A stretch of 64,000 nt of DNA, from assembly GCF_040026395.1 (NCBI RefSeq), contig NZ_CP157278.1, positions 5,985,700 through 6,049,699 on the forward strand, in the 5' to 3' direction. The position numbers were made by a program, and so were the translations under genes. This DNA comes from Pedobacter lusitanus. Its GTDB lineage: Bacteria > Bacteroidota > Bacteroidia > Sphingobacteriales > Sphingobacteriaceae. Shown here piece after piece: positions 1 through 64,000 of this stretch (position 1 is its first letter; the number at the start of each line of letters is the position of its first letter). The notes below the pieces were generated by a model. It did no database searches. It saw nothing but the letters and a program-made list of their open reading frames with translations, and was not told the origin of the DNA.

Positions 1-366
1 TACAGAAGTACGAACAATAAGTGGTTAGCTCAGTTTTATTGGCCAAGGCTGAATGTACTCTATAATGTGAGTGCAAACACTCAGGTAGGTCTGGCTGGTT
101 CAATAGACTGGACAAGATTTAAGCTGAAAAATTATCAGGGTTATAATGGTAAAGAAGTCGATTACGCTCAGTTCTCAACTATTCATGGTGGCCTGCAGGT
201 ACATCAACGCCTGATTGGAGGTATCTGGCTTCAGGTACAGGGTGGGGTAGGTCTTTTTAATCGTTATGAGCTGTTCGATACGAACCAGAAAACGGTAAAT
301 GATTTCTCTGTTTCTAATATGGCTTATGGGAAAGCTGCACTGACCTATCGTATAGGCAGGAGATAA
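1..366 (+). CDS. Outer-membrane beta-barrel protein, C-terminal part
   Basis: The frame is open from the first base of the window, so the gene starts to the left and only about 121 residues are seen. A GTG at 67 could be mistaken for a start, but the frame continues upstream without a stop. The segment has alternating hydrophobic and polar residues and many aromatic and glycine residues (WLAQFYWPRLNVLY, WLQVQGGVGLF, YGKAALTYRI), as expected for amphipathic outer-membrane strands. It resembles the DUF6268-type barrel proteins common in Bacteroidota, but this is recognition by eye. A substrate cannot be named. It lies 14 bp before a small membrane-protein gene on the same strand and may share its transcript. 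Confidence 0.6.
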   Translation, partial: YRSTNNKWLAQFYWPRLNVLYNVSANTQVGLAGSIDWTRFKLKNYQGYNGKEVDYAQFSTIHGGLQVHQRLIGGIWLQVQGGVGLFNRYELFDTNQKTVNDFSVSNMAYGKAALTYRIGRR

Positions 367-380
367 ATAATTGAAATCCG

Positions 381-788
381 ATGAAAAAAAGAAATTATAT
401 TCCTTCAGCTTTTAGTCTGCGTTCCCTGGTCGTTGCAGCCGTACCTTCTTATGTGTTTCCTGCTTTAATGTCTTTTATATCAGGTTTTTTTCTCCGGAAA
501 ACTGAACTTATGATGGCGAGTTACACGACTATAGGTTTGTCTTCCTTATTATCAACCATATTTAGCTTTATCATCCTCTGGCAGTTCGAGGCAAGACAGG
601 TCTTAACACAGAACAAGTTAATCAGAGCTCTGCTGATCATTCTGTTAATGATGAGTTTGGGGATGTTGTGCGCATCGATACTCAGACTTCAGTCAGAACG
701 CTTTAATATAACATTTTCGGCCTTTCTGGGCGCAGCAATATTAACGATCCGTCAACAAGTGAAAAATTATGATGATAAAAAAAATTAA
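381..788 (+). CDS. Small integral membrane protein of unknown function
   Basis: This 135-residue protein has about four hydrophobic segments (roughly residues 15-36, 48-68, 83-103 and 110-125) and basic ends, so it should sit in the inner membrane. I recognise no family. The start ATG at 381 is followed by MKKR, a usual positive-inside beginning. Its end overlaps the start of the next gene, an NmrA-like oxidoreductase, by 20 nt, which suggests translational coupling and one operon. No catalytic motif is visible. Confidence 0.6.
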   Translation: MKKRNYIPSAFSLRSLVVAAVPSYVFPALMSFISGFFLRKTELMMASYTTIGLSSLLSTIFSFIILWQFEARQVLTQNKLIRALLIILLMMSLGMLCASILRLQSERFNITFSAFLGAAILTIRQQVKNYDDKKN

Positions 789-1689
789 ACCGACTATAGT
801 TGTTTTTGGATGTACGGGCATGGTTGGGACCGAGGTCATGCGACAGCTAAGTAGTTGTGACTGTTTAGTCAGAGGGGTTCTCAGAAATCCTGAACGCCCT
901 TATCCTGTGCGAACAGGCACTGATTTATGGAATATAACTTATGTAAGTGCTGATTTGAGTTCAAGCGGACAACTTAAAGAAGCTTGCATCGGGGCAGATG
1001 CATTGTTTCTTTTAACCGCAACATCTCCAAATCAGGTTGAGCAGGAAGTTAACATCATTGATGCTGCCAGACAAAGTGGTGTTAAACGAATTGTTAAGTT
1101 GTCTGCCCCCATAGTTCAGCCACCGGCCAAAGTGGAGGTCAGCCAGTGGCATCGTAAAATAGATGATTATCTTTCCCGGAGTATCGATGAATTTTGTTGC
1201 CTGAGGCCTCATTCATTCATGCAAAACTGGGAGCGAAATACATTTACAATTCAATGTTTTGGTAAGATTTACGGGGCTTTAGGTGATGCTCAGAGAAATT
1301 ATATTGATTGCCGTGATGTGGCAACGGTAGCGGTGAATTATTTGCTGGCGACAGAAGAATTAAAATGCAGATCAGTTATTCTTGCGGGCCCACAGGCAAT
1401 TACTAATGTGGAAATGGCAGCGAAACTCTCCCTTGTAACGGGGAGTAAAATTGAATACGTGGATATTACGCCGGACGAATTATTTAGTCAGTTAACCGGC
1501 AAAGCAAAATTGCCCGGCTGGTTAGCCAGGCATATTATTGAACTTGATGATCTGGCAATCAGGGTTCCTGAACCGGATAGTGATACGATTACAGATTTGA
1601 TTTTAAGAAAACCACGTGTCATGGATGAATACCTGCAGGAAAGCCGGCATCTTTTTAAAAGAAAGTCTGTTTGGAAGTCCCTATTTTAG
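769..1689 (+). CDS. NmrA-like NAD(P)-binding protein (atypical SDR)
   Basis: The 306-residue product begins with a Rossmann strand and a dinucleotide-binding loop, VFGCTGMVG, giving G14-x-x-G17-x-x-G20. It continues with the NmrA/HSCARG pattern: a basic residue after the second strand (GVLRNPER), LFLLTATSPNQVEQEVNIIDAARQSGVKRIVKLSA in the middle, and LRPHSFMQNW. NmrA-like proteins are either redox-sensing regulators or NAD(P)H-dependent reductases such as quinone or azo reductases. The sequence does not say which. Cytosolic. The start overlaps the preceding membrane-protein gene by 20 nt; a second ATG follows directly at 772. Confidence 0.75.
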   Translation: MMIKKIKPTIVVFGCTGMVGTEVMRQLSSCDCLVRGVLRNPERPYPVRTGTDLWNITYVSADLSSSGQLKEACIGADALFLLTATSPNQVEQEVNIIDAARQSGVKRIVKLSAPIVQPPAKVEVSQWHRKIDDYLSRSIDEFCCLRPHSFMQNWERNTFTIQCFGKIYGALGDAQRNYIDCRDVATVAVNYLLATEELKCRSVILAGPQAITNVEMAAKLSLVTGSKIEYVDITPDELFSQLTGKAKLPGWLARHIIELDDLAIRVPEPDSDTITDLILRKPRVMDEYLQESRHLFKRKSVWKSLF

Positions 1690-1798
1690 GAGATCAGTTT
1701 CAGGATGCCAATTTGGCACCCTGAAGCTAGTCTTAATTGATACATACCTGATGATCCACATATTTATCGATATACTGTTAAACATCTTAATTATGAGG

Positions 1799-2043
1799 TC
1801 ATAATCTGGGCGTCAGTTTAAAACCACCGTCTACATCCATGATAGTACCTGAAATCCAGTTAGTCTGAATGTAACAGCATTATTTATATCTGCTGGTTGC
1901 CCCAACATTTTTAAAGCCTGATCTTTCAGAAGTGTTGCCTGCCTTTCATTTGTTTCGAACCAGGGATTTAATTAGGTATTGATTGCTCCTGGTGAAATTG
2001 TATTAACTAAAGAAAGTTTGAAATTTTTCATTTGCCCGTTTAA
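1799..2043 (-). pseudogene. Remnant of a short-chain dehydrogenase/reductase
   Basis: Read on the minus strand this stretch gives the recognisable C-terminal third of a classical SDR in pieces. One frame reads VNTISPGAINT, then an in-frame stop, then WFETNERQA, LLKDQALKMLGQPADINNAV. The frame then shifts and continues as WISGTIMDVDGGFKL to a stop at 1799-1801. SPGAI, LGQPADI and the GT..DVDGG end are hallmarks of classical SDRs. With one stop codon, one frameshift and no N-terminal Rossmann part or catalytic YxxxK visible, the gene is dead. It lies between the NmrA gene and the terminator of the susCD pair. Confidence 0.75.
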
Positions 2044-2082
2044 AGGTCTGAAGAAGATTAATTCCTAATCTTCTTCAGACCT
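2044..2082 (-). terminator. Hairpin terminator downstream of susD
   Basis: Perfect 17-bp inverted repeat AGGTCTGAAGAAGATTA / TAATCTTCTTCAGACCT with a 5-nt loop, 14 bp beyond the susD stop. Only a short T run (TTT) follows on the minus strand, so its strength is uncertain. Confidence 0.65.
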
Positions 2083-2096
2083 GGACTCCAGACTTA

Positions 2097-3767
2097 TTAC
2101 CAGCCGGGGTTTTGTTTTAAATTTCCGTTTAATGTTAATTGATCGATAGGCAGTGGATACAGATACATTTTATCATACCATAATCTGTTTGTAATATTAG
2201 AGTAAACCCTGATATATCCGTCTGCATTCAACGCAATACCAGAAACTTGTGATGAAGGATAATTGGTCTTATAGGCCGGAGTTAATTTCATTCCGAGGAT
2301 AGTCTCTGGTCTTTCAATTAGTTTGCCGGCTTTCCAGCGTAGTAAATCGTTAAATCTGAATCCATCACCTGCCAGTTCAACGCGACGTTCTCTTCTGATC
2401 TCCTGTAATGGGAGGCTAACACCTGGGAATATCGTGTTGGGGTCAGCAACCAGGTTGGCTAAAACCATATTTGGCATTCCAGCCCTTGCTCTTAATTTAT
2501 TGATGCTTACATCAACTACGGTTTGATCCAATTGCCCAAGTTCGGCCTTGGCCTCAGCATAGTTTAATAATACCTCAGCATATCGAAAAATAAACCGATC
2601 AATGGTTTCCTGATTGGCGTTAGACTGTGCCGGATCTGAAGAACGGCCTTTTATCACTTGATAACCTGTTGTTGTTGCAGAGGTGCCAACTCTTGGTATG
2701 CTGATTTTGTCCTGTGTACCATCCGGGTTTTGAGTCATGACATAACCTGGTGTGGCAATAGTTTGAGTATATCTTGGGTCACGATCCTTAACCTCATTTT
2801 CAGGTGTATCATCTCCTGCATATAAAGGGGATAAAGCCGGTGGTAATCCATCTTTACAGAGGTAAGATCTTACAAAATCTTTACTATAGCCTGTATTTCC
2901 AGCAGAAATGGCTCTGGTATAATTTGTTGTATTGATATTGCTAATATATATTCGGGAGAGTATTGCTTCTTTATTTTTTGACAGGTCATCCTGAATAAAG
3001 AGGTTCCTATAGTCTTGACCAGGGTTTCCTGTCGAGTAGAGCCCATATAGATTTGAATTTATTATTGTCTGCGCTGCGTCTGCTGTGGCCTGTAAAAATA
3101 CATGCTCATCAGCAAGCCCGTGGTATTTTCTAAAAGTACCTTCCCACAGGCAGATTCTAGCCTTCAAGGCTAAGGCAGCATATTTATTCAGTCTATTTTC
3201 TGCTGAGGGTTCTGTTAAATTAGCAACAGCAAAATCAAGGTCCTTCAATACAAAATCCATTACTTCTTTGTGTGTGTTCTGTGAGGCAAAAAGCTCTGGA
3301 GAATTTTCTGTCAGGTCTTGCTCCAGAATAGGTACAGCGCCAAATTGGATAACTTTCTGCCAATAGAATAAAGCTCTAAAGAACCGGACTTCGGCAGCAT
3401 ATTTTTGTTTAGCGGCTTCCGGTATCTCCGATTTTTCATATCTTTTAAGAAAAAAATTGCAAGATCTAATGTTTCCCCAATCCCAACCACCACCTGATGC
3501 CGGAACGACATAGATTCCAGATAAAAAAGTATTCCGATTTCCCGGTATCATGTTGTCAGAATTATTATCGTTATTGGAAAATTCGACTGGGAGAGCAGTA
3601 TAGAACTGATTGGCATAGAGTTTTAAATCGACTTCGCTCTTGAAATAAATTTGTTCATTAATTTTATCTTTTGGAAAACGATCTAAAAAATCTTCTTGTT
3701 TGCACGATGAGAACCCTGCAACAACTATTGTTGCAAAGATTATATATCTGATGTAATTACTTTTCAT
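2097..3767 (-). CDS. SusD/RagB-family glycan-binding lipoprotein
   Basis: This 556-residue lipoprotein carries a signal peptide with lipobox cysteine C22 (VAGFSSC), followed by the typical SusD opening KQEDFLDRFPKDKINEQIYF. TPR-type helices follow (RFFRALFYWQKVIQFGAVPIL, YAALALKARICLWEG). The C-terminal half has RFIFRYAEVLLNYAEAKAELG, the family signature before the last domain, then RRERRVELAGDGFRFNDLLRW, and the protein ends in NPGW as many SusD proteins do. It should sit on the cell surface and capture a glycan or peptide for the SusC porin encoded directly upstream (11 bp apart). The neighbouring GH29 gene points to a fucose-containing substrate, an inference from context only. Confidence 0.93.
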   Translation of the reverse strand: MKSNYIRYIIFATIVVAGFSSCKQEDFLDRFPKDKINEQIYFKSEVDLKLYANQFYTALPVEFSNNDNNSDNMIPGNRNTFLSGIYVVPASGGGWDWGNIRSCNFFLKRYEKSEIPEAAKQKYAAEVRFFRALFYWQKVIQFGAVPILEQDLTENSPELFASQNTHKEVMDFVLKDLDFAVANLTEPSAENRLNKYAALALKARICLWEGTFRKYHGLADEHVFLQATADAAQTIINSNLYGLYSTGNPGQDYRNLFIQDDLSKNKEAILSRIYISNINTTNYTRAISAGNTGYSKDFVRSYLCKDGLPPALSPLYAGDDTPENEVKDRDPRYTQTIATPGYVMTQNPDGTQDKISIPRVGTSATTTGYQVIKGRSSDPAQSNANQETIDRFIFRYAEVLLNYAEAKAELGQLDQTVVDVSINKLRARAGMPNMVLANLVADPNTIFPGVSLPLQEIRRERRVELAGDGFRFNDLLRWKAGKLIERPETILGMKLTPAYKTNYPSSQVSGIALNADGYIRVYSNITNRLWYDKMYLYPLPIDQLTLNGNLKQNPGW

Positions 3768-3778
3768 TATGATTTAAA

Positions 3779-6700
3779 TTATAGGCCTATTTGAACACCA
3801 AACGAAATTCCTCTGTTAAGTGCATATTCCATACGATTAAATTGTTCGGGGTCAAAATTTTCATACATTTTTGTGAATTCAAACAAGTTCTGGGCAGTAG
3901 CATAGATGCGAAGTCTGTTGATCTTTACTTTGTTAAGCAGCGACTGAGGGAGGGAGTAACCCAATGTCATCTGTTTCATCCTCAGGTAAGCCCCGCTTTG
4001 CAGATATTTACTCTGTACAAGATAATTCCCACCTCCGCTGAATCGCAAACGAGGGAAATATGCATTTGTGTTTTCGGGAGTCCAATAATTACCAACAAGC
4101 GCCTCTGTTGGGGCGCCGTACTGATCAGAGTAACCCCAAAAAAAATTTCCGCCTAAGGCAATATCCCGTTTGCCGATTCCCTGAAGAAACATGGTGAAAT
4201 CAAAGTTTTTATATTGGAAAGTTGCATTAAGACTATATTGGTAGCGGGGAGTGCTGTTGCCGATTATTTTCTGGTCACCTGGATCAGATAAGGTGCCTTT
4301 GCCACGGGTAATTTTTCCATCACCATTTAGATCCCTATACTGGATATCTCCTGCCAGCCAGGTTCCTCCCCAGATTGCACTATTGTTTACTTTAGCAGCA
4401 TCTGCATTGCTTTGATAGAATCCCTGAGTTTCGAATCCCCAGATATCACCAAACTTGTTACCTACATAATAATTATTAATTAACCCGTTTGGGTTGTTAA
4501 ATCGGGTAATAACTGCACTATAATCTGATAATGCTGCAACCAGATTGTAAGTAAAGTCTTTACCGATATGATCTTTCCAGCCTAAACTTAGTTCAAAACC
4601 TTTCGTTTCCAGATCTGCAGCATTTTGATTGGGCACTCCGGTACCTAGTACTGTAGGCAGTGGGCTTCCTGCAACAATCATATCCTTTGTTTGCCTGATA
4701 TAATAATCAAACGTACCGGTTAAACGATTGTTTAAAAGGCCGAAATCAATACCGATATTTTTTGAAGTAACTTTTTCCCAGGAGAAGTCAGCGCCGATCA
4801 GTCCCGGAGCTGAAACAATTGTTTGTTGTTGACCCCCGAAAATATAGCTTCCTATTCCGGAATCCATGTTGGCGATGTAAGGATAACTATTCTTTAATTG
4901 CTGGTTACCTAAAGTTCCATATGAAGTCCTTATTTTAAATTCACTAACAACTATTTTTAAAGGCTCAAAAAAATTTTCTTGTGAAAGTCTCCATCCTGCA
5001 GAAAACGAGGGCTGAAAAGTATAACGATGTCCTCTCGCAAAACGTGATGTCCCGTCATAACGTCCGTTTATCTCGAGTAAATACTTCCCATCGTAAACAT
5101 AATTTAATCGAAAGAAAGAACCTGAAACAGCCCATTCATCTATTGATCCTCCGACATTGGGTTTCAAATCACTATTTAGATTAATAACTGGTATATCCTG
5201 ACTAATCAGGCTTTTTACGCTGGCATTAAACGCCTTAATCTGCTTTAATTCCTGATTATACCCAACCATGGCCTTTAAATAATGTTTTGCACCAAAAGTA
5301 TTCTCATACTGTGCGTATGAATTTAAAGCAACATACCTGTCGTTATTGTTTGCTTCAAATACTTTCGGGGTAGCAGTCCAGGGATATGGGCCAAGTGAAG
5401 TACCGTTAAAGCCGTATTCGTCAAAAGATTTTGTATTTGTTGTGTTGTTATAGGTATAAGAGTTCCAGGTGTAATCTGTAATAATTTTTACATTTTTAAA
5501 AGGCTTTAATTCGATGCCTCCGGTTAGCCACAGGTCATTTGATTTAGTAATAGACCGTCCATTATCATTAAGAATGTGCAAAACATTACTATAATCTCCT
5601 TGTCCGGCATAATGTCCATCCGGGTTAAACACAGGCATAATAGAACGCGAATCATTGAACAGACTTTCAATAGGTGTAATTGTTCCATTATTAAAGTCTA
5701 AACCTGATGGACTATTGTCATCTACGCGGTTTAAAAGCATACTTACATTTAGGTTTAACCAGGGCCGTATGGCTGAGTTTAATTTTAAACTGGCATTATA
5801 CTTATTATACTCCTGGTTCGCAGCTTTAAGTACACCTGTTTGATTAAGATAACCAAATGAGCCAATATAGGTTGTATTTTCACTTCCTCCACTTACAGAT
5901 ATATTATGCTGTATTTGGGGTGCATATCCTGGGTAAGTTTCTTTTATCCAGTTCGTATTGGCGACATACCTGTATTTATTAGGATTGGCAGGGTCTTGAT
6001 ATGCTCCATTTGCCAATATCGGATTATTAATATATTCCTGTGCCTTCTGTAAATCCAAATCGGTAAACGGATTACCTGCTGTTTCACCTCCTGATATGGC
6101 ACCAGTTTTATCTGCTTCCATAAATGTCCTGATGTAATCAACCGAGTTCATGGTTCGTGGTAACCTGGTTGGCCGGGTTAGTGTATAGTCTAATGAATAA
6201 GTAACTTGTGCCGGGGTGTTTTTTTTTCCCTTCTTGGTAGTAATCAATACAACACCATAGGCAGCTCTTACACCATAAATTGCTGAAGCAGAAGCGTCTT
6301 TTAAAACGGTTACATTTTCAACATTATTTGGATTAATTAGGTTAGGATCCATTTGTACACCATCAACCAATATTAATGGCGTTCCTCCATTAATTGAAGT
6401 TATTCCACGGATATTAAATTCAGACCCTGATCCGGGCTTTCCGTTACCAACAGTAATATTAAGATTTGGGATTAATCCCTGCAAGCCTTGTCCAATATTT
6501 GTTATGGGACGACTCTCCAGAGCTTTGCCATCAACAGAAGCAATAGCGCCGGTTAAATTTACTTTTTTTTGTGTTCCATAACCTACTACCACTACATCGT
6601 CTAATAAGCCGGGCTCCTGGATCATTTTAATGGTTATAACAGAACTAACTTTGATTTCTACTGCGGTGTATCCTACATAGAAGGCAGAGAGAATAGCATC

Positions 6701-7009
6701 TTCCGGCACATTTTTGAGGCTGAACTCCCCGTTGCCATCAGAAATGGTACCGTTTTTGGTGTTTTTAATCTTGATAGTTACGCCGGGCAAGGGATTGCCA
6801 TTCTCATCAATTACTTTACCTTTAACGTTTATATCCTGACTAATAGCAATCATATCGTTAAGGTTTAGATTAAGGAATGCACTATTAGAAAATGCAAGGT
6901 TACTGATTTGAAGAAAGATAAGTGTAAATAACAGGAAGATGTATTTTATCCTCCGGGGCTTTTTTATGAAGCGATATTCCATCCATAAAATTTTGCGTAA
7001 AAATTTCAT
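3779..7009 (-). CDS. SusC/RagA-family TonB-linked outer-membrane transporter
   Basis: About 1076 residues from the ATG at 7009; the open frame extends to a TTG at 7036, and another ATG lies at 6982. A long basic leader and one hydrophobic segment (IFLLFTLIFLQISNLAF) precede a carboxypeptidase-regulatory-like domain (GKVIDENGNPLPGVTIKIKN). The SusC motif VVVVGYGTQKKVNLTGAI, the plug domain (IRGITSINGGTPLILVDGV) and a long barrel ending in SFGVQIGL follow. It imports the ligand held by SusD, using TonB energy. The long basic pre-signal region is common in SusC proteins regulated with anti-sigma factors, but no FecI/FecR genes are seen nearby. Confidence 0.93.
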   Translation of the reverse strand: MKFLRKILWMEYRFIKKPRRIKYIFLLFTLIFLQISNLAFSNSAFLNLNLNDMIAISQDINVKGKVIDENGNPLPGVTIKIKNTKNGTISDGNGEFSLKNVPEDAILSAFYVGYTAVEIKVSSVITIKMIQEPGLLDDVVVVGYGTQKKVNLTGAIASVDGKALESRPITNIGQGLQGLIPNLNITVGNGKPGSGSEFNIRGITSINGGTPLILVDGVQMDPNLINPNNVENVTVLKDASASAIYGVRAAYGVVLITTKKGKKNTPAQVTYSLDYTLTRPTRLPRTMNSVDYIRTFMEADKTGAISGGETAGNPFTDLDLQKAQEYINNPILANGAYQDPANPNKYRYVANTNWIKETYPGYAPQIQHNISVSGGSENTTYIGSFGYLNQTGVLKAANQEYNKYNASLKLNSAIRPWLNLNVSMLLNRVDDNSPSGLDFNNGTITPIESLFNDSRSIMPVFNPDGHYAGQGDYSNVLHILNDNGRSITKSNDLWLTGGIELKPFKNVKIITDYTWNSYTYNNTTNTKSFDEYGFNGTSLGPYPWTATPKVFEANNNDRYVALNSYAQYENTFGAKHYLKAMVGYNQELKQIKAFNASVKSLISQDIPVINLNSDLKPNVGGSIDEWAVSGSFFRLNYVYDGKYLLEINGRYDGTSRFARGHRYTFQPSFSAGWRLSQENFFEPLKIVVSEFKIRTSYGTLGNQQLKNSYPYIANMDSGIGSYIFGGQQQTIVSAPGLIGADFSWEKVTSKNIGIDFGLLNNRLTGTFDYYIRQTKDMIVAGSPLPTVLGTGVPNQNAADLETKGFELSLGWKDHIGKDFTYNLVAALSDYSAVITRFNNPNGLINNYYVGNKFGDIWGFETQGFYQSNADAAKVNNSAIWGGTWLAGDIQYRDLNGDGKITRGKGTLSDPGDQKIIGNSTPRYQYSLNATFQYKNFDFTMFLQGIGKRDIALGGNFFWGYSDQYGAPTEALVGNYWTPENTNAYFPRLRFSGGGNYLVQSKYLQSGAYLRMKQMTLGYSLPQSLLNKVKINRLRIYATAQNLFEFTKMYENFDPEQFNRMEYALNRGISFGVQIGL

Positions 7010-7334
7010 ACGTTTAGGTTTTTTAGTTAGAAGCAAATGGTTCTGGTCAGCTTTTGTGGTTAATCTTAATATTTGGTCATTTGTGGATTAGCAATTGTTG
7101 ACGGCTTTATAATTGCAGGCGTTGTTACATAAACATTTTCTCCTTTCTGTTTGGGTGCTTGTCATCAATTTGAGGATTTTTAAAATTAGAACAGCTTAAG
7201 GATAACCACAATGCAATAACTTACGGTTATAATGTATTATCTTATGGTGTGTGTCTTTTTTTTATAAGAACATAATACATCAGAATAGCTGTTTTTTACA
7301 TTGTAAATGTTTAGTGTTCTCCTAATTTTACAAG
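7010..7334. other. Divergent intergenic region between susC and the fucosidase gene
   Basis: 325 bp that must hold the divergent promoters of susC (minus) and the GH29 gene (plus). It is AT-rich. I found no perfect TAnnTTTG box and no strong inverted repeat, and see no further gene. Confidence 0.5.
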
Positions 7335-9105
7335 ATGAAAACCAAAACAAAAACCAGCCTGTGCTTTTGCCTGTTTTTTTTATTATTTATCCCTTTTGTT
7401 GCCATGAGCCAATGGTCGGTACTGAAAGATGATCCGAGGCCGAAGTCTGAATTATATCAAAGATTTACAAAAGAGAAGTGGAATGCCAGCAATTTTGCGA
7501 CGCCTGAAGATATGAAATGGTTTAATGATGCCAGGTTTGGTATGTTTATTACATTTGGATTATCTGCTTATGTAAATAAAGATTTGAGCTGGCCTGTGGT
7601 ATATACCAGAAAGGCTCCGGATAGTGGTCATGGAGCATACCCCGACAGTGTATGGACAAAATGGCCTTCATTGTTTAAGCTACAGAAATTTAATGCTGAT
7701 GAATGGGTGAAAATTGCCCAAAATGCAGGTATGAAATATATCGTTGTTATTGCAAAACACCATGATGGGTTTCACATGTGGGACACAGAATATTCTGATT
7801 TTAAAATCACAAATACCCCCTTTGGCCGTGATTATCTAAAAGAACTGTCTGATGCCTGTCATAAAGTTGGAATGCGTTTTGGAATTTACTATTCTCAGCG
7901 CGATTGGCACCATCCGGATTACGCTCCTGTAGATTCTTCTACAATAAAACAAATACCTGATGCACCTTATTTTGAGCCTTTGCCAGGTAAAGAGGTTAAA
8001 CCAGGTCCATCACACCAAAAATATATAGATTATCAATTTAATGTAGTTAGAGAACTTTGTACCAAATATGGTAAAGTAGACCTGTTTTGGTTTGATGCGT
8101 GCTGGTGGGGAGGTATGTTTACTGCTGATATGTGGGATGCTGAAAAGCTTACACGAATGATTCGTAAACTACAGCCTGGTATTATCATTAACAATCGTGC
8201 GAGCCTGCCTGGTGATTTTGATACACCCGAACAACGAATCGGTATGTATCAGGAACGTTCATGGGAAAGTTGTATGACCTTGAATGGGAGCTGGGCATAT
8301 TCTCCTGCTCCGGTAAAACCGGTGAAGTTATTAATCCATGATTTGCTCAGTTCGGCAGCAGGTAATGGTAATGTATTACTTAGTTGGGGAGCACTTTGGA
8401 ATGGAGAATTCGATTCGGAACAAAAAGATTCATTACTGGAGATAGGGCAATGGCTTAAAAAAAAATGGTTTAGCTTATTATGGCACAAAAGGCGGTCCGT
8501 GGGTGCCGAATAATGAAAGGGGAGCAACATACAAAGGGAATAAGGTTTTTATTTATGTGTATAACTGGAAGTCCGGAAATTTGAAACTCCCGATTATAAA
8601 AGGCAATCAGGTTTTGAAAGCATCCTTCCTGAATCTGGAGGAAAAACTTTTATGGAAACAACTGGGGGATTCTTTAAATTTCGTTGCACCCATTAAAGCT
8701 GTTCCTATCGCTACAATAATTGAACTTACTATGGAAAAGAAGGTTAGTGCTTCTTTTTCGGCCTTCAATAACTCAATTTTTAATGATCCTGCTTATGGTA
8801 CTAAAATCAAAACAGAACCAATTAAAATCAATGAGTGGAAAAATAACCAGAAAGAAATTGATCTGGGAAAGGTGGAAAATGTTACCGGACTGGGGCTATC
8901 AGCAAATGATGATAGAATCAAGATAAGTGTTTCAGTCAATGGTAAAGAATGGCAAAATCTGGATCTATCAGGCCATAATAGAAATGAAATAAGCCTGACA
9001 ACTTTTATTGCAGGAGCTCATGTTTTGGGGTGTAATATTCGATATATCCGTTTACATATATTAGATAGACTGGCTGATTTAAAAGTAGATATATATTCAA
9101 AATAA
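7335..9105 (+). pseudogene. GH29 alpha-L-fucosidase, frameshifted in an A9 run
   Basis: The first frame (7335-8513) encodes a signal peptide and a GH29 catalytic domain: WFNDARFGMFITFG, AKHHDGFHMWDTEYSDF, FGIYYSQRDWHHPDY, and LFWFDACWWGG, whose Asp (residue 254) matches the GH29 nucleophile. After IGQWLKK the frame runs off into a stop. Removing one A from the nine at 8457-8465 restores KNGLAYYGTKGGPW and joins the second frame (to 9105), giving about 590 residues with an F5/8 type C-like or discoidin-like C-terminal domain (VTGLGLSANDDRIKISVSVNGKEW). The enzyme would remove alpha-L-fucose from glycans in the periplasm or at the surface. The break may be a real mutation, a sequencing error or a slippage site. 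It belongs with the divergent susCD. Confidence 0.85.
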
Positions 9106-9332
9106 TTTAGAATCACGAATGATTTCTCATACCATTCTGCTAAGATTTAATTGAATATAGATAAGTTATTTAAACTTTTTTCCGTCTATGATAGTTTTTC
9201 TACCTTATTTAACGTATAGTAAATCTTATCGGCCAAAAGTTATCAATTCGGAAAAAATTAAATCAATTGCAAACTGTAGATGGAATATATAATATCGGGA
9301 TAAAAAAGGTTGTTTCAAAGACTGAATAGATG

Positions 9333-10242
9333 CTAAAACATTGCTCTAAGCGGTGCCATATCCTTACCTACTTTTTCATCAAGCATTTTGGCGTAAAGCT
9401 GGGTTGTACGAATGTTGGTATGTCCCATCATCTTGGAAACGCTTTCAATCGGCACCCCGTTGAGCAGAGTTACAGTTGTGGCAAAGGTGCGTTTTGCAAT
9501 CCGGTTGCCTAATGTTTTGACAACGTCTGAAAGGACAGAAATTTCTATCAGGTATTCGTTCATTTTCTGGTTGCTGGAAATTGGTAAAGCCTTGTTATGA
9601 TTAATACAGAATGGATGATCTTTATACCTGTCCAGAATATCTCCGGCAAGTGGTAACAGAGGAACGGCCACTCTTGTGCCCGTCTTTTTTCTATAGCTGA
9701 ATAACCATCTTTCACCGTCATTCCCTACGCGAGTATCTGATAATTTTAGCTTTTGTACGTCCGCATAAGATAAGGTCACTTTTCTGGTATTTATAAGACA
9801 GGTAATCTTTGACATGTCTTTCCAGTATCTCAAATCTTTTTAGCGTACCTTTTGCATAATCATCCTTTTCGACCAATTCCTCCATGTTTTTGTTGTGAAT
9901 TTTGATAGCCTCGCATATGGTATGCATTTTTTCTGCTTTACCTAGGTACTTGCTTTTAATCGCCTCGGAAGTGATTTCTGCATCTTGCCCGCAAAGTAGG
10001 GTGTGGGAGGTGGTAACCCCGGCTTTCATCTTGTCCAGATAAGCATTAAAGGTTTTGGTATCTTCCTTTGTGCCTGTCATGTGTCCCGCCTTGGTGTTCC
10101 ACAATTCAGGTTCGCACTCCCTGCTGGTCGCAAGTTCTGCGCGTTTTCCGTCGACGATGATTCTTAAATAGACAGGAACAGCACCTTTAATGTAATTCTT
10201 TGGCTTTTTCAGGTAGAAAAGCAGACTGAAACTCGTTTTCAT
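9333..10242 (-). pseudogene. Tyrosine recombinase/integrase with out-of-frame internal deletion
   Basis: The N-terminal frame (9718-10242) encodes an Arm-DNA-binding region (FSLLFYLKKPKNYIKGAVPVYLRI) and the start of a SAM-like core-binding domain (KRFEILERHVKDYLSYKYQKSD). The C-terminal frame (9333-9833) starts abruptly at LSYADVQKL and carries part of the catalytic domain to LNGVPIESVSKMMGHTNIRTTQLYAKMLD. Intact Bacteroidota integrases have roughly 110-120 residues between these two points, including the first catalytic Arg; here they are missing and the frame changes. The usual HxARHTFATT is replaced by NRIAKRTFATT, so catalytic residues are lost too, while the GHTNIRTT...Y nucleophile region remains. 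The gene lies at the 3' end of tRNA-Lys, the usual place for an integrase of a tRNA-integrated element. Confidence 0.85.
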
Positions 10243-10337
10243 AATAAAGATTTAAGGTTAACAAAGTTAGCCTTGCAGTCTAAACGTATCAAGTCGTTCA
10301 ATGATTGAACTTGCTGTAAATCAGAAAGTTGAATTCA

Positions 10338-10377
10338 ATTCGGTGAGTTTTGTACTCCCTGAAATTACTCACCGAAT
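10338..10377. repeat. 11-bp inverted repeat next to the integrase remnant
   Basis: ATTCGGTGAGT at 10338-10348 and ACTCACCGAAT at 10367-10377 are perfect complements with an 18-nt spacer, between the integrase remnant and tRNA-Lys. It may be a recombinase or excisionase arm site or a hairpin terminator; no T run follows. Another ACTCAC follows at once. Confidence 0.5.
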
Positions 10378-10431
10378 CACTCACTTTTTATATGTGATTT
10401 AATGCATATTTTGGGATATTCCCTAAACGAA

Positions 10432-10463
10432 AAAAGCATGCAATCATATGATTGCATGCTTTT
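10432..10463. terminator. Perfect palindrome downstream of tRNA-Lys
   Basis: A 32-bp perfect palindrome (arms AAAAGCATGCAATCAT / ATGATTGCATGCTTTT) lies 24 bp past the 3' end of tRNA-Lys. Terminal A and T runs make it a plausible bidirectional intrinsic terminator for the tRNA transcript. Confidence 0.75.
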
Positions 10464-10487
10464 ACATAGTTTTGATACTATTCTTTG

Positions 10488-10560
10488 TGATCCCGCTGGG
10501 ATTCGAACCCAGGACCACTACATTAAAAGTGTAATGCTCTACCAGCTGAGCTACGGAATC
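10488..10560 (-). tRNA. tRNA-Lys (anticodon TTT)
   Basis: A 73-nt cloverleaf on the minus strand. The acceptor stem is GATTCCG / CGGGATC with one G-T pair, the D-arm GCTC-AGCTGGTA-GAGC, the anticodon arm TTACA-CTTTTAA-TGTAG with anticodon TTT, and the T-arm CTGGG-TTCGAAT-CCCAG. The discriminator base is A and CCA is not encoded. The 3' end faces the integrase remnant, so this tRNA is the likely former attachment site of the element. Confidence 0.96.
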
Positions 10561-10587
10561 AATTAATTCCTTTTGTTTAAGGAGGTG

Positions 10588-10618
10588 CAAAGATAGAAAT
10601 TAAATATTAAGGTGCAAT
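10588..10618 (-). promoter_or_regulatory. Bacteroidota-type promoter of tRNA-Lys
   Basis: On the minus strand TATCTTTG (10588-10595) matches the -7 consensus TAnnTTTG exactly. ATTG (10615-10618) lies 19 nt upstream, the usual distance for the -33 TTTG box. Transcription would start about 20 bp before the tRNA. Confidence 0.6.
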
Positions 10619-10688
10619 TAATTGTTGTTTTTTTTATAAAAAAAATACCACCTTTTTGATGACTGAAAACGTAATGTCTTGTAAATGA

Positions 10689-10713
10689 GAAAGGCGGAAT
10701 ATTTCCGCCTTTC
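10689..10713 (-). terminator. Hairpin terminator downstream of the second susD
   Basis: Perfect 11-bp stem GAAAGGCGGAA / TTCCGCCTTTC with a TAT loop, 39 bp past the stop of the susD at 10753. It separates that operon from the tRNA-Lys promoter. Confidence 0.75.
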
Positions 10714-10752
10714 AACACACACACCATATTTTTTAATAGAAAATCTGAATAC

Positions 10753-12339
10753 CTATTTCAGGATATACATGATACCATTGATATTATCATTTCCTCCATA
10801 CTGACTTTGTAAAGCAGCCTGGTAATTTGCGGTATTCGATGTACGCTCATACTCATGATATTGAAAACGGCTGGCAATACGACCACCATTTCCTGTTCCA
10901 GGACCTGTAGTAAATGCAGGGATATGTGTACGGCGATAAGTAAAATAAGACTCCAGTCCGGAATGACGGAATAAAGCCAGATATTTTTGCTGTACAATCT
11001 GTGTTAATGCATTTGCTATATTATACTTTACTTCCGGCTGGTTATAATACGTATCCCAGTTTACATTGATGGTATAAGTATCATAATTGGCAGGCAGCGC
11101 GACATTGGTAGAGCCCGGACGGTAGAAATAAGCCGTAAATGACCCTGTGCCAGTAGGTATTTTATAGGAATCCATAGAGCTTTTGATACCCGCGATATAA
11201 TAGGTTTCTACATCACCGGCAGCCCATCCGCGATAAATACCTTCAGCTATATTAAACATTAGTTCAGCGTAACCAATCTGAATACTTGGTTCACCGGTAT
11301 AGGTTGAATAGTAACGTTTTCTGTTTAAGAATGAATATTTTTGCTGACCGGCACTGTTATACATGACACCCAGATCCTGACCTGCATCGGCACCGATGAA
11401 AGAAGAAAAATCAGTAGGGCTTTGCTTTAAGGTATCCACCTGATAACGGGAAGGCTCAGCAGTTACAAATACCCTTGGATCTTTAAGTTTAGTTAATAAA
11501 CCAATATAGGTAGCCGAAGTGTTTTTCCTGGATCCGCTTTGTCCAAAATTATCAGGATTCTGCGGATAGTAGTTTGTAGGAGAAATATAAGTATACTGCA
11601 TATTATCTGCAGCACTTTCCATAATCGGATATTTAGTTTTGTTGCCTACGATATCGGCGAATTGCTGTTTAATGTTCAGTTGTGCATCATCATCTGCTCT
11701 TTTGCTCAGCTGAATCAGCAGACGTATTCTGAAGGTATTAATCGTTTTTTGCCATTTCAGTAAATCACCGTTGAAAAATATATCTCCGGCAAGGATATTC
11801 TCTTTTGCCGCAATTAAGGTAGTCAGATCTGTATTCGCACTTTCAAGCAAAGCCAGTGACTGGGTCATTACATTTTTTTGCGTGTCATAAGCAGGAGTAA
11901 GGTTTGCCATTCCAGCCAATGCGTTTGTCATCGGAATATCGCCCATTTCCATACTCATTTTAGTGAAAAGGTAAGCCTTGAAAAACTTTCCTAAAGCACT
12001 GTACGAATTTACTGCAGAACCAGCTTTAAGTGCCTGCTTTTCCATCTCTACCACATTTTTCAGAATGGTATAGTAGTCATCACCATATTTAAAATCATAG
12101 CGGTTGTTTCCATAATAATCATAATTATTCAGGTAATACTGATTATTGGTTTCTTTAGAACCATCCGGTCCTTCGACCAAACCTTTACTGGTTAAAATAC
12201 CATTTAAAAGCAGGGAGGCCTGAACTGCTGTTGGTTTATTATTATTTATCGTTTTCTCTTCGAAGTCTTTTTTGCAGCCCGAAATGGTAACTACCAGTAA
12301 AAGAGGTAAAAGAGAAGAAAGTTTGAATATCTTTTTCAT
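10753..12339 (-). CDS. SusD/RagB-family lipoprotein (SusD-like group 2)
   Basis: 528 residues with a lipoprotein signal (LLLVVTISGC, C22) and a divergent SusD pattern: KKDFEEKTINNNKPT, a helical region with FFKAYLFTKMSMEMGDIPMTNAL, GYAELMFNIAEGIYRGWAAGD in place of the FRYAEVLLNYAEA signature, and IVQQKYLALFRHSGLESYFTYRRT near the end. It belongs to the SusD/RagB-like lipoproteins that often import peptides or undefined ligands rather than a known polysaccharide. No glycoside hydrolase gene lies beside it. The SusC partner gene is 9 bp upstream. Surface-exposed lipoprotein working with that porin. Confidence 0.9.
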   Translation of the reverse strand: MKKIFKLSSLLPLLLVVTISGCKKDFEEKTINNNKPTAVQASLLLNGILTSKGLVEGPDGSKETNNQYYLNNYDYYGNNRYDFKYGDDYYTILKNVVEMEKQALKAGSAVNSYSALGKFFKAYLFTKMSMEMGDIPMTNALAGMANLTPAYDTQKNVMTQSLALLESANTDLTTLIAAKENILAGDIFFNGDLLKWQKTINTFRIRLLIQLSKRADDDAQLNIKQQFADIVGNKTKYPIMESAADNMQYTYISPTNYYPQNPDNFGQSGSRKNTSATYIGLLTKLKDPRVFVTAEPSRYQVDTLKQSPTDFSSFIGADAGQDLGVMYNSAGQQKYSFLNRKRYYSTYTGEPSIQIGYAELMFNIAEGIYRGWAAGDVETYYIAGIKSSMDSYKIPTGTGSFTAYFYRPGSTNVALPANYDTYTINVNWDTYYNQPEVKYNIANALTQIVQQKYLALFRHSGLESYFTYRRTHIPAFTTGPGTGNGGRIASRFQYHEYERTSNTANYQAALQSQYGGNDNINGIMYILK

Positions 12340-12348
12340 ATTGGAGAA

Positions 12349-15300
12349 TTAAAAAGTCAGATTGATATTGAATCCATAGCTGCGTACTGTAGGTGACTGT
12401 AAGCCAGTTGCCGAAGTTTCGCCATTATACTGGTCTAAGTCAACGTCTTTAAATCTTTTGTCTTTGTAGAAGTACAATAAATTACGACCAACTAAAGAGA
12501 ATGAAGCTTTTTGAATGAAAGTACTGCTCAGTAATTTTTTAGGAAGCTCAAAGCCAACAGTTACTTCACGCAGTTTTGCAAATGTTTTGCTCATCAGGTT
12601 GGCCTCATCAAAATTATAATACTTACTCACGTAATCCTGAACAAACACCTTGTTGGTATTTGGCGCGAAAGCCAGGTCACCATAATTCAGGATAGCACCG
12701 GTTTTAGAATCGTAGTTGATAGAAGCTCCATTGGAAATAACCACACCTTCACCTACATAAGTACCGGTATAGCCTTTTTTGCCGTAATTAGCCCAATCCT
12801 GGTAACGTGCATCACCCAAAGCACCCTGAGCTGTTTCTATATTAGAACCTCCGCGCATGGTCTTGTTGTGCATGTAGTCTGTAGTTTTTCCACCTACGCT
12901 ACCATCAAACTGGAAACCTAAACTCCAGTTTTTATAATGGAATTTGTTGTAAATACTCCATGAATAATCTGAGTTCATATTTCCCAGGTATTGATTGGCT
13001 CCACCGTTGTTTAATGGTTTACCGGCCGCATCATTAATGATTTGTCCATCTTTTGTTCTGACAAAGGCAGTTCCGTATAACTTATCTGTACGGTCGCCTT
13101 CATGGAAGAAGGTGTTATAAGTATCCTGTCCCGGAGGCAGCTCTTTGTACACACGTTTAAAAGTTGACCAGTTAACCAGGACATCCCAGCCAAAGCCACC
13201 CATATCCTTAATTGGCGTACCGCTTAGAGAAACTTCATAACCTGTTTTCCTGGTTTTTAAAGCATTCAGGTATAATAAGGTATAACCTGTTGCTGTAGAA
13301 ATCTGGTTAGGCAGAATCTTTGGTCCATCTATATACTGGAAAGCAGTTGCGCTTAAACCTAATCTGTTAGCTAAGAACTTAATATCAAAACCTTCTTCAT
13401 AGTTGACACGGGTACTGGTTTTAATTCCATTCTGATACAGATAATCAGGGCCGTAACCAGCTGCCTGGTTATTATAAGGCTTATTGATATTAAAGGCCGT
13501 ATTTAAAGAGTAATCAGGTCCGTTGTACGGAGACATATAAACGTTACCATAACCCAGAGGATTATTGGTCAGGTTAGCACCTGTCTGTCCGCCAAATGCG
13601 GTAATTGAGCTGAAAGGAGCAGGGCCGATAGTTGCACTGCTGGCATCTGTACGTACATTGGAAAATGATGCTCTCGCTTTCAGGAAAGAAATGAAGTCTG
13701 GCATTTTCACATAGTCAGAAACTACAGTAGCCAGTGATATACTTGGATAATAATAAGTTGTAGGCGTCTGGAAAGCTGATGATTTATCTATCCTGCCTGT
13801 TGTAGATAGTGTTGCATATTTACCAAAGGATGCATCCAATGAGAAATAACCACTAAATACCATCATGCTGGAATTAAAGCTGGTAGACTGTACCGGGTTT
13901 TTAGAGTTACTGAATGCATAAACTTCAGGTACATTCAGATAGTCAGTTGATGTCCAGCTTGAATTATAGGATAAGTTACGCAGATTCGTTCCTACCAAAC
14001 CTGAAAGATTTACGAAGTTCTTGATGTTATAATTGAAGTTTAACAATAACTCATTGTTGTTTTCAAATAAATTACGTCTGTCTTCACGGTAATCTCCCTG
14101 ATTTCCTTCACGTCCGTAAGGGTGAGCAGAGAATGGGAGTTTTTCTGTACGTAAAATACTGTAAGTATCGAATTGTGAACGTAATGTAGCATTCAGGTGA
14201 TTGTCAATTTTGAAGTTTGCAGAAAGATAACCGTAAACATCATTTTTATGGTGTCCGCGCAACCACTTTTCTGTCATCAGATAAGGGTTGTGGTAACGCT
14301 GATATTCTGCAAATTGAGATTGTACACCTTCTTTTCCCGGTTGCCAGATCGCTTTAATGTCCGGAGCATTTACATCCCAGTCTGCACCAGTCCAGATAGC
14401 TGTACTGTAGATTAAACTTGAAGGTCCGTAATCTGCATCAGGAAAGTTATCTGTGTATTGTCTGTTAAAGTCAAGGTTACCTTCAATCTTAAGTCTCGGA
14501 CTTGGATTAAATGCACCATACATATTGAAATTGACAATACCCAGTCCGCTATTTGGAATATAGCTTGATTGTTTTGATTGAGAAACTGAGAATCTGGTTG
14601 TATAAGTATCGCCTGTAGCACTCAATGAGACGTTATTATTAGTTTGATAACCTGTCTTCAGGAAGTTCTTTAAATTGTTTTTACCTCTTGCAGTGTATGG
14701 AGTTGCCTGTCTGACACCATTAATCACAGGGCTATCATACTGAGGGATCAGTTGTCCCGCGAAATAAGGACCCCAGATATCATAATCACCATCTACACCA
14801 CCTGGTGCACCACCTTTACCATCTACAAACATATATTGGGTGTTTTCACCAGCACCATAAGAGTTTTGTAAACGTGGGAAAGTTAAAAATCCACTGTTAA
14901 TTACCGTACTGCTGTTGACGTCAACAGTCAGGCCCTTTTTGTTTTTATCACCTTTTTTTGTGGTGATTAATATGGCACCATTTACTGCACGGCTACCGTA
15001 CAGGGCTGCTGCTGCCGGGCCTTTTAATACCGTATAGGTTTCGATGTCATCCGGGCTGATATTCCAGGTATCTGTATTGATCGGGAATCCGTCTACAACA
15101 TATAAGGTAAGTTTATCACCACGGATCATTACGTTAGGTTCTCTTAATACCTCTGGAGAAGGGCCAACTGATAAACCAGCAACTTTACCTACCAGACCAC
15201 TGATCGGGTTAGGATCACGTGCTTTCAGGAGGTCGCCGCCATCAACTGTCTGTAAGGCATAGCCAACTCTTTTGGTGTCTTTCTTTACACCTAAGGCAGT

Positions 15301-15630
15301 AACTACTACCTCAGAAAGAGCTTTGCTGTCACTTTTTAAACTGACATTGATCAATGACTCATCACCAACGATAATTTGTGTTTTCTGATAGCCAAGATAT
15401 TGGAAGGATACGGTTTGTCCTTTCTTAGCGCTTAAAAGAAAGTGGCCGTTCATGTCCGTTACTGTGCCAGTTTTAGTTCCATCAACCAAAACACTTACCC
15501 CAGGTAAGGATTGTTTGGTTTCATCAGTAACTGTACCTGAGATTTTAATTTGTGCCGCCAGTGAGATTGGGGCAAGCAAAAATAAGCATACAGTGATTAC
15601 TTGTTTTAATTGCTTGTAAAGTTGTTTCAT
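12349..15630 (-). CDS. SusC/RagA-family TonB-linked outer-membrane protein
   Basis: 1093 residues. A signal peptide (VITVCLFLLAPISLAAQ) is followed by a carboxypeptidase-regulatory-like domain (KISGTVTDETKQSLPGVSVL), then EVVVTALGVKKDTKRVGYAL. The plug follows (LVGKVAGLSVGPSPEVLREP, VMIRGDKLTLYVVDGFPI), and the long barrel ends in YGFNINLTF. It pairs with the SusD at 10753 to take up an unknown ligand with energy from TonB-ExbBD. The start ATG at 15630 directly precedes the signal peptide. The divergent two-component system starting at 16043 could be its regulator; that is inference from position only. Confidence 0.92.
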   Translation of the reverse strand: MKQLYKQLKQVITVCLFLLAPISLAAQIKISGTVTDETKQSLPGVSVLVDGTKTGTVTDMNGHFLLSAKKGQTVSFQYLGYQKTQIIVGDESLINVSLKSDSKALSEVVVTALGVKKDTKRVGYALQTVDGGDLLKARDPNPISGLVGKVAGLSVGPSPEVLREPNVMIRGDKLTLYVVDGFPINTDTWNISPDDIETYTVLKGPAAAALYGSRAVNGAILITTKKGDKNKKGLTVDVNSSTVINSGFLTFPRLQNSYGAGENTQYMFVDGKGGAPGGVDGDYDIWGPYFAGQLIPQYDSPVINGVRQATPYTARGKNNLKNFLKTGYQTNNNVSLSATGDTYTTRFSVSQSKQSSYIPNSGLGIVNFNMYGAFNPSPRLKIEGNLDFNRQYTDNFPDADYGPSSLIYSTAIWTGADWDVNAPDIKAIWQPGKEGVQSQFAEYQRYHNPYLMTEKWLRGHHKNDVYGYLSANFKIDNHLNATLRSQFDTYSILRTEKLPFSAHPYGREGNQGDYREDRRNLFENNNELLLNFNYNIKNFVNLSGLVGTNLRNLSYNSSWTSTDYLNVPEVYAFSNSKNPVQSTSFNSSMMVFSGYFSLDASFGKYATLSTTGRIDKSSAFQTPTTYYYPSISLATVVSDYVKMPDFISFLKARASFSNVRTDASSATIGPAPFSSITAFGGQTGANLTNNPLGYGNVYMSPYNGPDYSLNTAFNINKPYNNQAAGYGPDYLYQNGIKTSTRVNYEEGFDIKFLANRLGLSATAFQYIDGPKILPNQISTATGYTLLYLNALKTRKTGYEVSLSGTPIKDMGGFGWDVLVNWSTFKRVYKELPPGQDTYNTFFHEGDRTDKLYGTAFVRTKDGQIINDAAGKPLNNGGANQYLGNMNSDYSWSIYNKFHYKNWSLGFQFDGSVGGKTTDYMHNKTMRGGSNIETAQGALGDARYQDWANYGKKGYTGTYVGEGVVISNGASINYDSKTGAILNYGDLAFAPNTNKVFVQDYVSKYYNFDEANLMSKTFAKLREVTVGFELPKKLLSSTFIQKASFSLVGRNLLYFYKDKRFKDVDLDQYNGETSATGLQSPTVRSYGFNINLTF

Positions 15631-16042
15631 CTACCTTGTTTTTTTTGAAATAAATTTTGTTTCATTTTTTTTGGCTCGGAATTAATGGTGTTGAAGCTGT
15701 CATAAATTGTATGATGGTTTCAAGTAGCAATACTAAACTTTGTTTATTAAAACTAAACCAATTTAGTATTATGTATACTTAAACTTTTGGCAGATTTTCC
15801 TTATCAAAATGAGCTTTTAGCAACAGGTCTGTTACCTAATGTTAACAGTGTCTTAACAAGCAGCTAACACAGAGCTTTTATTGGGGTAGGGCAGTGTTTT
15901 TATTGAGCTGAAAATTATCAATTGATATGATCGGTTGAGGGTATATGGTTCATGTTTCTGGCCCTTAGCTGTACGATTAGTCATTTAAGGAGTATCAGCT
16001 ATTAAGAAATTATGCTCACATTTGTCCTTTATTTATAGGCTT
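15631..16042. promoter_or_regulatory. Intergenic region with an inverted repeat between susC and the two-component genes
   Basis: 412 bp without a gene. AATACTAAA (15729-15737) and TTTAGTATT (15762-15770) form a perfect 9-bp dyad with a 24-nt spacer that contains a further ACTAAA. It could be an operator for the neighbouring response regulator. No perfect TAnnTTTG box was found. Confidence 0.4.
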
Positions 16043-16726
16043 ATGCACATATTGGTTATTGAAGATGAACAAAGAGTAGCTGAACTGATCAAAAAGGGAC
16101 TGGAAGAACTCGGATTTCATATTACACTCGCCTTTGATGGAGAAATGGGTAAGAAACTGGCATTGACAAAGACTTATGACCTGATCCTGATGGATTTGAT
16201 CCTGCCAAAGATTAATGGTATTGACCTTTGTAAAGAAGTGCGGATAGCCCGGCCTGATATTCCTATCATTATGCTGACTGCTTTAGGTACTACAGATGAT
16301 AAAGTGGAGGGCTTTGATGCTGGTGCGGATGATTATCTGGTTAAACCATTTGATTTCAGAGAACTGCATGCAAGAATCCGGGCGTTAATTAAAAGAAACC
16401 AGACACAGAATAATACTTTTAATCAGGGTTTTGTTTTGCGTTTTGCAGATCTGGAAATGAACCTTGAAACCAAACTGGTCAAAAGAAATGATGTACCTAT
16501 AGATCTTACACCCAAAGAGTTTCGGCTGCTTGAATATATGATGGGAAATTCTGAACGTGTTTTATCCAGAACAGAAATTGCCGAAAAGGTTTGGGATACT
16601 TTTGATTCAGGTACAAACTTTATTGATGTTTATATCAATTACCTGAGAAAAAAGATAGATAAGAACTACGATGTGAAGCTGATTCATACTAAACCGGGTA
16701 TGGGTTTTATATTTAAAGAAGGATGA
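16043..16726 (+). CDS. OmpR/PhoB-family response regulator
   Basis: 227 residues from the ATG at 16043; the open frame reaches a TTG at 16022, but MHILVIEDEQ is the normal beginning. The receiver domain (1-120) has the acidic pair at E7/D8, phospho-acceptor D51 (LILMDLILP) and the conserved Lys in DYLVKPFDF. The winged-helix DNA-binding domain (about 130-225) has LTPKEFRLLEYMM and VYINYLRKKIDK. Phosphorylated by the kinase encoded next (4-nt ATGA overlap). The target is unknown; the divergent susC is a candidate. Confidence 0.93.
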   Translation: MHILVIEDEQRVAELIKKGLEELGFHITLAFDGEMGKKLALTKTYDLILMDLILPKINGIDLCKEVRIARPDIPIIMLTALGTTDDKVEGFDAGADDYLVKPFDFRELHARIRALIKRNQTQNNTFNQGFVLRFADLEMNLETKLVKRNDVPIDLTPKEFRLLEYMMGNSERVLSRTEIAEKVWDTFDSGTNFIDVYINYLRKKIDKNYDVKLIHTKPGMGFIFKEG

Positions 16727-18090
16727 AGATAAGAGCAAAACTTTTGTTATTGTTTCTGACACTTTTTGGCGCTTTGCTTTTGGCATTCGCGGTGTTTATT
16801 TATGTATCTACTGCGCAAAACAGAAAAGATCAGTATTATAAACATTTAAAGAGAGAAGCAGTTACAAAAGCAAATCTGCTTTTTGATGCTAAAGTACCTC
16901 CGGCAGTATTACAGTTGATTTATAAGAACTCTGTCAATTCTTTATTTGAAGAAGAAGTAGCGGTATATGATACTTCTTTTAAACTGCTTTATCACGATGC
17001 TGTACAGATAGACAAGGTTAAAGAGACAAAAAAAATGATTGATCAGATTATCCGGCAAAAGGAAATTACCTTTGAACAGGGGTCTTTGCAGGTTGTGGGG
17101 CTTTTATATCTGCATAAGGGTAAAACTTATGTGATTACTGCAGCTGCAAATGATAAGTATGGTTTGAACCGTCTGGAAGAGTTTAAGTATACTTTGATAA
17201 TTTCATTCATCATTATTATAAGTCTGACTATTGCTGCAGGATATTATTTTGTAGGGAAGGCATTGAATCCTGTAGCTGAGATAGTCGATAAGGTGGAAGA
17301 AATTACAGCCACCAATCTGTATAAAAGAGTTCAGGTTAAAAACGAAAAGGACGAGATAGGTGAGCTTGCGATTACCTTTAATAATATGCTCGACAGGCTG
17401 GAACAATCTTTTGATGGGCAGAAAAGTTTTGTCAGTAATATTTCTCATGAACTGAGAACCCCACTGGCAACAATAGTAGGGGAGCTACAGCTGGCCCTGA
17501 TCCGTGAACGAAGTGTTGAAGAATATAAAGAGATAATCCATTTATCCCTGAGCGATGCACAGCGGCTGGTCAGATTATCAAATGGTCTGCTTGATCTGGC
17601 AAAAGCCAGCTATGATCAGACTACAGTCAGTATGAAAGAGTTAAGATTTGATGAATTACTGATGGATGCCAGAGAAGCCGTAATGAAAACCAGTGAAGAC
17701 TATAAAGTTGATATCGTCTTTGACAGGGAAATTGATGACGACGATGATATTTCTGTTAAAGGCAACGAGTATTTATTGAAGGTGGCTTTTATCAATCTGA
17801 TGGAAAATGCCTGCAAGTTTTCTGCTGATCATCATTGTATGGTAAGTATAGATTTTGACCATGATCAGGTTAAGCTGCGTTTTAAAGATTCAGGCATAGG
17901 TATCCCGAAAGAAGAAATGGACCATATTTTTTCTGCCTTTTACAGAGGAAAAAATAAGGATTTTAGTCCTGGAAATGGTATTGGTTTGTCGTTAACCCAG
18001 AAAATTATCTCCATGCATAATGGTGTTATCGGGGTAGATTCTATTGTAGATACAGGCAGTGTGTTTACAATTGAAATACCTCATGTATAA
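16723..18090 (+). CDS. HAMP-domain sensor histidine kinase
   Basis: 455 residues. TM1 lies at about 5-27 (LLLFLTLFGALLLAFAVFIYV), followed by a roughly 130-residue extracytoplasmic sensor, and TM2 at about 157-180. HAMP covers about 180-232. The HisKA phospho-acceptor is H242 in SNISHELRTPLATIVGE, and the HATPase boxes are N (NLMENACKF), G1 (FKDSGIGIP) and G2 (GNGIGLSL). All catalytic motifs are intact. The ATGA overlap with the response-regulator gene shows a translationally coupled pair. The architecture is CusS-like, but the sensor has no metal-binding motif that I recognise, so the signal is unknown. Confidence 0.93.
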   Translation: MKIRAKLLLLFLTLFGALLLAFAVFIYVSTAQNRKDQYYKHLKREAVTKANLLFDAKVPPAVLQLIYKNSVNSLFEEEVAVYDTSFKLLYHDAVQIDKVKETKKMIDQIIRQKEITFEQGSLQVVGLLYLHKGKTYVITAAANDKYGLNRLEEFKYTLIISFIIIISLTIAAGYYFVGKALNPVAEIVDKVEEITATNLYKRVQVKNEKDEIGELAITFNNMLDRLEQSFDGQKSFVSNISHELRTPLATIVGELQLALIRERSVEEYKEIIHLSLSDAQRLVRLSNGLLDLAKASYDQTTVSMKELRFDELLMDAREAVMKTSEDYKVDIVFDREIDDDDDISVKGNEYLLKVAFINLMENACKFSADHHCMVSIDFDHDQVKLRFKDSGIGIPKEEMDHIFSAFYRGKNKDFSPGNGIGLSLTQKIISMHNGVIGVDSIVDTGSVFTIEIPHV

Positions 18091-18141
18091 TGTTCTTATC
18101 TGCTGCTACACCAACCGATCTTTTAGACACTAAAGACACAA

Positions 18142-18177
18142 GGCGGACTAAATGTTAGGATTGATATTTAGTCCGCC
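18142..18177. terminator. Bidirectional hairpin between convergent genes
   Basis: Perfect 12-bp stem GGCGGACTAAAT / ATTTAGTCCGCC with a 12-nt loop, placed between the end of the histidine kinase gene and the end of the GMC oxidoreductase gene. Confidence 0.7.
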
Positions 18178-18194
18178 AGGAACGTAGAATCTGG

Positions 18195-19745
18195 CTAAGG
18201 CTGCATTCTTGCTGCTATAACCTCTGCTGTTACAATCACAGCAGGATTTGGATTGATAAAGGGTACATTTGGGAACAGAGAGGCATCTACGACCCGTAAT
18301 TTCTCCACACCATAAACTCTTCCCTGAGTATCTGTTACTGCCTGTGGATCATCCATGGTTCCCATAGGAGCTGTTGATGTAGGGTGCTGATATACATTGA
18401 TATGCTGTCTTATACTCTCAGCTAATTCGGCGTCACTTTCCCGATGTAATCCAGGTGTTAATTCCTGGAGAGTATAATTTGAAAAAGGCATGGTATTTGC
18501 AATTTTACGTGCCAGACGAACACCTTCAATCATACGTATCATATCTTCCTCATCCGAGAGTAATTTTAAATCAATTAAGGGCTTTGAAGAAGGATTGAGA
18601 TCCTGAAGGGTGAAATGACCCCGGCTACGAACACTAAGGAGTGCTACACTTAAAGTAAAACCAACACCCGTTGGGCTTTCCATTGGCAGAAAATGTTCTG
18701 GTACAAGGGCAATATCTAGTTCACCGGGTTCGGCGCGCGAGCTACTTGTCCAAAGTTGTGACCCTGCAATAGGATGGGCGCTGTTAAGCATACTGTTCTC
18801 TGGCGCAGCATAGGCAGAAAAGTAAAATGGATGTTCACGAAGATTCATTCCTACCGGAGCATCGTAAACTACTTCTACACCTAATCGTTTTAACTCTTTT
18901 TCCGGACCTATACCCGATCGTATCAGGATAGCTGCGGTGCCATAAGTACCAGCACAAAGCACAATTTCTCCACCACGTAAATGTGTTCCATCTGTAAGTA
19001 TAATCCCTTTTGCCTGATTCCCTTCAAAAAATACCCGGTCAACTAATGTTTCAGATAAGATAGTTAAATTAGGACGTTTCCTTACCTCGTTATCTAAATA
19101 CACTATTCCGGTATTCATGCGTACACCGTTAATTATATTCATGGCTAATGGCCCTGCTCCTTCATTTGCAGTAGGGTCATTAAAGTCTGTAACTTCCGGG
19201 TAGCCCAAAAATGTAGCCGCAGAAATAAAGGTATTTTGTAAGGGAGTGATATAGTCACGTGACATTAAATGAATTGGAAAGTCTCCTTCACGACCATGCC
19301 ATTGATCACTGCCACCAACACAACGCTCCATACTCCGGTAATATGGGAGTACTTCTTCAAACGACCAGTCTTGTAGTCCGTTACGTGCCCATACCTCATA
19401 ATTTTTCTTTGGCGGACGAATGGCAAGAGCAGCATTCACCGCAGAACTGCCACCTAATACTTTTCCGCGAGGCAAATCGATTATTGGGGTAATACCATAT
19501 GGTAAACTCTGATACCCCCAATCGTATTGGGGAGCTCCGGGAGCCGCTATCAAATTAGCATTATAGAGTACCTCAGGATATGCATCTGGTAGTGGTGCAG
19601 TCCCGGCTTCTACCAGCAAAACCTGATAGTGGCCATTTTGACTAAGGCGTTTTGCCATTACTGCTCCAGCCGACCCAGCTCCGACAATAATGTAATCGTA
19701 AGGTACCGGGTTGGAATTGTCTTTAATTGTTGCTTCGTTTTTCAT
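18195..19745 (-). CDS. GMC-family FAD-dependent oxidoreductase
   Basis: 516 residues. The FAD-binding fold begins with YDYIIVGAGSAGAVMAKRLS and a ribose-binding E (LLVEAG). The GMC signature region LPRGKVLGGSSAVNAALAIR follows, then the second signature around GTYGTAAILIRSGIGP. The catalytic C-terminal motifs are YQHPTSTAPMGT and INPNPAVIVTAEVIAARM. GMC enzymes oxidise alcohols or aldehydes (choline and glucose dehydrogenases, for example); the substrate cannot be read from the sequence. No signal peptide, so probably cytosolic. It lies with a second GMC gene and a SnoaL-like gene on the same strand. Confidence 0.9.
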   Translation of the reverse strand: MKNEATIKDNSNPVPYDYIIVGAGSAGAVMAKRLSQNGHYQVLLVEAGTAPLPDAYPEVLYNANLIAAPGAPQYDWGYQSLPYGITPIIDLPRGKVLGGSSAVNAALAIRPPKKNYEVWARNGLQDWSFEEVLPYYRSMERCVGGSDQWHGREGDFPIHLMSRDYITPLQNTFISAATFLGYPEVTDFNDPTANEGAGPLAMNIINGVRMNTGIVYLDNEVRKRPNLTILSETLVDRVFFEGNQAKGIILTDGTHLRGGEIVLCAGTYGTAAILIRSGIGPEKELKRLGVEVVYDAPVGMNLREHPFYFSAYAAPENSMLNSAHPIAGSQLWTSSSRAEPGELDIALVPEHFLPMESPTGVGFTLSVALLSVRSRGHFTLQDLNPSSKPLIDLKLLSDEEDMIRMIEGVRLARKIANTMPFSNYTLQELTPGLHRESDAELAESIRQHINVYQHPTSTAPMGTMDDPQAVTDTQGRVYGVEKLRVVDASLFPNVPFINPNPAVIVTAEVIAARMQP

Positions 19746-19795
19746 GATGTTTTCTGAACCATATTGAGCATTAACAACTGTATTTTATTTAAATA

Positions 19796-20263
19796 TTACC
19801 ATACAACTGCATCACCTGGATTTGTATTTCCTTGCGGGGCCATTCCATAAGCGTAAATAGAAAACTTCCATTTCCCTTCTTTATTCTTCTTCAGAATCCA
19901 GAGCTCTCTGAAAATTGGTAACTTGGCTTCACCTGTCTTGATTTCTGTTATGGAGCCATGAGTATTGTGAGATCTGACATATCCCAAATCTCCGGATATA
20001 TAAGCGTCGATGATATTAATAATGCTATCATCATTAAATCGGATAAGTTTTATAAGGTCCTGGTAGACACTCTCTATCTCTTTGAGTCCACTAATCGGCT
20101 TTAAGTTTTCTGGAATTAATACGGAGTCTTCCGTGTAAGAATTCATAATGCTTGATACAGATCCCTGCTTCAGGGAACTATTGTAATCTGCAATGGCCTG
20201 AATAATCTCTTTTACCTCATTTGTTAATTCAAAAGTCGCTTCTTTTAAAATTTTGTAATGCAT
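19796..20263 (-). CDS. SnoaL/SgcJ-like NTF2-fold protein
   Basis: 155 residues with the pattern of SgcJ/EcaC or DUF4440-type NTF2-like proteins: IQAIADYNSSLKQGSVSSIMNSYTEDSVLIPENLKPISG, then a strand-rich half ending in LWILKKNKEGKWKFSIYAYG. Such proteins bind small hydrophobic molecules and some act as isomerases or cyclases. It sits between two GMC oxidoreductase genes on the same strand, about 50 bp from each, so the three probably work on one pathway. The final residues (GNTNPGDAVVW) are unusual and may only be a tail. Confidence 0.75.
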   Translation of the reverse strand: MHYKILKEATFELTNEVKEIIQAIADYNSSLKQGSVSSIMNSYTEDSVLIPENLKPISGLKEIESVYQDLIKLIRFNDDSIINIIDAYISGDLGYVRSHNTHGSITEIKTGEAKLPIFRELWILKKNKEGKWKFSIYAYGMAPQGNTNPGDAVVW

Positions 20264-20319
20264 GGTGTTGATTTTAAGTAAATAATAATTGGTACACTAT
20301 TTGGAATAATTACCATCTG

Positions 20320-21846
20320 TTAATATCCTTTCTTAATCTGATCTGATAGGTATTCTGCAGCCATAATAACTGTAGCGTTGGTTGCCACAGATGGGACATC
20401 AGGGAAAATTGAAGCATCTATAACACGTAAGCTATTTATACCATGAACTCTTCCGTTTTCATTGAGTACTGCATTAGGACTGTCAACAGCTCCCATAGGC
20501 GCTGATGAAGTAATGTGTAAACATGATTCCACATTTTTATAAATCAGTTTTTTAAGTTTTTTATGGTCTGCTGGAAATGAACTGCCGTCTTTAAACAGTA
20601 TAGAAACCACTTGATCTTTGAGAGGCTCCTGTTTTAATATCCGAATAATTAATTCTATACTTTCGATTAAAATATCTAATTCTCTTTTATCAGAAAGCAA
20701 GTTCAGACTAACTCTTGGGGCACCTAGTATATTTTTAGGGTCGAGTTGCAGACTTCCCCTTGATACAGGCCGGCAACCACAGGAAATAAGACCAAAGGCC
20801 ATGCCAGTTGGAGATAATGATAAATCTGCAAAATGATTGAATCCAAGATAATGATCAAGTTCGTTATCTTTTGCTAAAGAAGATTGTTGCCAGACTTTCC
20901 CACCAACAGGAGGTAAGGTTGCATCGTCGCCATTAATATTAATTTGCAGGTATATCTGAGGTTGATCCATTACCGATTCACCTACAGGTAAATTGGCTAT
21001 TACAGGGATTCCAAGTGCTTCCAACTGCTCTTTTGGCCCAATACCAGAGCGAAGTAAAATAGCTCCGGTACCAATTGTTCCGGCTGATAAGATTACCTCA
21101 TGCCCGCTAATAATTTTTCCTCCCGTTAAACGGACGCCGTTGCAATTACCTTCTGTAATCAATACCTTGTCTACTGTGGTATTTCCCAGAATATGTAAAT
21201 TGTGCCGCTCCCGCACTGCTTCAGATAAATACGTAATTCCGGTGTTCATACGAATTCCATCCTTGACATTTAGGGAATAAATACCCACACCTTTAGGAAA
21301 GGGTATATTAAGGTCAGGTATAAAGGGGATGCCTTCATTGATAGCTGCATTAATAAACCCCTGCGCACTTTTAGTAAGTTCACTTTTGCTGAGCTGATGT
21401 ACCGGAACAGGGCCTTTTCTACCATGCCATTGATCTTCACCAAAATCTGCCGCTTCGGCCTTTTTATAATAAGGCAGGACTTGTGCAAATTCCCATCCTG
21501 TTAATCCATCGGCAGTCCACCGATCAAAATCTGATTCCGGAGCATGCACAAAAGCTCCGGCGTTTATTGTTGAGCCACCGCCCAATACCTTCGCCCGAAA
21601 TAGACCTTTAGTAGGAACCGCATACTTTATTTCTTTTGTAAGCTCCCAGACTGATGTACTGTCACCACCAACGTTTTTTGCCAATGCCAGTTGCTCCGGA
21701 AACGCATTTGGGGGATAAGTTTCACCTGCTTCAATAAGTAACACTGATTTTTCTTTGTCCTCACTTAACCGGTTTGCTATTACTGCTCCGGCAGAACCGC
21801 CACCTACTATAATAATATCGTAGTTTGATTGAATCTGATCTTTCAT
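20320..21846 (-). CDS. GMC-family FAD-dependent oxidoreductase
   Basis: 508 residues from the ATG at 21846; the open frame extends upstream to 21897, but the FAD motif YDIIIVGGGSAGAVIANRLS would then start unusually late. It has FRAKVLGGGSTINAGAFVHA, GTIGTGAILLRSGIGPKEQ, and the C-terminal LHITSSAPMGA and ATNATVIMAAEYLSDQI. The usual HPxGTxxMG motif appears as LHITSSAPMG, so the active-site His is retained but its neighbours differ. It is a paralog of the GMC gene at 18195. It would be the first gene of a three-gene minus-strand unit; no clear promoter box is seen. Confidence 0.88.
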   Translation of the reverse strand: MKDQIQSNYDIIIVGGGSAGAVIANRLSEDKEKSVLLIEAGETYPPNAFPEQLALAKNVGGDSTSVWELTKEIKYAVPTKGLFRAKVLGGGSTINAGAFVHAPESDFDRWTADGLTGWEFAQVLPYYKKAEAADFGEDQWHGRKGPVPVHQLSKSELTKSAQGFINAAINEGIPFIPDLNIPFPKGVGIYSLNVKDGIRMNTGITYLSEAVRERHNLHILGNTTVDKVLITEGNCNGVRLTGGKIISGHEVILSAGTIGTGAILLRSGIGPKEQLEALGIPVIANLPVGESVMDQPQIYLQININGDDATLPPVGGKVWQQSSLAKDNELDHYLGFNHFADLSLSPTGMAFGLISCGCRPVSRGSLQLDPKNILGAPRVSLNLLSDKRELDILIESIELIIRILKQEPLKDQVVSILFKDGSSFPADHKKLKKLIYKNVESCLHITSSAPMGAVDSPNAVLNENGRVHGINSLRVIDASIFPDVPSVATNATVIMAAEYLSDQIKKGY

Positions 21847-22040
21847 ATTTATTATCTGTTTTATCAGTATTGTGATTAAGAAATAATCACAAGTCAAAGA
21901 TAGATGGGATGGTCTTTGAATCTAAAGACCCAAAAGGATGTTTTGATTATCAATTTGTCCGGATTTAAGCCTCTGTAATTCTAATAAATTTCTAATGAAT
22001 TTCTGTTTGTCCTCTAACGGCCCTTTTTAAAGGGGTGACT

Positions 22041-22048
22041 TATATTTG
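22041..22048 (+). promoter_or_regulatory. Candidate -7 promoter box before the Mg-homeostasis genes
   Basis: TATATTTG matches the Bacteroidota -7 consensus TAnnTTTG. No TTTG lies at the usual 19-21 nt upstream (the nearest is at 22006-22009), so it may need an activator. Transcription would begin near 22055, giving a leader of about 130 nt before the ATG at 22185. Confidence 0.45.
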
Positions 22049-22071
22049 CAGCACATTAAAAAAAACAAAAT

Positions 22072-22140
22072 ATGGACTCAGGCCCCCATTTAAAGACACT
22101 GTTAAAAGTGCCACTAATTAATTATTTAACCGCCCGCTAG
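22072..22140 (+). CDS. Possible 22-aa leader peptide
   Basis: A short ORF (ATG at 22072, TAG at 22138-22140) lies in the leader just downstream of the candidate -7 box. The predicted peptide starts MDSGPHLKTLLKV and contains two prolines. It ends four bases before a set of competing hairpins at 22144-22187. Position and context fit the leader peptides that control Mg-transport genes in enteric bacteria, but there is no sequence similarity and nothing here proves it is translated. Confidence 0.3.
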   Translation: MDSGPHLKTLLKVPLINYLTAR

Positions 22141-22143
22141 CCT

Positions 22144-22187
22144 CATAACTTATGTTATGCCGATAGCAGGCATAAAACAGAGTTATG
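22144..22187 (+). promoter_or_regulatory. Competing hairpins in the leader of the Mg-homeostasis genes
   Basis: Hairpin A: CATAAC (22144-22149) pairs with GTTATG (22154-22159). Hairpin B: TTATGCC (22155-22161) pairs with GGCATAA (22169-22175). The two share 22155-22159 and exclude each other. CATAAC could also pair with GTTATG at 22182-22187, which includes the ATG at 22185. This is the layout of a translational switch, though the stems are short. Confidence 0.4.
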
Positions 22188-22421
22188 TTCAATTTTTCAA
22201 AAACACAGAAAAAATATACCCGCTATATCATAGATTATGAATATCCGGTGGGTATGGATACCAGACCAACGACACTGGGAGTTGCTGACAATATCTTCGG
22301 CAGACAAAACTATTATCGGACGCTTTCCATCAGACAGTTCTTTTCGGGATTATTCATTTATATGATTAATGCTGCAAGAAGATTTTTCCAGCGATTTAAA
22401 GTATGGAGGGGCCGGCTATGA
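22185..22421 (+). CDS. 78-aa protein of unknown function preceding mgtC
   Basis: The predicted protein is basic, with an aromatic-rich first half (KKYTRYIIDYEYPVG) and a short hydrophobic stretch, FFSGLFIYMINAA, followed by a very basic end RRFFQRFKVWRGRL. It could be peripherally membrane-bound. I recognise no family. Its stop overlaps the MgtC start as ATGA (22418-22421), so the two are likely translationally coupled. The coding sequence also contains the GGAGGGG before the mgtC start. Confidence 0.55.
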   Translation: MFNFSKTQKKYTRYIIDYEYPVGMDTRPTTLGVADNIFGRQNYYRTLSIRQFFSGLFIYMINAARRFFQRFKVWRGRL

Positions 22422-23119
22422 CATTATTTGAGTTTACATTAAGACTTGCAGTAGCTTTTGCTTTGGGAGCGGCTATTGGTACCGAACGCCAGTGGAGACA
22501 GCGGATGGCCGGTTTAAGAACAAATATGCTGGTTTGTTTAGGCGCCTGTATGTTCGTCTCCTTAGGAGTCAAAGTTGGCGGGGATGCTTCAGGCAGAGTA
22601 ATTTCTTATGTAGTCAGCGGGATAGGTTTTCTTGGAGCAGGTGTAATCATGAAAGATGGCCTGAATGTGAGAGGGTTAAATACTGCAGCTACATTATGGT
22701 GTTCTGCTGCTGTAGGTGCCGCCTGCGGACTTGGATTTCTTCCTGAAGCAGGTATTGTTACTGCCTTTGTAATTCTGACACATGTACTGATGCGCCCGGT
22801 TGGAGTAAAGCTGAGCCGTTTGCCTTTAAAAAGTACAAAGATTCCGGTGGCTTATCTGCTGATTATCAAATGCAGACAGGATGTGGAAAATCATTTGAGA
22901 GTTCTGTTACTACAGTTTACCGGTAATGACGATAAGTTATTACTGCGGTCTTTGAAAAGCACTGATGATGGTGATCCGAGTAAAGCTGTAATTACTGCTG
23001 AAATACTGGCTAACAGTAATGAAGATGCGGTAATGGAACGCATTGCCGGGAGATTAACCATTGAACATGAGGTTTCTGAGGTGAGCTGGAATAAAGCCGG
23101 AGATGAAAATGACTTGTAG
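22418..23119 (+). CDS. mgtC: MgtC/SapB-family membrane protein
   Basis: 233 residues from the ATG at 22418 (ATGA overlap with the upstream gene; GGAGGGG 8 nt before). An ATG at 22403 is in frame but less likely. MgtC signatures: LRLAVAFALGAAIGTERQWRQRMAGLRTNMLVCLGACMFVSLG, VVSGIGFLGAGVIMKDGLNVRGLNTAATLWCSAAVGAACGLGF. About five membrane segments (1-140) precede a cytosolic C-terminal ACT-like domain (about 145-233). MgtC proteins do not transport Mg themselves; in enteric bacteria they inhibit ATP synthase and help growth at low Mg. Here the gene is followed by an MgtA-type ATPase gene, as in the Salmonella mgtCB operon. Confidence 0.9.
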   Translation: MTLFEFTLRLAVAFALGAAIGTERQWRQRMAGLRTNMLVCLGACMFVSLGVKVGGDASGRVISYVVSGIGFLGAGVIMKDGLNVRGLNTAATLWCSAAVGAACGLGFLPEAGIVTAFVILTHVLMRPVGVKLSRLPLKSTKIPVAYLLIIKCRQDVENHLRVLLLQFTGNDDKLLLRSLKSTDDGDPSKAVITAEILANSNEDAVMERIAGRLTIEHEVSEVSWNKAGDENDL

Positions 23120-23172
23120 CGGATTGAGCTGTATTAGCCAGGAAATAAAACAATTATAAATAATCATAAACA

Positions 23173-23751
23173 ATGACCTTTCTATTTTTAAAATGTGGCA
23201 TTATACAATATGCGATCTTATTTATTGCAATTGGAATTACTGCCGACAATCTGATGATTGCAAAACTGAGCGGCAAAACGGTATCTGTTATCAGCCGCTC
23301 AAATTGGATACTCATTTTGCTGTTGCTGTTTATTACACAGAATCAAATGCTGTTATGGGGAAGGTGGATTACCGGCTGGGCACCTTCTCTGACAGTAAAT
23401 CAAAAGGATTGGCTTGCTCTGGGCTTACTGGTTTCTATCGGTGTAAAGATGTACAGAGATCATTTTCAAAGTAAGAAGAATATAACGACAATTAATTACA
23501 CGGCAAATAATTTACTGCTATTAGCCTTTGGATCGGCTATCTATCTTTTTGTTTTTGGAATAGCCGTTCAGTGGCTTAACAGAACAGAAGGTAAGCTGAA
23601 TATCATGTTTCCGGTTTTTATCCTGATGTTTTTAGCACTGGGGGTATGGCTGGGTAAGGCGCATCATCATAAACTGATTGACAGATTACGCACGCTATGT
23701 ACCTGCCTGATGATGGTTGGGGTAGTGGTGCTCCTGTTCCAGCTGATATAA
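23173..23751 (+). CDS. Six-TM membrane protein, MntP-like (possible Mn exporter)
   Basis: 192 residues with about six hydrophobic segments split in two halves by a polar loop (about 93-113). The first half resembles MntP: AIGITADNLMIAKLSG corresponds to the MntP motif with the membrane Asp, and WLALGLLVSIGVKMYRD to the conserved end of its third helix. The second-half Asp motif is not obvious, so transport function is uncertain. It lies between mgtC and the MgtA-type ATPase gene, which fits a role in divalent-cation balance. Assignment is by eye only. Confidence 0.5.
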   Translation: MTFLFLKCGIIQYAILFIAIGITADNLMIAKLSGKTVSVISRSNWILILLLLFITQNQMLLWGRWITGWAPSLTVNQKDWLALGLLVSIGVKMYRDHFQSKKNITTINYTANNLLLLAFGSAIYLFVFGIAVQWLNRTEGKLNIMFPVFILMFLALGVWLGKAHHHKLIDRLRTLCTCLMMVGVVVLLFQLI

Positions 23752-23785
23752 ATAACAATTCCCGCTTATCAATATATATAATATC

Positions 23786-26497
23786 ATGACTATCGTAAAA
23801 GAGAGCTTTAAAAAAAGAGCTATACCAGACAGGAGAAAAATCATGTCTAATGGTAATGAAGAGGCTGCTGCAACCAAACTGCAGAATGTTTCCCGGTCAG
23901 ATCAGAATTTTTATTTCGCCATGCTGGATAGTGGTATGGAAGGACTATCAGCTATGCAGACCAAAGAACGGTTAAACAGGTTTGGCTTAAATGAAGTTCA
24001 TCATGAGAAAGCTCCGGCCTGGATCAGGCAATTATTGCAGGCTTTTGTTAATCCGTTTATTGGGATACTGCTGATTATTGCGGTCATCTCTTTTATACTG
24101 GATGTTTGGCTTGCTGGTCCCGGTGAGGCAGATTATAAGACCGTTACTATGGTCGGTGTGATGGTGATGGTCAGCTCCTTAATCCGGTTTTTTCAGGAGT
24201 ACCGGAGTAACCGGGCTGCTGAACAACTTAAAAGCATGGTGAAAACCACAGCGACGGTGATCAGAAAAATTACCGGTAAGAAAGAACTGGATATCAAAAA
24301 ACTGGTTCCAGGTGATATAATTATACTTTCTGCAGGGGATATGATTCCTGCGGACTGCCGGATTGTTCAGTCAAAAGATCTTTTTGTAAGTCAATCGATG
24401 CTGACCGGTGAATCATTACCGGTAGAAAAAAGGAGCCTTGCGGTTCGTGATGCAGAAGATAAACCACTGGTAGAACTGGATAATATCTGCTTTATGGGAA
24501 CCAATGTAGTTAGTGGTTATGCAACTGCAGTTGTAGTAAATACTGGTAATCAAACCTATTTTGGTTCACTCAGTAAAGAAATAGTAGGTAAACGTGCAGA
24601 GACAAATTTTGATAAGGGTGTAAATAAAGTAAGCTATCTGCTGATCAGTTTTATGGTAGTCATGGTGCCGCTGATCTTTTTGATAAATGGCTTTGTGAAA
24701 GGAAACTGGTGGGATGCCCTGCTCTTTGCTATCGCTGTAGCTGTTGGTTTAACGCCTGAAATGCTGCCTATGATCGTTACAGCAAATCTGGCCAAAGGAG
24801 CTGTTAATATGAGTAAACATAAGGTGATTATCAAACGCCTTAACGCCATACAGAATATTGGAGCTATGGATGTGCTTTGTACCGATAAAACAGGTACACT
24901 GACGATGGATAAAATAGTACTGGAAAGACACCTGAATATTTTCGGAGAGGAAGACGAGGAGGTTCTGAAATGGGCATATCTCAATAGTTTTCATCAGACA
25001 GGACTGAAAAATCTGCTGGATGTAGCTGTTCTGGAGCATGTGGAATTGCATGATTATCTGAAAGTTGAAGAACACTTTTTAAAGGTGGATGAAATTCCTT
25101 TTGATTTTCACAGGCGCAGAATGTCTGTTGTACTAAAACAGCGTAATGGAAAACATTTACTGATCTGTAAAGGAGCGGTAGAGGAGATGCTGGATCTGTG
25201 CAGTCATGCTTTTGATCCGGGAGATGATAAGGAACTGCATATAGAGTCGGATAAAGTAATCCGCATGGATGAGACCATGCGAAATATGATTCTTCAGACT
25301 TCTAAAAAACTCAATTCAGAAGGACTCAGGGTCTTGCTTGTGGCTATCCGTGAATTTGATGACCGTGCCTTGAATTACGCGGTTGAAGATGAAAAAGATA
25401 TGATTCTTACCGGGTTCATTGGTTTTCTGGATCCGGCCAAACCTTCGGCAAAAATCGCTATTGAATCATTGCAAAAGCTGGGTGTCAGTATTAAAGTCCT
25501 TACCGGTGATAATGAGATTGTGACTAAAAAAATCTGCCGTGATGTGGGGATACCTTTTGATAGAATCTTACTGGGTACTGAAGTCGAAAAAATGACTGAT
25601 GCAGAATTGCAGGAGCTGGTTGGAGAGGTTTCTATTCTGGCCAAACTAAGCCCGGTTCAAAAATCACGCGTGGTTAAAATGCTGCAGGTCAATGGACATA
25701 CGGTTGGTTTTATGGGTGACGGAATAAATGATGCCGTAGCTTTAAGAGATGCGGATGTAGGAATCAGTGTAGATACTGCTGTGGATATTGCCAAAGAAAG
25801 TGCTGATATCATTTTACTGGAAAAAGACCTGATGGTTTTGAGAAAAGGGGTGATTTATGGCAGAAGAACCTTTGGTAATATTATCAAATATATCAAGATG
25901 ACTGCCAGCAGCAATTTTGGTAATATGTTCAGCATGTTAGGGGCAAGTGCCTTTTTGCCATTCCTGCCTATGCTGCCGGTACAAATTCTGGTGCAGAATC
26001 TGTTATATGATGTTTCACAGGTGTCTATTCCCTGGGACAGGATGGATGAAGACTTCATCGAAAAACCTAAAAAATGGGATGCTTCCGGGATTAAGCGATT
26101 TATGCTTTATATAGGCCCGATCAGTTCAATTTTCGACTATGCTACTTTCGCTGTTATGTTTTTTGTTTTTAAAGCCAACAGTCCCGCACACCAGAGCTTA
26201 TTTCAGAGCGGATGGTTTATTGAAGGATTACTTTCCCAGACACTGATTGTACATATGATCCGTACCCGTAAAATTCCATTTATCCAGAGCTGGGCAACAG
26301 CGCCTGTAGTTGCACTGACTTCACTGATTATGGTTATTGGCATATTTATTCCGTTTTCGCCTTTTGCAGGGGCATTAAAAATGGAGCAATTACCACTCAG
26401 CTATTTCCCCTGGTTAATAGCTATTCTGACCAGTTACTGCCTGCTCACACAACTAATTAAAAGATGGTATATCAAAAGATTTAATCAATGGCTATGA
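23786..26497 (+). CDS. mgtA: MgtA-type Mg-importing P-type ATPase
   Basis: 903 residues. Actuator motif TGES (near residue 206), phosphorylated D367 in CTDKTGTLTMDK, nucleotide-binding KGAVEEML, and hinge MGDGINDAVALRDADVGISVDTAVDIAKESADIILLEKDL. The sequence after the hinge and the C-terminal six helices (VQNLLYDVSQVSIPWDRMDED) match the type IIIB magnesium-importing group; NLLYDxSQ is characteristic. An in-frame ATG at 23843 (MSNGNEEAA) is an alternative start. Inner-membrane importer of Mg. Its stop overlaps the start of a 48-aa membrane-protein ORF by four bases. Confidence 0.93.
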   Translation: MTIVKESFKKRAIPDRRKIMSNGNEEAAATKLQNVSRSDQNFYFAMLDSGMEGLSAMQTKERLNRFGLNEVHHEKAPAWIRQLLQAFVNPFIGILLIIAVISFILDVWLAGPGEADYKTVTMVGVMVMVSSLIRFFQEYRSNRAAEQLKSMVKTTATVIRKITGKKELDIKKLVPGDIIILSAGDMIPADCRIVQSKDLFVSQSMLTGESLPVEKRSLAVRDAEDKPLVELDNICFMGTNVVSGYATAVVVNTGNQTYFGSLSKEIVGKRAETNFDKGVNKVSYLLISFMVVMVPLIFLINGFVKGNWWDALLFAIAVAVGLTPEMLPMIVTANLAKGAVNMSKHKVIIKRLNAIQNIGAMDVLCTDKTGTLTMDKIVLERHLNIFGEEDEEVLKWAYLNSFHQTGLKNLLDVAVLEHVELHDYLKVEEHFLKVDEIPFDFHRRRMSVVLKQRNGKHLLICKGAVEEMLDLCSHAFDPGDDKELHIESDKVIRMDETMRNMILQTSKKLNSEGLRVLLVAIREFDDRALNYAVEDEKDMILTGFIGFLDPAKPSAKIAIESLQKLGVSIKVLTGDNEIVTKKICRDVGIPFDRILLGTEVEKMTDAELQELVGEVSILAKLSPVQKSRVVKMLQVNGHTVGFMGDGINDAVALRDADVGISVDTAVDIAKESADIILLEKDLMVLRKGVIYGRRTFGNIIKYIKMTASSNFGNMFSMLGASAFLPFLPMLPVQILVQNLLYDVSQVSIPWDRMDEDFIEKPKKWDASGIKRFMLYIGPISSIFDYATFAVMFFVFKANSPAHQSLFQSGWFIEGLLSQTLIVHMIRTRKIPFIQSWATAPVVALTSLIMVIGIFIPFSPFAGALKMEQLPLSYFPWLIAILTSYCLLTQLIKRWYIKRFNQWL

Positions 26498-26640
26498 TCC
26501 GATCAAATAAGCAATGGATGCTGGCAATTCTGTTAATTATACTGGTAGTCATATTAGCAGAATGGCTGGAATACCATTTTCATACACTCTCAAACTTCTC
26601 AAACAAAGACAATAAACAATATGAAATTAAGAAATACTAG
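26494..26640 (+). CDS. 48-aa single-pass membrane protein overlapping the ATPase stop
   Basis: The start ATG (26494-26496) overlaps the ATPase stop as ATGA, and the stop TAG is at 26638-26640, 20 nt inside the next gene. The peptide has a charged start (MIRSNKQW), one hydrophobic helix (MLAILLIILVVILAEWLEY) and a polar tail. Both junctions suggest translational coupling. In Salmonella the mgtCB operon also ends with a small membrane peptide, MgtR, which acts on MgtC; the position is alike, the sequence is not. Function is inferred from context only. Confidence 0.6.
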   Translation: MIRSNKQWMLAILLIILVVILAEWLEYHFHTLSNFSNKDNKQYEIKKY

Positions 26641-27751
26641 TCGGCCTTGCCTGGCTGCCATAGCGATGGTCATTATAGGATTGGCTTCTTCATGTAAGCA
26701 ACAGCCTGCCAAAGAAATACCAGCTGATTTAACGCTCAAAGGAGATGTGGTTACAGTACCTGAAAATTCAGTTTTGAAAGGGAAGTTAAAATATATGACC
26801 ATTGAAGATGAACCTTATAGGATGCAGATGCTGACCGCCGGAACAGTAAAAGCTATACCTACTCAATTTGCAGAGATTGCGCCACCTTTTCAGGGGAGAG
26901 TGACAAAATCGTATATCAGATTAGGAATGAAAACAACGCCTGAAACTCCTTTATTTGAAATCAGTTCACCGGACTTTATTGCTGCACAAAAGATATTTTT
27001 TCAGGAAAAGTCACAAATGCAGCAGGCAGAAAGGACTTTGAAACGTCAAAAGGATCTGATGGCTCATGGCGTAGGCACACAGAAAGATCTGGAAGAAGCG
27101 CAGACAGGCTATGATGTAGAGAAAAAAGAGTTTGAGAATGCCGTTATCGGAATCAAAATATTTAAGGCAAACCCGGATAAACTTTCCTTAGGGCAGGCGC
27201 TTGTTGTACATGCACCAATTTCTGGTGAGGTCATCGCAAACAAGGTGGTTTTGGGTCAGTTTATCAAAGATGATGCTGCCAGTGTTGCCACAGTTGCCAA
27301 TCTGAATAAAGTATGGGTTGCCGGTCAGGTGAAAGAAAAGGATATCCGCTATATCAATGAAAAAGATGAATGTGAAATAGAAGTTGCTGCCTTACCCGGA
27401 AAAAAACTGAAGGGAATCGTTTACCATGTCAATGAAATTGTTGACGAAGATACCCGTAGCGTACAGGTTTTAATCGAAGCTAATAATAGCGACCATAGTC
27501 TTAAACCGGGCATGTATGTTTCTGTGAATTTTATAGATGCACCAACTACTGCTATTCTGGTGCCGCTAAAAGCAATCCTGCAGATGAATGATGCGAATTT
27601 TGTTTTCGTAGTTAACGAAGCCGGTAAATACATCAAAAGGAAAGTAGAAACAGGTGGTACGGAAAAAGACCGCGTAGTCATTAAATCAGGTCTGACCAAA
27701 GGAGAGAAGATCGTGTCAGAAGGGGGCTTCTATTTATTGGAAGCCAAGTAA
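26621..27751 (+). CDS. RND efflux periplasmic adaptor lipoprotein (CzcB/CusB-like)
   Basis: 376 residues. Lipoprotein signal with C25 (GLASSC). The membrane-fusion-protein order is seen: a beta-barrel/lipoyl half (IAPPFQGRVTKSYIRLGMKT), a helical hairpin (FFQEKSQMQQAERTLKRQKDLMAHGVGTQKDLEEAQTGY), the second lipoyl half (VHAPISGEVIANKVVLGQFI) and a C-terminal beta region (VKSGLTKGEKIVSEGG-type end). It should link the inner-membrane pump encoded next to the outer-membrane channel. First gene of a czcBAC-like set; its start lies inside the end of the 48-aa ORF. Confidence 0.92.
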   Translation: MKLRNTSRPCLAAIAMVIIGLASSCKQQPAKEIPADLTLKGDVVTVPENSVLKGKLKYMTIEDEPYRMQMLTAGTVKAIPTQFAEIAPPFQGRVTKSYIRLGMKTTPETPLFEISSPDFIAAQKIFFQEKSQMQQAERTLKRQKDLMAHGVGTQKDLEEAQTGYDVEKKEFENAVIGIKIFKANPDKLSLGQALVVHAPISGEVIANKVVLGQFIKDDAASVATVANLNKVWVAGQVKEKDIRYINEKDECEIEVAALPGKKLKGIVYHVNEIVDEDTRSVQVLIEANNSDHSLKPGMYVSVNFIDAPTTAILVPLKAILQMNDANFVFVVNEAGKYIKRKVETGGTEKDRVVIKSGLTKGEKIVSEGGFYLLEAK

Positions 27752-27810
27752 AACTTGCTGCCAGCCAAATATTTATGAACCTGATGTGATTAAAAATAAT
27801 AGATAAATCG

Positions 27811-30800
27811 ATGAAACAATTAATTTTTACTGCAATTAAAAAACGCTGGCTCTTTGCTGCACTATTTATACTTCTGGCCTTTTTTGGCTTTTACTCCTGG
27901 AAACAATTATCAATTGAAGCTTATCCGGATATTGCTGATGTGACTTCACAGGTGGTTACACAAGTACCTGGTCTGGCTGCTGAAGAGGTGGAACAGCAGA
28001 TTTCAATCCCTATTGAGCGTGCATTGAATGGCCTGCCGGGTATGCATGTTATGCGGAGCCGGAGCTTATTCGGTTTATCATTAATCACTATGGTTTTTGA
28101 AGATGGGGTAGATGATTACTGGGCAAGACAAAGAATTCAGGAAAGGTTAACTGATGTGAAACTCCCTTTCGGAGCGGTTCCGGGGCTTGATCCGCTGACT
28201 TCTCCGACCGGAGAGATTTACCGGTATATTATAGAAAGTAAAAACCATGATTTAAGACAGCTCACTGATTTACAGAACTGGAAAATTATTCCAAGAATCA
28301 AACAGGTACAGGGAGTTGCTGATGTGACGAATTTTGGAGGGATCACCACGCAATATCAGGTAGAAATAGATCCGGCTAAATTAGAACAGTATCATATTGC
28401 ACTGGCTGATGTACAAACGGCAATTAATAATAATAACACGAATGCCGGAGGAAGTATTCTGAACCGGGGAGAACAGGGATATGTAGTTCGTGGGATCGGT
28501 TTGGTTAAAGATCTGGCCGCATTGGGGGATGTTGTTGTCAAGTCTGTCAATGGAGTCCCTGTATTTGTAAAGGATCTGGGAGAGCTAAAATATGGAACTC
28601 TTGAACGTAAAGGTGTACTGGGGTATACTGATCGTCAGGTAAATTATTCTGATGGAATTGAAGGAATTGTTGTGATGCTGAAAGGGCAGAATCCTTCAGT
28701 AGTACTTGATGGAATTCATAAAGCTGTTGATGAGCTGAATAAAAGCATTTTGCCGGAAGGTGTAACAGTAAGAGCCTATCTGGACCGGACTAACCTGGTC
28801 AATACTACACTTGATACTGTTTCTCATACGCTTTTAGAAGGTATGGCTCTGGTTATTGTTGTACTTATTGTTTTTCTGGGAAGCTGGAGAGGGGCCCTGA
28901 TTGTGGCCGTTACAATTCCTGTTTCTCTGCTTGTGGCATTTATCTTAATGCATTTCACAAAAATCCCTGCAAACCTGCTTTCACTGGGCGCTATAGATTT
29001 CGGGATCATAGTTGATGGGGCCATTGTTATGCTGGAAACGATTCTGAAAAAAAGAGAAGCCAATCCGGACGAGGAATTGGAAGAGGTTTCAATTGGTAAA
29101 AGGGCTCTGAGTGTAGCCAAGCCGATTCTGTTCTCTACCATTATCATTATTACTGCTTATCTGCCTTTGTTTTCTTTTGAAAGAGTAGAGAAAAAACTCT
29201 TTACACCAATGGCATTTACTGTAGGGTATGCTCTTTTAGGTGCCCTGGCTGTTGCGTTATTATTAATACCAGGCTTAGCTTACGCAGTTTATAAAAAACC
29301 GGGAAAAATTTACCATAATACCTGGCTGGAGAAACTCACCAAATGGTATGAAGGCCGTCTTCAAAAGATAATGGACAGACCGAAGAAAGTTTTTGTACCC
29401 CTGATTTTAGTATTAATAAGTGCGGTTATCTTATCAGTTACCGTTGGAAAAGACTTTTTACCTCCGTTGGATGAAGGCTCTATCTGGCTGCAGGTATCAT
29501 TGCCTCCTGGTGTTACTTTAGAGAAGTCAAAGGAAATGAGTGATTCATTGAGAGCAGTAACGATGAAACACCCTGAAATCACTTATGTGAACGTTCAGGC
29601 AGGTCGTAATGATGATGGTACGGATTATTTTACACCTTCGCATTTTGAAGTTTCTGTAGGACTTAAACCTTATAAGGAATGGGCCGGTGGCAGAACCAAG
29701 GCTGATCTGATAGAGGATTTGTCTAAGGAATATAAAATGATGCCAGGTTATACTGTTGCTTTTACGCAACCCATGATCGATGGGGTAATGGATAAAATTG
29801 CTGGCGCACACAGTGAATTAGTGGTCAAAGTGTATGGCAATGACTTCAAAGAAACCCGGCGGATCACTGAAAATGTAGTGACAACTTTACGTCAGGTTAA
29901 AGGGGCAGTAGATATTGCAATAGATCAGGAGCCGCCTTTACCTCAGCTACAGATCCGGGTAAACAGGGATGCCGTAGCCAAATACGGGCTCAATATGAGT
30001 GATGTATCAGAATTGGTTGAGGTAGCAATCGGAGGCAAGGCTGTCTCACAGATCTTTGCGGGCGATAAAGTCTATGATGTAATTTGCCGTTATAAAGATG
30101 ACAGTCGCAATACTCCGGAAAAGATAGCGAATTTAATGCTGACCTCTTCATCGGGTGCCAAAATCCCATTATCGCAGATTGCCGAAGTAAAAACAGACCT
30201 GGGTGAAAGTTCAATTTCCAGAGAGATGAACCGCAGACAGCTTACTGTAAGGCTAAATTTAAGAGGAGCAGATCTGAGCTCATTTTTAAAAGAAGCACAG
30301 GCAAAAATAGATCAGCAGGTTAAGTTTGACGCTGAAAAATATAAAATAGAGTGGGGCGGACAGTTTGAAAATCAAAACAGAGCATACGCTAAATTAGTGG
30401 TTGTAGTGCCTATAGCTTTAGCTATTATGTTTTTATTGCTTTATGGCGCTTTTGGGAAATTCAGACAGGCTGGCCTGATCTTAAGTATTGTTCCTTTGGC
30501 TTTGTTTGGAGGGATGTTAGCTCTTAATGTCCGTGGAATGACCTTAAATGTATCTTCGGCAGTAGGTTTTATCGCCTTGTTTGGTGTGGCAATCCAAAAC
30601 GGAGTCATCCTGATTTCTCATATCAATGAGCTTCGCAAAAAAGGATATGATCTGTTAAAGGCAGTTATGGATGGAGCTAAACATCGTTTCAGACCTGTTC
30701 TGATGACTGCAACTGTTGCTGCATTAGGTCTGTTACCAGCTTCTTTAGCTACGGGAATAGGTTCTGATGTACAAAGACCCCTGGCAACAGTAATTGTGTA

Positions 30801-30915
30801 TGGCTTATTTGCTGCAACAGCTATTACTTTATTCGTTTTACCGGCACTTTATTATTTGCTGGAAAATAAATGGGGTAAGAATGATTTTCAACCTGATGAA
30901 TCGGCAACTGTCTGA
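27811..30915 (+). CDS. Heavy-metal RND pump of the CzcA type
   Basis: 1034 residues with 12 expected helices and two large periplasmic loops. The start FTAIKKRWLFAALFILLAFFGFYSWKQL and PGLAAEEVEQQISIPIERALNGLPG are typical of the HME-RND family. The proton-relay motif in TM4 reads DFGIIVDGAIVMLE, the DFG-x3-D form linked to Co/Zn/Cd/Ni exporters, not the Cu/Ag form. Other landmarks are GKDFLPPLDEGSIWLQ and the C-terminal RFRPVLMTATVAALGLLPASLATGIGSDVQRPLATV. It likely exports divalent transition metals from the periplasm or cytosol. Lying behind Mg importers, it may remove metals that enter with Mg. Confidence 0.92.
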   Translation: MKQLIFTAIKKRWLFAALFILLAFFGFYSWKQLSIEAYPDIADVTSQVVTQVPGLAAEEVEQQISIPIERALNGLPGMHVMRSRSLFGLSLITMVFEDGVDDYWARQRIQERLTDVKLPFGAVPGLDPLTSPTGEIYRYIIESKNHDLRQLTDLQNWKIIPRIKQVQGVADVTNFGGITTQYQVEIDPAKLEQYHIALADVQTAINNNNTNAGGSILNRGEQGYVVRGIGLVKDLAALGDVVVKSVNGVPVFVKDLGELKYGTLERKGVLGYTDRQVNYSDGIEGIVVMLKGQNPSVVLDGIHKAVDELNKSILPEGVTVRAYLDRTNLVNTTLDTVSHTLLEGMALVIVVLIVFLGSWRGALIVAVTIPVSLLVAFILMHFTKIPANLLSLGAIDFGIIVDGAIVMLETILKKREANPDEELEEVSIGKRALSVAKPILFSTIIIITAYLPLFSFERVEKKLFTPMAFTVGYALLGALAVALLLIPGLAYAVYKKPGKIYHNTWLEKLTKWYEGRLQKIMDRPKKVFVPLILVLISAVILSVTVGKDFLPPLDEGSIWLQVSLPPGVTLEKSKEMSDSLRAVTMKHPEITYVNVQAGRNDDGTDYFTPSHFEVSVGLKPYKEWAGGRTKADLIEDLSKEYKMMPGYTVAFTQPMIDGVMDKIAGAHSELVVKVYGNDFKETRRITENVVTTLRQVKGAVDIAIDQEPPLPQLQIRVNRDAVAKYGLNMSDVSELVEVAIGGKAVSQIFAGDKVYDVICRYKDDSRNTPEKIANLMLTSSSGAKIPLSQIAEVKTDLGESSISREMNRRQLTVRLNLRGADLSSFLKEAQAKIDQQVKFDAEKYKIEWGGQFENQNRAYAKLVVVVPIALAIMFLLLYGAFGKFRQAGLILSIVPLALFGGMLALNVRGMTLNVSSAVGFIALFGVAIQNGVILISHINELRKKGYDLLKAVMDGAKHRFRPVLMTATVAALGLLPASLATGIGSDVQRPLATVIVYGLFAATAITLFVLPALYYLLENKWGKNDFQPDESATV

Positions 30916-31009
30916 TGAATTTCAATAAATCATACTTAAGCTGAATATTAAAATTATATAAATGATCGAAAACGACGATAAAAATTTCGATAAAAACAAA
31001 CATATTCTG

Positions 31010-32293
31010 ATGAAATTTACTAAATATCTCTCTTTACTGGCATTCCTGACAGCAATGAGCTTTAACGGGCAGGCACAGGTTGATACCCTGTCTTTGAAAC
31101 ATAAAATATCTGTAGAACAGTATCTAAGCCGGGTTGGTAAAGAGAATCTTGGTTATGCTGCAGAACAGTACAATGTGAATATTGCAGAAGCAGGAATAGA
31201 AACGGCGAAAATCTTTCCCGATCCTGAATTTTCAGCTGGGGCATTTGATAACCAGCAGGCAAAGCTAAAGCTGGGGCAGGGATTAACTTTTGGATTAGGT
31301 ACAACGCTTGAACTTGGAGGCAAAAGAAAAGCCCGGATCAGTTTGGCCAAAAGTGAAACTGAATTGAGCAAAGCATTATTGCTGGATTATCTGAGAAACT
31401 TAAGAGCTGATGCTGCATTAGCCTATTACAGTGCAATTCAACAACGCGAATTAATGAAAGTACAGCAGTATGCCTTTCAAATGATGAAGCAACTTGCTGA
31501 TGCTGATTCTGTTCGATACAAATTAGGTGCGATTACAGAGACAGATGCGAGACAGTCAAAACTGGAGGCTGGTAATTTACAGAACTCTGTTTATCAGAAC
31601 GAAGCAGACTGGAAAAATTCTTTGATTAAGCTCAGCGCTTTTCTGGGTAAAAAGAGTGTAGATTCTTTAGTGATCCCTGAAGGTAATTTTGAAAACCTGG
31701 AACGGGATATTAACTATCAGACTCTGATCAGCAATGCACAAAATATCCGGGCTGATGCTGTAGCTGCGTTAAATAGTAAAACAGTAGCCGAAAAAAGTCT
31801 GGCACTGGTAAAGGCGAACAGAAGAATAGATTTGGGGATCAACGCAGGATTACAGTATAATGGAGTTTCTACAAACGAGGTGGCGCCTACACCTTATCAT
31901 CGCACCTTTAATGCTGGTTTTAGTGTACCCTTGAAATTTTCCAATCACTATAAAGGAGATCTGAAAGCTGCTCAGTTTACGATTAAACAGGCAGGAGTGC
32001 AATACGATCAGGTCTTACAGCAAATTCAGGTAGAAGTAACCCAGGCCTATTTTAATTATACTGCTGCAGGTAAACAGGTTCGGCAATATAAAAATGGTTT
32101 ACTCACAGAAGGCAAAAAAATTCTGACTGCCAAGGTGTATAGTTATAAGCGTGGTGAGACATCACTACTGGAAGTTTTAAATGCACAAAGAACCTATAAT
32201 GAAGTACAGCAGGGATTTTATGAATCACAATCAAATTATGCTGCTGCATTAATAGAACTGGAACGTGCTGCGGGTATCTGGGATCTTAAATAG
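31010..32293 (+). CDS. TolC-family outer-membrane efflux channel (CzcC-like)
   Basis: 427 residues from the ATG at 31010, which places a signal peptide (MKFTKYLSLLAFLTAMSFNGQAQ) at the N-terminus; the open frame runs further up to 30962. It shows the OEP repeat pattern with long helices (LRADAALAYYSAIQQRELMKV, DADSVRYKLGAITETDARQ) and the second repeat ending in YSYKRGETSLLEVLNAQRTYNEVQ, the classic OEP motif. It completes the tripartite metal efflux system with the two genes before it. Outer membrane, trimeric by family knowledge. Confidence 0.9.
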   Translation: MKFTKYLSLLAFLTAMSFNGQAQVDTLSLKHKISVEQYLSRVGKENLGYAAEQYNVNIAEAGIETAKIFPDPEFSAGAFDNQQAKLKLGQGLTFGLGTTLELGGKRKARISLAKSETELSKALLLDYLRNLRADAALAYYSAIQQRELMKVQQYAFQMMKQLADADSVRYKLGAITETDARQSKLEAGNLQNSVYQNEADWKNSLIKLSAFLGKKSVDSLVIPEGNFENLERDINYQTLISNAQNIRADAVAALNSKTVAEKSLALVKANRRIDLGINAGLQYNGVSTNEVAPTPYHRTFNAGFSVPLKFSNHYKGDLKAAQFTIKQAGVQYDQVLQQIQVEVTQAYFNYTAAGKQVRQYKNGLLTEGKKILTAKVYSYKRGETSLLEVLNAQRTYNEVQQGFYESQSNYAAALIELERAAGIWDLK

Positions 32294-32321
32294 GCTATAA
32301 AAAACTTGGTTAGGTGGCAAT

Positions 32322-32376
32322 AAATCCGCTGGCTGAATCCTGTTTCGGGGATTGGGTCAGCGGTTTGCTGTTTTTA
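32322..32376 (+). terminator. Imperfect hairpin with T run after the efflux operon
   Basis: AAATCCGCTGGCTGAATCC and GGATTGGGTCAGCGGTTT pair with a short internal mismatch and a TGTTTCGG loop; GCTGTTTTTATT follows. It would end or reduce transcription before the DUF3601-like gene. Confidence 0.55.
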
Positions 32377-32451
32377 TTATAGAAATATTTAAATTACTTT
32401 AATTTTGAATTGTTGAGTAATCATTTTTTAATTCTCTAATATTTTTATTTT

Positions 32452-32709
32452 ATGGGGAACATAAATAATTTAAAACCAGGAAAGAAATATCAGGTCATAA
32501 AGGAATTTGTTGATTATGATTATATCAGACATCCCATAGGTGAGATATGGACTTTTGAAAAGACAAATTTCCTGCCTTATGAAGATGGATTAACTCTTCA
32601 TGTATTTCATAATGGGCGAAGCCAGACCTACAGGTTTCAATGGAGGGAAGGAGAGCAGGCTGCAATTTTGACGGATTTTGAAACTTATGTATTGGAAATC
32701 AATGATTAA
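32452..32709 (+). CDS. DUF3601-like small protein
   Basis: 85 residues without a signal peptide. The opening LKPGKKYQVIKEFVDYDYIRHPIGEIWTF and the following FLPYEDGLTLHVF agree with what I remember of DUF3601, an uncharacterised small beta-rich family. It lies between the efflux operon terminator and mgtE. No functional residues can be named. Confidence 0.65.
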   Translation: MGNINNLKPGKKYQVIKEFVDYDYIRHPIGEIWTFEKTNFLPYEDGLTLHVFHNGRSQTYRFQWREGEQAAILTDFETYVLEIND

Positions 32710-32741
32710 AGAGTAGATTGGATATATAAAATCCATCTTTT

Positions 32742-34127
32742 ATGAATCTACCTTTTAAAGAGGCTAGGAAAAAGATCCTGGCCGGAGACTTCTCCGGCTT
32801 ATTTAAGCCCAATCACCAAAGCGGGTATATTCATCCTTCGGAGGTAGCGCAATTATTCGTTTCGATACCAGCTGATAAGGCAATTGATGCCTATAATTCT
32901 TTCAGTGCAGAACAGCAGGTTAATGTTTTGCCTTATCTGGATATACAACTCCAAAAAAAGATCATCAAAAGTATAGCTAAAGACAGAGCTTCTTTTATCC
33001 TTAATCAGCTGAAGTCGGACGATAGAACTATCTTCTACTCTTCTTCCAGGGGGATTGAGCTTTCGCGCTTTATGGAATACCTGAATGATGAAAACAGAGA
33101 TGCTGTGGCTAATCTGTTAGGTTATTCTCCTAAAAGTGTCGCTCGTATTATCAATACTGATTTTGCAACAGTAGACAGAACAATGACCATTGCTGAAGCT
33201 TCAGAACATTTAAGGCTGAATCATCAGGATACTGAAGCCGCAAATGTAATCTATGTGGTAGACAGTGAAGGGAGGCTAATTGATGATGTACCGGTCAGGA
33301 GACTGGTTTTAAATGAGCGTTCAAAAAAGATTATGGACATTGTAGATGGGTTCTGTATCAGTTTGAAGATTACAGATACCAAAGAGGATGCTGTTCAGAA
33401 ATTTAAAGAATATGACAGGGTCGTTTTACCTGTGATTAATGATGATCATGTCTTACTGGGAGTCGTGACCATTGATGATGTAATGGATGTTGCCGAACAA
33501 AAAGCGACCGCCGAGATTCAGAAATTCGGAGGTATTGAAGAACTGGACTTTCCTTATGTAAAAACTCCCTTCTTTTCTTTACTTAAAAAAAGGGCAGGGT
33601 GGTTAATTGTCTTGTTTTTAGGTGAAATGCTTACAGCTACTGCTATGGGATATTTTGATGGAGAAATCTCAAAAGCTGTGATATTGGCATTGTTTGTTCC
33701 GTTAATAATCTCCAGTGGAGGGAATAGTGGTTCGCAGGCTGCTACTCTGATCATAAGAGCTATGGCGCTGAAAGAGCTGAGTCTGAAAGACTGGTGGTAT
33801 GTCATGCGCAGGGAAATCTTATCGGGTTTAGTATTGGGAATAATACTGGGGGCGATAGGTTTTATCCGGATCGCGATATGGCAGAATCTGCACTGGTATA
33901 ATTATGGAATTCACTGGCTGCTACTGGCAATTACGATCTTTTTCTCCTTAATCGGGATTGTAATGTGGGGTACATTAAGTGGTTCTATGGTTCCAATGGT
34001 ACTGAAGAAACTTAAAATAGATCCGGCCACCTCTTCAGCACCCTTTGTGGCCACATTAGTTGATGTAACCGGATTGGTAATTTATTTTAGCATTGCGGCA
34101 ATCTTTTTGAAGGGAACTTTGTTATAG
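32742..34127 (+). CDS. mgtE: MgtE-type magnesium channel
   Basis: 461 residues with the full MgtE order. The N-domain (about 1-130) is helical. Two CBS domains follow (about 133-255; DRTMTIAEASEHLRL, VIYVVDSEGRLIDDVPVRRL, VVLPVINDDHVLLGVVTIDDVMDVAEQ), then a connecting helix and five membrane helices (about 287-460). The pore region contains SSGGNSGSQAATLIIRAMAL. In known MgtE proteins the CBS/N domains bind Mg and close the channel when Mg is sufficient. This is a second Mg uptake route beside the P-type ATPase, in the same region and direction. Confidence 0.93.
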   Translation: MNLPFKEARKKILAGDFSGLFKPNHQSGYIHPSEVAQLFVSIPADKAIDAYNSFSAEQQVNVLPYLDIQLQKKIIKSIAKDRASFILNQLKSDDRTIFYSSSRGIELSRFMEYLNDENRDAVANLLGYSPKSVARIINTDFATVDRTMTIAEASEHLRLNHQDTEAANVIYVVDSEGRLIDDVPVRRLVLNERSKKIMDIVDGFCISLKITDTKEDAVQKFKEYDRVVLPVINDDHVLLGVVTIDDVMDVAEQKATAEIQKFGGIEELDFPYVKTPFFSLLKKRAGWLIVLFLGEMLTATAMGYFDGEISKAVILALFVPLIISSGGNSGSQAATLIIRAMALKELSLKDWWYVMRREILSGLVLGIILGAIGFIRIAIWQNLHWYNYGIHWLLLAITIFFSLIGIVMWGTLSGSMVPMVLKKLKIDPATSSAPFVATLVDVTGLVIYFSIAAIFLKGTLL

Positions 34128-34160
34128 TATAATAATTAACACTACCATAACCCAATAAAA

Positions 34161-34634
34161 ATGAAAACAACAAAACTATTAATGAGTGCAGGAGTTGTTG
34201 CAACCCTGTTTTTCGCAGCATGTTCGCCAAAAGATGGGGACATTCAAACAGCTGTAAAGGCGAAGGAAGCCAGTGAAATTAGTGTGGCTGTCACCAAAGG
34301 TGAAGTTACACTGACAGGTGAAGTTGCTGATGAAGCTGAAAAAGCTAAAGCAGAAGTAATTGCTAAAGCTGAAAAAGGGGTGAAGTCAGTAGTTAATAAT
34401 TTGACTATCAAGTCATCATTAAGCTCACTGGTGCCTGTAGTAATCGCAGAAGATGCAGCCCTGATCAAAAGTGTAGCTGATGCTGCAAAAGATTTTCCAA
34501 CAGTTCAAACTACGGTTAAAGATGGTGTAGTTACTTTAAAAGGAGAGATCAACAAATCTTCTTTAGTAAAATTAATGCAGCAGTTGTCTGTTTTAAAACC
34601 TAAAAAAATTGATAACCAATTAACTGTAAAATAA
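34161..34634 (+). CDS. BON-domain lipoprotein
   Basis: 157 residues; lipoprotein signal with C21 (LFFAAC). Two BON-like repeats: residues about 28-90 (VAVTKGEVTLTGEVADEAEKAKAEVIAKAEKGVKSVVNNL) and about 98-157 (TVKDGVVTLKGEINKSSLVKLMQQL). BON domains bind phospholipid or act as envelope-stress proteins (OsmY, for example). It is 9 bp from the next gene, whose first half also looks BON-like, so the pair probably works together in the envelope. Confidence 0.8.
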   Translation: MKTTKLLMSAGVVATLFFAACSPKDGDIQTAVKAKEASEISVAVTKGEVTLTGEVADEAEKAKAEVIAKAEKGVKSVVNNLTIKSSLSSLVPVVIAEDAALIKSVADAAKDFPTVQTTVKDGVVTLKGEINKSSLVKLMQQLSVLKPKKIDNQLTVK

Positions 34635-34642
34635 TCTGAATT

Positions 34643-35065
34643 ATGGCATTACAAGATAAATATAAGGCATTAACTGATGCTGCAGCTGCAGCAGGAATTT
34701 CTGATTTAGCAGTGCGCGAACAGGATGGAATATTATATGTAGATGGAACAGCTGCTGACGGGGCAACAAAAGATCATTTGTGGGATGTATATAACCAGAT
34801 TGATCCTAATTTTGCTTCCGGTGATTTAGTTTTGAATGTTAACGTAGCTGTAGATGCAGCCGTAACACACGCTAAAGTAATTACAGAAAGTAGTAACCTG
34901 AATATCCGTAAGGGACCAGGTACAGATCAGCCAATCGTTGGAAAGGCAGCTCATGGAGAGGTTATTACACTCGTTAACAGAAGTAATGATTTATGGTGGC
35001 TGGTACGTACCAATGATGGTGAAGAAGGCTATTGTTATGCAAAGTATCTGGAACCTCAGGCATAA
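34643..35065 (+). CDS. BON-like/SH3b-domain protein
   Basis: 140 residues, no signal peptide. The first half (MALQDKYKALTDAAAAAGISDLAVREQDGILYVDGTAADGATKDHLWDVYNQI) resembles a BON domain like that in potassium-binding YgaU/Kbp proteins. The second half is a bacterial SH3 domain (VITESSNLNIRKGPGTDQPIVGKAAHGEVITLV, WWLVRTNDGEEGYCYAKYL). In Kbp-type proteins the BON domain is joined to LysM, so this is a BON-SH3 variant. Last gene of the rightward metal region, followed by a strong terminator. Confidence 0.75.
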   Translation: MALQDKYKALTDAAAAAGISDLAVREQDGILYVDGTAADGATKDHLWDVYNQIDPNFASGDLVLNVNVAVDAAVTHAKVITESSNLNIRKGPGTDQPIVGKAAHGEVITLVNRSNDLWWLVRTNDGEEGYCYAKYLEPQA

Positions 35066-35087
35066 TCGGAGTTTCAGAATGATCAAT

Positions 35088-35124
35088 AAAAAAAGACCGT
35101 CTCCTCAAGAGACGGTCTTTTTTT
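35088..35124 (+). terminator. Strong intrinsic terminator
   Basis: AAAAAAAGACCGTCTC / GAGACGGTCTTTTTTT with a CTCAA loop gives a 16-bp stem with a T run, between convergent genes. Works for both directions in principle. Confidence 0.9.
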
Positions 35125-35139
35125 ATTGATTATCACAAT

Positions 35140-36021
35140 TTATCCATCAATTTTAAGCAGATAGTTTTGCAGGTGAAATAATGATGGATTAGGGTTTTCT
35201 TTCCTGTTTAGCATAATCAGCGGTACTGTTTCCTCAGCGTCTTCCAGAGGAATAAACTTTAAATTTAATGCATATCCCTGTTCGACCTGCGCAGGTAAAA
35301 GTGAAATTCCAAAGCCACTTTCCACTAGTCTTAACACAGAGTTTAGCTGAGAGGCATGATGTGAAATCTGCGGTGTAAATCCTGCATTTGAGCACATCAC
35401 TAAAAAACTGTCAAATATGGTCGGGCCACATTCGCGTGTGAAAGTGATAAATTTCTCATTGACCAATTCTTTAATTGAAATGTTTTTCTTTTTTGATAAT
35501 GAATGATTTATTGGTAGTATGGCAACGAATGGCTCTGACAGAATTAATTTTTCTTCCAGTTTTTCAGGATGCAGCCAGGTTCTGACAAAAGCAACATCCA
35601 GTGTACTGTTATTTAATTCATGGACTAAATTATGATTTGGTAATTCTTCAAAATGTAAACTGATATGGGGATATTTTTCTCTGAAGCCCGCTAAAAGTTC
35701 AGGGAGTCTGCTATGCATAACTGCACCCACATAGCCAATTCTTAAGGTGCCAGTTTCACCCTGCCCATATATTGCAAGCCTTTTTTTGACAGTTTGCATT
35801 TGTAAAATCATTTGCTTGGCATCCTGCAAAAAGTCAAATCCGGCAGGAGTAAGGGTTACACTTCTTTTAGTTCGTTCAAATAGTAATACGCCCAGCTCAT
35901 CCTCTATTTGCCTGATCATTCTGCTTAGCGGAGGCTGAGAAATATGCAGTCGGCTGGCCGCCCGGCCAAAATGTAATTCTTCTGCTAAAATCAGGAAGTA
36001 ATTTAAGTGTCTTAAGTCCAT
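35140..36021 (-). CDS. LysR-family transcriptional regulator
   Basis: 293 residues. The N-terminal winged HTH is canonical (MDLRHLNYFLILAEELHFGRAASRLHISQPPLSRMIRQIEDELG). The substrate-binding half starts at about residue 88 (GTLRIGYVGAVMHSRLPELLAGFREKYPHISLHFEEL) and resembles the BenM/CatM-like group. Divergent from the RidA-SnoaL fusion gene, with two dyads in the 70-bp gap that include the region just before its own ATG, so it probably controls that gene and itself. Confidence 0.92.
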   Translation of the reverse strand: MDLRHLNYFLILAEELHFGRAASRLHISQPPLSRMIRQIEDELGVLLFERTKRSVTLTPAGFDFLQDAKQMILQMQTVKKRLAIYGQGETGTLRIGYVGAVMHSRLPELLAGFREKYPHISLHFEELPNHNLVHELNNSTLDVAFVRTWLHPEKLEEKLILSEPFVAILPINHSLSKKKNISIKELVNEKFITFTRECGPTIFDSFLVMCSNAGFTPQISHHASQLNSVLRLVESGFGISLLPAQVEQGYALNLKFIPLEDAEETVPLIMLNRKENPNPSLFHLQNYLLKIDG

Positions 36022-36023
36022 GT

Positions 36024-36071
36024 AATACTATTTGGGTATTAGTGTGTGACAAAAATAGTATTTTAGGTATT
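36024..36071. promoter_or_regulatory. Two LysR-type dyads in the divergent promoter
   Basis: AATAC-tatttgg-GTATT (36024-36040) and AATAG-tattttag-GTATT (36054-36071) are dyads whose starts are 30 bp apart. The first is a perfect 5-bp inverted repeat of the T-N11-A kind. A -7-like TAATTTTG at 36084-36091 follows, which would favour the downstream start at 36111 for the rightward gene. Confidence 0.55.
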
Positions 36072-36092
36072 AAAAGCTAAGAGTAATTTTGT

Positions 36093-36947
36093 ATGAATTC
36101 ATTCAGAAACATGAAAACAATATTATCTGTCTTTTTATTTATCTATTCCTTTCATATGATGGCACAGACCAAAGAAAACCAAATTAATACACTGCCTTTT
36201 AGTAAAGTGAAACCAGCTGCTGATTTCCTTTTTATATCCGGGCAGGTTGGTTCCGATAGCTTAACCGGAAAATTAGTAACCAGTAGTTTTGAGGCTGAAT
36301 CACATCAGGTTATGAAAAATATTGGACATTTACTCAAAGCACAGGGGCTGGAGTTTAGTGATTTGGTCAATGTAACTATTTACCTGAAAAATATGGATAA
36401 TTATCAAATGGCTAATCAAGTATACAGAACCTATTTTAAAGATGATTTTCCGGCGAGAGTCTGTATTGCGGTTCTTGATCTTCCGGCAAAAGCAAACATT
36501 GAAATTGCTGCTACAGCATTGAAACGCCTAAATACTACCACAGTGAATAAACAAATTATAAAGAGCTTTTTAGAAGAGATCCGCTCGGGTAAAAATCCGG
36601 ATAATGCATATTCATATATGGCTGATAAGATATTGGCACATCAGATGAATGCAGAAGAAGAGACAACAGTTCAAAGAACACCTCAGAATTATACAGAACA
36701 CATCAGAGAATTCTTGTCTTTATATGGCAGGTTCAAATTAGAAGTCACAGAAATAATTGCAGAAGATGATAGAGTTTATGTGCGATGGAAGCAGACTGGA
36801 AAACATCTGGGAACGATTGACGGGCATCAGGCTACGGGGAAACAATTAGTAGAAATTGCCAGTGCAGTTTACAGATTGGAAAAAGGAAAAATTACGGAGT
36901 ACTGGATTCAGATAGACCGTCTGGGATTGGAAAAGCAACTCAAATAA
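36093..36947 (+). CDS. RidA-like / SnoaL-like fusion protein, exported
   Basis: 284 residues, with an alternative start ATG at 36111 that leaves a clean signal peptide (MKTILSVFLFIYSFHMMAQ). Residues about 30-148 are a RidA/YjgF domain (FLFISGQVGSDSLTGKLV, HLLKAQGLEFSDLVNVTIYLKN, FPARVCIAVLDLPAKANIEI). The conserved Arg of RidA is present in PARVC. Residues about 155-284 are an NTF2-fold SnoaL-like ester-cyclase domain (VTEIIAEDDRVYVRWKQTGKHLG, GKQLVEIASAVYRLEKGKITEYWIQID). RidA proteins deaminate reactive enamines/imines; SnoaL proteins act on ring compounds. The fusion and its export are unusual. Divergent from the LysR gene. Confidence 0.8.
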   Translation: MNSFRNMKTILSVFLFIYSFHMMAQTKENQINTLPFSKVKPAADFLFISGQVGSDSLTGKLVTSSFEAESHQVMKNIGHLLKAQGLEFSDLVNVTIYLKNMDNYQMANQVYRTYFKDDFPARVCIAVLDLPAKANIEIAATALKRLNTTTVNKQIIKSFLEEIRSGKNPDNAYSYMADKILAHQMNAEEETTVQRTPQNYTEHIREFLSLYGRFKLEVTEIIAEDDRVYVRWKQTGKHLGTIDGHQATGKQLVEIASAVYRLEKGKITEYWIQIDRLGLEKQLK

Positions 36948-36974
36948 AGACTGTAACTATTACAGCATTAAAAA

Positions 36975-37013
36975 ACTAATAAAGGGAACCTTCTTTGGAT
37001 TCCCTTTATTAGT
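36975..37013. terminator. Hairpin between convergent genes
   Basis: Perfect 14-bp stem ACTAATAAAGGGAA / TTCCCTTTATTAGT, one base before the stop of the DUF3829-like gene and 28 bp after the RidA-SnoaL stop. Confidence 0.75.
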
Positions 37014-37014
37014 C

Positions 37015-37986
37015 TTACTGATTAAAGTAATTATAGTTTCTGATCAGACCATCGTAATCACGATCCAGGTCATCAATGTCGGTTTTGGTTAGTTTGCCAC
37101 TGGTTCCGGCATCCCGCAGTGTCTTCTTAGTGCGCAGTAAAAGATCGTGGAAACTCTCATAAAACCGCTTATATTGACCATCTTTATTTGCTTTTTTGGC
37201 ATTTTCAATATTCAGTGCAGCATTTTTTGTCTGTGAATTTTCCAGTTCTCTATATCCAGCCTGAGCTTTATCTTTGATCTTTGCATAATTACTACCATTA
37301 TCAGCCAGCAGATCAATAAAATTACGGAAGGTTTTCATATCAGTCTTCATTGCGATGATATAGTCTTTAAGCGGGCTGTCTTTCAGTACTACAATTTCCG
37401 CAGCATCTGCTACTTCATTAACTTTTTTCATCAGTACCAGTTTTCCTGTATATAGTTTTTGTACTGTGTTTCTGATTGTATCAATCATGAGATAACCTTT
37501 GGTTCCGTTATCATCTTTGTAGTCCTGAGCTTTAAGATAATCATCCAATTGCTTGTAGTTATTCTGAAGCTTTTCAAATATGGTATTATATTGAGTAATC
37601 TGTGTTTTGAAATAAGCCTGATTTTCTTTTCCAAGTTCATCTACCGGTTTTTCTATCGTTACCCCATTCATGTTGCGAAGGCCAGCCTGAATGAGATGCG
37701 GGGTAATCACTCCGGTAAATGCAAATAGATTTTTTGGATTTCTTAATCCTTTTTCTATCTGCTCTGTATTACTGAGTATGTTTTTTAAATATGAATTATG
37801 GCTGTTTGCCATATCAACGACAAGGTTGGTGTATTCAATAATACGACTGGCTTTATCCGCTGATCCAGTTTCAGCAGAAGCGGATGACTCATTTTGAGTG
37901 TTGTTATCCTTCTTATTATTGGTGCATGATATTACTGCCAATAGCAACAGTATACAGCATAATGTAGAGGTGATGGTTTTTTTCAT
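37015..37986 (-). CDS. DUF3829/YiiG-like lipoprotein
   Basis: 323 residues. Lipoprotein signal with C21 (LLLAVISC), a short Asn/Ser-rich linker, then an all-helical region: RIIEYTNLVVDMANSHNSYLKNIL, YNTIFEKLQNNYKQLDDYLKAQDYKDDNGTKG, and LDRDYDGLIRNYNYFNQ at the end. The pattern agrees with the YiiG/DUF3829 family of envelope lipoproteins of unknown function. Single-gene unit with its own terminator. Confidence 0.75.
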   Translation of the reverse strand: MKKTITSTLCCILLLLAVISCTNNKKDNNTQNESSASAETGSADKASRIIEYTNLVVDMANSHNSYLKNILSNTEQIEKGLRNPKNLFAFTGVITPHLIQAGLRNMNGVTIEKPVDELGKENQAYFKTQITQYNTIFEKLQNNYKQLDDYLKAQDYKDDNGTKGYLMIDTIRNTVQKLYTGKLVLMKKVNEVADAAEIVVLKDSPLKDYIIAMKTDMKTFRNFIDLLADNGSNYAKIKDKAQAGYRELENSQTKNAALNIENAKKANKDGQYKRFYESFHDLLLRTKKTLRDAGTSGKLTKTDIDDLDRDYDGLIRNYNYFNQ

Positions 37987-38073
37987 AATGTAAATGGTTG
38001 ATTATTGGCAAGATAAAGATATTCTTTAATAACAGAAAATGTATCGTGCAGTGAACGTTCTACCATACTTATG

Positions 38074-38123
38074 TATCATTATTATGATGATTTAATACAA
38101 TTTATATTATTATAATAATGATA
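38074..38123. repeat. 12-bp inverted repeat before the VOC gene
   Basis: TATCATTATTAT (38074-38085) and ATAATAATGATA (38112-38123) are perfect complements with 26 nt between them, about 45 bp before the VOC start codon. Possibly an operator; AT-only arms make chance more likely. Confidence 0.4.
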
Positions 38124-38167
38124 GTGTTATGCCGAGATTTGTGTGGTCAAATAAATAATATAAAATA

Positions 38168-38758
38168 ATGGAACGTAAAAAATTCATACAGACAGCCACT
38201 TTGGGAGCAGCAGGATTACTTGCGGGTAGTGCTGTTTCTTTGTCTGCAAAAAATAAAAATATGGAAACTATAGCTCAAAAAAATAAAGGTTTTAGCCGTG
38301 TGAACCACGTTGGGATTGTTGTTGCAGATCTCGATAAATCTATAGCTTTTTATGAAGCGCTGACAGGCCTTAAAGTAAGTAATGTTGATCAGATTGGCGG
38401 AGATCGTATGGCTCAGGTTTTAGGCTTGAAAAAAACACTCATCCGTTATGCAAATCTTCATCTTGAAAATATCAATATGGATCTGCTGGAATATGAGCAG
38501 CCTGAACCGGTAAAAGCACATTACGATAATAATCAGATTAGTGCGATGCATTTATGTTTTGAAGTTGATAATATTCAGGATGCTGTTAAACGATTGAAAG
38601 ATGCCGGGATTAAGTTATCAGGTGAGCCTATCATTTTTGAAGCAGCAGATGGATTGAAATCAGGTTTTGGTACAGCAGTAGCTTATTTTGATGATCCTGA
38701 TGGAACACATCTGGAAATTATTGAACCACAAGGTCCATTTAAAAGAGAACGTAAATAA
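38168..38758 (+). CDS. VOC-family (glyoxalase-like) protein with export signal
   Basis: 196 residues. The N-terminus MERKKFIQTATLGAAGLLAGSAVSLSAK looks like a secretion signal of the Tat-like type with K-K rather than R-R. The VOC domain starts at VNHVGIVVADLDKSIAFYEALTGLKV and ends in AVAYFDDPDGTHLEIIE, giving the metal-binding H and E positions (VNH, MHLCF, LEIIE). Such enzymes include glyoxalases and dioxygenases; the substrate is unknown. It precedes an Old Yellow Enzyme gene by 9 bp and is probably cotranscribed with it. Confidence 0.85.
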   Translation: MERKKFIQTATLGAAGLLAGSAVSLSAKNKNMETIAQKNKGFSRVNHVGIVVADLDKSIAFYEALTGLKVSNVDQIGGDRMAQVLGLKKTLIRYANLHLENINMDLLEYEQPEPVKAHYDNNQISAMHLCFEVDNIQDAVKRLKDAGIKLSGEPIIFEAADGLKSGFGTAVAYFDDPDGTHLEIIEPQGPFKRERK

Positions 38759-38767
38759 AATTTTATC

Positions 38768-39859
38768 ATGAGCTTATTTGAATCTTATTCAGGCAAAGGA
38801 CTTGAACTAAAAAACAGAGTTGTAATGGCTCCTATGACCCGCGCACGTAATCCCGATGGGATTCCTAACGCTTTGAATGCTCTGTATTATGAACAAAGAA
38901 CAGGAGCCGGGTTAATTATCACAGAAGGGACTGCTATTTCTCCAACTTCGATGGGAGTGCTTCATGTACCGGGGTTATTCACTAAAGAACAGGTAAATGG
39001 CTGGAAATTAGTGACTGATGCTGTTCATGAACAAGGGTCTAAAATCTTTACCCAGTTATGGCATGTAGGCAGAGTCTCTCATATTTCAAATCAGCCCGAT
39101 CGGCAGGCTCCGGTAGGTGCTTCAACTATACAGGCTGCTGAATCAAATGCATGGGGATATGATGAAAATGGCAAAGAGAGTTTTGTTATTGCTTCCAAAC
39201 CTAAAGCGTTGACTACAGCAGAGGTTAAGCAGGTAGTCAATGATTTTGCCAATGCATCGGCCAATGCCATAGAAGCAGGTTTTGATGGAGTGGAGCTTCA
39301 TGGTGCAAATGGGTATCTGATGGAACAATTTCTCAATCCATATACCAATGACAGAACGGATCAGTATGGCGGTTCAGTAGAAAACCGCAGCAGGTTTCTG
39401 TTAGAAGCGATAGACGCCAGTATTGCTAAGATCGGTGCCGAAAAGGTTGCTATTCGTTTAACACCATATGGTGGATTGCATGAATTACCACATTATCAGG
39501 AGATAGAACAAACTTATGCTTATCTCGCATCAGAGTTAGGAAAACGCGGGATTGTATATATCCATCTCATGGATCAGAAATCACGTGGTAGTTTTGCTAT
39601 ACCAGATGGTTTTCTGGAACGGTTCAGAGCAAATTTTGAAGGGATTATTATTCTGGCAGGAGGGATGAATAAGGAAATTTCAGAAAAATATCTGGAGAAA
39701 GGACTCATTGATCTGGCAGCTATCGGAGAAGCATTTATTGCCAATCCTGATTTAGCAGACAGATTGAAATATGATTATGAACTTGCTTTACCTAATCGTG
39801 ATTTGCATTATGGCGGAGGAGCACTTGGTTATACCGATTATCCGGTCTGCGAAGCATAG
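38768..39859 (+). CDS. Old Yellow Enzyme-type alkene reductase (NemA-like)
   Basis: 363 residues of an FMN-binding TIM barrel. Family landmarks: NRVVMAPMTRARN, LIITEGTAISPTSMGV, FTQLWHVGRVSH (the usual His-Val-Gly-Arg), VNDFANASANAIEAGFDGVELHGANGYLMEQFLNPYTNDRTDQYGGSVENRSRF, and AIGEAFIANPDLADRL. These enzymes reduce activated C=C bonds, N-ethylmaleimide and nitro compounds with NADPH. It is coupled with the VOC gene. Regulation by the LysR upstream cannot be shown. Confidence 0.93.
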   Translation: MSLFESYSGKGLELKNRVVMAPMTRARNPDGIPNALNALYYEQRTGAGLIITEGTAISPTSMGVLHVPGLFTKEQVNGWKLVTDAVHEQGSKIFTQLWHVGRVSHISNQPDRQAPVGASTIQAAESNAWGYDENGKESFVIASKPKALTTAEVKQVVNDFANASANAIEAGFDGVELHGANGYLMEQFLNPYTNDRTDQYGGSVENRSRFLLEAIDASIAKIGAEKVAIRLTPYGGLHELPHYQEIEQTYAYLASELGKRGIVYIHLMDQKSRGSFAIPDGFLERFRANFEGIIILAGGMNKEISEKYLEKGLIDLAAIGEAFIANPDLADRLKYDYELALPNRDLHYGGGALGYTDYPVCEA

Positions 39860-39884
39860 TTTTAAAGGCCGGTTCTTGTAATGA

Positions 39885-39918
39885 AAAAGCCGTTTCTGAA
39901 TTAACAGAAACGGCTTTT
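39885..39918. terminator. Intrinsic terminator between convergent genes
   Basis: AAAAGCCGTTTCTG / CAGAAACGGCTTTT, a 14-bp perfect stem with an AATTAA loop and A/T runs on both sides; serves both the OYE gene and the pirin gene. Confidence 0.88.
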
Positions 39919-39934
39919 GTATAAAAAACAAACA

Positions 39935-40807
39935 TTAATCTTTCAGCACGCCAAATTTACCGCTGTTGAAGTCTTCGATAGCCTGATCAATTTCTTCATT
40001 TGTATTCATTACAAAAGGGCCGTAACTTACAATCGGTTCATGAATAGGTTCCCCGCTTAATAATAACACCACGCTATTTCTATTGGCTTTGATCTGAATT
40101 TCTTCCCCTTTATTCTCAAACAAAACAAAACTATGTTCAGCTGCTATTTCACCATTTACTTCGATACTGCCATTTACCACTAATAAAGCAGTGTTATGTC
40201 CTGCACTTACCGATGTTGTGATTTCTGCACCTTCGTTCAGCTTAATATCTATTAAATTTACCGGGCTATAGGTTTCCGCAGGTCCGGTAACTCCATTAAA
40301 GCTTCCGGCGATGACATTCACCACACCTCCGTTATCCGGCAATTCAATTTTACCCATACCCGCAGCAGTTAACTCCTGATAATGCGGAGTTACAGATTTA
40401 TCTTTTTTAGGAAGATTTACCCATAACTGAACCATTTCAAACGGACCTCCTTTTTTAGAAAAGGCTTCTTCATGATATTCTTTATGTAATATCCCTTTAC
40501 CAGCAGTCATCCATTGAACGTCACCAGAGTTGATGATTCCGTGGCTGCCTGTGCTGTCATGATGTGCAACACTGCCTTTGTAAGCAATTGTTACCGTTTC
40601 AAAACCTTTATGTGGATGCACTCCAACACCTCTAAGATGATTTGAAGGTCCAAAATCGTATTCCGGGTTAAAGTCCAATAGTAAAAAAGGACTTATTCTC
40701 TCCTGAGGAATGCCTGCACCTGGTATATAATTAAATACCCTGAACCCGTCACCAACCATATGAGGTTTGCCAGAATTTGTCACTATTTTTTCAATTAACT
40801 TTTTCAT
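39935..40807 (-). CDS. Pirin-family cupin protein
   Basis: 290 residues from the ATG at 40807. A clear AAGGAG stands 7-8 bp upstream, so the longer frame to 40849 is unlikely. Bicupin with the pirin N-terminal motif (FRVFNYIPG, LLDFNPEYDFGPSNHLRGVGVHPHKGFETVTIAYKG). The metal-binding His residues (VHPHKG, and the later HKEYHEE region) and Glu are in place. Pirins bind Fe and may act as quercetinases or redox regulators. A second pirin lies at 41582 with a hydrolase gene between. Confidence 0.92.
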   Translation of the reverse strand: MKKLIEKIVTNSGKPHMVGDGFRVFNYIPGAGIPQERISPFLLLDFNPEYDFGPSNHLRGVGVHPHKGFETVTIAYKGSVAHHDSTGSHGIINSGDVQWMTAGKGILHKEYHEEAFSKKGGPFEMVQLWVNLPKKDKSVTPHYQELTAAGMGKIELPDNGGVVNVIAGSFNGVTGPAETYSPVNLIDIKLNEGAEITTSVSAGHNTALLVVNGSIEVNGEIAAEHSFVLFENKGEEIQIKANRNSVVLLLSGEPIHEPIVSYGPFVMNTNEEIDQAIEDFNSGKFGVLKD

Positions 40808-40898
40808 TATATATCTCCTTTTTATAACAATATCAAGCATTGTATACAAATATACCTATACGAGAAGGGCTATTCGTTGATGTAGGATAAGAAGCGAT

Positions 40899-41540
40899 TT
40901 ACTCCGCTTTATCATAAGAAAACTGAATACCCGCAGTTCCGCCGGTTTCAATGAATAACTTCATAAAACCTGGAACAGTTTCTGATCTTCCCCAGTCCCT
41001 TTGCAGTTCACAGAATAATTGTGCTACACTTACCGGTTGTGCACCTGCCTGCTCCATTCTCCTTAAAGCTGCATCATGAGCTGCCAGTGAAGTTCCGCCA
41101 ACTGCATCAACAACAGGATATACTTCATAACCCTCTTTCAGTGCATCCAGAGTAGGAAACGACAGACATGCTTCAGTCCAAAGCGCAGTCATGATTAATT
41201 TCTTTCTTCCTGTTGCTTTAACTGCTTCGAGGAATTCAGCATCTTCCCATGCATTGATTGTTGTACGGTCATAAGAAGGCAGACCAGTCATTTCTTTACG
41301 TAGCTGCGGAATGGTTTCAAAATTTAAACCAGTCTTGACGTTTACCGTAGAAAGAATAATTGGCAGATTATACAATTTTGCCATCTTTACTACACCAGTA
41401 ATATTGTTAACCAACAGCTGCCGGTCCATAGAGGCAATGGAATTCACCTGAACAGGTTGATAGTCTATGAGGATTAATGCCGCATTCTCCGGCGTTAATA
41501 ATTGATCATTTTTTTGATCTCTGATAGGTAAGCTACTCAT
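40899..41540 (-). CDS. Isochorismatase-like cysteine hydrolase (YcaC-type)
   Basis: 213 residues. Catalytic triad positions of the family are visible: Asp in ALILIDYQPVQ, Lys in ATGRKKLIMTALWTEAC, and Cys in TEACLSFPTLDALKEGYEVY, followed by the cis-peptide-type region. It resembles YcaC-type octameric hydrolases, whose substrate is unclear. It lies between two pirin genes on the same strand, about 40-90 bp from each, and has a paralog at 43223. Confidence 0.88.
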   Translation of the reverse strand: MSSLPIRDQKNDQLLTPENAALILIDYQPVQVNSIASMDRQLLVNNITGVVKMAKLYNLPIILSTVNVKTGLNFETIPQLRKEMTGLPSYDRTTINAWEDAEFLEAVKATGRKKLIMTALWTEACLSFPTLDALKEGYEVYPVVDAVGGTSLAAHDAALRRMEQAGAQPVSVAQLFCELQRDWGRSETVPGFMKLFIETGGTAGIQFSYDKAE

Positions 41541-41581
41541 CTTATTTGTTTTTAAAATTAAAAAATCAGTATTACAGAAAG

Positions 41582-42436
41582 TTAAAATTCAAGAGTGCCG
41601 AACGCACCGTTTTTATATTCGGCAATTGCCTGATTTGTTTCCTCTTCCGTATTCATCACGAAATTGTCTTTAGCTGCTAAAGGCTCTTCTATTGGCAGAG
41701 CACTGAGAAACAGGATCTTTGAATCTTCTGCAGCATCTAAAATGACCTGGTCGTTATCTTTTTCCAGCACTGCCAGATGATGAAAACTGACTGGTTCATC
41801 ATTGATATTAACCGATCCGCTGATCACATATATTAATGTCCAGTAACCCGGAACAGCCCGGATGTCTACCCGTTTTCCTTGCTGAATCTCACCGATAATG
41901 GTTGTGACAGGAGTGAAGCTTTTCATTGGCCCGGTCTGTTCTTCATATTCCCCGCTTACCAGTCGCAGATGAACACCTTCCTGCTTTAATACTTCCGGTT
42001 GCATAGTTTTAGTGGCAGACTGATAGCATGGCTCATCCCATTTATGAGCTTGAGGTACATTTACCCAAAGCTGAATCAGCTCTTGTGTTCCACCATTTTT
42101 CAGCAGCTCTTTTGTTGGTCCTTCACTATGTAAAATTCCTTTGCCGGCAAACATCCACTGCACATCACCAGCTTTGATGATTTCATCATTGCCGGCATTA
42201 TCCTTATGATAACCTTCGCCCTGGAGCTGGAAAGTTACCGGTGAAAAACCCCGGTGAGGATGCGGGTGAATTCTTAATTCCTGTCCCGGAACGATATTTT
42301 CCGGGCCCATATGGTGTAGTACTATAAAGGGATTTGCAAACCTGAAATCTTTGTGTGGCAGAGGCTGCAAAACCGTTTCATCCTTAGTAATCTGTTTTTC
42401 TCTTCCTAAAAGGATATGTGCTATCTTTTTTCTCAT
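41582..42436 (-). CDS. Pirin-family cupin protein (second copy)
   Basis: 284 residues; bicupin with LRIHPHPHRGFSPVTFQLQGEGYHKDNAGNDEIIKAGDVQWMFAGKGILHSEGP, which holds the HxH and downstream Glu/His ligands for iron. Only about half-similar to the pirin at 39935, so the copies are old. The ending NEETNQAIAEYKNGAFGTLEF-type tail (here TEEETNQAIAEY) is shared by both. Probably cytosolic, with a metal-dependent redox or quercetinase-like role. Confidence 0.92.
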   Translation of the reverse strand: MRKKIAHILLGREKQITKDETVLQPLPHKDFRFANPFIVLHHMGPENIVPGQELRIHPHPHRGFSPVTFQLQGEGYHKDNAGNDEIIKAGDVQWMFAGKGILHSEGPTKELLKNGGTQELIQLWVNVPQAHKWDEPCYQSATKTMQPEVLKQEGVHLRLVSGEYEEQTGPMKSFTPVTTIIGEIQQGKRVDIRAVPGYWTLIYVISGSVNINDEPVSFHHLAVLEKDNDQVILDAAEDSKILFLSALPIEEPLAAKDNFVMNTEEETNQAIAEYKNGAFGTLEF

Positions 42437-42524
42437 AATAAATATGTCTTTTATGATTAAACAAATTTATCAGCAAAGCAGATAAGGAAAAATGACGTTG
42501 ATTAAGAAAAAAACTTAATACAGG

Positions 42525-43112
42525 TTAAGATTTTGAAAGACTTTCTGCTTTGAGCATTTTACTTAAAAACTCTGGTGTAACACCAATATAGGAGGCCACC
42601 TGTTTCTGAGCTATAATATCAATTAAGGTAGGGTAGCGCTGACAGAATTTTTCATATCTGTCTTTGGCGCTCAGACGGGCATTATCCATTGCACGGGTCT
42701 GATAAGTGACCAGTGAATTTTCTGATAATATCCTGAAGTAGTAATTGAGTTTTGGAATTTCCAGGTAAAGTTTTTCCAGGGTGACTTTTGAAATCAGAAT
42801 AATTTCGCTGTCAAATACGGCATCTATGTATAGATGACCAGCATTTTGTGTAATAAAGCTGTACATATCTGCTATCCACCAACCTTCAGGAGCAAACTGC
42901 TGAATATATTGAAAACCATTTTCATCCAGATGATAACTTCTCAGACAGCCAGATGTGACAAACATCGCAAAACGATTGATATCTCCTTCAAGTAACAGAT
43001 GTTGTTTTTTTTTAACCTTTTTTACCTGCAGACTGGATAATAACAATTGTTTCTCTGCTTCATTAAGAACAATATGCTTAGAGATGCTATTTAGAAGGAG
43101 GTCTGCATTCAT
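42525..43112 (-). CDS. Crp/Fnr-family transcriptional regulator
   Basis: 195 residues. A cyclic-nucleotide-binding-type beta roll covers about 20-115 (KKKQHLLLEGDINRFAMFVTSGCLRSYHLDENGFQYIQQFAPEGWWIADMYSF). A helical dimer region and a short C-terminal HTH follow (DIIAQKQVASYIGVTPEFLSKMLKAE). The residues that bind cAMP in Crp are not evident, as in many Bacteroidota members. It is encoded upstream of the pirin/hydrolase unit in the same direction and may regulate it. Confidence 0.88.
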   Translation of the reverse strand: MNADLLLNSISKHIVLNEAEKQLLLSSLQVKKVKKKQHLLLEGDINRFAMFVTSGCLRSYHLDENGFQYIQQFAPEGWWIADMYSFITQNAGHLYIDAVFDSEIILISKVTLEKLYLEIPKLNYYFRILSENSLVTYQTRAMDNARLSAKDRYEKFCQRYPTLIDIIAQKQVASYIGVTPEFLSKMLKAESLSKS

Positions 43113-43160
43113 AGTATGGCTGTTGAAAGAACGAAGATAGCCATATTATATAAAACAGTA

Positions 43161-43203
43161 AGCTCTGTATGCATGAATACTGCCTTATTCAACATACAGA
43201 GCT
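43161..43203 (-). terminator. Hairpin downstream of the second hydrolase gene
   Basis: AGCTCTGTATG (43161-43171) pairs perfectly with CATACAGAGCT (43193-43203), 20 bp after the hydrolase stop and before the Crp/Fnr gene. The 21-nt loop is long. Confidence 0.55.
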
Positions 43204-43222
43204 CCTGTTTTAAAGCAGGATT

Positions 43223-43858
43223 TTACACTTCTTTGCCTGCACTTATTGCTTTTTGATAACTTTCAATTAGTGACTGATAAGGAGGCATTACTTTCGTATA
43301 AGCCGATGCATATTGCAAAGCATCCTCACGGTGCCATGTTTTTTGTATTTCGCCTAATACAGCAACAGTACTGACTGGTACTACCCCGGCCAGTGTCAGG
43401 CGTGCGATAGTGGTTTGCGAAGATAAAGTACTCATATCACCAGAAGCATCAATGACAGCAAATACTTCGAATCCTTCGGACTTTGCTGACAGCGAAGGAA
43501 AAGCCACGCAAACGCTTGTTAATACGCCTGCAATAATCAACTTCTTTTTTCCTGATTTTCTAACTGCTTCTGCAAATGCAGGGGTATCCCATGCATTAAT
43601 TTCTCCGTTTCGCGGGATATATACCGCATGTGGTGCCAGTGCATGAATTTCAGGCATTAACGGCCCATTAGGCCCATTAGGTTCTGACGCTGTTGTAAAT
43701 AACGGAATATTCTCTAGAGCTGCAACCTGAGCTAATGCAGCTACGTTATTACGTAAAGCTGTGACATCAATGTCTTTTACAGTCTGGAATAAACCGCTTT
43801 GGTGATCGATCAAAAGAATTGCTACATCATCTGTATTGATCCTTGTTTGTACTGCCAT
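43223..43858 (-). CDS. Isochorismatase-like cysteine hydrolase (YcaC-type, second copy)
   Basis: 211 residues with the family triad: Asp in VAILLIDHQSGLFQTV, Lys in SGKKKLIIAGVLTS, Cys in SVCVAFPSLSAKSEGFEVFAVIDASG. It also has TASEPNGPNGPLMPEI, the substrate-loop region typical of YcaC proteins. Same family as the hydrolase at 40899 but clearly diverged. Own terminator at 43161, so probably a separate transcript from the Crp/Fnr gene. Confidence 0.88.
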   Translation of the reverse strand: MAVQTRINTDDVAILLIDHQSGLFQTVKDIDVTALRNNVAALAQVAALENIPLFTTASEPNGPNGPLMPEIHALAPHAVYIPRNGEINAWDTPAFAEAVRKSGKKKLIIAGVLTSVCVAFPSLSAKSEGFEVFAVIDASGDMSTLSSQTTIARLTLAGVVPVSTVAVLGEIQKTWHREDALQYASAYTKVMPPYQSLIESYQKAISAGKEV

Positions 43859-44151
43859 AGTATTTGATTTTTAATTGGTTATAAGGGATTTTTATGACTG
43901 CTTATTGTAATAATCCTGAAACATTAAAACTTTTGAGCAGCCAGAAATTGATCTCTTTTTCATGAGGGTAAAATTAAAAAGTCATTAAAAGGCCACCAAT
44001 GGGGTAGATTAAGCCAAATCGTTAATATAGATTAAGATTCCGTGGGGTCTTTTGTTTAATTTTTTGCGTGAAAGTGTATACGGAATATGCTTTGTTTTTT
44101 GGGATTAAATGAGAATATTTAATCAATAACCAAAATTTAAAGGACAGGCGC

Positions 44152-44814
44152 ATGATAAAAGGATACTTGAATTTGTTTAAGGATGCTCCGGTTGCAATAG
44201 CAATGCTGGATGCCAAAACTTTAAGACTCGATTCTGCAAATTCAGCTATGCTGCAGCTGTTGAGAAGGGAAAAATCAGTATTGGGCAGCAGACTTCTGGA
44301 GTTTCTTCCTGAAATCGCTGAACAGCCTTACCCGGAGCAGATCTATGATGTAATCCGTACCGGAAGGCCATATAGTGAAACAGGAGCCAGGTTCTATTCA
44401 AATAATAAGGGAAAGATGGAAACTGTATTTGTAGACTATAGTTATACCCCGATCTTAGGAAAAAACAGTAAGGTGATAGCTGTTCTGGTAATAGCTACAG
44501 ATGTAGGAGAAAGAGAAATAAGCAGACTTTATATGGAAGAATCTGACCGGAATTTAAGAGCGATGGTGATGTCTGCACCGGTAGCAATGGCCGTATTCAG
44601 CGGATTTGATTTTCAGATACAATCAGTAAACGACAGAATGTTGAATTTATGGAATAACAATGGGAAATTGGGTTTGAGCGCATTGGAACATGTTTATCAT
44701 AACGGAGTTTCTTTTACTACCGAAATCAACCGGGTATGTTACAGTTATACCCCCTTAAGAGATGTAAGCGGAAATACCACCGGTGTAATCATGGTTGGGA
44801 ACAAAAAGGATTAA
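44152..44814 (+). CDS. Two-PAS-domain protein without an output domain
   Basis: 220 residues. The first PAS domain (about 5-122) contains LFKDAPVAIAMLDAKTLRLDSANSAMLQLL and a C-terminal YTPILGKNSKVIAVLVIATDVGE. The second (about 132-218) starts MVMSAPVAMAVFSGFDFQIQSVNDRML, is much shorter, and ends at GVIMVGNKKD. No kinase, GGDEF or DNA-binding part follows; the stop lies at the end of the second PAS. It may be a stand-alone sensor or a truncated PAS kinase. Convergent with the methyltransferase gene, 5 bp away. Confidence 0.75.
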   Translation: MIKGYLNLFKDAPVAIAMLDAKTLRLDSANSAMLQLLRREKSVLGSRLLEFLPEIAEQPYPEQIYDVIRTGRPYSETGARFYSNNKGKMETVFVDYSYTPILGKNSKVIAVLVIATDVGEREISRLYMEESDRNLRAMVMSAPVAMAVFSGFDFQIQSVNDRMLNLWNNNGKLGLSALEHVYHNGVSFTTEINRVCYSYTPLRDVSGNTTGVIMVGNKKD

Positions 44815-44819
44815 GTTAC

Positions 44820-45584
44820 TTAAAAACTTGCGGCCATAAGTGTTCTTTTAAAAGGATAAAATACCGGCGATTCTTTAAATTCATTGTTTAATCTGCCTTT
44901 GTATTCCCTGATAAAATCCTGTTTGATGTCTTCAGGTAATTTCTCCACGTATGGGATCATAGCAGTACCCGATACCCAGTCAAATAATGCATCCGCATCT
45001 TTTAAGATATGAGGATATATCTTTTCATAGACGGTAATTTCAGTACCTCCGTGCTGAAAAAATATCTTTCCATAATCCTGAATATCAAGTACAGGAGAAA
45101 CACGGGTGAACCCATTTAAAGCTTTTGCAAATGGCGGGGTAGAAGCAATATCTATTAATGCGGTATGTGTGAAATGCCGATGATTAGAAGGAACTTGTAT
45201 AACAAGCTGTCCTCCAGGTTTCAGGCAAGAAATGATTTTAGGGTATAAAGTCTGATGATCTCCAATCCATTGTACAGCTGCATTAGAAAAGATCAGATCC
45301 CATTTTTCTCCCGATTCCAGTTGTTCTTCTATCGTTCTTTTTTTAAAGTCAAGCTGTCCGTTTTGAAATGCAGCCGCTTCATTCAGCATTTCCTGTGAGG
45401 AATCTACGCCCAGAACAGCTGATCCTGGTAAAGCATCGGCAAGTTTTCTGGTCAGTTCACCGGTACCGCATCCTAAATCTACTACCGTTAAATCGGGTCT
45501 GATTTTTATTAATTCAAGTAAATCGTAAAAAGGGCCAAAGCGTTCTTTTTTGAATTTGTTATAAACATCCGGATTCCATGCCAT
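44820..45584 (-). CDS. Trans-aconitate 2-methyltransferase-like SAM methyltransferase
   Basis: 254 residues. SAM motif I is TVVDLGCGTGELTRKLA, the acidic motif is VLGVDSSQEML, and the post-I region DLIFSNAAVQWIGDHQTLYPKIISCLKPGGQLVIQVPSN is diagnostic for Tam-like enzymes. The N-terminal MAWNPDVYNKFKKERFGPFYDLL also fits Tam. In E. coli Tam methylates trans-aconitate, a spontaneous by-product of the TCA cycle. Cytosolic, monocistronic; shares its upstream region with the dihydroxyacetone kinase gene. Confidence 0.85.
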   Translation of the reverse strand: MAWNPDVYNKFKKERFGPFYDLLELIKIRPDLTVVDLGCGTGELTRKLADALPGSAVLGVDSSQEMLNEAAAFQNGQLDFKKRTIEEQLESGEKWDLIFSNAAVQWIGDHQTLYPKIISCLKPGGQLVIQVPSNHRHFTHTALIDIASTPPFAKALNGFTRVSPVLDIQDYGKIFFQHGGTEITVYEKIYPHILKDADALFDWVSGTAMIPYVEKLPEDIKQDFIREYKGRLNNEFKESPVFYPFKRTLMAASF

Positions 45585-45672
45585 AATAATTTGTTAAGAG
45601 TTTATGATATGATAACGTAATTTATCAGAAACAATTTTATATGCTGAATTTAAATATGTTCTGAAATTTGAC

Positions 45673-45740
45673 ATTACCTTAATGGTTTTAAAAAGCAGTA
45701 AATAAATTCTTTTATTACCTTGGAAGACCGTCAAGGTAAT
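45673..45740. promoter_or_regulatory. Operator-like dyad and half-site before the dihydroxyacetone kinase gene
   Basis: ATTACCTTG (45714-45722) and CAAGGTAAT (45732-45740) form a perfect 9-bp dyad with a 9-nt spacer. A further half-site ATTACCTT stands at 45673-45680, 41 bp upstream (about four helical turns). It lies 32 bp before the kinase ATG and also within the divergent promoter region of the methyltransferase gene. Confidence 0.55.
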
Positions 45741-45771
45741 TACAATTATAAATCCTGAAAAATAATATATC

Positions 45772-47400
45772 ATGAAATTTTTTATAAATGAATCTGATCA
45801 GATTGTAAATGAAGCTATAAATGGATTATTAACTAACCCTAAATTAGCCAGACTGGATTCTTTTCCTGAGGTACGTGTAGTAATTCGCAAAGACTGGGAT
45901 AAATCAAAAGTAGCGGTTATTTCAGGTGGAGGTTCTGGTCATGAGCCTGCGCATGCCGGATTTGTTGGAAAAGGAATGCTTACTGCTGCGGTATGTGGAG
46001 ATATTTTCGCTTCTCCTACGGTAGATGCAGTGTTATCAGCTATTTTAGCGGTAACCGGTCCAAAAGGTTGTTTACTGGTTATTAAAAACTATACCGGAGA
46101 CCGTCTTAATTTTGGATTGGCAGCAGAACAGGCACGTGCGCTGGGGTATGACGTAACAACGGTAACTGTTGATGATGATATTGCACTTGGACAGGATGTG
46201 AAAAAACGTGGTTTAGCCGGTACCTTATTTGTCCATAAAATTGCCGGGCAGCTGGCAGAAGAAGGAAAATCGTTAGCTGAAATCGCCATAGCTGCACAAA
46301 AAGTTATCAATCATACTGCTTCTATAGGACTTTCATTAACAGAATGTCAGCATCTGGGACAGGAGACCACTTCCCGTTTAACAGACCAGGAAGTCGAATT
46401 AGGACTGGGCATTCATGGTGAACCAGGTATAGAAGTCATTCCTTATGCACCGGCAGATCAGCTGATGGCACTGGCTGTAGAAAAACTGGAAGCCAGTCTG
46501 ACTGTGACAAATGGCAGGTATGCGATGATATTTAATAATATGGGTAGTGTAAGTCCAATTGAAATGAGTTTACTCGTTAATTCATTCAGCAGAACAAACC
46601 TTGCAGCTCAGATCGATTATATGATTGGTCCGGCTGCTTTAATGTCTTCTATAAACATGAGTGGTTTTTCTGTTTCTGTGATTTTACTGGACAAAGAAAT
46701 TGAAGACGCTTTACTGGCTGACGCCGAACCTCACGCATGGCAGGTACAATCTTTTAAAAAGCCAGCAGAAGTGGCCAGTCCTCAGCTTCCCGAAACTATT
46801 CCTTATGAGCCTTCTGCTAATCTTAAGGTTAAGCAGCTGATAGAGGAGACAGGTAATCTGCTGGTTTCCATAGAAAAAGAAATTAATAGTCTGGACGCTA
46901 AAGTAGGAGATGGAGATGCAGGGTCGACATTTGCGCTTGCAGGTAAACGTCTGTTGCTGGTTGCAGATAAACTTCCACTGGATGATACCGGTAAACTATT
47001 GCTGACCATTGGCCGGATCTTAGCCAGAGAAGCGGGTGGGTCAAGCGGCGTTTTATTGTCAATTTTATTTACTGCTGCGGGTAATGCCTATTCAAAAGCT
47101 CCTGATCTGGGGAAATCCCTTTTGGAAGGTTTACAGAAAGTAAAGGATTATGGAGGTGCAAAAGCAGGTGACAGAACAATGATTGATGCCCTGGAGCCTG
47201 CTTTTGAAGCATTGGCAAAGAAAGAACCTGCTGCCACCGTTGCTAAACAGGCACGTCTGGGTGCTGAGCATACGAAAACAATTACCCAAACTAAATTTGG
47301 CAGATCTTCCTATCTTTCTGAAACCGTTTTGAAAGATATTCCGGATCCTGGTGCAGAAGTAATTGCAAGGATTTTTGAAAAAATAGCCTTATTGAAATAA
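45772..47400 (+). CDS. Dihydroxyacetone kinase, DhaK-DhaL in one chain (ATP type)
   Basis: 542 residues. The DhaK half (1-330) starts MKFFINESDQIVNEAINGLL and carries VISGGGSGHEPAHAGFVG and H215 in GLGIHGEPG, the His that binds the substrate covalently. The DhaL half (about 350-542) has DAKVGDGDAGSTFALAGK with the Asp residues that hold Mg-ATP, then EAGGSSGVLLSI and GAKAGDRTMIDAL. A fused DhaKL uses ATP, unlike the split PTS-dependent DhaKLM; no DhaM is present. It phosphorylates dihydroxyacetone, and related enzymes act on glyceraldehyde. Length agrees with the family (about 550-580). Confidence 0.93.
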   Translation: MKFFINESDQIVNEAINGLLTNPKLARLDSFPEVRVVIRKDWDKSKVAVISGGGSGHEPAHAGFVGKGMLTAAVCGDIFASPTVDAVLSAILAVTGPKGCLLVIKNYTGDRLNFGLAAEQARALGYDVTTVTVDDDIALGQDVKKRGLAGTLFVHKIAGQLAEEGKSLAEIAIAAQKVINHTASIGLSLTECQHLGQETTSRLTDQEVELGLGIHGEPGIEVIPYAPADQLMALAVEKLEASLTVTNGRYAMIFNNMGSVSPIEMSLLVNSFSRTNLAAQIDYMIGPAALMSSINMSGFSVSVILLDKEIEDALLADAEPHAWQVQSFKKPAEVASPQLPETIPYEPSANLKVKQLIEETGNLLVSIEKEINSLDAKVGDGDAGSTFALAGKRLLLVADKLPLDDTGKLLLTIGRILAREAGGSSGVLLSILFTAAGNAYSKAPDLGKSLLEGLQKVKDYGGAKAGDRTMIDALEPAFEALAKKEPAATVAKQARLGAEHTKTITQTKFGRSSYLSETVLKDIPDPGAEVIARIFEKIALLK

Positions 47401-47415
47401 GTTAGGCTGATAGTC

Positions 47416-47452
47416 AAAAAGGCATCATCCATTACAGATGATGCCTTTTTTT
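47416..47452. terminator. Intrinsic terminator between convergent genes
   Basis: AAAAAGGCATCAT / ATGATGCCTTTTT, a 13-bp stem with a T run, 15 bp after the kinase stop and 5 bp from the VOC gene stop. Confidence 0.88.
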
Positions 47453-47457
47453 ATAAA

Positions 47458-47883
47458 TTACTTTTTGTTATAATCAAAATTGATCATCCATTGAACACCA
47501 AACTTATCGTTGAACATACCAAAGAATGCACCCCAGAAAGATTTTTCCAGAGGCATAACCACCTGACCACCTGCCGAAAGACCATTGAATAATTTTGTAG
47601 CTTCAGCTTCGCTATCTGCCTGAATAGAAACATAAAAATTATCTCCCTTTGTAATTGCGCCATAAGACTCAGGTCTGTCACTGCCCATCAAAACACTGCC
47701 ACCACCAATTGGTAAAGAAACATGCATGATTTTGGCACTCTGACTTTTGTCTGTTTGATATTCTTCAGGCATCTCACCAAATCTGGCTAATACTTCAAAT
47801 TCGCCACCAAATACTGATTTGTAGAAATTAAATACTTCTTCGGTATTACCGCCAAAGTTTAAATAAGGGTTTACTGCTGCCAT
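47458..47883 (-). CDS. VOC-family protein, PhnB-like
   Basis: 141 residues. The start NPYLNFGGNTEEVFNFYKSVFGGEFEVLARFG is the PhnB/3-demethylubiquinone methyltransferase-like VOC pattern. The second half has NFYVSIQADSEAEATKLFNGLSAGGQVVMPLEKSFWGAFFGMFNDKFGVQWMINFD, again typical. Members are widespread and mostly uncharacterised. Metal ligands of true glyoxalases are not evident. Monocistronic. Confidence 0.88.
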   Translation of the reverse strand: MAAVNPYLNFGGNTEEVFNFYKSVFGGEFEVLARFGEMPEEYQTDKSQSAKIMHVSLPIGGGSVLMGSDRPESYGAITKGDNFYVSIQADSEAEATKLFNGLSAGGQVVMPLEKSFWGAFFGMFNDKFGVQWMINFDYNKK

Positions 47884-48041
47884 TGTTTTGTTTTTAGATT
47901 ATGATTCTTGGTTTGTTTATTGTTGTATAACAAATGTATATTCATTTTTGTGATTTTATAGGGTATAAATTAGCCAATCTTAGTGGTTGTTTGCGACTTG
48001 GAAACTAATTATATTGTAGTTGAATTAATTACCTGATCATT

Positions 48042-48617
48042 ATGGAACTGACTCGTTTTTTGGAAAAATATCAGCCTGGAGATACGGAAGTTGTTAGTGA
48101 AGAGTTAGTTGATAAATATGCGCATATCCTTCCGGCCAGTATAATTACCTTATGGAGAACAAAAGGATTGGGGAAATATAACGACGGACTGATAGAAGTT
48201 ATTAATCCTGATGATTTCCAGGATACTCTGGAACGGACTCTGGGAAGAAAAGCTTTAAATTATGTTCCTATAGCTATCAGTGGTTTCGGTGACCTGTTCT
48301 ATTATCGAAAGTTAACAGTCACAGACGAGGATGTTTGTCTGTTTGATCCGCATTACAACCAGGTTGAAACCTGTGTCTGGAGCCTGGTTGACTTCTTTAA
48401 CGGATATTTATGTGATGATGATATCATTGCAGAAGTTTTAAGAAAGGACTTGTTCAATGCTTCACTAAAGAAAGCGGGTGGATTGAAAAAAAATGAGATC
48501 TACTTTTTTGTTCCTGCACTGGCACTTGGTGGAAGTGAAAATATTGAGCATGTCCAGAAAGGCAATTGCCAGACTCATCTGAGTATACTCTTTCAATCCT
48601 GGTCGGCAAAAAGCTGA
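48042..48617 (+). CDS. GAD-like / Tdi1-C (DUF1851)-like protein
   Basis: 191 residues, no signal peptide. The N-terminal part (FLEKYQPGDTEVVSEELVDKYAHILPASIITLWRTKGLGKYNDGLIEVINPDDF) resembles the GAD-like domain. The rest (YVPIAISGFGDLFYYRKL, VDFFNGYLCDDDIIAEVL, KKNEIYFFVPALALGGSENIEHVQKG) matches the C-terminal region found in T6SS immunity protein Tdi1 and many housekeeping orphans. No toxin or secretion gene is nearby, so an immunity role is not supported. Convergent with, and only 1 bp from, the O-methyltransferase gene. Confidence 0.75.
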   Translation: MELTRFLEKYQPGDTEVVSEELVDKYAHILPASIITLWRTKGLGKYNDGLIEVINPDDFQDTLERTLGRKALNYVPIAISGFGDLFYYRKLTVTDEDVCLFDPHYNQVETCVWSLVDFFNGYLCDDDIIAEVLRKDLFNASLKKAGGLKKNEIYFFVPALALGGSENIEHVQKGNCQTHLSILFQSWSAKS

Positions 48618-48618
48618 A

Positions 48619-49209
48619 TTATTTGCGTCTGCAGATAAACTCTCCATTACCAATAGGAACAATCAGACAATCAAACCGGTTATCATCAGTAGCGGTATTA
48701 ATCATCGGTTTTACACCTTCGTACTGATCTATTGCATTATCGGCGACAATAAGTCCGTTAACGACTATTTTATGCGCTATTTCCGTGAAACAACGTTCGT
48801 AGATTTCTTTTTCTGCATCTAAAAAACAAAAAGCAATCTGACCCAGTTGTGCACTATAATCGAAGAAATCTCCATGAATCAGTTCGATATAGTCTTCAAG
48901 ACCCGCAATCCTGAAAGTTTCCTTAGCCAGCAAAACCTTATCCGGATCAATTTCAAATGTCTTTATCTTTCTGCCGGTCTCCCGGGCAGCAAACGCCAGC
49001 CATAAAGTCGAATAACCTGCGCTGGTTCCAATCTCAATGATTTCTCCTTCTGGCAGATTAACTGATAGCAGAGAGAGAAATTTACCCGTATCCGCACTGA
49101 TTTGTCTTAGCCGTTTATTCCTGGGCGTGCCATCAGTCCGGTCAGCCAGGTCGATCTTCTCCAGATACTCCATTCTTTCTTTGAGAATGACTGATATTTC
49201 ATTAAACAT
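48619..49209 (-). CDS. O-methyltransferase family 3 protein (CCoAOMT-like)
   Basis: 196 residues. SAM motif I EIGTSAGYSTLWLAFAARETG, the acidic second strand IKTFEIDPDKVLLAKETF, and the metal/substrate regions DFFDYSAQLGQIAFCFLDAEKEIYERCF and LIVADNAIDQYEGVKP match cation-dependent O-methyltransferases. The usual DNxLW motif appears as ADNAID. Substrate unknown. Shorter than plant relatives, as usual for bacteria. Confidence 0.85.
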   Translation of the reverse strand: MFNEISVILKERMEYLEKIDLADRTDGTPRNKRLRQISADTGKFLSLLSVNLPEGEIIEIGTSAGYSTLWLAFAARETGRKIKTFEIDPDKVLLAKETFRIAGLEDYIELIHGDFFDYSAQLGQIAFCFLDAEKEIYERCFTEIAHKIVVNGLIVADNAIDQYEGVKPMINTATDDNRFDCLIVPIGNGEFICRRK

Positions 49210-49258
49210 AAATACAAATTACGCTAATATTATATATTTTTATATAAACGCTGTTGAT

Positions 49259-50491
49259 ATGAGAAAAATCATTGCAATAATATTAAGTATAGGCTGTATG
49301 ACTTTTGTAGCCTACAGTCAGACCGGGGGTGCTACCGATGAATTTGAACAGTCCTATAAAATTGCAAATCAGTTGATTAATGAGTCTTTGGCCAAAAAAG
49401 ATTATAAGATGGCAGAAATACAGACCATCGGCTTTATCAATCAGTTTAAGAAGATGTCTGCCCGGACCCAGACAAAATATGCAGTCCTCATTCCCAATCA
49501 TTATTATAACCTGTCTTGTATGGCAGCTTTGGGTGGCAATAAAAGTAAAGCAATTCTATATCTGGACAGTGCTTTTCAACATGGTTATTATAATTACAGA
49601 CATACTTTAGCAGACGATGATCTGAATAGTTTGCGCGGGGAACAACAATTTAAAGTAGTCTTACAAAAGATCAGAGAAAAAGGTGACCTTGTTTATGTAC
49701 TTCAGCAATCAGGTAACTATAACAATAAAGATAGCAGAACAAGCGTCGCTTTCACTTATCAGTCTGCAAAGGCTCCTGAACTTGTTAAATTCAGAAAACA
49801 ATATAAGCTGGACTCTGTGAGTGGAAACGGAGATGAGATATCAAAAATTAAAAACCTGCTTTTGTGGGCTCATCATGCAGTCCGGCATGATGGGAGTTCT
49901 GATAATCCGGTAAAGAGAAACGCTGCCGATTTAATTGAAATCTGTAAAAAAGAAAATCGTGGTGTGAACTGCAGGATGATGGCCACAGTTTTAAGAGATG
50001 CCTGTCAGGCAATGGGTTTCAAGGCAAGAGTAGTTACCTGTATGCCAAAAGATACGGCAGATTTAGATTGTCATGTCATCAATGTAGTCTGGTCAGAGAA
50101 ACTGAATAAATGGTTATGGATGGACCCGACATTTAATGCTTATGTAAGTGATGATAAAGGTACATTACTCAATATCGAAGAAGTTAGAAATAAGCTGGTC
50201 AGAGGAGAAGCATTAGTATTAAATGATGATGCAAACTGGAATGATAAAGAGAAAAAGACCAAAGAAGATTATCTCGATTATTATATGTCCAAAAATCTGT
50301 ACTGGCTAAATTGCTATGCCAGGAGCGAATGGAATATAGAAACTGCTGGAGACGGAAAACCGTTGGCTGAAGTTGTTAATTTATACCCTGGAAAATTTAC
50401 CACAATAACCGGTGACAAAGAGAAAGGAAAAACCAGACTGAGTTATGCAACAAATAATGCAGCGTATTTCTGGGCAAAACCTGGTCAGTAA
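49259..50491 (+). CDS. Exported transglutaminase-like protein
   Basis: 410 residues from the ATG at 49259; the open frame extends to 49037 over the divergent gene, but the signal peptide (MRKIIAIILSIGCMTFVAYSQ) fixes this start. A TPR-like helical region (about 30-130) is followed by a transglutaminase-like core with C238 (RGVNCRMMATVLRDACQAMGFKARVV), H272 (DLDCHVINVVW) and D289 (WLWMDPTFNAYVSDDKG), the Cys-His-Asp triad. Such proteins act as cysteine proteases or cross-linkers. Its target is unknown. Periplasmic or surface location is expected. Confidence 0.85.
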   Translation: MRKIIAIILSIGCMTFVAYSQTGGATDEFEQSYKIANQLINESLAKKDYKMAEIQTIGFINQFKKMSARTQTKYAVLIPNHYYNLSCMAALGGNKSKAILYLDSAFQHGYYNYRHTLADDDLNSLRGEQQFKVVLQKIREKGDLVYVLQQSGNYNNKDSRTSVAFTYQSAKAPELVKFRKQYKLDSVSGNGDEISKIKNLLLWAHHAVRHDGSSDNPVKRNAADLIEICKKENRGVNCRMMATVLRDACQAMGFKARVVTCMPKDTADLDCHVINVVWSEKLNKWLWMDPTFNAYVSDDKGTLLNIEEVRNKLVRGEALVLNDDANWNDKEKKTKEDYLDYYMSKNLYWLNCYARSEWNIETAGDGKPLAEVVNLYPGKFTTITGDKEKGKTRLSYATNNAAYFWAKPGQ

Positions 50492-50624
50492 ACAGATGAG
50501 ATTTGTTAAGTAAGCTATGTTTGATATTTGCTATTATCTGTTTGATTTTAGCAATCAGCAAGGCGTATTTCATCCTAATTTTATGTTTTTCCTGCCCTAT
50601 AAATCAGCAGGTCTACCATAAAAT

Positions 50625-51725
50625 ATGAATAAGATGGATTTAACAAATTACAGAACACTGGGCAGATCAGGTCTAAAGATAAGTCCGCTAACCCTTGGAG
50701 CTATGACTTTTGGTGAGGACTGGGGCTGGGGTTCAACTCCGGCAGAAGCCGAAGCTATTATGTCAGCGTATATAGAACAGGGTGGAAATATTATTGATAC
50801 TGCAAATGTTTACACGAAAGGACACTCAGAAAAAATAATAGGCGATTATTTAACAAAAACTGATCTGCGAAGAGATCAGCTTGTGCTTTCCACTAAATTT
50901 TTCTGCAACCTCTATCCTGGTGATCCAAATGCAGGTGGTTCCAGCAGAAAAGCTATAATCAGCTCTTTAGAAAATTCATTAAGAAGATTACAGACTGATT
51001 ATGTGGATGTTTACTGGATGCATGCTTTTGACCCCTTTACCCCAATTGAAGAAACCATGTCTGCGTTGCATGACCTGATCACTTCCGGTAAGGTTCGTTA
51101 TATTGCTGTTTCTGATACACCGGCATGGAAGATCGCCCAGTCACAGCTGATTGCTAATTTTAGGGGATGGTCTGCCTTTGCAGGGCTCCAGATAGAATAT
51201 TCTCTGCTCGAGAGAACAGTCGAGGGCGAACTTATTCCGATGGCGCAGGATCTGGGATTAGGCATTATGCCATGGTCGCCTTTAAAGGGAGGAATTTTAA
51301 GCGGTAAATATACCAGAGCCAATAAAGGAGAAATACAAAGTGGCAGAAATAGTCTGGAAGGAGGGACTGAATTTGCTGAAGCTACCTATCAGCTAATAGA
51401 TTGTTTAGCCCGCATTGCAAAAGAAAAAGAAACTACTCCGGCCAGTGTCGCATTAGCCTGGGTTATCAGCAGACCGGGAGTAACTTCTACATTAATTGGT
51501 GCCCGTACAATGGATCAGTTAAATCAGAATCTTAACGCTTTAGCTGTGCAGTTAACAGCAGATGAGATAGCTTCATTAGACAAACTTTCAGAACCTGTAT
51601 TGGGTTTCCCTATTCCTTTTTTACGTAACAGGGCTGCACATATGGGGCAGGCAGGTGCAAATGTTAACGGTATTACTTCCTTTGCACCCCCTTTACTGCC
51701 ACAAAATATCAGTGAGATATATTAA
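50625..51725 (+). CDS. Aldo/keto reductase
   Basis: 366 residues of the AKR TIM barrel: YRTLGRSGLKISPLTLGAMTFG, the catalytic Asp and Tyr in NIIDTANVYTKGHSEKIIG, Lys in LVLSTKF, and His in VDVYWMHAFD. NADPH-binding end: VALAWVISRPGVTSTLIGARTMDQLNQNL. It resembles the AKR11/12 group (YajO-like proteins). Substrate unknown, probably an aldehyde or sugar. In-frame ATGs at 50625 and 50634 are both possible. Convergent with the methyltransferase gene that follows, 3 bp away. Confidence 0.92.
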   Translation: MNKMDLTNYRTLGRSGLKISPLTLGAMTFGEDWGWGSTPAEAEAIMSAYIEQGGNIIDTANVYTKGHSEKIIGDYLTKTDLRRDQLVLSTKFFCNLYPGDPNAGGSSRKAIISSLENSLRRLQTDYVDVYWMHAFDPFTPIEETMSALHDLITSGKVRYIAVSDTPAWKIAQSQLIANFRGWSAFAGLQIEYSLLERTVEGELIPMAQDLGLGIMPWSPLKGGILSGKYTRANKGEIQSGRNSLEGGTEFAEATYQLIDCLARIAKEKETTPASVALAWVISRPGVTSTLIGARTMDQLNQNLNALAVQLTADEIASLDKLSEPVLGFPIPFLRNRAAHMGQAGANVNGITSFAPPLLPQNISEIY

Positions 51726-51728
51726 TTA

Positions 51729-52463
51729 TCAATTCTTTACTGCAGCTATCAAAAGAAAAATCGGACGGCGTGTCTCGTCCTTCATTTCAGGATATTCTTC
51801 CAGGACTTCTTTTGAGGGCTGTGGTTCTGATATTTTTGTAATGCGGAATCCTGCGTCAATTATAGTATTGATATGAGTTTCCAGCGTTCTGTGATACTTG
51901 ATAACATCATTATCGAGAAACCTTGCTACCCGTTGACCTTCATTCTGATAGCCATCCACAGGCCAGTGTAATCTATTGCCGTTTTCGTCATAATACCAGT
52001 CCTGTGAAGCCAGCGAGGTAAAAACCGGGTGTTCTGCAGAAAATACAAATGAACCACCAGGTTTAAGTGCATGATTAACTTTTTTGCAGACTGCAGCAAA
52101 GTCTTCCACATAATGAAAAGCAAGGGAGCTGATCACCACATCAAACTGTTCGGCGGCGAAATCAATATCCTCTATAGCAAGCTGAAGATATTCAATTGCA
52201 GCATCATCAGAACTTTCTTTTGCGCGTTTTAACATGTTTTCAGAAAGATCGACGCCAATTACAGATTGTGCGTGCTGCTCACGTGCATACCGGCAGTGCC
52301 AGCCAAATCCACAACCTAAATCAAGGATTTTTTTATCTTTCAACTCAGGAAGAAGTGCCTTAAAGACCTGCCATTCTCCGGCAGCATTCAGACCTCCGGT
52401 AGAACGGGGCATCTGGCTGTAATTATCAAAAAAATCCGGGTCGTCGTATTTGTTTTGTTTCAT
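51729..52463 (-). CDS. Class I SAM-dependent methyltransferase
   Basis: 244 residues. Motif I ILDLGCGFGWHCRYARE, acidic loop VIGVDLSENMLKRAKE, and FDVVISSLAFHYVEDFAAVCKKVNHALKPGGSFVFSAEHPVF form a complete Methyltransf_11 fold. The conserved EHP and the following C-terminal part (WPVDGYQNEGQRVARFLDNDVIKYHRTLETHINTIIDAGF) are common in Bacillota and Bacteroidota homologs of unknown substrate. Cytosolic. Confidence 0.88.
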   Translation of the reverse strand: MKQNKYDDPDFFDNYSQMPRSTGGLNAAGEWQVFKALLPELKDKKILDLGCGFGWHCRYAREQHAQSVIGVDLSENMLKRAKESSDDAAIEYLQLAIEDIDFAAEQFDVVISSLAFHYVEDFAAVCKKVNHALKPGGSFVFSAEHPVFTSLASQDWYYDENGNRLHWPVDGYQNEGQRVARFLDNDVIKYHRTLETHINTIIDAGFRITKISEPQPSKEVLEEYPEMKDETRRPIFLLIAAVKN

Positions 52464-52557
52464 AAGCAGACAAATTTACGTTTTTAGACCGGGAAAATTA
52501 TTCCAAAAAACCCGGCCGTTTGGGGCCAGGCATTTCATAAGCAGAGGTTTATAAAAT

Positions 52558-53166
52558 TTAGCTGGTCTGTTTCAGAGATAATTCAAGGACAATTCCCCCG
52601 GGAAAGTTATTAGCCCATACCGGATCTTTAGTTAGTTCTTTAATCTCATAATTCAGCAGGTTGGCAAGAAAAGATATCTCTTCGGCGCTGTATATATGAT
52701 CTATTACCACATATTCCATGGTATAAAAGATATCATGAAGTTCTATAAATACCTTGCCTTTATTACTTAGTAATGGTCTGATATTCTGCAGCAACTCATA
52801 AACGGCCTGCATTGGTAAAGTACTTAGTCCACTATATAAACAGGCTACACAGTCAAATTTAACCGGATGTGCTGCAATTGATCCCGGGAGATCCCCGACT
52901 ATGTACTGCTCCGGGTTTAGAAAACCTTCTGCCACAGCCAACTGCTTCATTTCTAAACTTGAATCTACAGCCCAGACATCCATAGTTCCCTTTTGAATAG
53001 CCGCTATACTATGATAAGACTGTCCGGCAAACAGTTCGATAAATGATTGGCACGGTTGCTCAGGCTGATAAGTATTTAATAAAAGTTCCAGCTGTGCTTT
53101 AAAATCTCTGTTGTTGGTTACTGCAGCATATGAGCTGGCAAATTCTTTATATAATTTATTTCTCAT
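52558..53166 (-). CDS. SAM methyltransferase-like paralog with an internal deletion
   Basis: 202 residues, closely similar to the 263-residue protein encoded just upstream at 53172. They agree from RNKLYKEFASSYAAVTNNRDF through IELFAGQSYHSIAAIQKG, WAVDSSLEMKQLAVAEGF, CLYSGLSTLPMQAVYELL and ELHDIFYTMEY. This copy then jumps directly to DHIYSAEEISFLANL, missing about 60 residues (strand-rich part of the C-terminal half) without a frame change. The lost segment carries the substrate-side region in the partner, so activity may be altered or lost. Five base pairs separate the two genes. Confidence 0.75.
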   Translation of the reverse strand: MRNKLYKEFASSYAAVTNNRDFKAQLELLLNTYQPEQPCQSFIELFAGQSYHSIAAIQKGTMDVWAVDSSLEMKQLAVAEGFLNPEQYIVGDLPGSIAAHPVKFDCVACLYSGLSTLPMQAVYELLQNIRPLLSNKGKVFIELHDIFYTMEYVVIDHIYSAEEISFLANLLNYEIKELTKDPVWANNFPGGIVLELSLKQTS

Positions 53167-53171
53167 TGCTA

Positions 53172-53963
53172 TCAGTCATTTAAGTTTTTGTCTCCGACAG
53201 ATAATTCCAGTATGATGGCGTTACTGAAAAGGGCTTTCCATGCCGAAATATCGGTAAGTATCCTGGCCTGGAAGCCATGCAGGCTGGCAAGAAAGATGAT
53301 GTGCTCAGCGCAATAGATATGGTCGTATGATGTAAATTCAATAGTGTCAGTTCTTTGTGATGATTTAATCAGAAATTGTACAGGTACCTCTGCTCTGTAG
53401 TTATAAGGGTTCCATTTGATTTTGCCGCTTGGCCATGCATATTCAATGTGTTCACCTCTTGAGTTTTTAAGTTCAGTATAATGAATTTTTGGATCTGAAA
53501 GATATTCTGTCATCAGGAAAATATCATGCATTTCGACAAACAATTTGCCGTTGTCATTTAATTTTTGTCTGCAATTTTTAAGCAGGTGATATACACCTTC
53601 CATATTGAGAATACTAAGACCGTTGTATAAGCAGGTAATACAATCGAATTTGGTTAAGCCCGCAGTATCCAGAATGGCCTCCGGAAGATCATTTACTATA
53701 TATTGAGCAGGATTTTGGAAACCTTCAGCTATGGCCAGCTGTTTCATTTCAGCGCTTGAATCTATTGCCCATACGTCAATATCATTTTTTTTTAAGGCCT
53801 CTATGCTATGTAATGATTGACCGGCAAAAAGCTCGAGAAAAGACCTGCAGGGATTATTTGAATCGTAAGTGTCAAGAATAAGTTCTAACTGTGCTTTGAA
53901 ATCTCTATCATTTGTTACATCTGCATAATAGCTTGCAAATTCTTTATATAGTTTATTTTTCAT
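53172..53963 (-). CDS. Class I SAM-dependent methyltransferase, full-length paralog
   Basis: 263 residues. The motif-I position reads FLELFAGQSLHSIEALK, the acidic position IDVWAIDSSAEMKQLAIAEGF, then KFDCITCLYNGLSILNMEGVYHLLKNCRQKLNDNGKLFVEMHDIFLM. The C-terminal half holds a beta-rich part (ELKNSRGEHIEYAWPSGKIKWNPYNYRAEVPVQFLI) that the downstream paralog lacks. The layout resembles class I methyltransferases of the Methyltransf_25 kind with a C-terminal beta region. The substrate is not known. First gene of the tandem pair. Confidence 0.8.
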   Translation of the reverse strand: MKNKLYKEFASYYADVTNDRDFKAQLELILDTYDSNNPCRSFLELFAGQSLHSIEALKKNDIDVWAIDSSAEMKQLAIAEGFQNPAQYIVNDLPEAILDTAGLTKFDCITCLYNGLSILNMEGVYHLLKNCRQKLNDNGKLFVEMHDIFLMTEYLSDPKIHYTELKNSRGEHIEYAWPSGKIKWNPYNYRAEVPVQFLIKSSQRTDTIEFTSYDHIYCAEHIIFLASLHGFQARILTDISAWKALFSNAIILELSVGDKNLND

Positions 53964-54161
53964 ATAGTTTATTGATTTTGATACTTCTCCCGGCTAATTC
54001 TTATTAGAATGGCAATTTAATCCGGATTCGCTCATTTTTTTAGGGTCATATGTCCCTAAATCCGGAGAGGAGAACAGCAATTATTCTATAATACCAAAAA
54101 TGCAACAGCAGGTTAAGCAAGAGTTGACTGTACATTATGATTAGATTAATTTGTAAAATAC

Positions 54162-54190
54162 AGTATACAAATACTAAACGTTTGTATACT
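54162..54190. promoter_or_regulatory. Perfect 10-bp dyad upstream of the phosphatase gene
   Basis: AGTATACAAA (54162-54171) and TTTGTATACT (54181-54190) are perfect complements with a 9-nt spacer (TACTAAACG), 55 bp before the start codon at 54245. It fits a dimeric regulator's operator. Confidence 0.55.
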
Positions 54191-54244
54191 TTTATTGAAG
54201 CAATAAAGCTATCTTAATCTATCTTTAATTAAAACATTCCTCTT

Positions 54245-55903
54245 ATGAAGAAATCGAACCAAATTCAAATTTCATTATTGTTGATTTTCTGTACTCTGGC
54301 TACATGGTATGGTTGTAAAGCTATAGGTGCCGAAGGAGCAGGCCCCGGCAATACTACAACACAATCGGGAAAAACCAAAAAGGTGCTCTTTATCGGTATC
54401 GACGGATTAGTCTGGAGAACTATCACAACTGTAAATGCGCCGGTTTTAAAGGGTCTGATGGATAATTCCTGGACAAGTACCAATGCACTGGCAGAGATTC
54501 CAACCTGGAGTTCCAATGGCTGGTCGGCTTTACTGACAGGTACAGGAGTAGCAAAACACAAAGCATCAGATAATTCGTTCAGTAATGCAGACTTTAAAAA
54601 CTACCCGTCCTTTTTTCATGTAATTAAAGCAGGATTGCCAGACGCCAGGACAGGTTCTTTTGTCACCTGGGCACCTATAAATGATAAGATTATAGCTCAG
54701 GAAGATGCAACGTTCCGTAATTCTACAGGAAGTGATGATGCAACAGAAAAAGGATTGATCAAAGAGATCAGTACCAATAACCCTGATGTCTTATTTGTCC
54801 AGTTTGATGATGTGGATCATGCCGGACACGCAGAAAACTTTAAGCCAACAACACCAAGCTATGTTGCGGCTGTGAAAATTGTAGATCAGCGTGTAAGCAG
54901 GGTGCTGGAAGCTGTTAAGGCAAGACCTGCCTATAAAGACGAAGACTGGCTTATTGTTGTTGCTGCGGATCATGGCGGGGATAATTCACATGGCGGCCCC
55001 AGTTATCTGGAGCAGAACTCATTTATCATATTGAATAACGCTGCGATTGCGCCAAAACTTGTAGAAGGAGAACCAGTTTCAGTAGTAGAAACCAAACCAA
55101 ATACTGTGACAGCAGTGAACCTGCAAAAGGATGTATACGGAGAATTTCCAGCTTTACCTGCTCTGGATCTGAGTAGTACAGGTAGCTTTACTCTGGAATT
55201 CAGTGTCAGAGCATTATCTGCTGTCAGTGATCCGGTGATCATTGGTAATAAAAACTGGAATAGCGGATATAATAAGGGGATTATTATATCCAGCAATAAA
55301 GGAAAAATCAGAGCTAATTTTGGTGAAGGCACTTCGAACAGACTTGATGTTGACGGGATTGACCTTACTGATCAGAACTGGCATCATGTAGCTGTGGTCG
55401 TTAACCGGACCACCAAAAAGGTGATTCTATACGATGGTGGAATACAGATGGCAGAAGGAGATATTTCTAAAGTTGGAGACCTGCAAAGTGGTTTAACATT
55501 TAAAATGGGGCAGGATGGTACCGGAAAATACAGCGCTGCATTTACTGGTAATATTGCAGATCTGAGAATTTTTAAAGCTGCCTTGCCTGCAAATACAATC
55601 AGTACTTATGCATTTGCGGATATTGATAATCATCATCCTAATCAGAACGATCTGGTATTGAATACTAAAGGTAATGACGGCAGCGGTTCGATTTACGCCG
55701 GTAATGGTACCCCGGATGTCAGTATTAAAAGCAATAATGGCGTTACTGTAAGCTGGAGTAATATTACAGCAGCTGTTTTTGTGAAAAAGACTACGGATTA
55801 TAAAAATGCGCCGCATTTATATGCAGTTGCTCCAACTATACTCAAATTTCTGGGACTTACTGCACCTGCCAGCTATGACGGTCAGAGTCTGATTAATTTC
55901 TAA
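54245..55903 (+). CDS. Exported alkaline-phosphatase-superfamily enzyme with inserted LamG domain
   Basis: 552 residues. Lipoprotein-like signal with C24 (LATWYGC). The type I phosphodiesterase/nucleotide-pyrophosphatase fold shows the first metal Asp in VLFIGIDGLVW, a nucleophile region PTWSSNGWSALLTGTG, FDDVDHAGH and VAADHGGDNSHGG with the remaining metal His/Asp. A concanavalin-like LamG domain follows (about 302-465: SFTLEFSVRALSAVSDPVIIGNK, NWHHVAVVVNRTTKKVILYDGG). The chain then returns to the phosphatase fold (HLYAVAPTILKFLGL). LamG is therefore inserted before the last part of the catalytic domain. It may hydrolyse phosphoesters on glycans or nucleotides at the cell surface. Confidence 0.85.
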   Translation: MKKSNQIQISLLLIFCTLATWYGCKAIGAEGAGPGNTTTQSGKTKKVLFIGIDGLVWRTITTVNAPVLKGLMDNSWTSTNALAEIPTWSSNGWSALLTGTGVAKHKASDNSFSNADFKNYPSFFHVIKAGLPDARTGSFVTWAPINDKIIAQEDATFRNSTGSDDATEKGLIKEISTNNPDVLFVQFDDVDHAGHAENFKPTTPSYVAAVKIVDQRVSRVLEAVKARPAYKDEDWLIVVAADHGGDNSHGGPSYLEQNSFIILNNAAIAPKLVEGEPVSVVETKPNTVTAVNLQKDVYGEFPALPALDLSSTGSFTLEFSVRALSAVSDPVIIGNKNWNSGYNKGIIISSNKGKIRANFGEGTSNRLDVDGIDLTDQNWHHVAVVVNRTTKKVILYDGGIQMAEGDISKVGDLQSGLTFKMGQDGTGKYSAAFTGNIADLRIFKAALPANTISTYAFADIDNHHPNQNDLVLNTKGNDGSGSIYAGNGTPDVSIKSNNGVTVSWSNITAAVFVKKTTDYKNAPHLYAVAPTILKFLGLTAPASYDGQSLINF

Positions 55904-55920
55904 ACTTATACGATCAGTAC

Positions 55921-55953
55921 AGCCTGCAGATTCAGCGAGTAAATCTGCAGGCT
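55921..55953. terminator. Hairpin between convergent genes
   Basis: AGCCTGCAGATT / AATCTGCAGGCT, a perfect 12-bp stem with a 9-nt loop between the phosphatase and amidohydrolase genes. No long T run. Confidence 0.75.
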
Positions 55954-55960
55954 GTGCTGC

Positions 55961-57271
55961 TTATTTCTTCAGTTCATTTTTATAAACAGTTCCTCCCTTC
56001 ATGACAAACGGAATTTGTTCCAGTAAAGTAATATCTGTCAGAGGATCATCTTTCAATGCCACCAGATCGGCATATTTACCTGCACTTAATGAACCCACTT
56101 TATTTTTCCATCCTAATAAATCGGCTGCATTAATTGTGGCAGCCTGTATGGCCTGCATAGGAGTCAGGCCAAATTTTACCATATATTTAAACTGTTTACC
56201 GTTCCAGCCGTGGGGATAGACACCCGCATCTGTACCAAATGCTATTTTAACGCCGGCTTTGACTGCCCGCTGAAAACTCAGCCGCTGTGCTTTACCTACC
56301 AGTTTTTCTTTATTGATGATCTTTTCAGGCGTTCCGTGTTTGGCATAATCACTTAAAATATAATCATCATTATAAATGTCAGCTACCAGATAAGTGCCAT
56401 GAGTTTTCATCAGACTAATAGCCTCATCATCCAGAAAGCTGCCATGTTCTATAGAAGCAACCCCCGCTTTGACTGCCATTTTTATAGCGACAGTACCATG
56501 TGCATGTGCACAGGTTTTTAGTCCCCAGAGATTTGCTTCCTGGACAATAGCATTCATTTCTTCCTGCGAGAATTGTGGTGCACCAACACTGGTCTCTTCG
56601 GTGAGTACGCCGGCACTTGCACCAAATTTTATAACTTCTGCACCATATTTTATATTATAGCGTACCTGGGCCCTTACACCTTCCACACCATTGGCTACAC
56701 CAGTCATTTGTTTTGGCGTAATCCAGTCCAGATAAGGAGAAAAACCATTAAGATCCCCATGACTACCTGTACTGCCAATAAATAAAGTAGCAACCAGCAT
56801 TCGCGGACCGGGTATATCACCCCGGTTAATTGCATTTCTTAAGGATACATCAATGAACGCTGAGGCACCTACGTCCCGGCAGGCTGTGAAACCTGCTTCC
56901 AGCGTTCGTTTTGCATATAAAGGTGCAACTATAGCCAGGTCCACAGGTGTTTTGCGGAAAATGTCATCATAATAATTCTCGCCAGGCTGAAATGTCAGGT
57001 GGGTATGGCAATCAATCAGTCCGGGCAGTACTGTAGCATTGCTCAAATCGATGATTGTGGCATTAGCCGGTATGGCAATATTGGAGCCTATGCTTTTTAT
57101 CGTATCATGATCAATCAAAATCAGTTGATTATACAGGACTTTTCCTTGTTCCACATCAATCAGTCTGCCGGCTTTAATCAGTTTTACTGAATCGTTTTGT
57201 TGTTGTGCAGCGCAGGTTATGGGTAAGCCGAGCAGGCATAGGGTAATGAATTTTAAGCAGAAATTTTTCAT
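55961..57271 (-). CDS. Exported amidohydrolase (imidazolonepropionase/prolidase-like)
   Basis: 436 residues. Signal peptide FITLCLLGLPITCAAQQ. The metal-dependent amidohydrolase fold has the HxH motif in PGLIDCHTHLTF, then DVGASAF, YGAEVIKFGASAGVLTEETS (carboxylated-lysine position), CAHAHG, ASIEHGSFLDDEAI, and the final Asp in IAFGTDAGVYPHGWNGKQF. The C-terminal end is typical: NAADLLGWKNKVGSLSAGKYADLVALKDDPL. Close relatives include Xaa-Pro or Xaa-Arg dipeptidases. It should act in the periplasm on peptides or related amides. Confidence 0.9.
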   Translation of the reverse strand: MKNFCLKFITLCLLGLPITCAAQQQNDSVKLIKAGRLIDVEQGKVLYNQLILIDHDTIKSIGSNIAIPANATIIDLSNATVLPGLIDCHTHLTFQPGENYYDDIFRKTPVDLAIVAPLYAKRTLEAGFTACRDVGASAFIDVSLRNAINRGDIPGPRMLVATLFIGSTGSHGDLNGFSPYLDWITPKQMTGVANGVEGVRAQVRYNIKYGAEVIKFGASAGVLTEETSVGAPQFSQEEMNAIVQEANLWGLKTCAHAHGTVAIKMAVKAGVASIEHGSFLDDEAISLMKTHGTYLVADIYNDDYILSDYAKHGTPEKIINKEKLVGKAQRLSFQRAVKAGVKIAFGTDAGVYPHGWNGKQFKYMVKFGLTPMQAIQAATINAADLLGWKNKVGSLSAGKYADLVALKDDPLTDITLLEQIPFVMKGGTVYKNELKK

Positions 57272-57472
57272 TTTAAGGGCGTGTTTAATTGATCAGCTTA
57301 ATATAAGCAATTCCCTGATTTGTAATCTGATGGTCAGAGAAATTCATTATAATCGCCCTTAATTGTGCTGAAAGTGCTTTTTATTAAAATTGAACCATTC
57401 ATGTCATTAGCTGCTTTTATCCTTTCAATGTTATTATTTAAAAAATTGTGAATAATAATTGCCCAGCAGTGA

Positions 57473-58060
57473 TATATTGATTATCTCTATGTACTGGTTG
57501 ATCAGATCACTCCGGTTTATCGTCCCGAGGATGCCTACCTGGCGGTGCTTGTCTCTTCATTAAACCAAATTGATGCTGGTGTTACTACAGTAGTGGATAC
57601 TTTGCAGGTAGCACATTTTATGGAACATGTTGATGCATTGATCAGAGGGTTAAAAGATGGAGGAAGACGTGCTATGCTGTCCTTTTCGGGTGGCGCAGGA
57701 CCGAATATCCCGTTTCCTGATGATATTTACCGGGTCAGTAAGACCTATTTTTCTTCTAAAGATCAGTTGCTGACTTTGGCCATGGGAGCTGAACTATTCA
57801 ATAAGGATTTCAGAACACACTGGGCAATGGCCAGAAAATTGGGAATCTCTATTGTTTCGCATATGCCTGTAAACAATGTGACAGGCACAGTGGTAACCTT
57901 AATGGAGCGGATGAATGTGGATACGGTAATTATTGCAGGAAAAATTAAAAAATACAGAGGTAAGCTGCTGGAGGTGAATACAGCAGATCTGAACAGCAAA
58001 ATAATTAAATCAAGAGATTACCTGTTTGAAAAATCCGGTCTGAAGAAAGCTTTGTTTTAA
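57473..58060 (+). pseudogene. Remnant of a cytosine-deaminase-type amidohydrolase
   Basis: The frame is open from 57473 after a stop, without a credible start; the GTG at 57545 is internal to a conserved part (LVDQITPVYRPEDAYLAVLVSSLNQIDAGVTTVVDTLQVAHFMEHVDALIRGLKDGGRRA). It resembles the chlorohydrolase/cytosine-deaminase-like group. The N-terminal HxH strand is missing. After the ISIVSHMPV strand, which ends where family members have their third metal His, it jumps directly to a C-terminal end VDTVIIAGKIKKYRGKLLEVNTADL. The middle part with the remaining metal ligands is gone. A real enzyme would be over 400 residues; only about 195 remain. Confidence 0.75.
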
Positions 58061-58082
58061 GAAGTTACATAGAATAATTAAT

Positions 58083-58118
58083 ATCACTATGAACAGGATA
58101 TATCCTGTTCATAGTGAT
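58083..58118. terminator. 36-bp perfect palindrome at the end of the WYL gene
   Basis: ATCACTATGAACAGGATA followed at once by its complement TATCCTGTTCATAGTGAT. It covers the last codons of the WYL gene (stop at 58087-58089) and should end transcription from both sides, though T runs are absent. Confidence 0.6.
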
Positions 58119-59115
58119 TGCTGGCTGCAGACAGCCGCCTTTTTATTTTATTAACCAGTAAACGGGGAGCGATCACTTTAACAGCCTCTCCGAAACCCAG
58201 AATTTCACGTTCCAGCTCAAAATTCAACACCACATCAATACGAAAAACAGTGCTTTTTTCATTTTTACTGATTACTGTCTGAGACTGATGAATAGGTTTT
58301 GTAATTACATAGGGAGAATGTGTATTCTCAAATTCCAGAATAACCTTTTGAGCCCGGTCATTTTCACTTTTGGTAACTCCGAGCAGATCATCAAAATAAC
58401 GGTCAAAATCAATACCCTGATAAGCAATGAATTCTTCATTCGGTAACTCCTGGAATTCTATAATCCTGTCCAGTGCTAAAGTCATCAGTCCGTTTTTTTT
58501 CTTTGCTTTGACTATCAGAAACCAGCGGTTCCGGTATTCTTTCAGTAAATAAGGGTAGTAAATTCCCTGTTGAGACAGCTGTGCTTTAAAGGATTTGTAT
58601 TCGATCAGTAATGACCGCTTATTTAAAATAGCCTGATATAAAGCCGGAATACAGGATAATCCTTTAACCAGTTTGTTACTTTCCAGCTGAATATGATTTC
58701 CGCTCTGTCTGGTCGATTTGTTCAGATTGTTTTCCAGACGTGCAATCATATCACTCATGTCGTCGAAATAGTTAAAAGCGGTGAACTGTTTTAAAACACC
58801 AACAATTTCTTTCATTTTATCTACATCAGTATTGTTGATCGGAACCTTTGTAATACTATAGGTTGTATCCTCATAAAGATAAAAACGTCTGTCTTTGACA
58901 ACAATCGGTGCATTATAACCCAGCTTATCACTTCTCATTAACTGAATATCGGCCTGTATGGTACGTTTGCTTACACCGGTAGTGATCCCTTCGAGTTCAT
59001 AAAGGGCGCTGGAAACTTTTTCAATCAGGTCTTCCAATGTCCATTTGCGGAAGCGGTTTTTTAAACAATCGTCAATTGTTTTATAGCGGATTAATGCGAG
59101 TTTATGAATAGCCAT
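58087..59115 (-). CDS. HTH/WYL-domain transcriptional regulator
   Basis: 342 residues. N-terminal winged HTH (about 5-85; TLEDLIEKVSSALYELEGITTGVSKRTIQADIQLMRSDKLGYNAPI). The WYL part covers about 165-250 (IPALYQAILNKRSLLIEYKSF, YYPYLLKEYRNRWFLIVKAKK) with a C-terminal WCX-like domain (KVILEFENTHSPYVITKPIHQSQTVI). WYL domains bind small ligands or nucleic acid and often control DNA-damage or defence genes. It is divergent from the slipin-rtcB pair, with two copies of CTGCGCAG-N6-TGCGTA in between, one close to its own start; it is the natural candidate to control that operon. In Proteobacteria the sigma54 activator RtcR fills that place. Confidence 0.88.
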   Translation of the reverse strand: MAIHKLALIRYKTIDDCLKNRFRKWTLEDLIEKVSSALYELEGITTGVSKRTIQADIQLMRSDKLGYNAPIVVKDRRFYLYEDTTYSITKVPINNTDVDKMKEIVGVLKQFTAFNYFDDMSDMIARLENNLNKSTRQSGNHIQLESNKLVKGLSCIPALYQAILNKRSLLIEYKSFKAQLSQQGIYYPYLLKEYRNRWFLIVKAKKKNGLMTLALDRIIEFQELPNEEFIAYQGIDFDRYFDDLLGVTKSENDRAQKVILEFENTHSPYVITKPIHQSQTVISKNEKSTVFRIDVVLNFELEREILGFGEAVKVIAPRLLVNKIKRRLSAASNHYEQDISCS

Positions 59116-59177
59116 AAGGAGCAGATTTCAAAAATGGAAGATAATTCCTGCTGTAAATATAGAGATTAGAATTTTAT

Positions 59178-59197
59178 CTGCGCAGTGTAATTGCGTA
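59178..59197. promoter_or_regulatory. Operator-like site 1 (CTGCGCAG-N6-TGCGTA)
   Basis: CTGCGCAG at 59178-59185, a six-base spacer, TGCGTA at 59192-59197. An identical arrangement stands 114 bp further on. This copy is 63 bp before the WYL start codon, so it could serve autoregulation. Confidence 0.65.
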
Positions 59198-59291
59198 GTT
59201 GTCTTGTTTTAAACCCTGTTATAGAATTATTTTAATTTTATATTTCTGATTATTAGTTGATTATGTTTTTTTTGTTGTTGAATGATTTTTA

Positions 59292-59311
59292 CTGCGCAGA
59301 TATACTGCGTA
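59292..59311. promoter_or_regulatory. Operator-like site 2 (CTGCGCAG-N6-TGCGTA)
   Basis: CTGCGCAG at 59292-59299, six-base spacer, TGCGTA at 59306-59311. A -7-like box CATATTTG (59322-59329; seven of eight positions of TAnnTTTG) follows 10 bp later, with no TTTG at -33. That fits an activator-dependent promoter for the slipin-rtcB leader, with a start near 59336. Confidence 0.6.
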
Positions 59312-59520
59312 TAAGCACCTGCATATTTGTAATGTCGCTCAGCGATATGGTTCTTTGATAAATTTTATAACAATATAAAGATATTCCCGAAAGGGGATGG
59401 CAGCCTCATGATTTCCTGTCCATAGTTGAGGGTTTCTGTATAGCCCCATAGTATTAATGCAATTGCAATTAATATACTGACATGGATTTTATGATCAGCT
59501 GTTGTTTAATGCTGCGTGTC

Positions 59521-59537
59521 GTGGGTTCGAATCCCAC
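59521..59537 (+). ncRNA. Isolated tRNA T-arm (first tRNA-like part)
   Basis: GTGGG-TTCGAAT-CCCAC is a perfect five-pair T-arm with the canonical TTCGAAT loop. A CAGC/GCTG hairpin with an 11-nt loop precedes it in the place of an anticodon arm, but no D-arm or seven-pair acceptor stem could be found. It looks like a reduced or incomplete tRNA-like unit. Confidence 0.65.
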
Positions 59538-59540
59538 TCC

Positions 59541-59603
59541 TGGAAACAGGATAGATCAGTGGTAGATCATCAGCTTAACCTGCAGGTTCGAATCCTGTTT
59601 CCA
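59541..59603 (+). ncRNA. tRNA-like RNA fold (tRNA mimic) upstream of slipin-rtcB
   Basis: A 63-nt unit with tRNA landmarks. The D-arm is GATC-AGTGGTA-GATC (59554-59568), whose loop holds the conserved GG and A, and the T-arm is GCAGG-TTCGAAT-CCTGT (59582-59598). The anticodon arm is reduced to CAG-CTTAAC-CTG. The ends pair as GGAA/TTCC and are followed by an A, giving an in-sequence CCA at 59601-59603. The ends can also form an exact 12-bp helix, TGGAAACAGGAT (59541-59552) with ATCCTGTTTCCA (59592-59603), which breaks the T-arm. It cannot decode. D-loop GG plus TTCGAAT should allow the tRNA elbow. Confidence 0.7.
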
Positions 59604-59732
59604 ATTTGATTGGAATCGCATAACTGGTATTGCAAAGCCGGACGAAAGTCCACTAAAAAGACGACAAATTTCAAATGTCTTAAACCTGGCGCTGCAAATC
59701 GCATTTGGCTGAAAGGGATTTATAATACCCTG

Positions 59733-59797
59733 AAGCAATTTGAATTTTGCTTTGCAGGTGAAAAGGAAGAAGAAGGAATTTGAAAATCAAATTGCTT
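59733..59797 (+). ncRNA. Long stem-loop in the slipin-rtcB leader
   Basis: AAGCAATTTGAATTTT (59733-59748) pairs with AAAATCAAATTGCTT (59783-59797) over 15 pairs with one bulged A. The loop holds a purine-rich stretch (GAAAAGGAAGAAGAAGGAA) that could bind protein or anti-Shine-Dalgarno sequences. Confidence 0.6.
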
Positions 59798-59888
59798 AAA
59801 AACAGAAAGACAATAGCTGTAAAGGATATTGGTCTGCCTGTCTAAAGTATATTTCATCCTTAAAGACGTTGTTTTTCCATTTACCTCC

Positions 59889-59913
59889 GCAAAAGAGAAT
59901 GAGTGTCTTTTGC
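59889..59913 (+). promoter_or_regulatory. Hairpin 27 bp before the slipin start codon
   Basis: GCAAAAGA (59889-59896) and TCTTTTGC (59906-59913) form an 8-bp stem. There is no T run after it, so it is more likely a processing or translation-control element than a terminator. Confidence 0.45.
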
Positions 59914-59940
59914 AGCGCTTTATGATCAATTAATTAAATC

Positions 59941-61068
59941 ATGTCAGTTGAAGCTGACAAAAAAAAAGATAATATGAAAAGAGTTACGATAGGTACCAAC
60001 TATGTTGGACTGGTATTTAAAAATGGAAAATTAAAAAGAGTATTGACTGAAGGGAATTACTGGATAGTTTTTGGTGAGACTATCGAAATACATAATATGG
60101 CTTTAGCTTATAACGCTAAAACAGATCTGGATGTATTGTTGCAAAACAGTGATTTTGCGGGCTTATTGAATGTAATAGAGGTTGATGATAATGAACTGGT
60201 ACTGGTTTATTCGCATAAAAATTTCAAGAATGTACTGGCTGCAGGCAGACACGCTATCTGGAAAGGTTTATCAGATTATACTTTTATCAGAGTAAATACC
60301 AGCCAGATAGAAATTGATGCTGCTATTGATAAAAACCTGCTGGAGAAAGCGCCGTTGTTGAATTATATCCGTGCCTATAAGGTTGATTCCTTTGAAAAAG
60401 CGCTATTATTTATAGATGGAAAATTTGAAAGAATAATGGAACCGGGGAACTATGCTTACTGGAAAAACAGTACGGCTGTTCAGGTCTTTAAATCAGATAT
60501 GAGACAGCTGAATATGGAGATCACCGGACAGGAGATTCTGACTAAGGATAAAGCCCAGCTGAGAGTGAACTTCAATGTTCAGTATAAGGTGACCGATATT
60601 ATCAAAGCACTAATGGAGAATAAGGAATTTGATAAACAGCTCTATGTGCTTGTTCAGCTTGCCCTGAGAGAATGTATCGGAATGATGACCTTTGATGAGT
60701 TAATGGAAAGCAAAGAAAAGATTGTCGGTCAGCTGATGACGATAACAGCCGGAAAGTTTGATGTCTTAGGGGTTAAAATAGTCAGCTGTGGTCTTAAGGA
60801 TATTATTTTACCAGGTGATATCAGAGAGATTATGAACCAGGTTCTGGTGGCAGAGAAAAGGGCGCAGGCCAATCTGATAACCAGGAGGGAAGAAACCGCT
60901 TCAACCAGAAGTTTGCTGAACACAGCTAAACTGATGGAAGATAACAGTATGTTATATAAACTGAAGGAAATGGAGTATGTAGAGAAGATTGCTGAAAAAA
61001 TCAATAATATCAGTTTATCAGGAAGCGGGCAACTGGTAGATCAGTTAAAACAAATCTTCGTTAAATAA
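59941..61068 (+). CDS. Slipin-like SPFH/band-7 protein with repeated N-terminal motif
   Basis: 375 residues. The N-terminal half has three versions of one unit: VGLVFKNGKLKRVLTEGNYW (22-41), LVLVYSHKNFKNVLAAGRHAIW (86-107) and KALLFIDGKFERIMEPGNYAYW (153-174). The SPFH part follows (about 180-350; GQEILTKDKAQLRVNFNVQYKV, VAEKRAQANLITRREETASTRSLLNTAKLM). The usual N-terminal membrane anchor of slipins is absent, so it may be cytosolic or peripheral. The next gene is rtcB, 58 bp downstream. Slipin genes next to rtcB are known from several bacteria; their part in RNA repair is unclear. An in-frame ATG at 59974 is an alternative start. Confidence 0.85.
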   Translation: MSVEADKKKDNMKRVTIGTNYVGLVFKNGKLKRVLTEGNYWIVFGETIEIHNMALAYNAKTDLDVLLQNSDFAGLLNVIEVDDNELVLVYSHKNFKNVLAAGRHAIWKGLSDYTFIRVNTSQIEIDAAIDKNLLEKAPLLNYIRAYKVDSFEKALLFIDGKFERIMEPGNYAYWKNSTAVQVFKSDMRQLNMEITGQEILTKDKAQLRVNFNVQYKVTDIIKALMENKEFDKQLYVLVQLALRECIGMMTFDELMESKEKIVGQLMTITAGKFDVLGVKIVSCGLKDIILPGDIREIMNQVLVAEKRAQANLITRREETASTRSLLNTAKLMEDNSMLYKLKEMEYVEKIAEKINNISLSGSGQLVDQLKQIFVK

Positions 61069-61126
61069 TTAGTAAAAACGTCCTGGTCAGCTGAATGATG
61101 GCGGCCAGGAAATAACAGGGTATAAA

Positions 61127-62359
61127 ATGAGAAATATAAATAAAAGTGCTGAGTTAACAGAAGAAACTATAGCACTGAATGAACATGGTATAGATTACTC
61201 CGTTTATGGAGCAGAACATATAGAAGAAGGAGCCAGAAAACAAATGGATGTGGCTATGAAATTACCGGTGAGTGTAGCCGGAGCTTTAATGCCGGATGCG
61301 CATCAGGGATACGGATTGCCAATAGGCGGGGTGCTGGCCACACGAAATGCCATTATTCCTTATGGAGTGGGGGTAGATATCGGGTGCAGAATGGCACTGA
61401 GTATTTTTGATATTCCTGGTGATAACTATTTTGGAAACGATGCAAAATATAAGCGGGAGTTAATAGCCCATACCAAATTTGGCGCAGGTCAAAGTTTTAA
61501 AGGAAGTGAAAGAGCAGAACATGCTGTTCTTGACCGCGAAGAGTTTGGTTCCATCAGGTTTTTAAAAGGCCTGTTTGACAAAGCTTACGGACAATTAGGG
61601 ACTTCCGGAGGTGGAAATCACTTTGCTGAATGGGGAATCATAGAATTTGCTGAGCGCGATGAAGTACTCAACATTGATAAAGGACGCTATGTCGCCCTAT
61701 TGACGCATTCCGGTTCCAGAGGTTTTGGAGCAACTGTAGCCGATTATTATACCAAACTGGCGAAAAGCCTGTGTAAATTGCCTAAGGAAACTGAAAATCT
61801 GGCCTATCTCGATTTAAATAGTGAAGCCGGAATAGAATACTGGATAGCGATGAATTTAGCAGGTGACTATGCCTCTGCATGCCATGAGGTGATCCATAAA
61901 CGATTAACTAAAGCTATTGGTGCAGAGGTGCTGGCTAAAGTTGAAAATCATCACAATTTTGCCTGGAAAGAAACATTGAATGGTGAAGAGCTGATTGTAC
62001 ACCGGAAAGGTGCTACACCAGCCGGTAAAGGAGTTCTGGGGATTATTCCGGGAAGTATGACTGCACCTGGGTTTCTGGTCAGAGGAAAAGGAGAGGTGAA
62101 TTCAATTTATTCAGCTTCGCATGGAGCAGGAAGACAAATGAGCCGTAAAAAAGCACATGCAAATATTAGCCGGGAAGAAATGAAGGCTGTATTGAAAGCC
62201 CATGATGTCATGCTGATTGGTGCCGGACTGGATGAGGCGCCAATGGCCTACAAGGATATTAACAAAGTAATGGCCGCTCAAACCGAACTGGTTGATGTGT
62301 TAGCCAGATTTGAACCTAAAATGGTACGTATGGCAGATGACGGGAGTCGTGAGGATTAA
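61127..62359 (+). CDS. rtcB: RtcB RNA ligase
   Basis: 410 residues. The Mn/GTP-dependent RtcB core is complete: GVGVDIGCRM with metal ligand C87, TSGGGNHFAEWG (H165), LLTHSGSRGFG (H194), VENHHNFAW, VHRKGATPAGKGVLGIIPGSM, and YSASHGAGRQMSR with H332 at the position that is guanylylated in E. coli RtcB. It ends in LIGAGLDEAPMAYKDINKVM, also conserved. It joins 2',3'-cyclic phosphate or 3'-phosphate ends to 5'-OH ends, as made by anticodon nucleases and other toxins. No RtcA, archease, Ro60 or RtcR gene is present; the partners here are slipin, the tRNA-like leader and a WYL regulator. Confidence 0.95.
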   Translation: MRNINKSAELTEETIALNEHGIDYSVYGAEHIEEGARKQMDVAMKLPVSVAGALMPDAHQGYGLPIGGVLATRNAIIPYGVGVDIGCRMALSIFDIPGDNYFGNDAKYKRELIAHTKFGAGQSFKGSERAEHAVLDREEFGSIRFLKGLFDKAYGQLGTSGGGNHFAEWGIIEFAERDEVLNIDKGRYVALLTHSGSRGFGATVADYYTKLAKSLCKLPKETENLAYLDLNSEAGIEYWIAMNLAGDYASACHEVIHKRLTKAIGAEVLAKVENHHNFAWKETLNGEELIVHRKGATPAGKGVLGIIPGSMTAPGFLVRGKGEVNSIYSASHGAGRQMSRKKAHANISREEMKAVLKAHDVMLIGAGLDEAPMAYKDINKVMAAQTELVDVLARFEPKMVRMADDGSRED

Positions 62360-62375
62360 ACTTAAGATTCAGTTT

Positions 62376-62414
62376 AAACGACAAAGGCGTTATTTAGCAC
62401 CTTTGTCGTTTTTT
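62376..62414. terminator. Intrinsic terminator after rtcB
   Basis: AAACGACAAAGG / CCTTTGTCGTTT with a 12-nt loop and a run of six T (62409-62414), 17 bp after the rtcB stop and just before the stop of the convergent hexosaminidase gene. Confidence 0.88.
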
Positions 62415-62417
62415 GAG

Positions 62418-64000
62418 TTATTGTCTGAAAAAATCTTTGCCATTTACCTCTCTTCTTTTTCCGGAAGGGTCCTGTACTTCCAGTTTGAGCGTATAACCGC
62501 CACCACCTTCTAAAAACAGGAGTTCAAAAGCATGATAACCTTTCTTTAATGCAATCTGAGCAGATTTCTCAATTGCAAAATGCATCCCGTCATTATCTAC
62601 AAGTGTACTGCCGTTTATTTTCAGGACACTGCCATCATCAGATCTCAGGAAAAAAGTATATACCCCTGTCTGGTCTGCATAAAAATAACCTTTATGTTTT
62701 GTTGCAAACTGATCAGCAGTTTTGGCCACTGGTATTTCAACTGCCGAAGTTACCTGTTTAATTTCCAGATCTTTCTCACTGATCTCACTGACTACACGGT
62801 AACCATGAGGATAATAAGAGAAATTGAGTCCTTTTTGCAGCTCAGTGATTTTAGTAGCCTCAGCATAAGGCTGCTTTTTATAATTGATAGTGTAAACTTC
62901 TCCGCGTTTGCCCGATGTATTAAATGCAGCCAGTTTGAATTGTACAGGCTGGTTAACTAAAACAGATCCGTTAAATATCTTTGAGGACAGGGTAGGCAGA
63001 GAACCATCAGTGGTATAGTGAATTTTAAATTCAGGAACAGGGTTAGTGATGCGAAGTGAAGCGGTATCAGTAAAAACGCTGTTTACACTAAAACCCTTCA
63101 GATCCTGAAATCTGTAATTGATATTCATCGCGTCGAGCATAGGTAACTGGTTGATGACTCTTTTTTCAAAACCCTTCCAGTCTGAAGGTGAATTATTCCA
63201 TGCTACTTCGGACATAGCCATCATCCTTGGAAAAATCATATATTCAAGACGCTGTTCACTTGGTATAGTTTCTGTCCATGTACAGGACTGAACACCTTTG
63301 ATATATTGCTGATCTGCCGTGCTGAGCTGAAAACCAAGCGGATCAAATGTGTAAACTTTTTGCAGTGAATTGACGTCCTGTTGTGCATCAAAATAGCAAT
63401 ATTCACCTGGAGCCATAATGATGTCGTTTCCTTTTTCTGCCGCATGTTTAGGTGCGCCTTTAACCCAGGTACGCCAGTACATCATGGTAGCTGTTTTGGA
63501 TATTCCACCATCCAGAATCTCATCCCAGCCAATCATTTTTTTGTTTTTGCTAATCAAAAAACGCTCCATCCTATGGACAAAATAACTTTGCAGTTCATTG
63601 ATATCTTTCAGCCCTTCTTTTTTCATCAGCTCTTCACATTCCGGAACATTTTTCCAGCTGCTTTTTTCCACTTCATCAGCTCCCAGATGGATGTATTTAC
63701 TTGGGAAAAGAGCAGCAATTTCGGTAAGTACATGTTCTGCAAATTCAAAAGTGGTTTCCCTGCATGGACATAATGGCTCTGAAAAATCCTTTGCCTGTCC
63801 GCCTTTTCCATTAGCGGCAAGCCAAGGCATTAAAGCTGTTGCGGCCATCATATGTCCAGGCATATCAATTTCCGGTATAATCTCAATTGATCTGGCCTGT
63901 GCATAACTGATCAGTCCTTTCATTTCTTCCTGGGTATAAAAACCTCCATACTTCCTTTTTCCATCAATAATTTTGAAATGTTTTTCAGGAAGGGCATAAT
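62418..64000 (-). CDS. GH20 beta-N-acetylhexosaminidase, C-terminal part
   Basis: The frame continues off the window end, so the N-terminal domain is missing; upstream of the first internal ATG (63923) it still reads KIIDGKRKYGGFYTQEEMKG, the usual GH20 sequence. Seen: IEIIPEIDMPGHMMAA, the catalytic Asp-Glu pair in YIHLGADEVEKSSW, MIGWDEILDGG, and WRTWVKG. After the barrel come a chitobiase-type C-terminal domain (HYTTDGSLPTLSSKIFNG) and a PA14-like domain (KGYFYADQTGVYTFFLRSDDGSVLKINGSTLVDNDG). It removes terminal GlcNAc or GalNAc from glycans, probably in the periplasm or at the surface; the PA14 part may bind sugar. Confidence 0.92.
   Translation of the reverse strand, partial: YALPEKHFKIIDGKRKYGGFYTQEEMKGLISYAQARSIEIIPEIDMPGHMMAATALMPWLAANGKGGQAKDFSEPLCPCRETTFEFAEHVLTEIAALFPSKYIHLGADEVEKSSWKNVPECEELMKKEGLKDINELQSYFVHRMERFLISKNKKMIGWDEILDGGISKTATMMYWRTWVKGAPKHAAEKGNDIIMAPGEYCYFDAQQDVNSLQKVYTFDPLGFQLSTADQQYIKGVQSCTWTETIPSEQRLEYMIFPRMMAMSEVAWNNSPSDWKGFEKRVINQLPMLDAMNINYRFQDLKGFSVNSVFTDTASLRITNPVPEFKIHYTTDGSLPTLSSKIFNGSVLVNQPVQFKLAAFNTSGKRGEVYTINYKKQPYAEATKITELQKGLNFSYYPHGYRVVSEISEKDLEIKQVTSAVEIPVAKTADQFATKHKGYFYADQTGVYTFFLRSDDGSVLKINGSTLVDNDGMHFAIEKSAQIALKKGYHAFELLFLEGGGGYTLKLEVQDPSGKRREVNGKDFFRQ

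Follow-up and report, generated by a model that had tools for sequence, protein, structure and literature searches.

A large structured RNA, unannotated until now, lies upstream of the slipin and rtcB genes of Pedobacter lusitanus in the window analysed here, i.e., the whole stretch of 64,000 nucleotides of contig NZ_CP157278.1. It contains two tRNA-like domains which, judged from sequence comparison, are circularly permuted, with the order T-arm, closed acceptor hairpin, UA and D-arm. It is best read as a tRNA mimic that resembles the Y RNAs and belongs to an RNA-repair system, in which it would act as bait, scaffold or cis sensor. It probably helps in the sensing, baiting or repair of tRNA damage; as in the original prediction made from this DNA, a role of the mimic as sensor, decoy or substrate is what we infer. 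The RNA is surrounded by three genes:

58087..59115, reverse strand: WYL/WCX-domain transcription regulator, divergent (PF13280, E 7.2e-10; PF25583, E 4.8e-9)
59974..61068, forward strand: slipin (SPFH/Band_7; PF01145, E 5.3e-26)
61127..62359, forward strand: RtcB RNA ligase (PF01139, E 9.9e-79)

Pfam agrees with the identities predicted for the WYL regulator, slipin (Band_7) and RtcB, and the predicted gene-free gap upstream of slipin-rtcB is present. All five RtcB motifs (DIGCRM, GGGNHF, HSGSRG, ENHHNF and HGAGR), which we take to be catalytic, were found, placing the protein among the RtcB RNA ligases. The true start of slipin is most likely 59974 and not 59941, because the conserved MKRV start of its relatives aligns there. 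The slipin is similar to stomatins from entries with 16 chains, and the phage records searched gave no slipin match. As predicted, the WYL regulator occupies the usual place of RtcR, and a search of the host genome at E 0.001 found neither RtcR (PF06956) nor RtcA (PF01137) nor Ro60 (PF05731), so that this is not an RtcR-type repair operon, in which RtcR and RtcA accompany RtcB. The absence of Ro60 holds here and fails elsewhere: Ro60 accompanies this RNA within the fetched flanks of 4 of 80 named loci. In two same-genus genomes (L126 and L127), Ro60 and YrlA-like RNAs occupy the place of the RNA; WYL, the operator and RtcB are also present, but slipin is missing from the locus.

The RNA, if transcribed as we suppose, probably starts at about 59335. 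The whole of 59377-59921 is structured, beyond the tRNA parts alone; these 545 nt form a single covarying fold, running from a 5' domain through the two tRNA-like domains to a long-range 3' stem:

59335..59921, forward strand: structured tRNA-mimic RNA or 5' leader (presumed 5' end; covarying fold 59377-59921)
59383..59398, forward strand: 5' hairpin (96% paired; double-change cells 11 vs 3.5 shuffled)
59399..59503, forward strand: 5' domain, with a long-range stem, a GUUUC hairpin (59426-59449) and a further hairpin (59451-59475)
59511..59574, forward strand: permuted tRNA domain 1 (covariation; Rfam YrlA 32.9 bits at 59517-59568)
59582..59651, forward strand: permuted tRNA domain 2, with T-arm, closed acceptor, D-arm and then a GGAC-GAAA-GUCC hairpin (59640-59651)
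59689..59706, forward strand: 17-bp long-range stem, 5' strand (partner 59901-59917; double-change cells 69 vs 21.4 shuffled)
59901..59917, forward strand: 17-bp long-range stem, 3' strand (double-change analysis of the whole fold)

Over the 126 pairs of the whole fold, 3748 of 4109 cells were paired, with 367 double-change cells against 116 after shuffling, and the folding z of the window RNA was -5.35. The hairpin at 59451-59475 contributed 62 double-change cells against 20.8. The GUUUC-type hairpin covaries in 43 loci, whose rows were chosen by the GTTTC pattern (alignment A2; 14 loci had no match, and the wrong picks L050, L065 and L169 were excluded); alignment A3 excludes L030, L042, L059, L062, L063 and L064. 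ARAGORN and Rfam at its gathering cut-off gave no match in the region, and a literature search returned no recognised description, which could still exist in Chen 2014, Wang 2018, Sim and Wolin 2018 or Burroughs and Aravind 2016.

The two T-arms (59521-59537 and 59582-59598) and the GG-containing D-arm (59554-59568) of the original prediction are real features of the sequence, each T-arm being part of a different permuted domain; another D-arm, at 59618-59633, had been overlooked. The conventional tRNA fold proposed there, a closing stem with a reduced anticodon arm, did not survive: an acceptor stem joining the first D-arm and the second T-arm was 64.2% paired against 63.4% in shuffles and was rejected. 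Domain 1 is instead ordered as anticodon stem 3' strand, T-arm, closed acceptor, UA, D-arm and anticodon stem 5' strand. Conservation and covariation among related loci, whose absence was to have refuted the prediction, strongly favour a conserved RNA: 33 of 39 pairs in the tandem changed on both sides in the 48 of 71 sequences of alignment A1, and a recount over all 71 loci gave 34 of 39, with 92.1% paired and 463 double-change cells against 119.4 shuffled. Double-sided changes exceeded every shuffle in the 48-locus, 71-locus and whole-fold counts. As predicted, a conserved tRNA-mimic RNA precedes slipin-rtcB. The T-arm motif was found in 80 of 81 leaders, above chance (0.006 expected per leader), and 79 of 81 leaders have at least one permuted domain, the number ranging from 1 to 3; the closest relative (G013, locus L002) has a single T-arm at the place of the window's two. 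The acceptor loops are short and without conserved CCA, and since a hairpin seals the acceptor end, the domains should be neither chargeable nor usable by the ribosome.

Within the tandem, no helix is weaker than that of the anticodon arm (74% paired against 63% in shuffles, 71 loci). When counted at a fixed position, with arms picked blind to the loop letters, a perfect anticodon arm was present in the last domain at 41 of 96 loci; U33 was found in 40 of these 41, with 14 anticodons, and purine 37 is retained together with U33 across differing anticodons. In the window, the GGAC-GAAA-GUCC hairpin occupies the site at which many relatives have the anticodon arm, and domain 2 is without an anticodon loop.

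A putative operator, to which the WYL regulator may bind, lies 5' of the RNA:

59179..59197, no strand assigned: putative WYL operator 1, TRCGYA-N7-TRCGYA, on the WYL side
59293..59311, no strand assigned: putative WYL operator 2, directly 5' of the RNA promoter, at a spacing of 114 bp to operator 1
59326..59329, forward strand: TTTG, candidate -7 promoter element, 14 nt 3' of the operator

Operator-like sites are conserved in 68 of 78 loci and come as two sites in 26, with spacings of 100/101 (6 loci), 110-114 (15), 122 (2) and 133 (3); the controls held 2 sites in 383,398 bp. The first TTTG stands 13-14 nt past the operator in 35 of the 68 operator-bearing loci, and we take TTTG at 59326..59329 to be a -7 promoter element of the Bacteroidota type. 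A WYL-like ORF was found at 66 of 80 named loci. Further operator-like sites (L123-L125) were also seen in the host genome (G000).

The RNA occurs in many Bacteroidota. When 395 genomes of the phylum were scanned with the RNA model, 16 were clear cases, above a 94-bit line chosen after the list was viewed. This is a lower bound, because known single-domain or divergent cases (L094, L074, L098, L072, L081 and L128) score just 44-67 bits. One match above the line (G438/L173, 95.1 bits) was dropped as a tandem of real tRNAs; below it, L175 is likewise real tRNAs, L178 adjoins Ro60, and L176, L177 and other listed matches were left out of the 16. The host genome has six weak matches (24.6-38.5 bits). 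In all 16 clear genomes a slipin ORF lies 250-497 nt downstream of the RNA in sense orientation. RtcB was found in the fetched flanks of 73 of 80 named loci and is encoded in 15 of the 16 RNA-bearing genomes, against a genus baseline already at 37 of 60; it lies within 5 kb of the RNA in only 6 of the 16 clear loci, so that the RNA is tied more closely to slipin than to RtcB. Two neighbouring ORF families (24 and 23 loci) are RlaP (PF10127) by their scanned representatives, and another of 3 loci is represented by an Rnl1-type ligase; at L162, a locus of a different family within the class, RLIG1, RNase_T and a metallophosphatase are near the RNA. Other recurring neighbours (aminotransferase, RF3 and amidohydrolase) have no evident repair role, and real-looking tRNA genes sit inside some slipin-RNA loci.

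Among six Rfam matches at E up to 10, YrlA (RF02553) was the best and has the same topology, the module order of T-arm, closed acceptor and D-arm being common to both RNAs in the Rfam alignment and in covariation. The window scored 32.9 bits and six relatives 31.6-45.2, below the gathering cut-off of 69 bits. The available text on YrlA likewise places it in RtcB operons and gives a length of 90-150 nt (PMC8394870), far short of the 545 nt found here. Unlike YrlA, RNAs of the window type usually have two modules and up to three, with extra 5' and 3' domains, often anticodon arms and slipin as partner, and Ro60 is normally missing nearby. The Salmonella rsr-yrlBA-rtcBA operon, as far as the accessible text of PMC7790460 describes it, also combines RtcB, a tRNA-mimic RNA and a divergent regulator; here WYL stands for RtcR, slipin (often with RlaP) for Rsr, and RtcA is missing. 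In Anabaena, TrcR represses slipin alr0740, rtcB all3526 and a 26-tRNA operon, and chloramphenicol induces them; this co-regulation of slipin and rtcB resembles the window locus, whereas the tRNA operon on a megaplasmid and the RHH repressor differ, and the part of the source available mentions no mimic (PMC10272220).

We judge it slightly better than an even chance that the RNA works in trans in the manner of Y RNAs, as the RNA component of a repair particle. Under WYL control, it would be transcribed as the leading segment of the slipin-rtcB transcript, and it would probably be processed or fold as one unit. The tandem permuted domains would display the tRNA elbow (T-loop/D-loop), to which many species would add an anticodon arm, and would recruit or bait tRNA-handling proteins such as tRNA-cutting nucleases, RtcB and RlaP, bringing them to a ring-forming slipin partner; Ro60 and YrlA-like RNAs would hold the same position in sister operons. 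This reading is favoured because the permuted topology covaries and is that of YrlA, slipin is downstream in every clear genome, several recurring neighbours are RNA-repair families (RtcB, RlaP, the Rnl1-type ligase and the L162 set), L126 and L127 have WYL, the operator, RtcB, Ro60 and YrlA-like RNAs but no slipin at the locus, U33 persists among differing anticodons, RtcB is nearly always encoded, and the slipin resembles 16-chain stomatins. Counted against it are the search for a terminator between RNA and slipin, which found none, the missing anticodon loop in the window and the single T-arm of G013, the few loci with RtcB within 5 kb together with the genus baseline, the neighbours without repair role and the weak anticodon-arm helix. 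A sharper form of the explanation, possible although we lean against it, is that domain 2 is cut by anticodon nucleases instead of real tRNAs and resealed by RtcB or RlaP, its anticodon drifting with the local nucleases. The retained U33 and purine 37 and the tRNA genes in some loci would fit, but in most loci no perfect arm stands at the fixed position, a GAAA tetraloop replaces it in the window, and Salmonella YrlA is reportedly uncut by the nuclease studied in the available part of PMC7790460.

The result of the terminator search is compatible with a cis leader. In this reading the mimic would be bound or cut by tRNA-binding proteins, tRNA-modifying enzymes or anticodon nucleases, with a change in translation or stability of the slipin-rtcB mRNA as the outcome. 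The constant sense position 5' of slipin and the end of the fold about 50 nt 5' of the slipin start also suit this explanation, which we nevertheless hold unlikely: the slipin start region is outside the consensus fold, RtcB is upstream of the RNA at four named loci (L069, L072, L081 and L097), and the YrlA relatives are separate RNAs in the portion of PMC8394870 available. The permuted order also recalls algal and archaeal permuted tRNA genes, which, in the accessible literature, encode the 3' part of the tRNA ahead of the 5' part and yield tRNAs. With RtcB present, ligation and trimming of the acceptor loop might make a working tRNA here too, but this is highly improbable, as the domains are acceptor-sealed inside a larger RNA and vary from 1 to 3, the loops are short without conserved CCA, and the window has no anticodon. 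Decayed, functionless tRNA genes would explain the tRNA parts and the real-looking tRNAs in some operons; this idea, to which we give practically no credence, is refuted by the strong compensatory change and is at odds with conservation across many families.

The puzzling association of RtcB with slipin is now tied to a defined RNA partner, and one scheme is offered for the persistence of tRNA look-alikes in RtcB operons with or without Ro60. The targets of bacterial RtcB repair and the role of Y-type RNAs there become testable questions: the boundaries of the RNA are nearly known, an operator-like site is conserved, candidate partners can be named and natural variants are plentiful. It is conceivable, albeit distinctly doubtful, that a family of slipin-linked tRNA-mimic RNAs extends across phyla. 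Its permuted tRNAs, sealed and with anticodon loops that can be exchanged, would lure tRNA-cutting toxins in general to an SPFH ring that holds them next to the RtcB/RlaP repair enzymes. Such a family would be the slipin-based equivalent of the particle formed by Ro60 and Y RNA, and a version of it would be present in about 30% of the complete genomes of E. coli. tRNA-like leaders were present in 5 of 5 slipin loci read outside Bacteroidota, and simpler tRNA look-alikes stand before related genes in bacteria that include E. coli. About 30% of complete E. coli genomes, that of strain HS among them, carry a slipin-RlaP locus, and its leader holds a tRNA-like T-arm in the four records read.

The window is the end of the 6.05-Mb single-contig host genome (G000), and in it a gene-free stretch of about 860 bp runs from the right of a WYL regulator gene up to slipin:

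58087-59115, leftward: WYL regulator
59974-61068: slipin, start placed by alignment
61127-62359: RtcB, after slipin

With ARAGORN and with Rfam at gathering thresholds, the sole match in the window was an unrelated tRNA-Lys near 10,490. At relaxed thresholds, two Rfam models matched overlapping stretches: YrlA at 59517-59568 (32.9 bits with E 3.9e-5, against a cut-off of 69) and tRNA at 59549-59601 (25.4 bits, against a cut-off of 29). The two matches represent alternative ways to read one set of bases. In A1, an alignment of 48 of the 71 tandem sequences, the permuted consensus was paired in 93.4% of cells (shuffles gave 78.4%, slid controls 35.1-48.4%), both sides had changed in 33 of 39 pairs, and double-change cells numbered 284 versus 70.8 shuffled; neither the paired nor the double-change value was reached by any of 500 shuffles. 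The RNAalifold structure of all 71 sequences was the same in kind (92.1% paired versus 75.7% shuffled, 34 of 39 pairs, 463 double-change cells versus 119.4 shuffled, maximum 154). The covariation of tRNA-like parts anticipated by the original prediction is thus present in the permuted fold, and the conventional acceptor stem which it had drawn shows no excess pairing (64.2% versus 63.4% shuffled, equalled by 158 of 500 shuffles). Because the permuted consensus covaries and the conventional stem does not, the domain order is T-arm, acceptor 3' strand, loop, acceptor 5' strand, UA and D-arm, and the loop between the acceptor strands is short in each domain. Of the 193 T-arms at 96 loci (near duplicates counted), a parser found 183 to be followed by a closed acceptor and a GG D-arm, as compared to only 4 of 27 T-arms in ARAGORN tRNAs taken from loci rich in tandem tRNAs.

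The tandem domains are part of a larger RNA. The fold runs over 59377-59921 in A3, an alignment of 33 Pedobacter-group loci, with 126 pairs and 3748 of 4109 cells paired; slid controls gave 1597-1892 paired cells, a comparison which favours the structure because it was derived from the same alignment. Double-change cells numbered 367; the 200 shuffles, which do not preserve relatedness, averaged 116 and peaked at 142. A 17-bp long-range stem (59689-59706/59901-59917) had 69 double-change cells versus 21.4 shuffled, and the outermost 4-bp helix was weak (88% paired versus 85% shuffled). The 5' domain can also be recognised in distantly related loci (alignment A2, 43 loci). The rows of A2 were chosen by a GTTTC pattern, so that this word is fixed by construction, and 14 loci gave no match to it; the 5'-domain hairpin covaries nonetheless (86.6% paired versus 58.0% shuffled). 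The window RNA alone has a folding z of -5.35, and its lone minimum-energy structure departs from the consensus.

In domain 1, bases 5' of the T-arm pair with bases 3' of the D-arm in an anticodon stem of GUUGU/ACAAC type, in which four pairs together are 95.3% paired and the fifth pair 78%. Many relatives also have a hairpin 3' of the last D-arm, where an anticodon arm would sit. A rule that asked for a single spacer base, a perfect stem of 5 bp and a loop of 7 nt, and left the loop letters free, was satisfied at 41 of 96 loci. These display 14 anticodons; U33 is present in 40 of the 41 arms (28 of 29 distinct arms), and position 37 is a purine in 36 of the 41. The other 55 loci do not carry this exact arm, some having shorter stems or 6- or 8-nt loops, and the hairpin of the window itself (59640-59651) has a GAAA tetraloop. 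Over 71 loci this helix was the weakest (74% paired versus 63% shuffled).

The leader survey covered the window and 80 named loci fetched by slipin similarity, the 16 best-matching of which are all from Pedobacter. The T-arm motif was found in 80 of the 81 leaders (0.006 expected per leader), and the parser found at least one permuted domain in 79 (two in 66, one in 9, three in 4) and none in L106 and L082. By eye, L106 has at about 4870-4970 an operator-like site and then a tRNA-Tyr-like sequence directly before slipin, replacing the permuted RNA; ARAGORN called no tRNA there. Also by eye, L170 and L171 have more tRNA-like units 3' of domain 2, one resembling a class II tRNA, which lengthen the array past two domains. 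To avoid slipin bias, 395 Bacteroidota genomes were scanned with R1 alone, our model of the mimic RNA. Tandem tRNAs match this model, so the raw matches in 379 of 395 genomes (E 0.001) are not evidence. At least 94 bits was reached in 17 genomes including G000, one of which (G438) was dropped because its match was tandem real tRNAs. In all 16 remaining genomes the strand of the RNA also carries a slipin ORF, which begins 250-497 nt downstream; the count of 16 is a lower bound because single-domain relatives score low. RtcB lies within the flanks at 6 of these 16 loci and somewhere in the genome for 15, the genus baseline being 37 of 60. G000 itself holds a single strong copy, at 118.7 bits, along with six weak matches.

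The motif TRCGYA-N7-TRCGYA occurs between WYL and the RNA in 68 of 78 loci versus two sites in 383,398 bp of control. The position and conservation of this site and the divergent gene arrangement suggest that the WYL protein binds it. Two such sites are present in 26 loci, spaced 100 or 101 (6 loci), 110-114 (15), 122 (2) or 133 bp (3), classes separated by roughly a helical turn. In 35 of the 68 loci the first TTTG is found 13-14 nt past the operator.

RtcB-like ORFs were found at 73 and WYL-like ORFs at 66 of the 80 named loci, in flanks that extend to 5 kb at most and less on some short contigs. RlaP (PF10127) represents two ORF families (24 and 23 loci), an Rnl1-type ligase represents a third (3 loci), and aminotransferase, RF3 and amidohydrolase genes also recur. 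In L162, which comes from another family of the class, there are genes for an RLIG1-like ligase, an RNase_T exonuclease and a metallophosphatase. Near the RNA-slipin pair lie an RNaseH_like (PF04308) protein in L168 (6115-6597), which a protein of L170 (4100-4585) resembles by eye, and a WGR/DUF6493 protein in L163 (6724-9813). ARAGORN was run on 46 of the 80 named loci and found tRNAs at 9. Once L087 (distant and on the other strand) and L099 (overlapping the mimic) are excluded, seven have operon-strand tRNA genes (L091, L100, L088, L080, L070, L076 and L086); one of the two tRNAs of L080 overlaps a YrlA-like match. An Anabaena study (PMC10272220) describes one translation-stress repressor common to slipin, rtcB and a 26-tRNA operon, and by analogy the tRNA genes near WYL-slipin-RtcB are perhaps spare tRNAs.

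Ro60 was found near four of the 80 named loci, with additional YrlA-like RNAs in L062, L076 and L080 and no further one in L052 at the threshold used. Two other loci, L126 and L127, have the order WYL, operator, Ro60, two YrlA-like RNAs, (RlaP in L127) and RtcB, the RNAs lying between Ro60 and the next repair gene:

L126 (G060), 4778-5473: two YrlA-like RNAs, below the Rfam cut-off
L127 (G027), 4123-4942: two YrlA-like RNAs, below the Rfam cut-off

These are likely unannotated Y RNAs. Neither locus has slipin, and no slipin match was found across the whole of G027. Since Ro60 and YrlA-like RNAs hold the place here, slipin with the large RNA looks exchangeable with a Ro60 and YrlA-like module.

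The fold, the gene linkage and the operator-like site are the established parts of this system. The T-acceptor-D module is already known from YrlA, and we do not class the mimic RNA, which carries this module in a different architecture, as a YrlA member. Its 545-nt architecture, tandem modules and anticodon arms of drifting identity are unlike YrlA and, together with the slipin linkage and the operator, are apparently new in the literature searched. YrlA is described as tethering PNPase to the ring-shaped Rsr (PMC8394870), and as a possible competitive inhibitor of an anticodon nuclease (PMC7790460). By analogy with YrlA and Anabaena, a tRNA-repair setting is likely. The sealed acceptor would bar the mimic from translation, its elbow and anticodon arm would draw tRNA-acting proteins, and slipin would fill the ring-protein role of Ro60. 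The RNA might serve as bait, scaffold or cis sensor, roles between which the literature comparisons do not discriminate.

Five loci outside Bacteroidota were reached through slipin relatives on plasmid records (H1, H2, H3, H4 and H6 of seven with at least 80% coverage). All five leaders have T-arm motifs, and together they hold 8 of the 9 plus-strand motifs of the five 11-kb stretches. In E. coli (L179) and Citrobacter (L180), the stretch between a promoter motif which we take to be sigma-54-like and slipin-RlaP holds a single T-arm with a closed hairpin that resembles an acceptor; rtcR is divergent in Citrobacter, whose putative RlaP is named nucleotidyltransferase in the record. In Subdoligranulum (L181) a T-arm is accompanied by a closed acceptor. 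Burkholderia (L182) has at about 4217-4289 a conventional-order tRNA-like unit in which a GAAA tetraloop replaces the anticodon loop; it lies some 280 nt upstream of the likely slipin start at 4551. Photobacterium (L183) has two conventional-order units. R1 scored just 17.9-46.0 bits across the five loci, which counts against the mimic reading, and the L182 and L183 units exceed the Rfam tRNA cut-off (42.4, 54.1 and 46.4 bits), so real or decayed tRNAs may be among them. Of 5426 complete genomes, 1617 contain 80% or more of the E. coli query and 1624 match the Citrobacter leader; the 12 leader matches listed carry no annotated feature. The T-arm was read directly in four E. coli records (L179, L184, L185 and L186); D-arms are not evident, and two diverged lineages show compensatory change in 9 of 96 pairs, with 24 unpaired cells. 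The evidence for a mimic leader in E. coli is suggestive. In these four records an unannotated leader of about 260 nt with the sigma-54-like promoter and the T-arm lies upstream of slipin, and a zeta-toxin-family gene is found 3' of slipin-RlaP in L184-L186.
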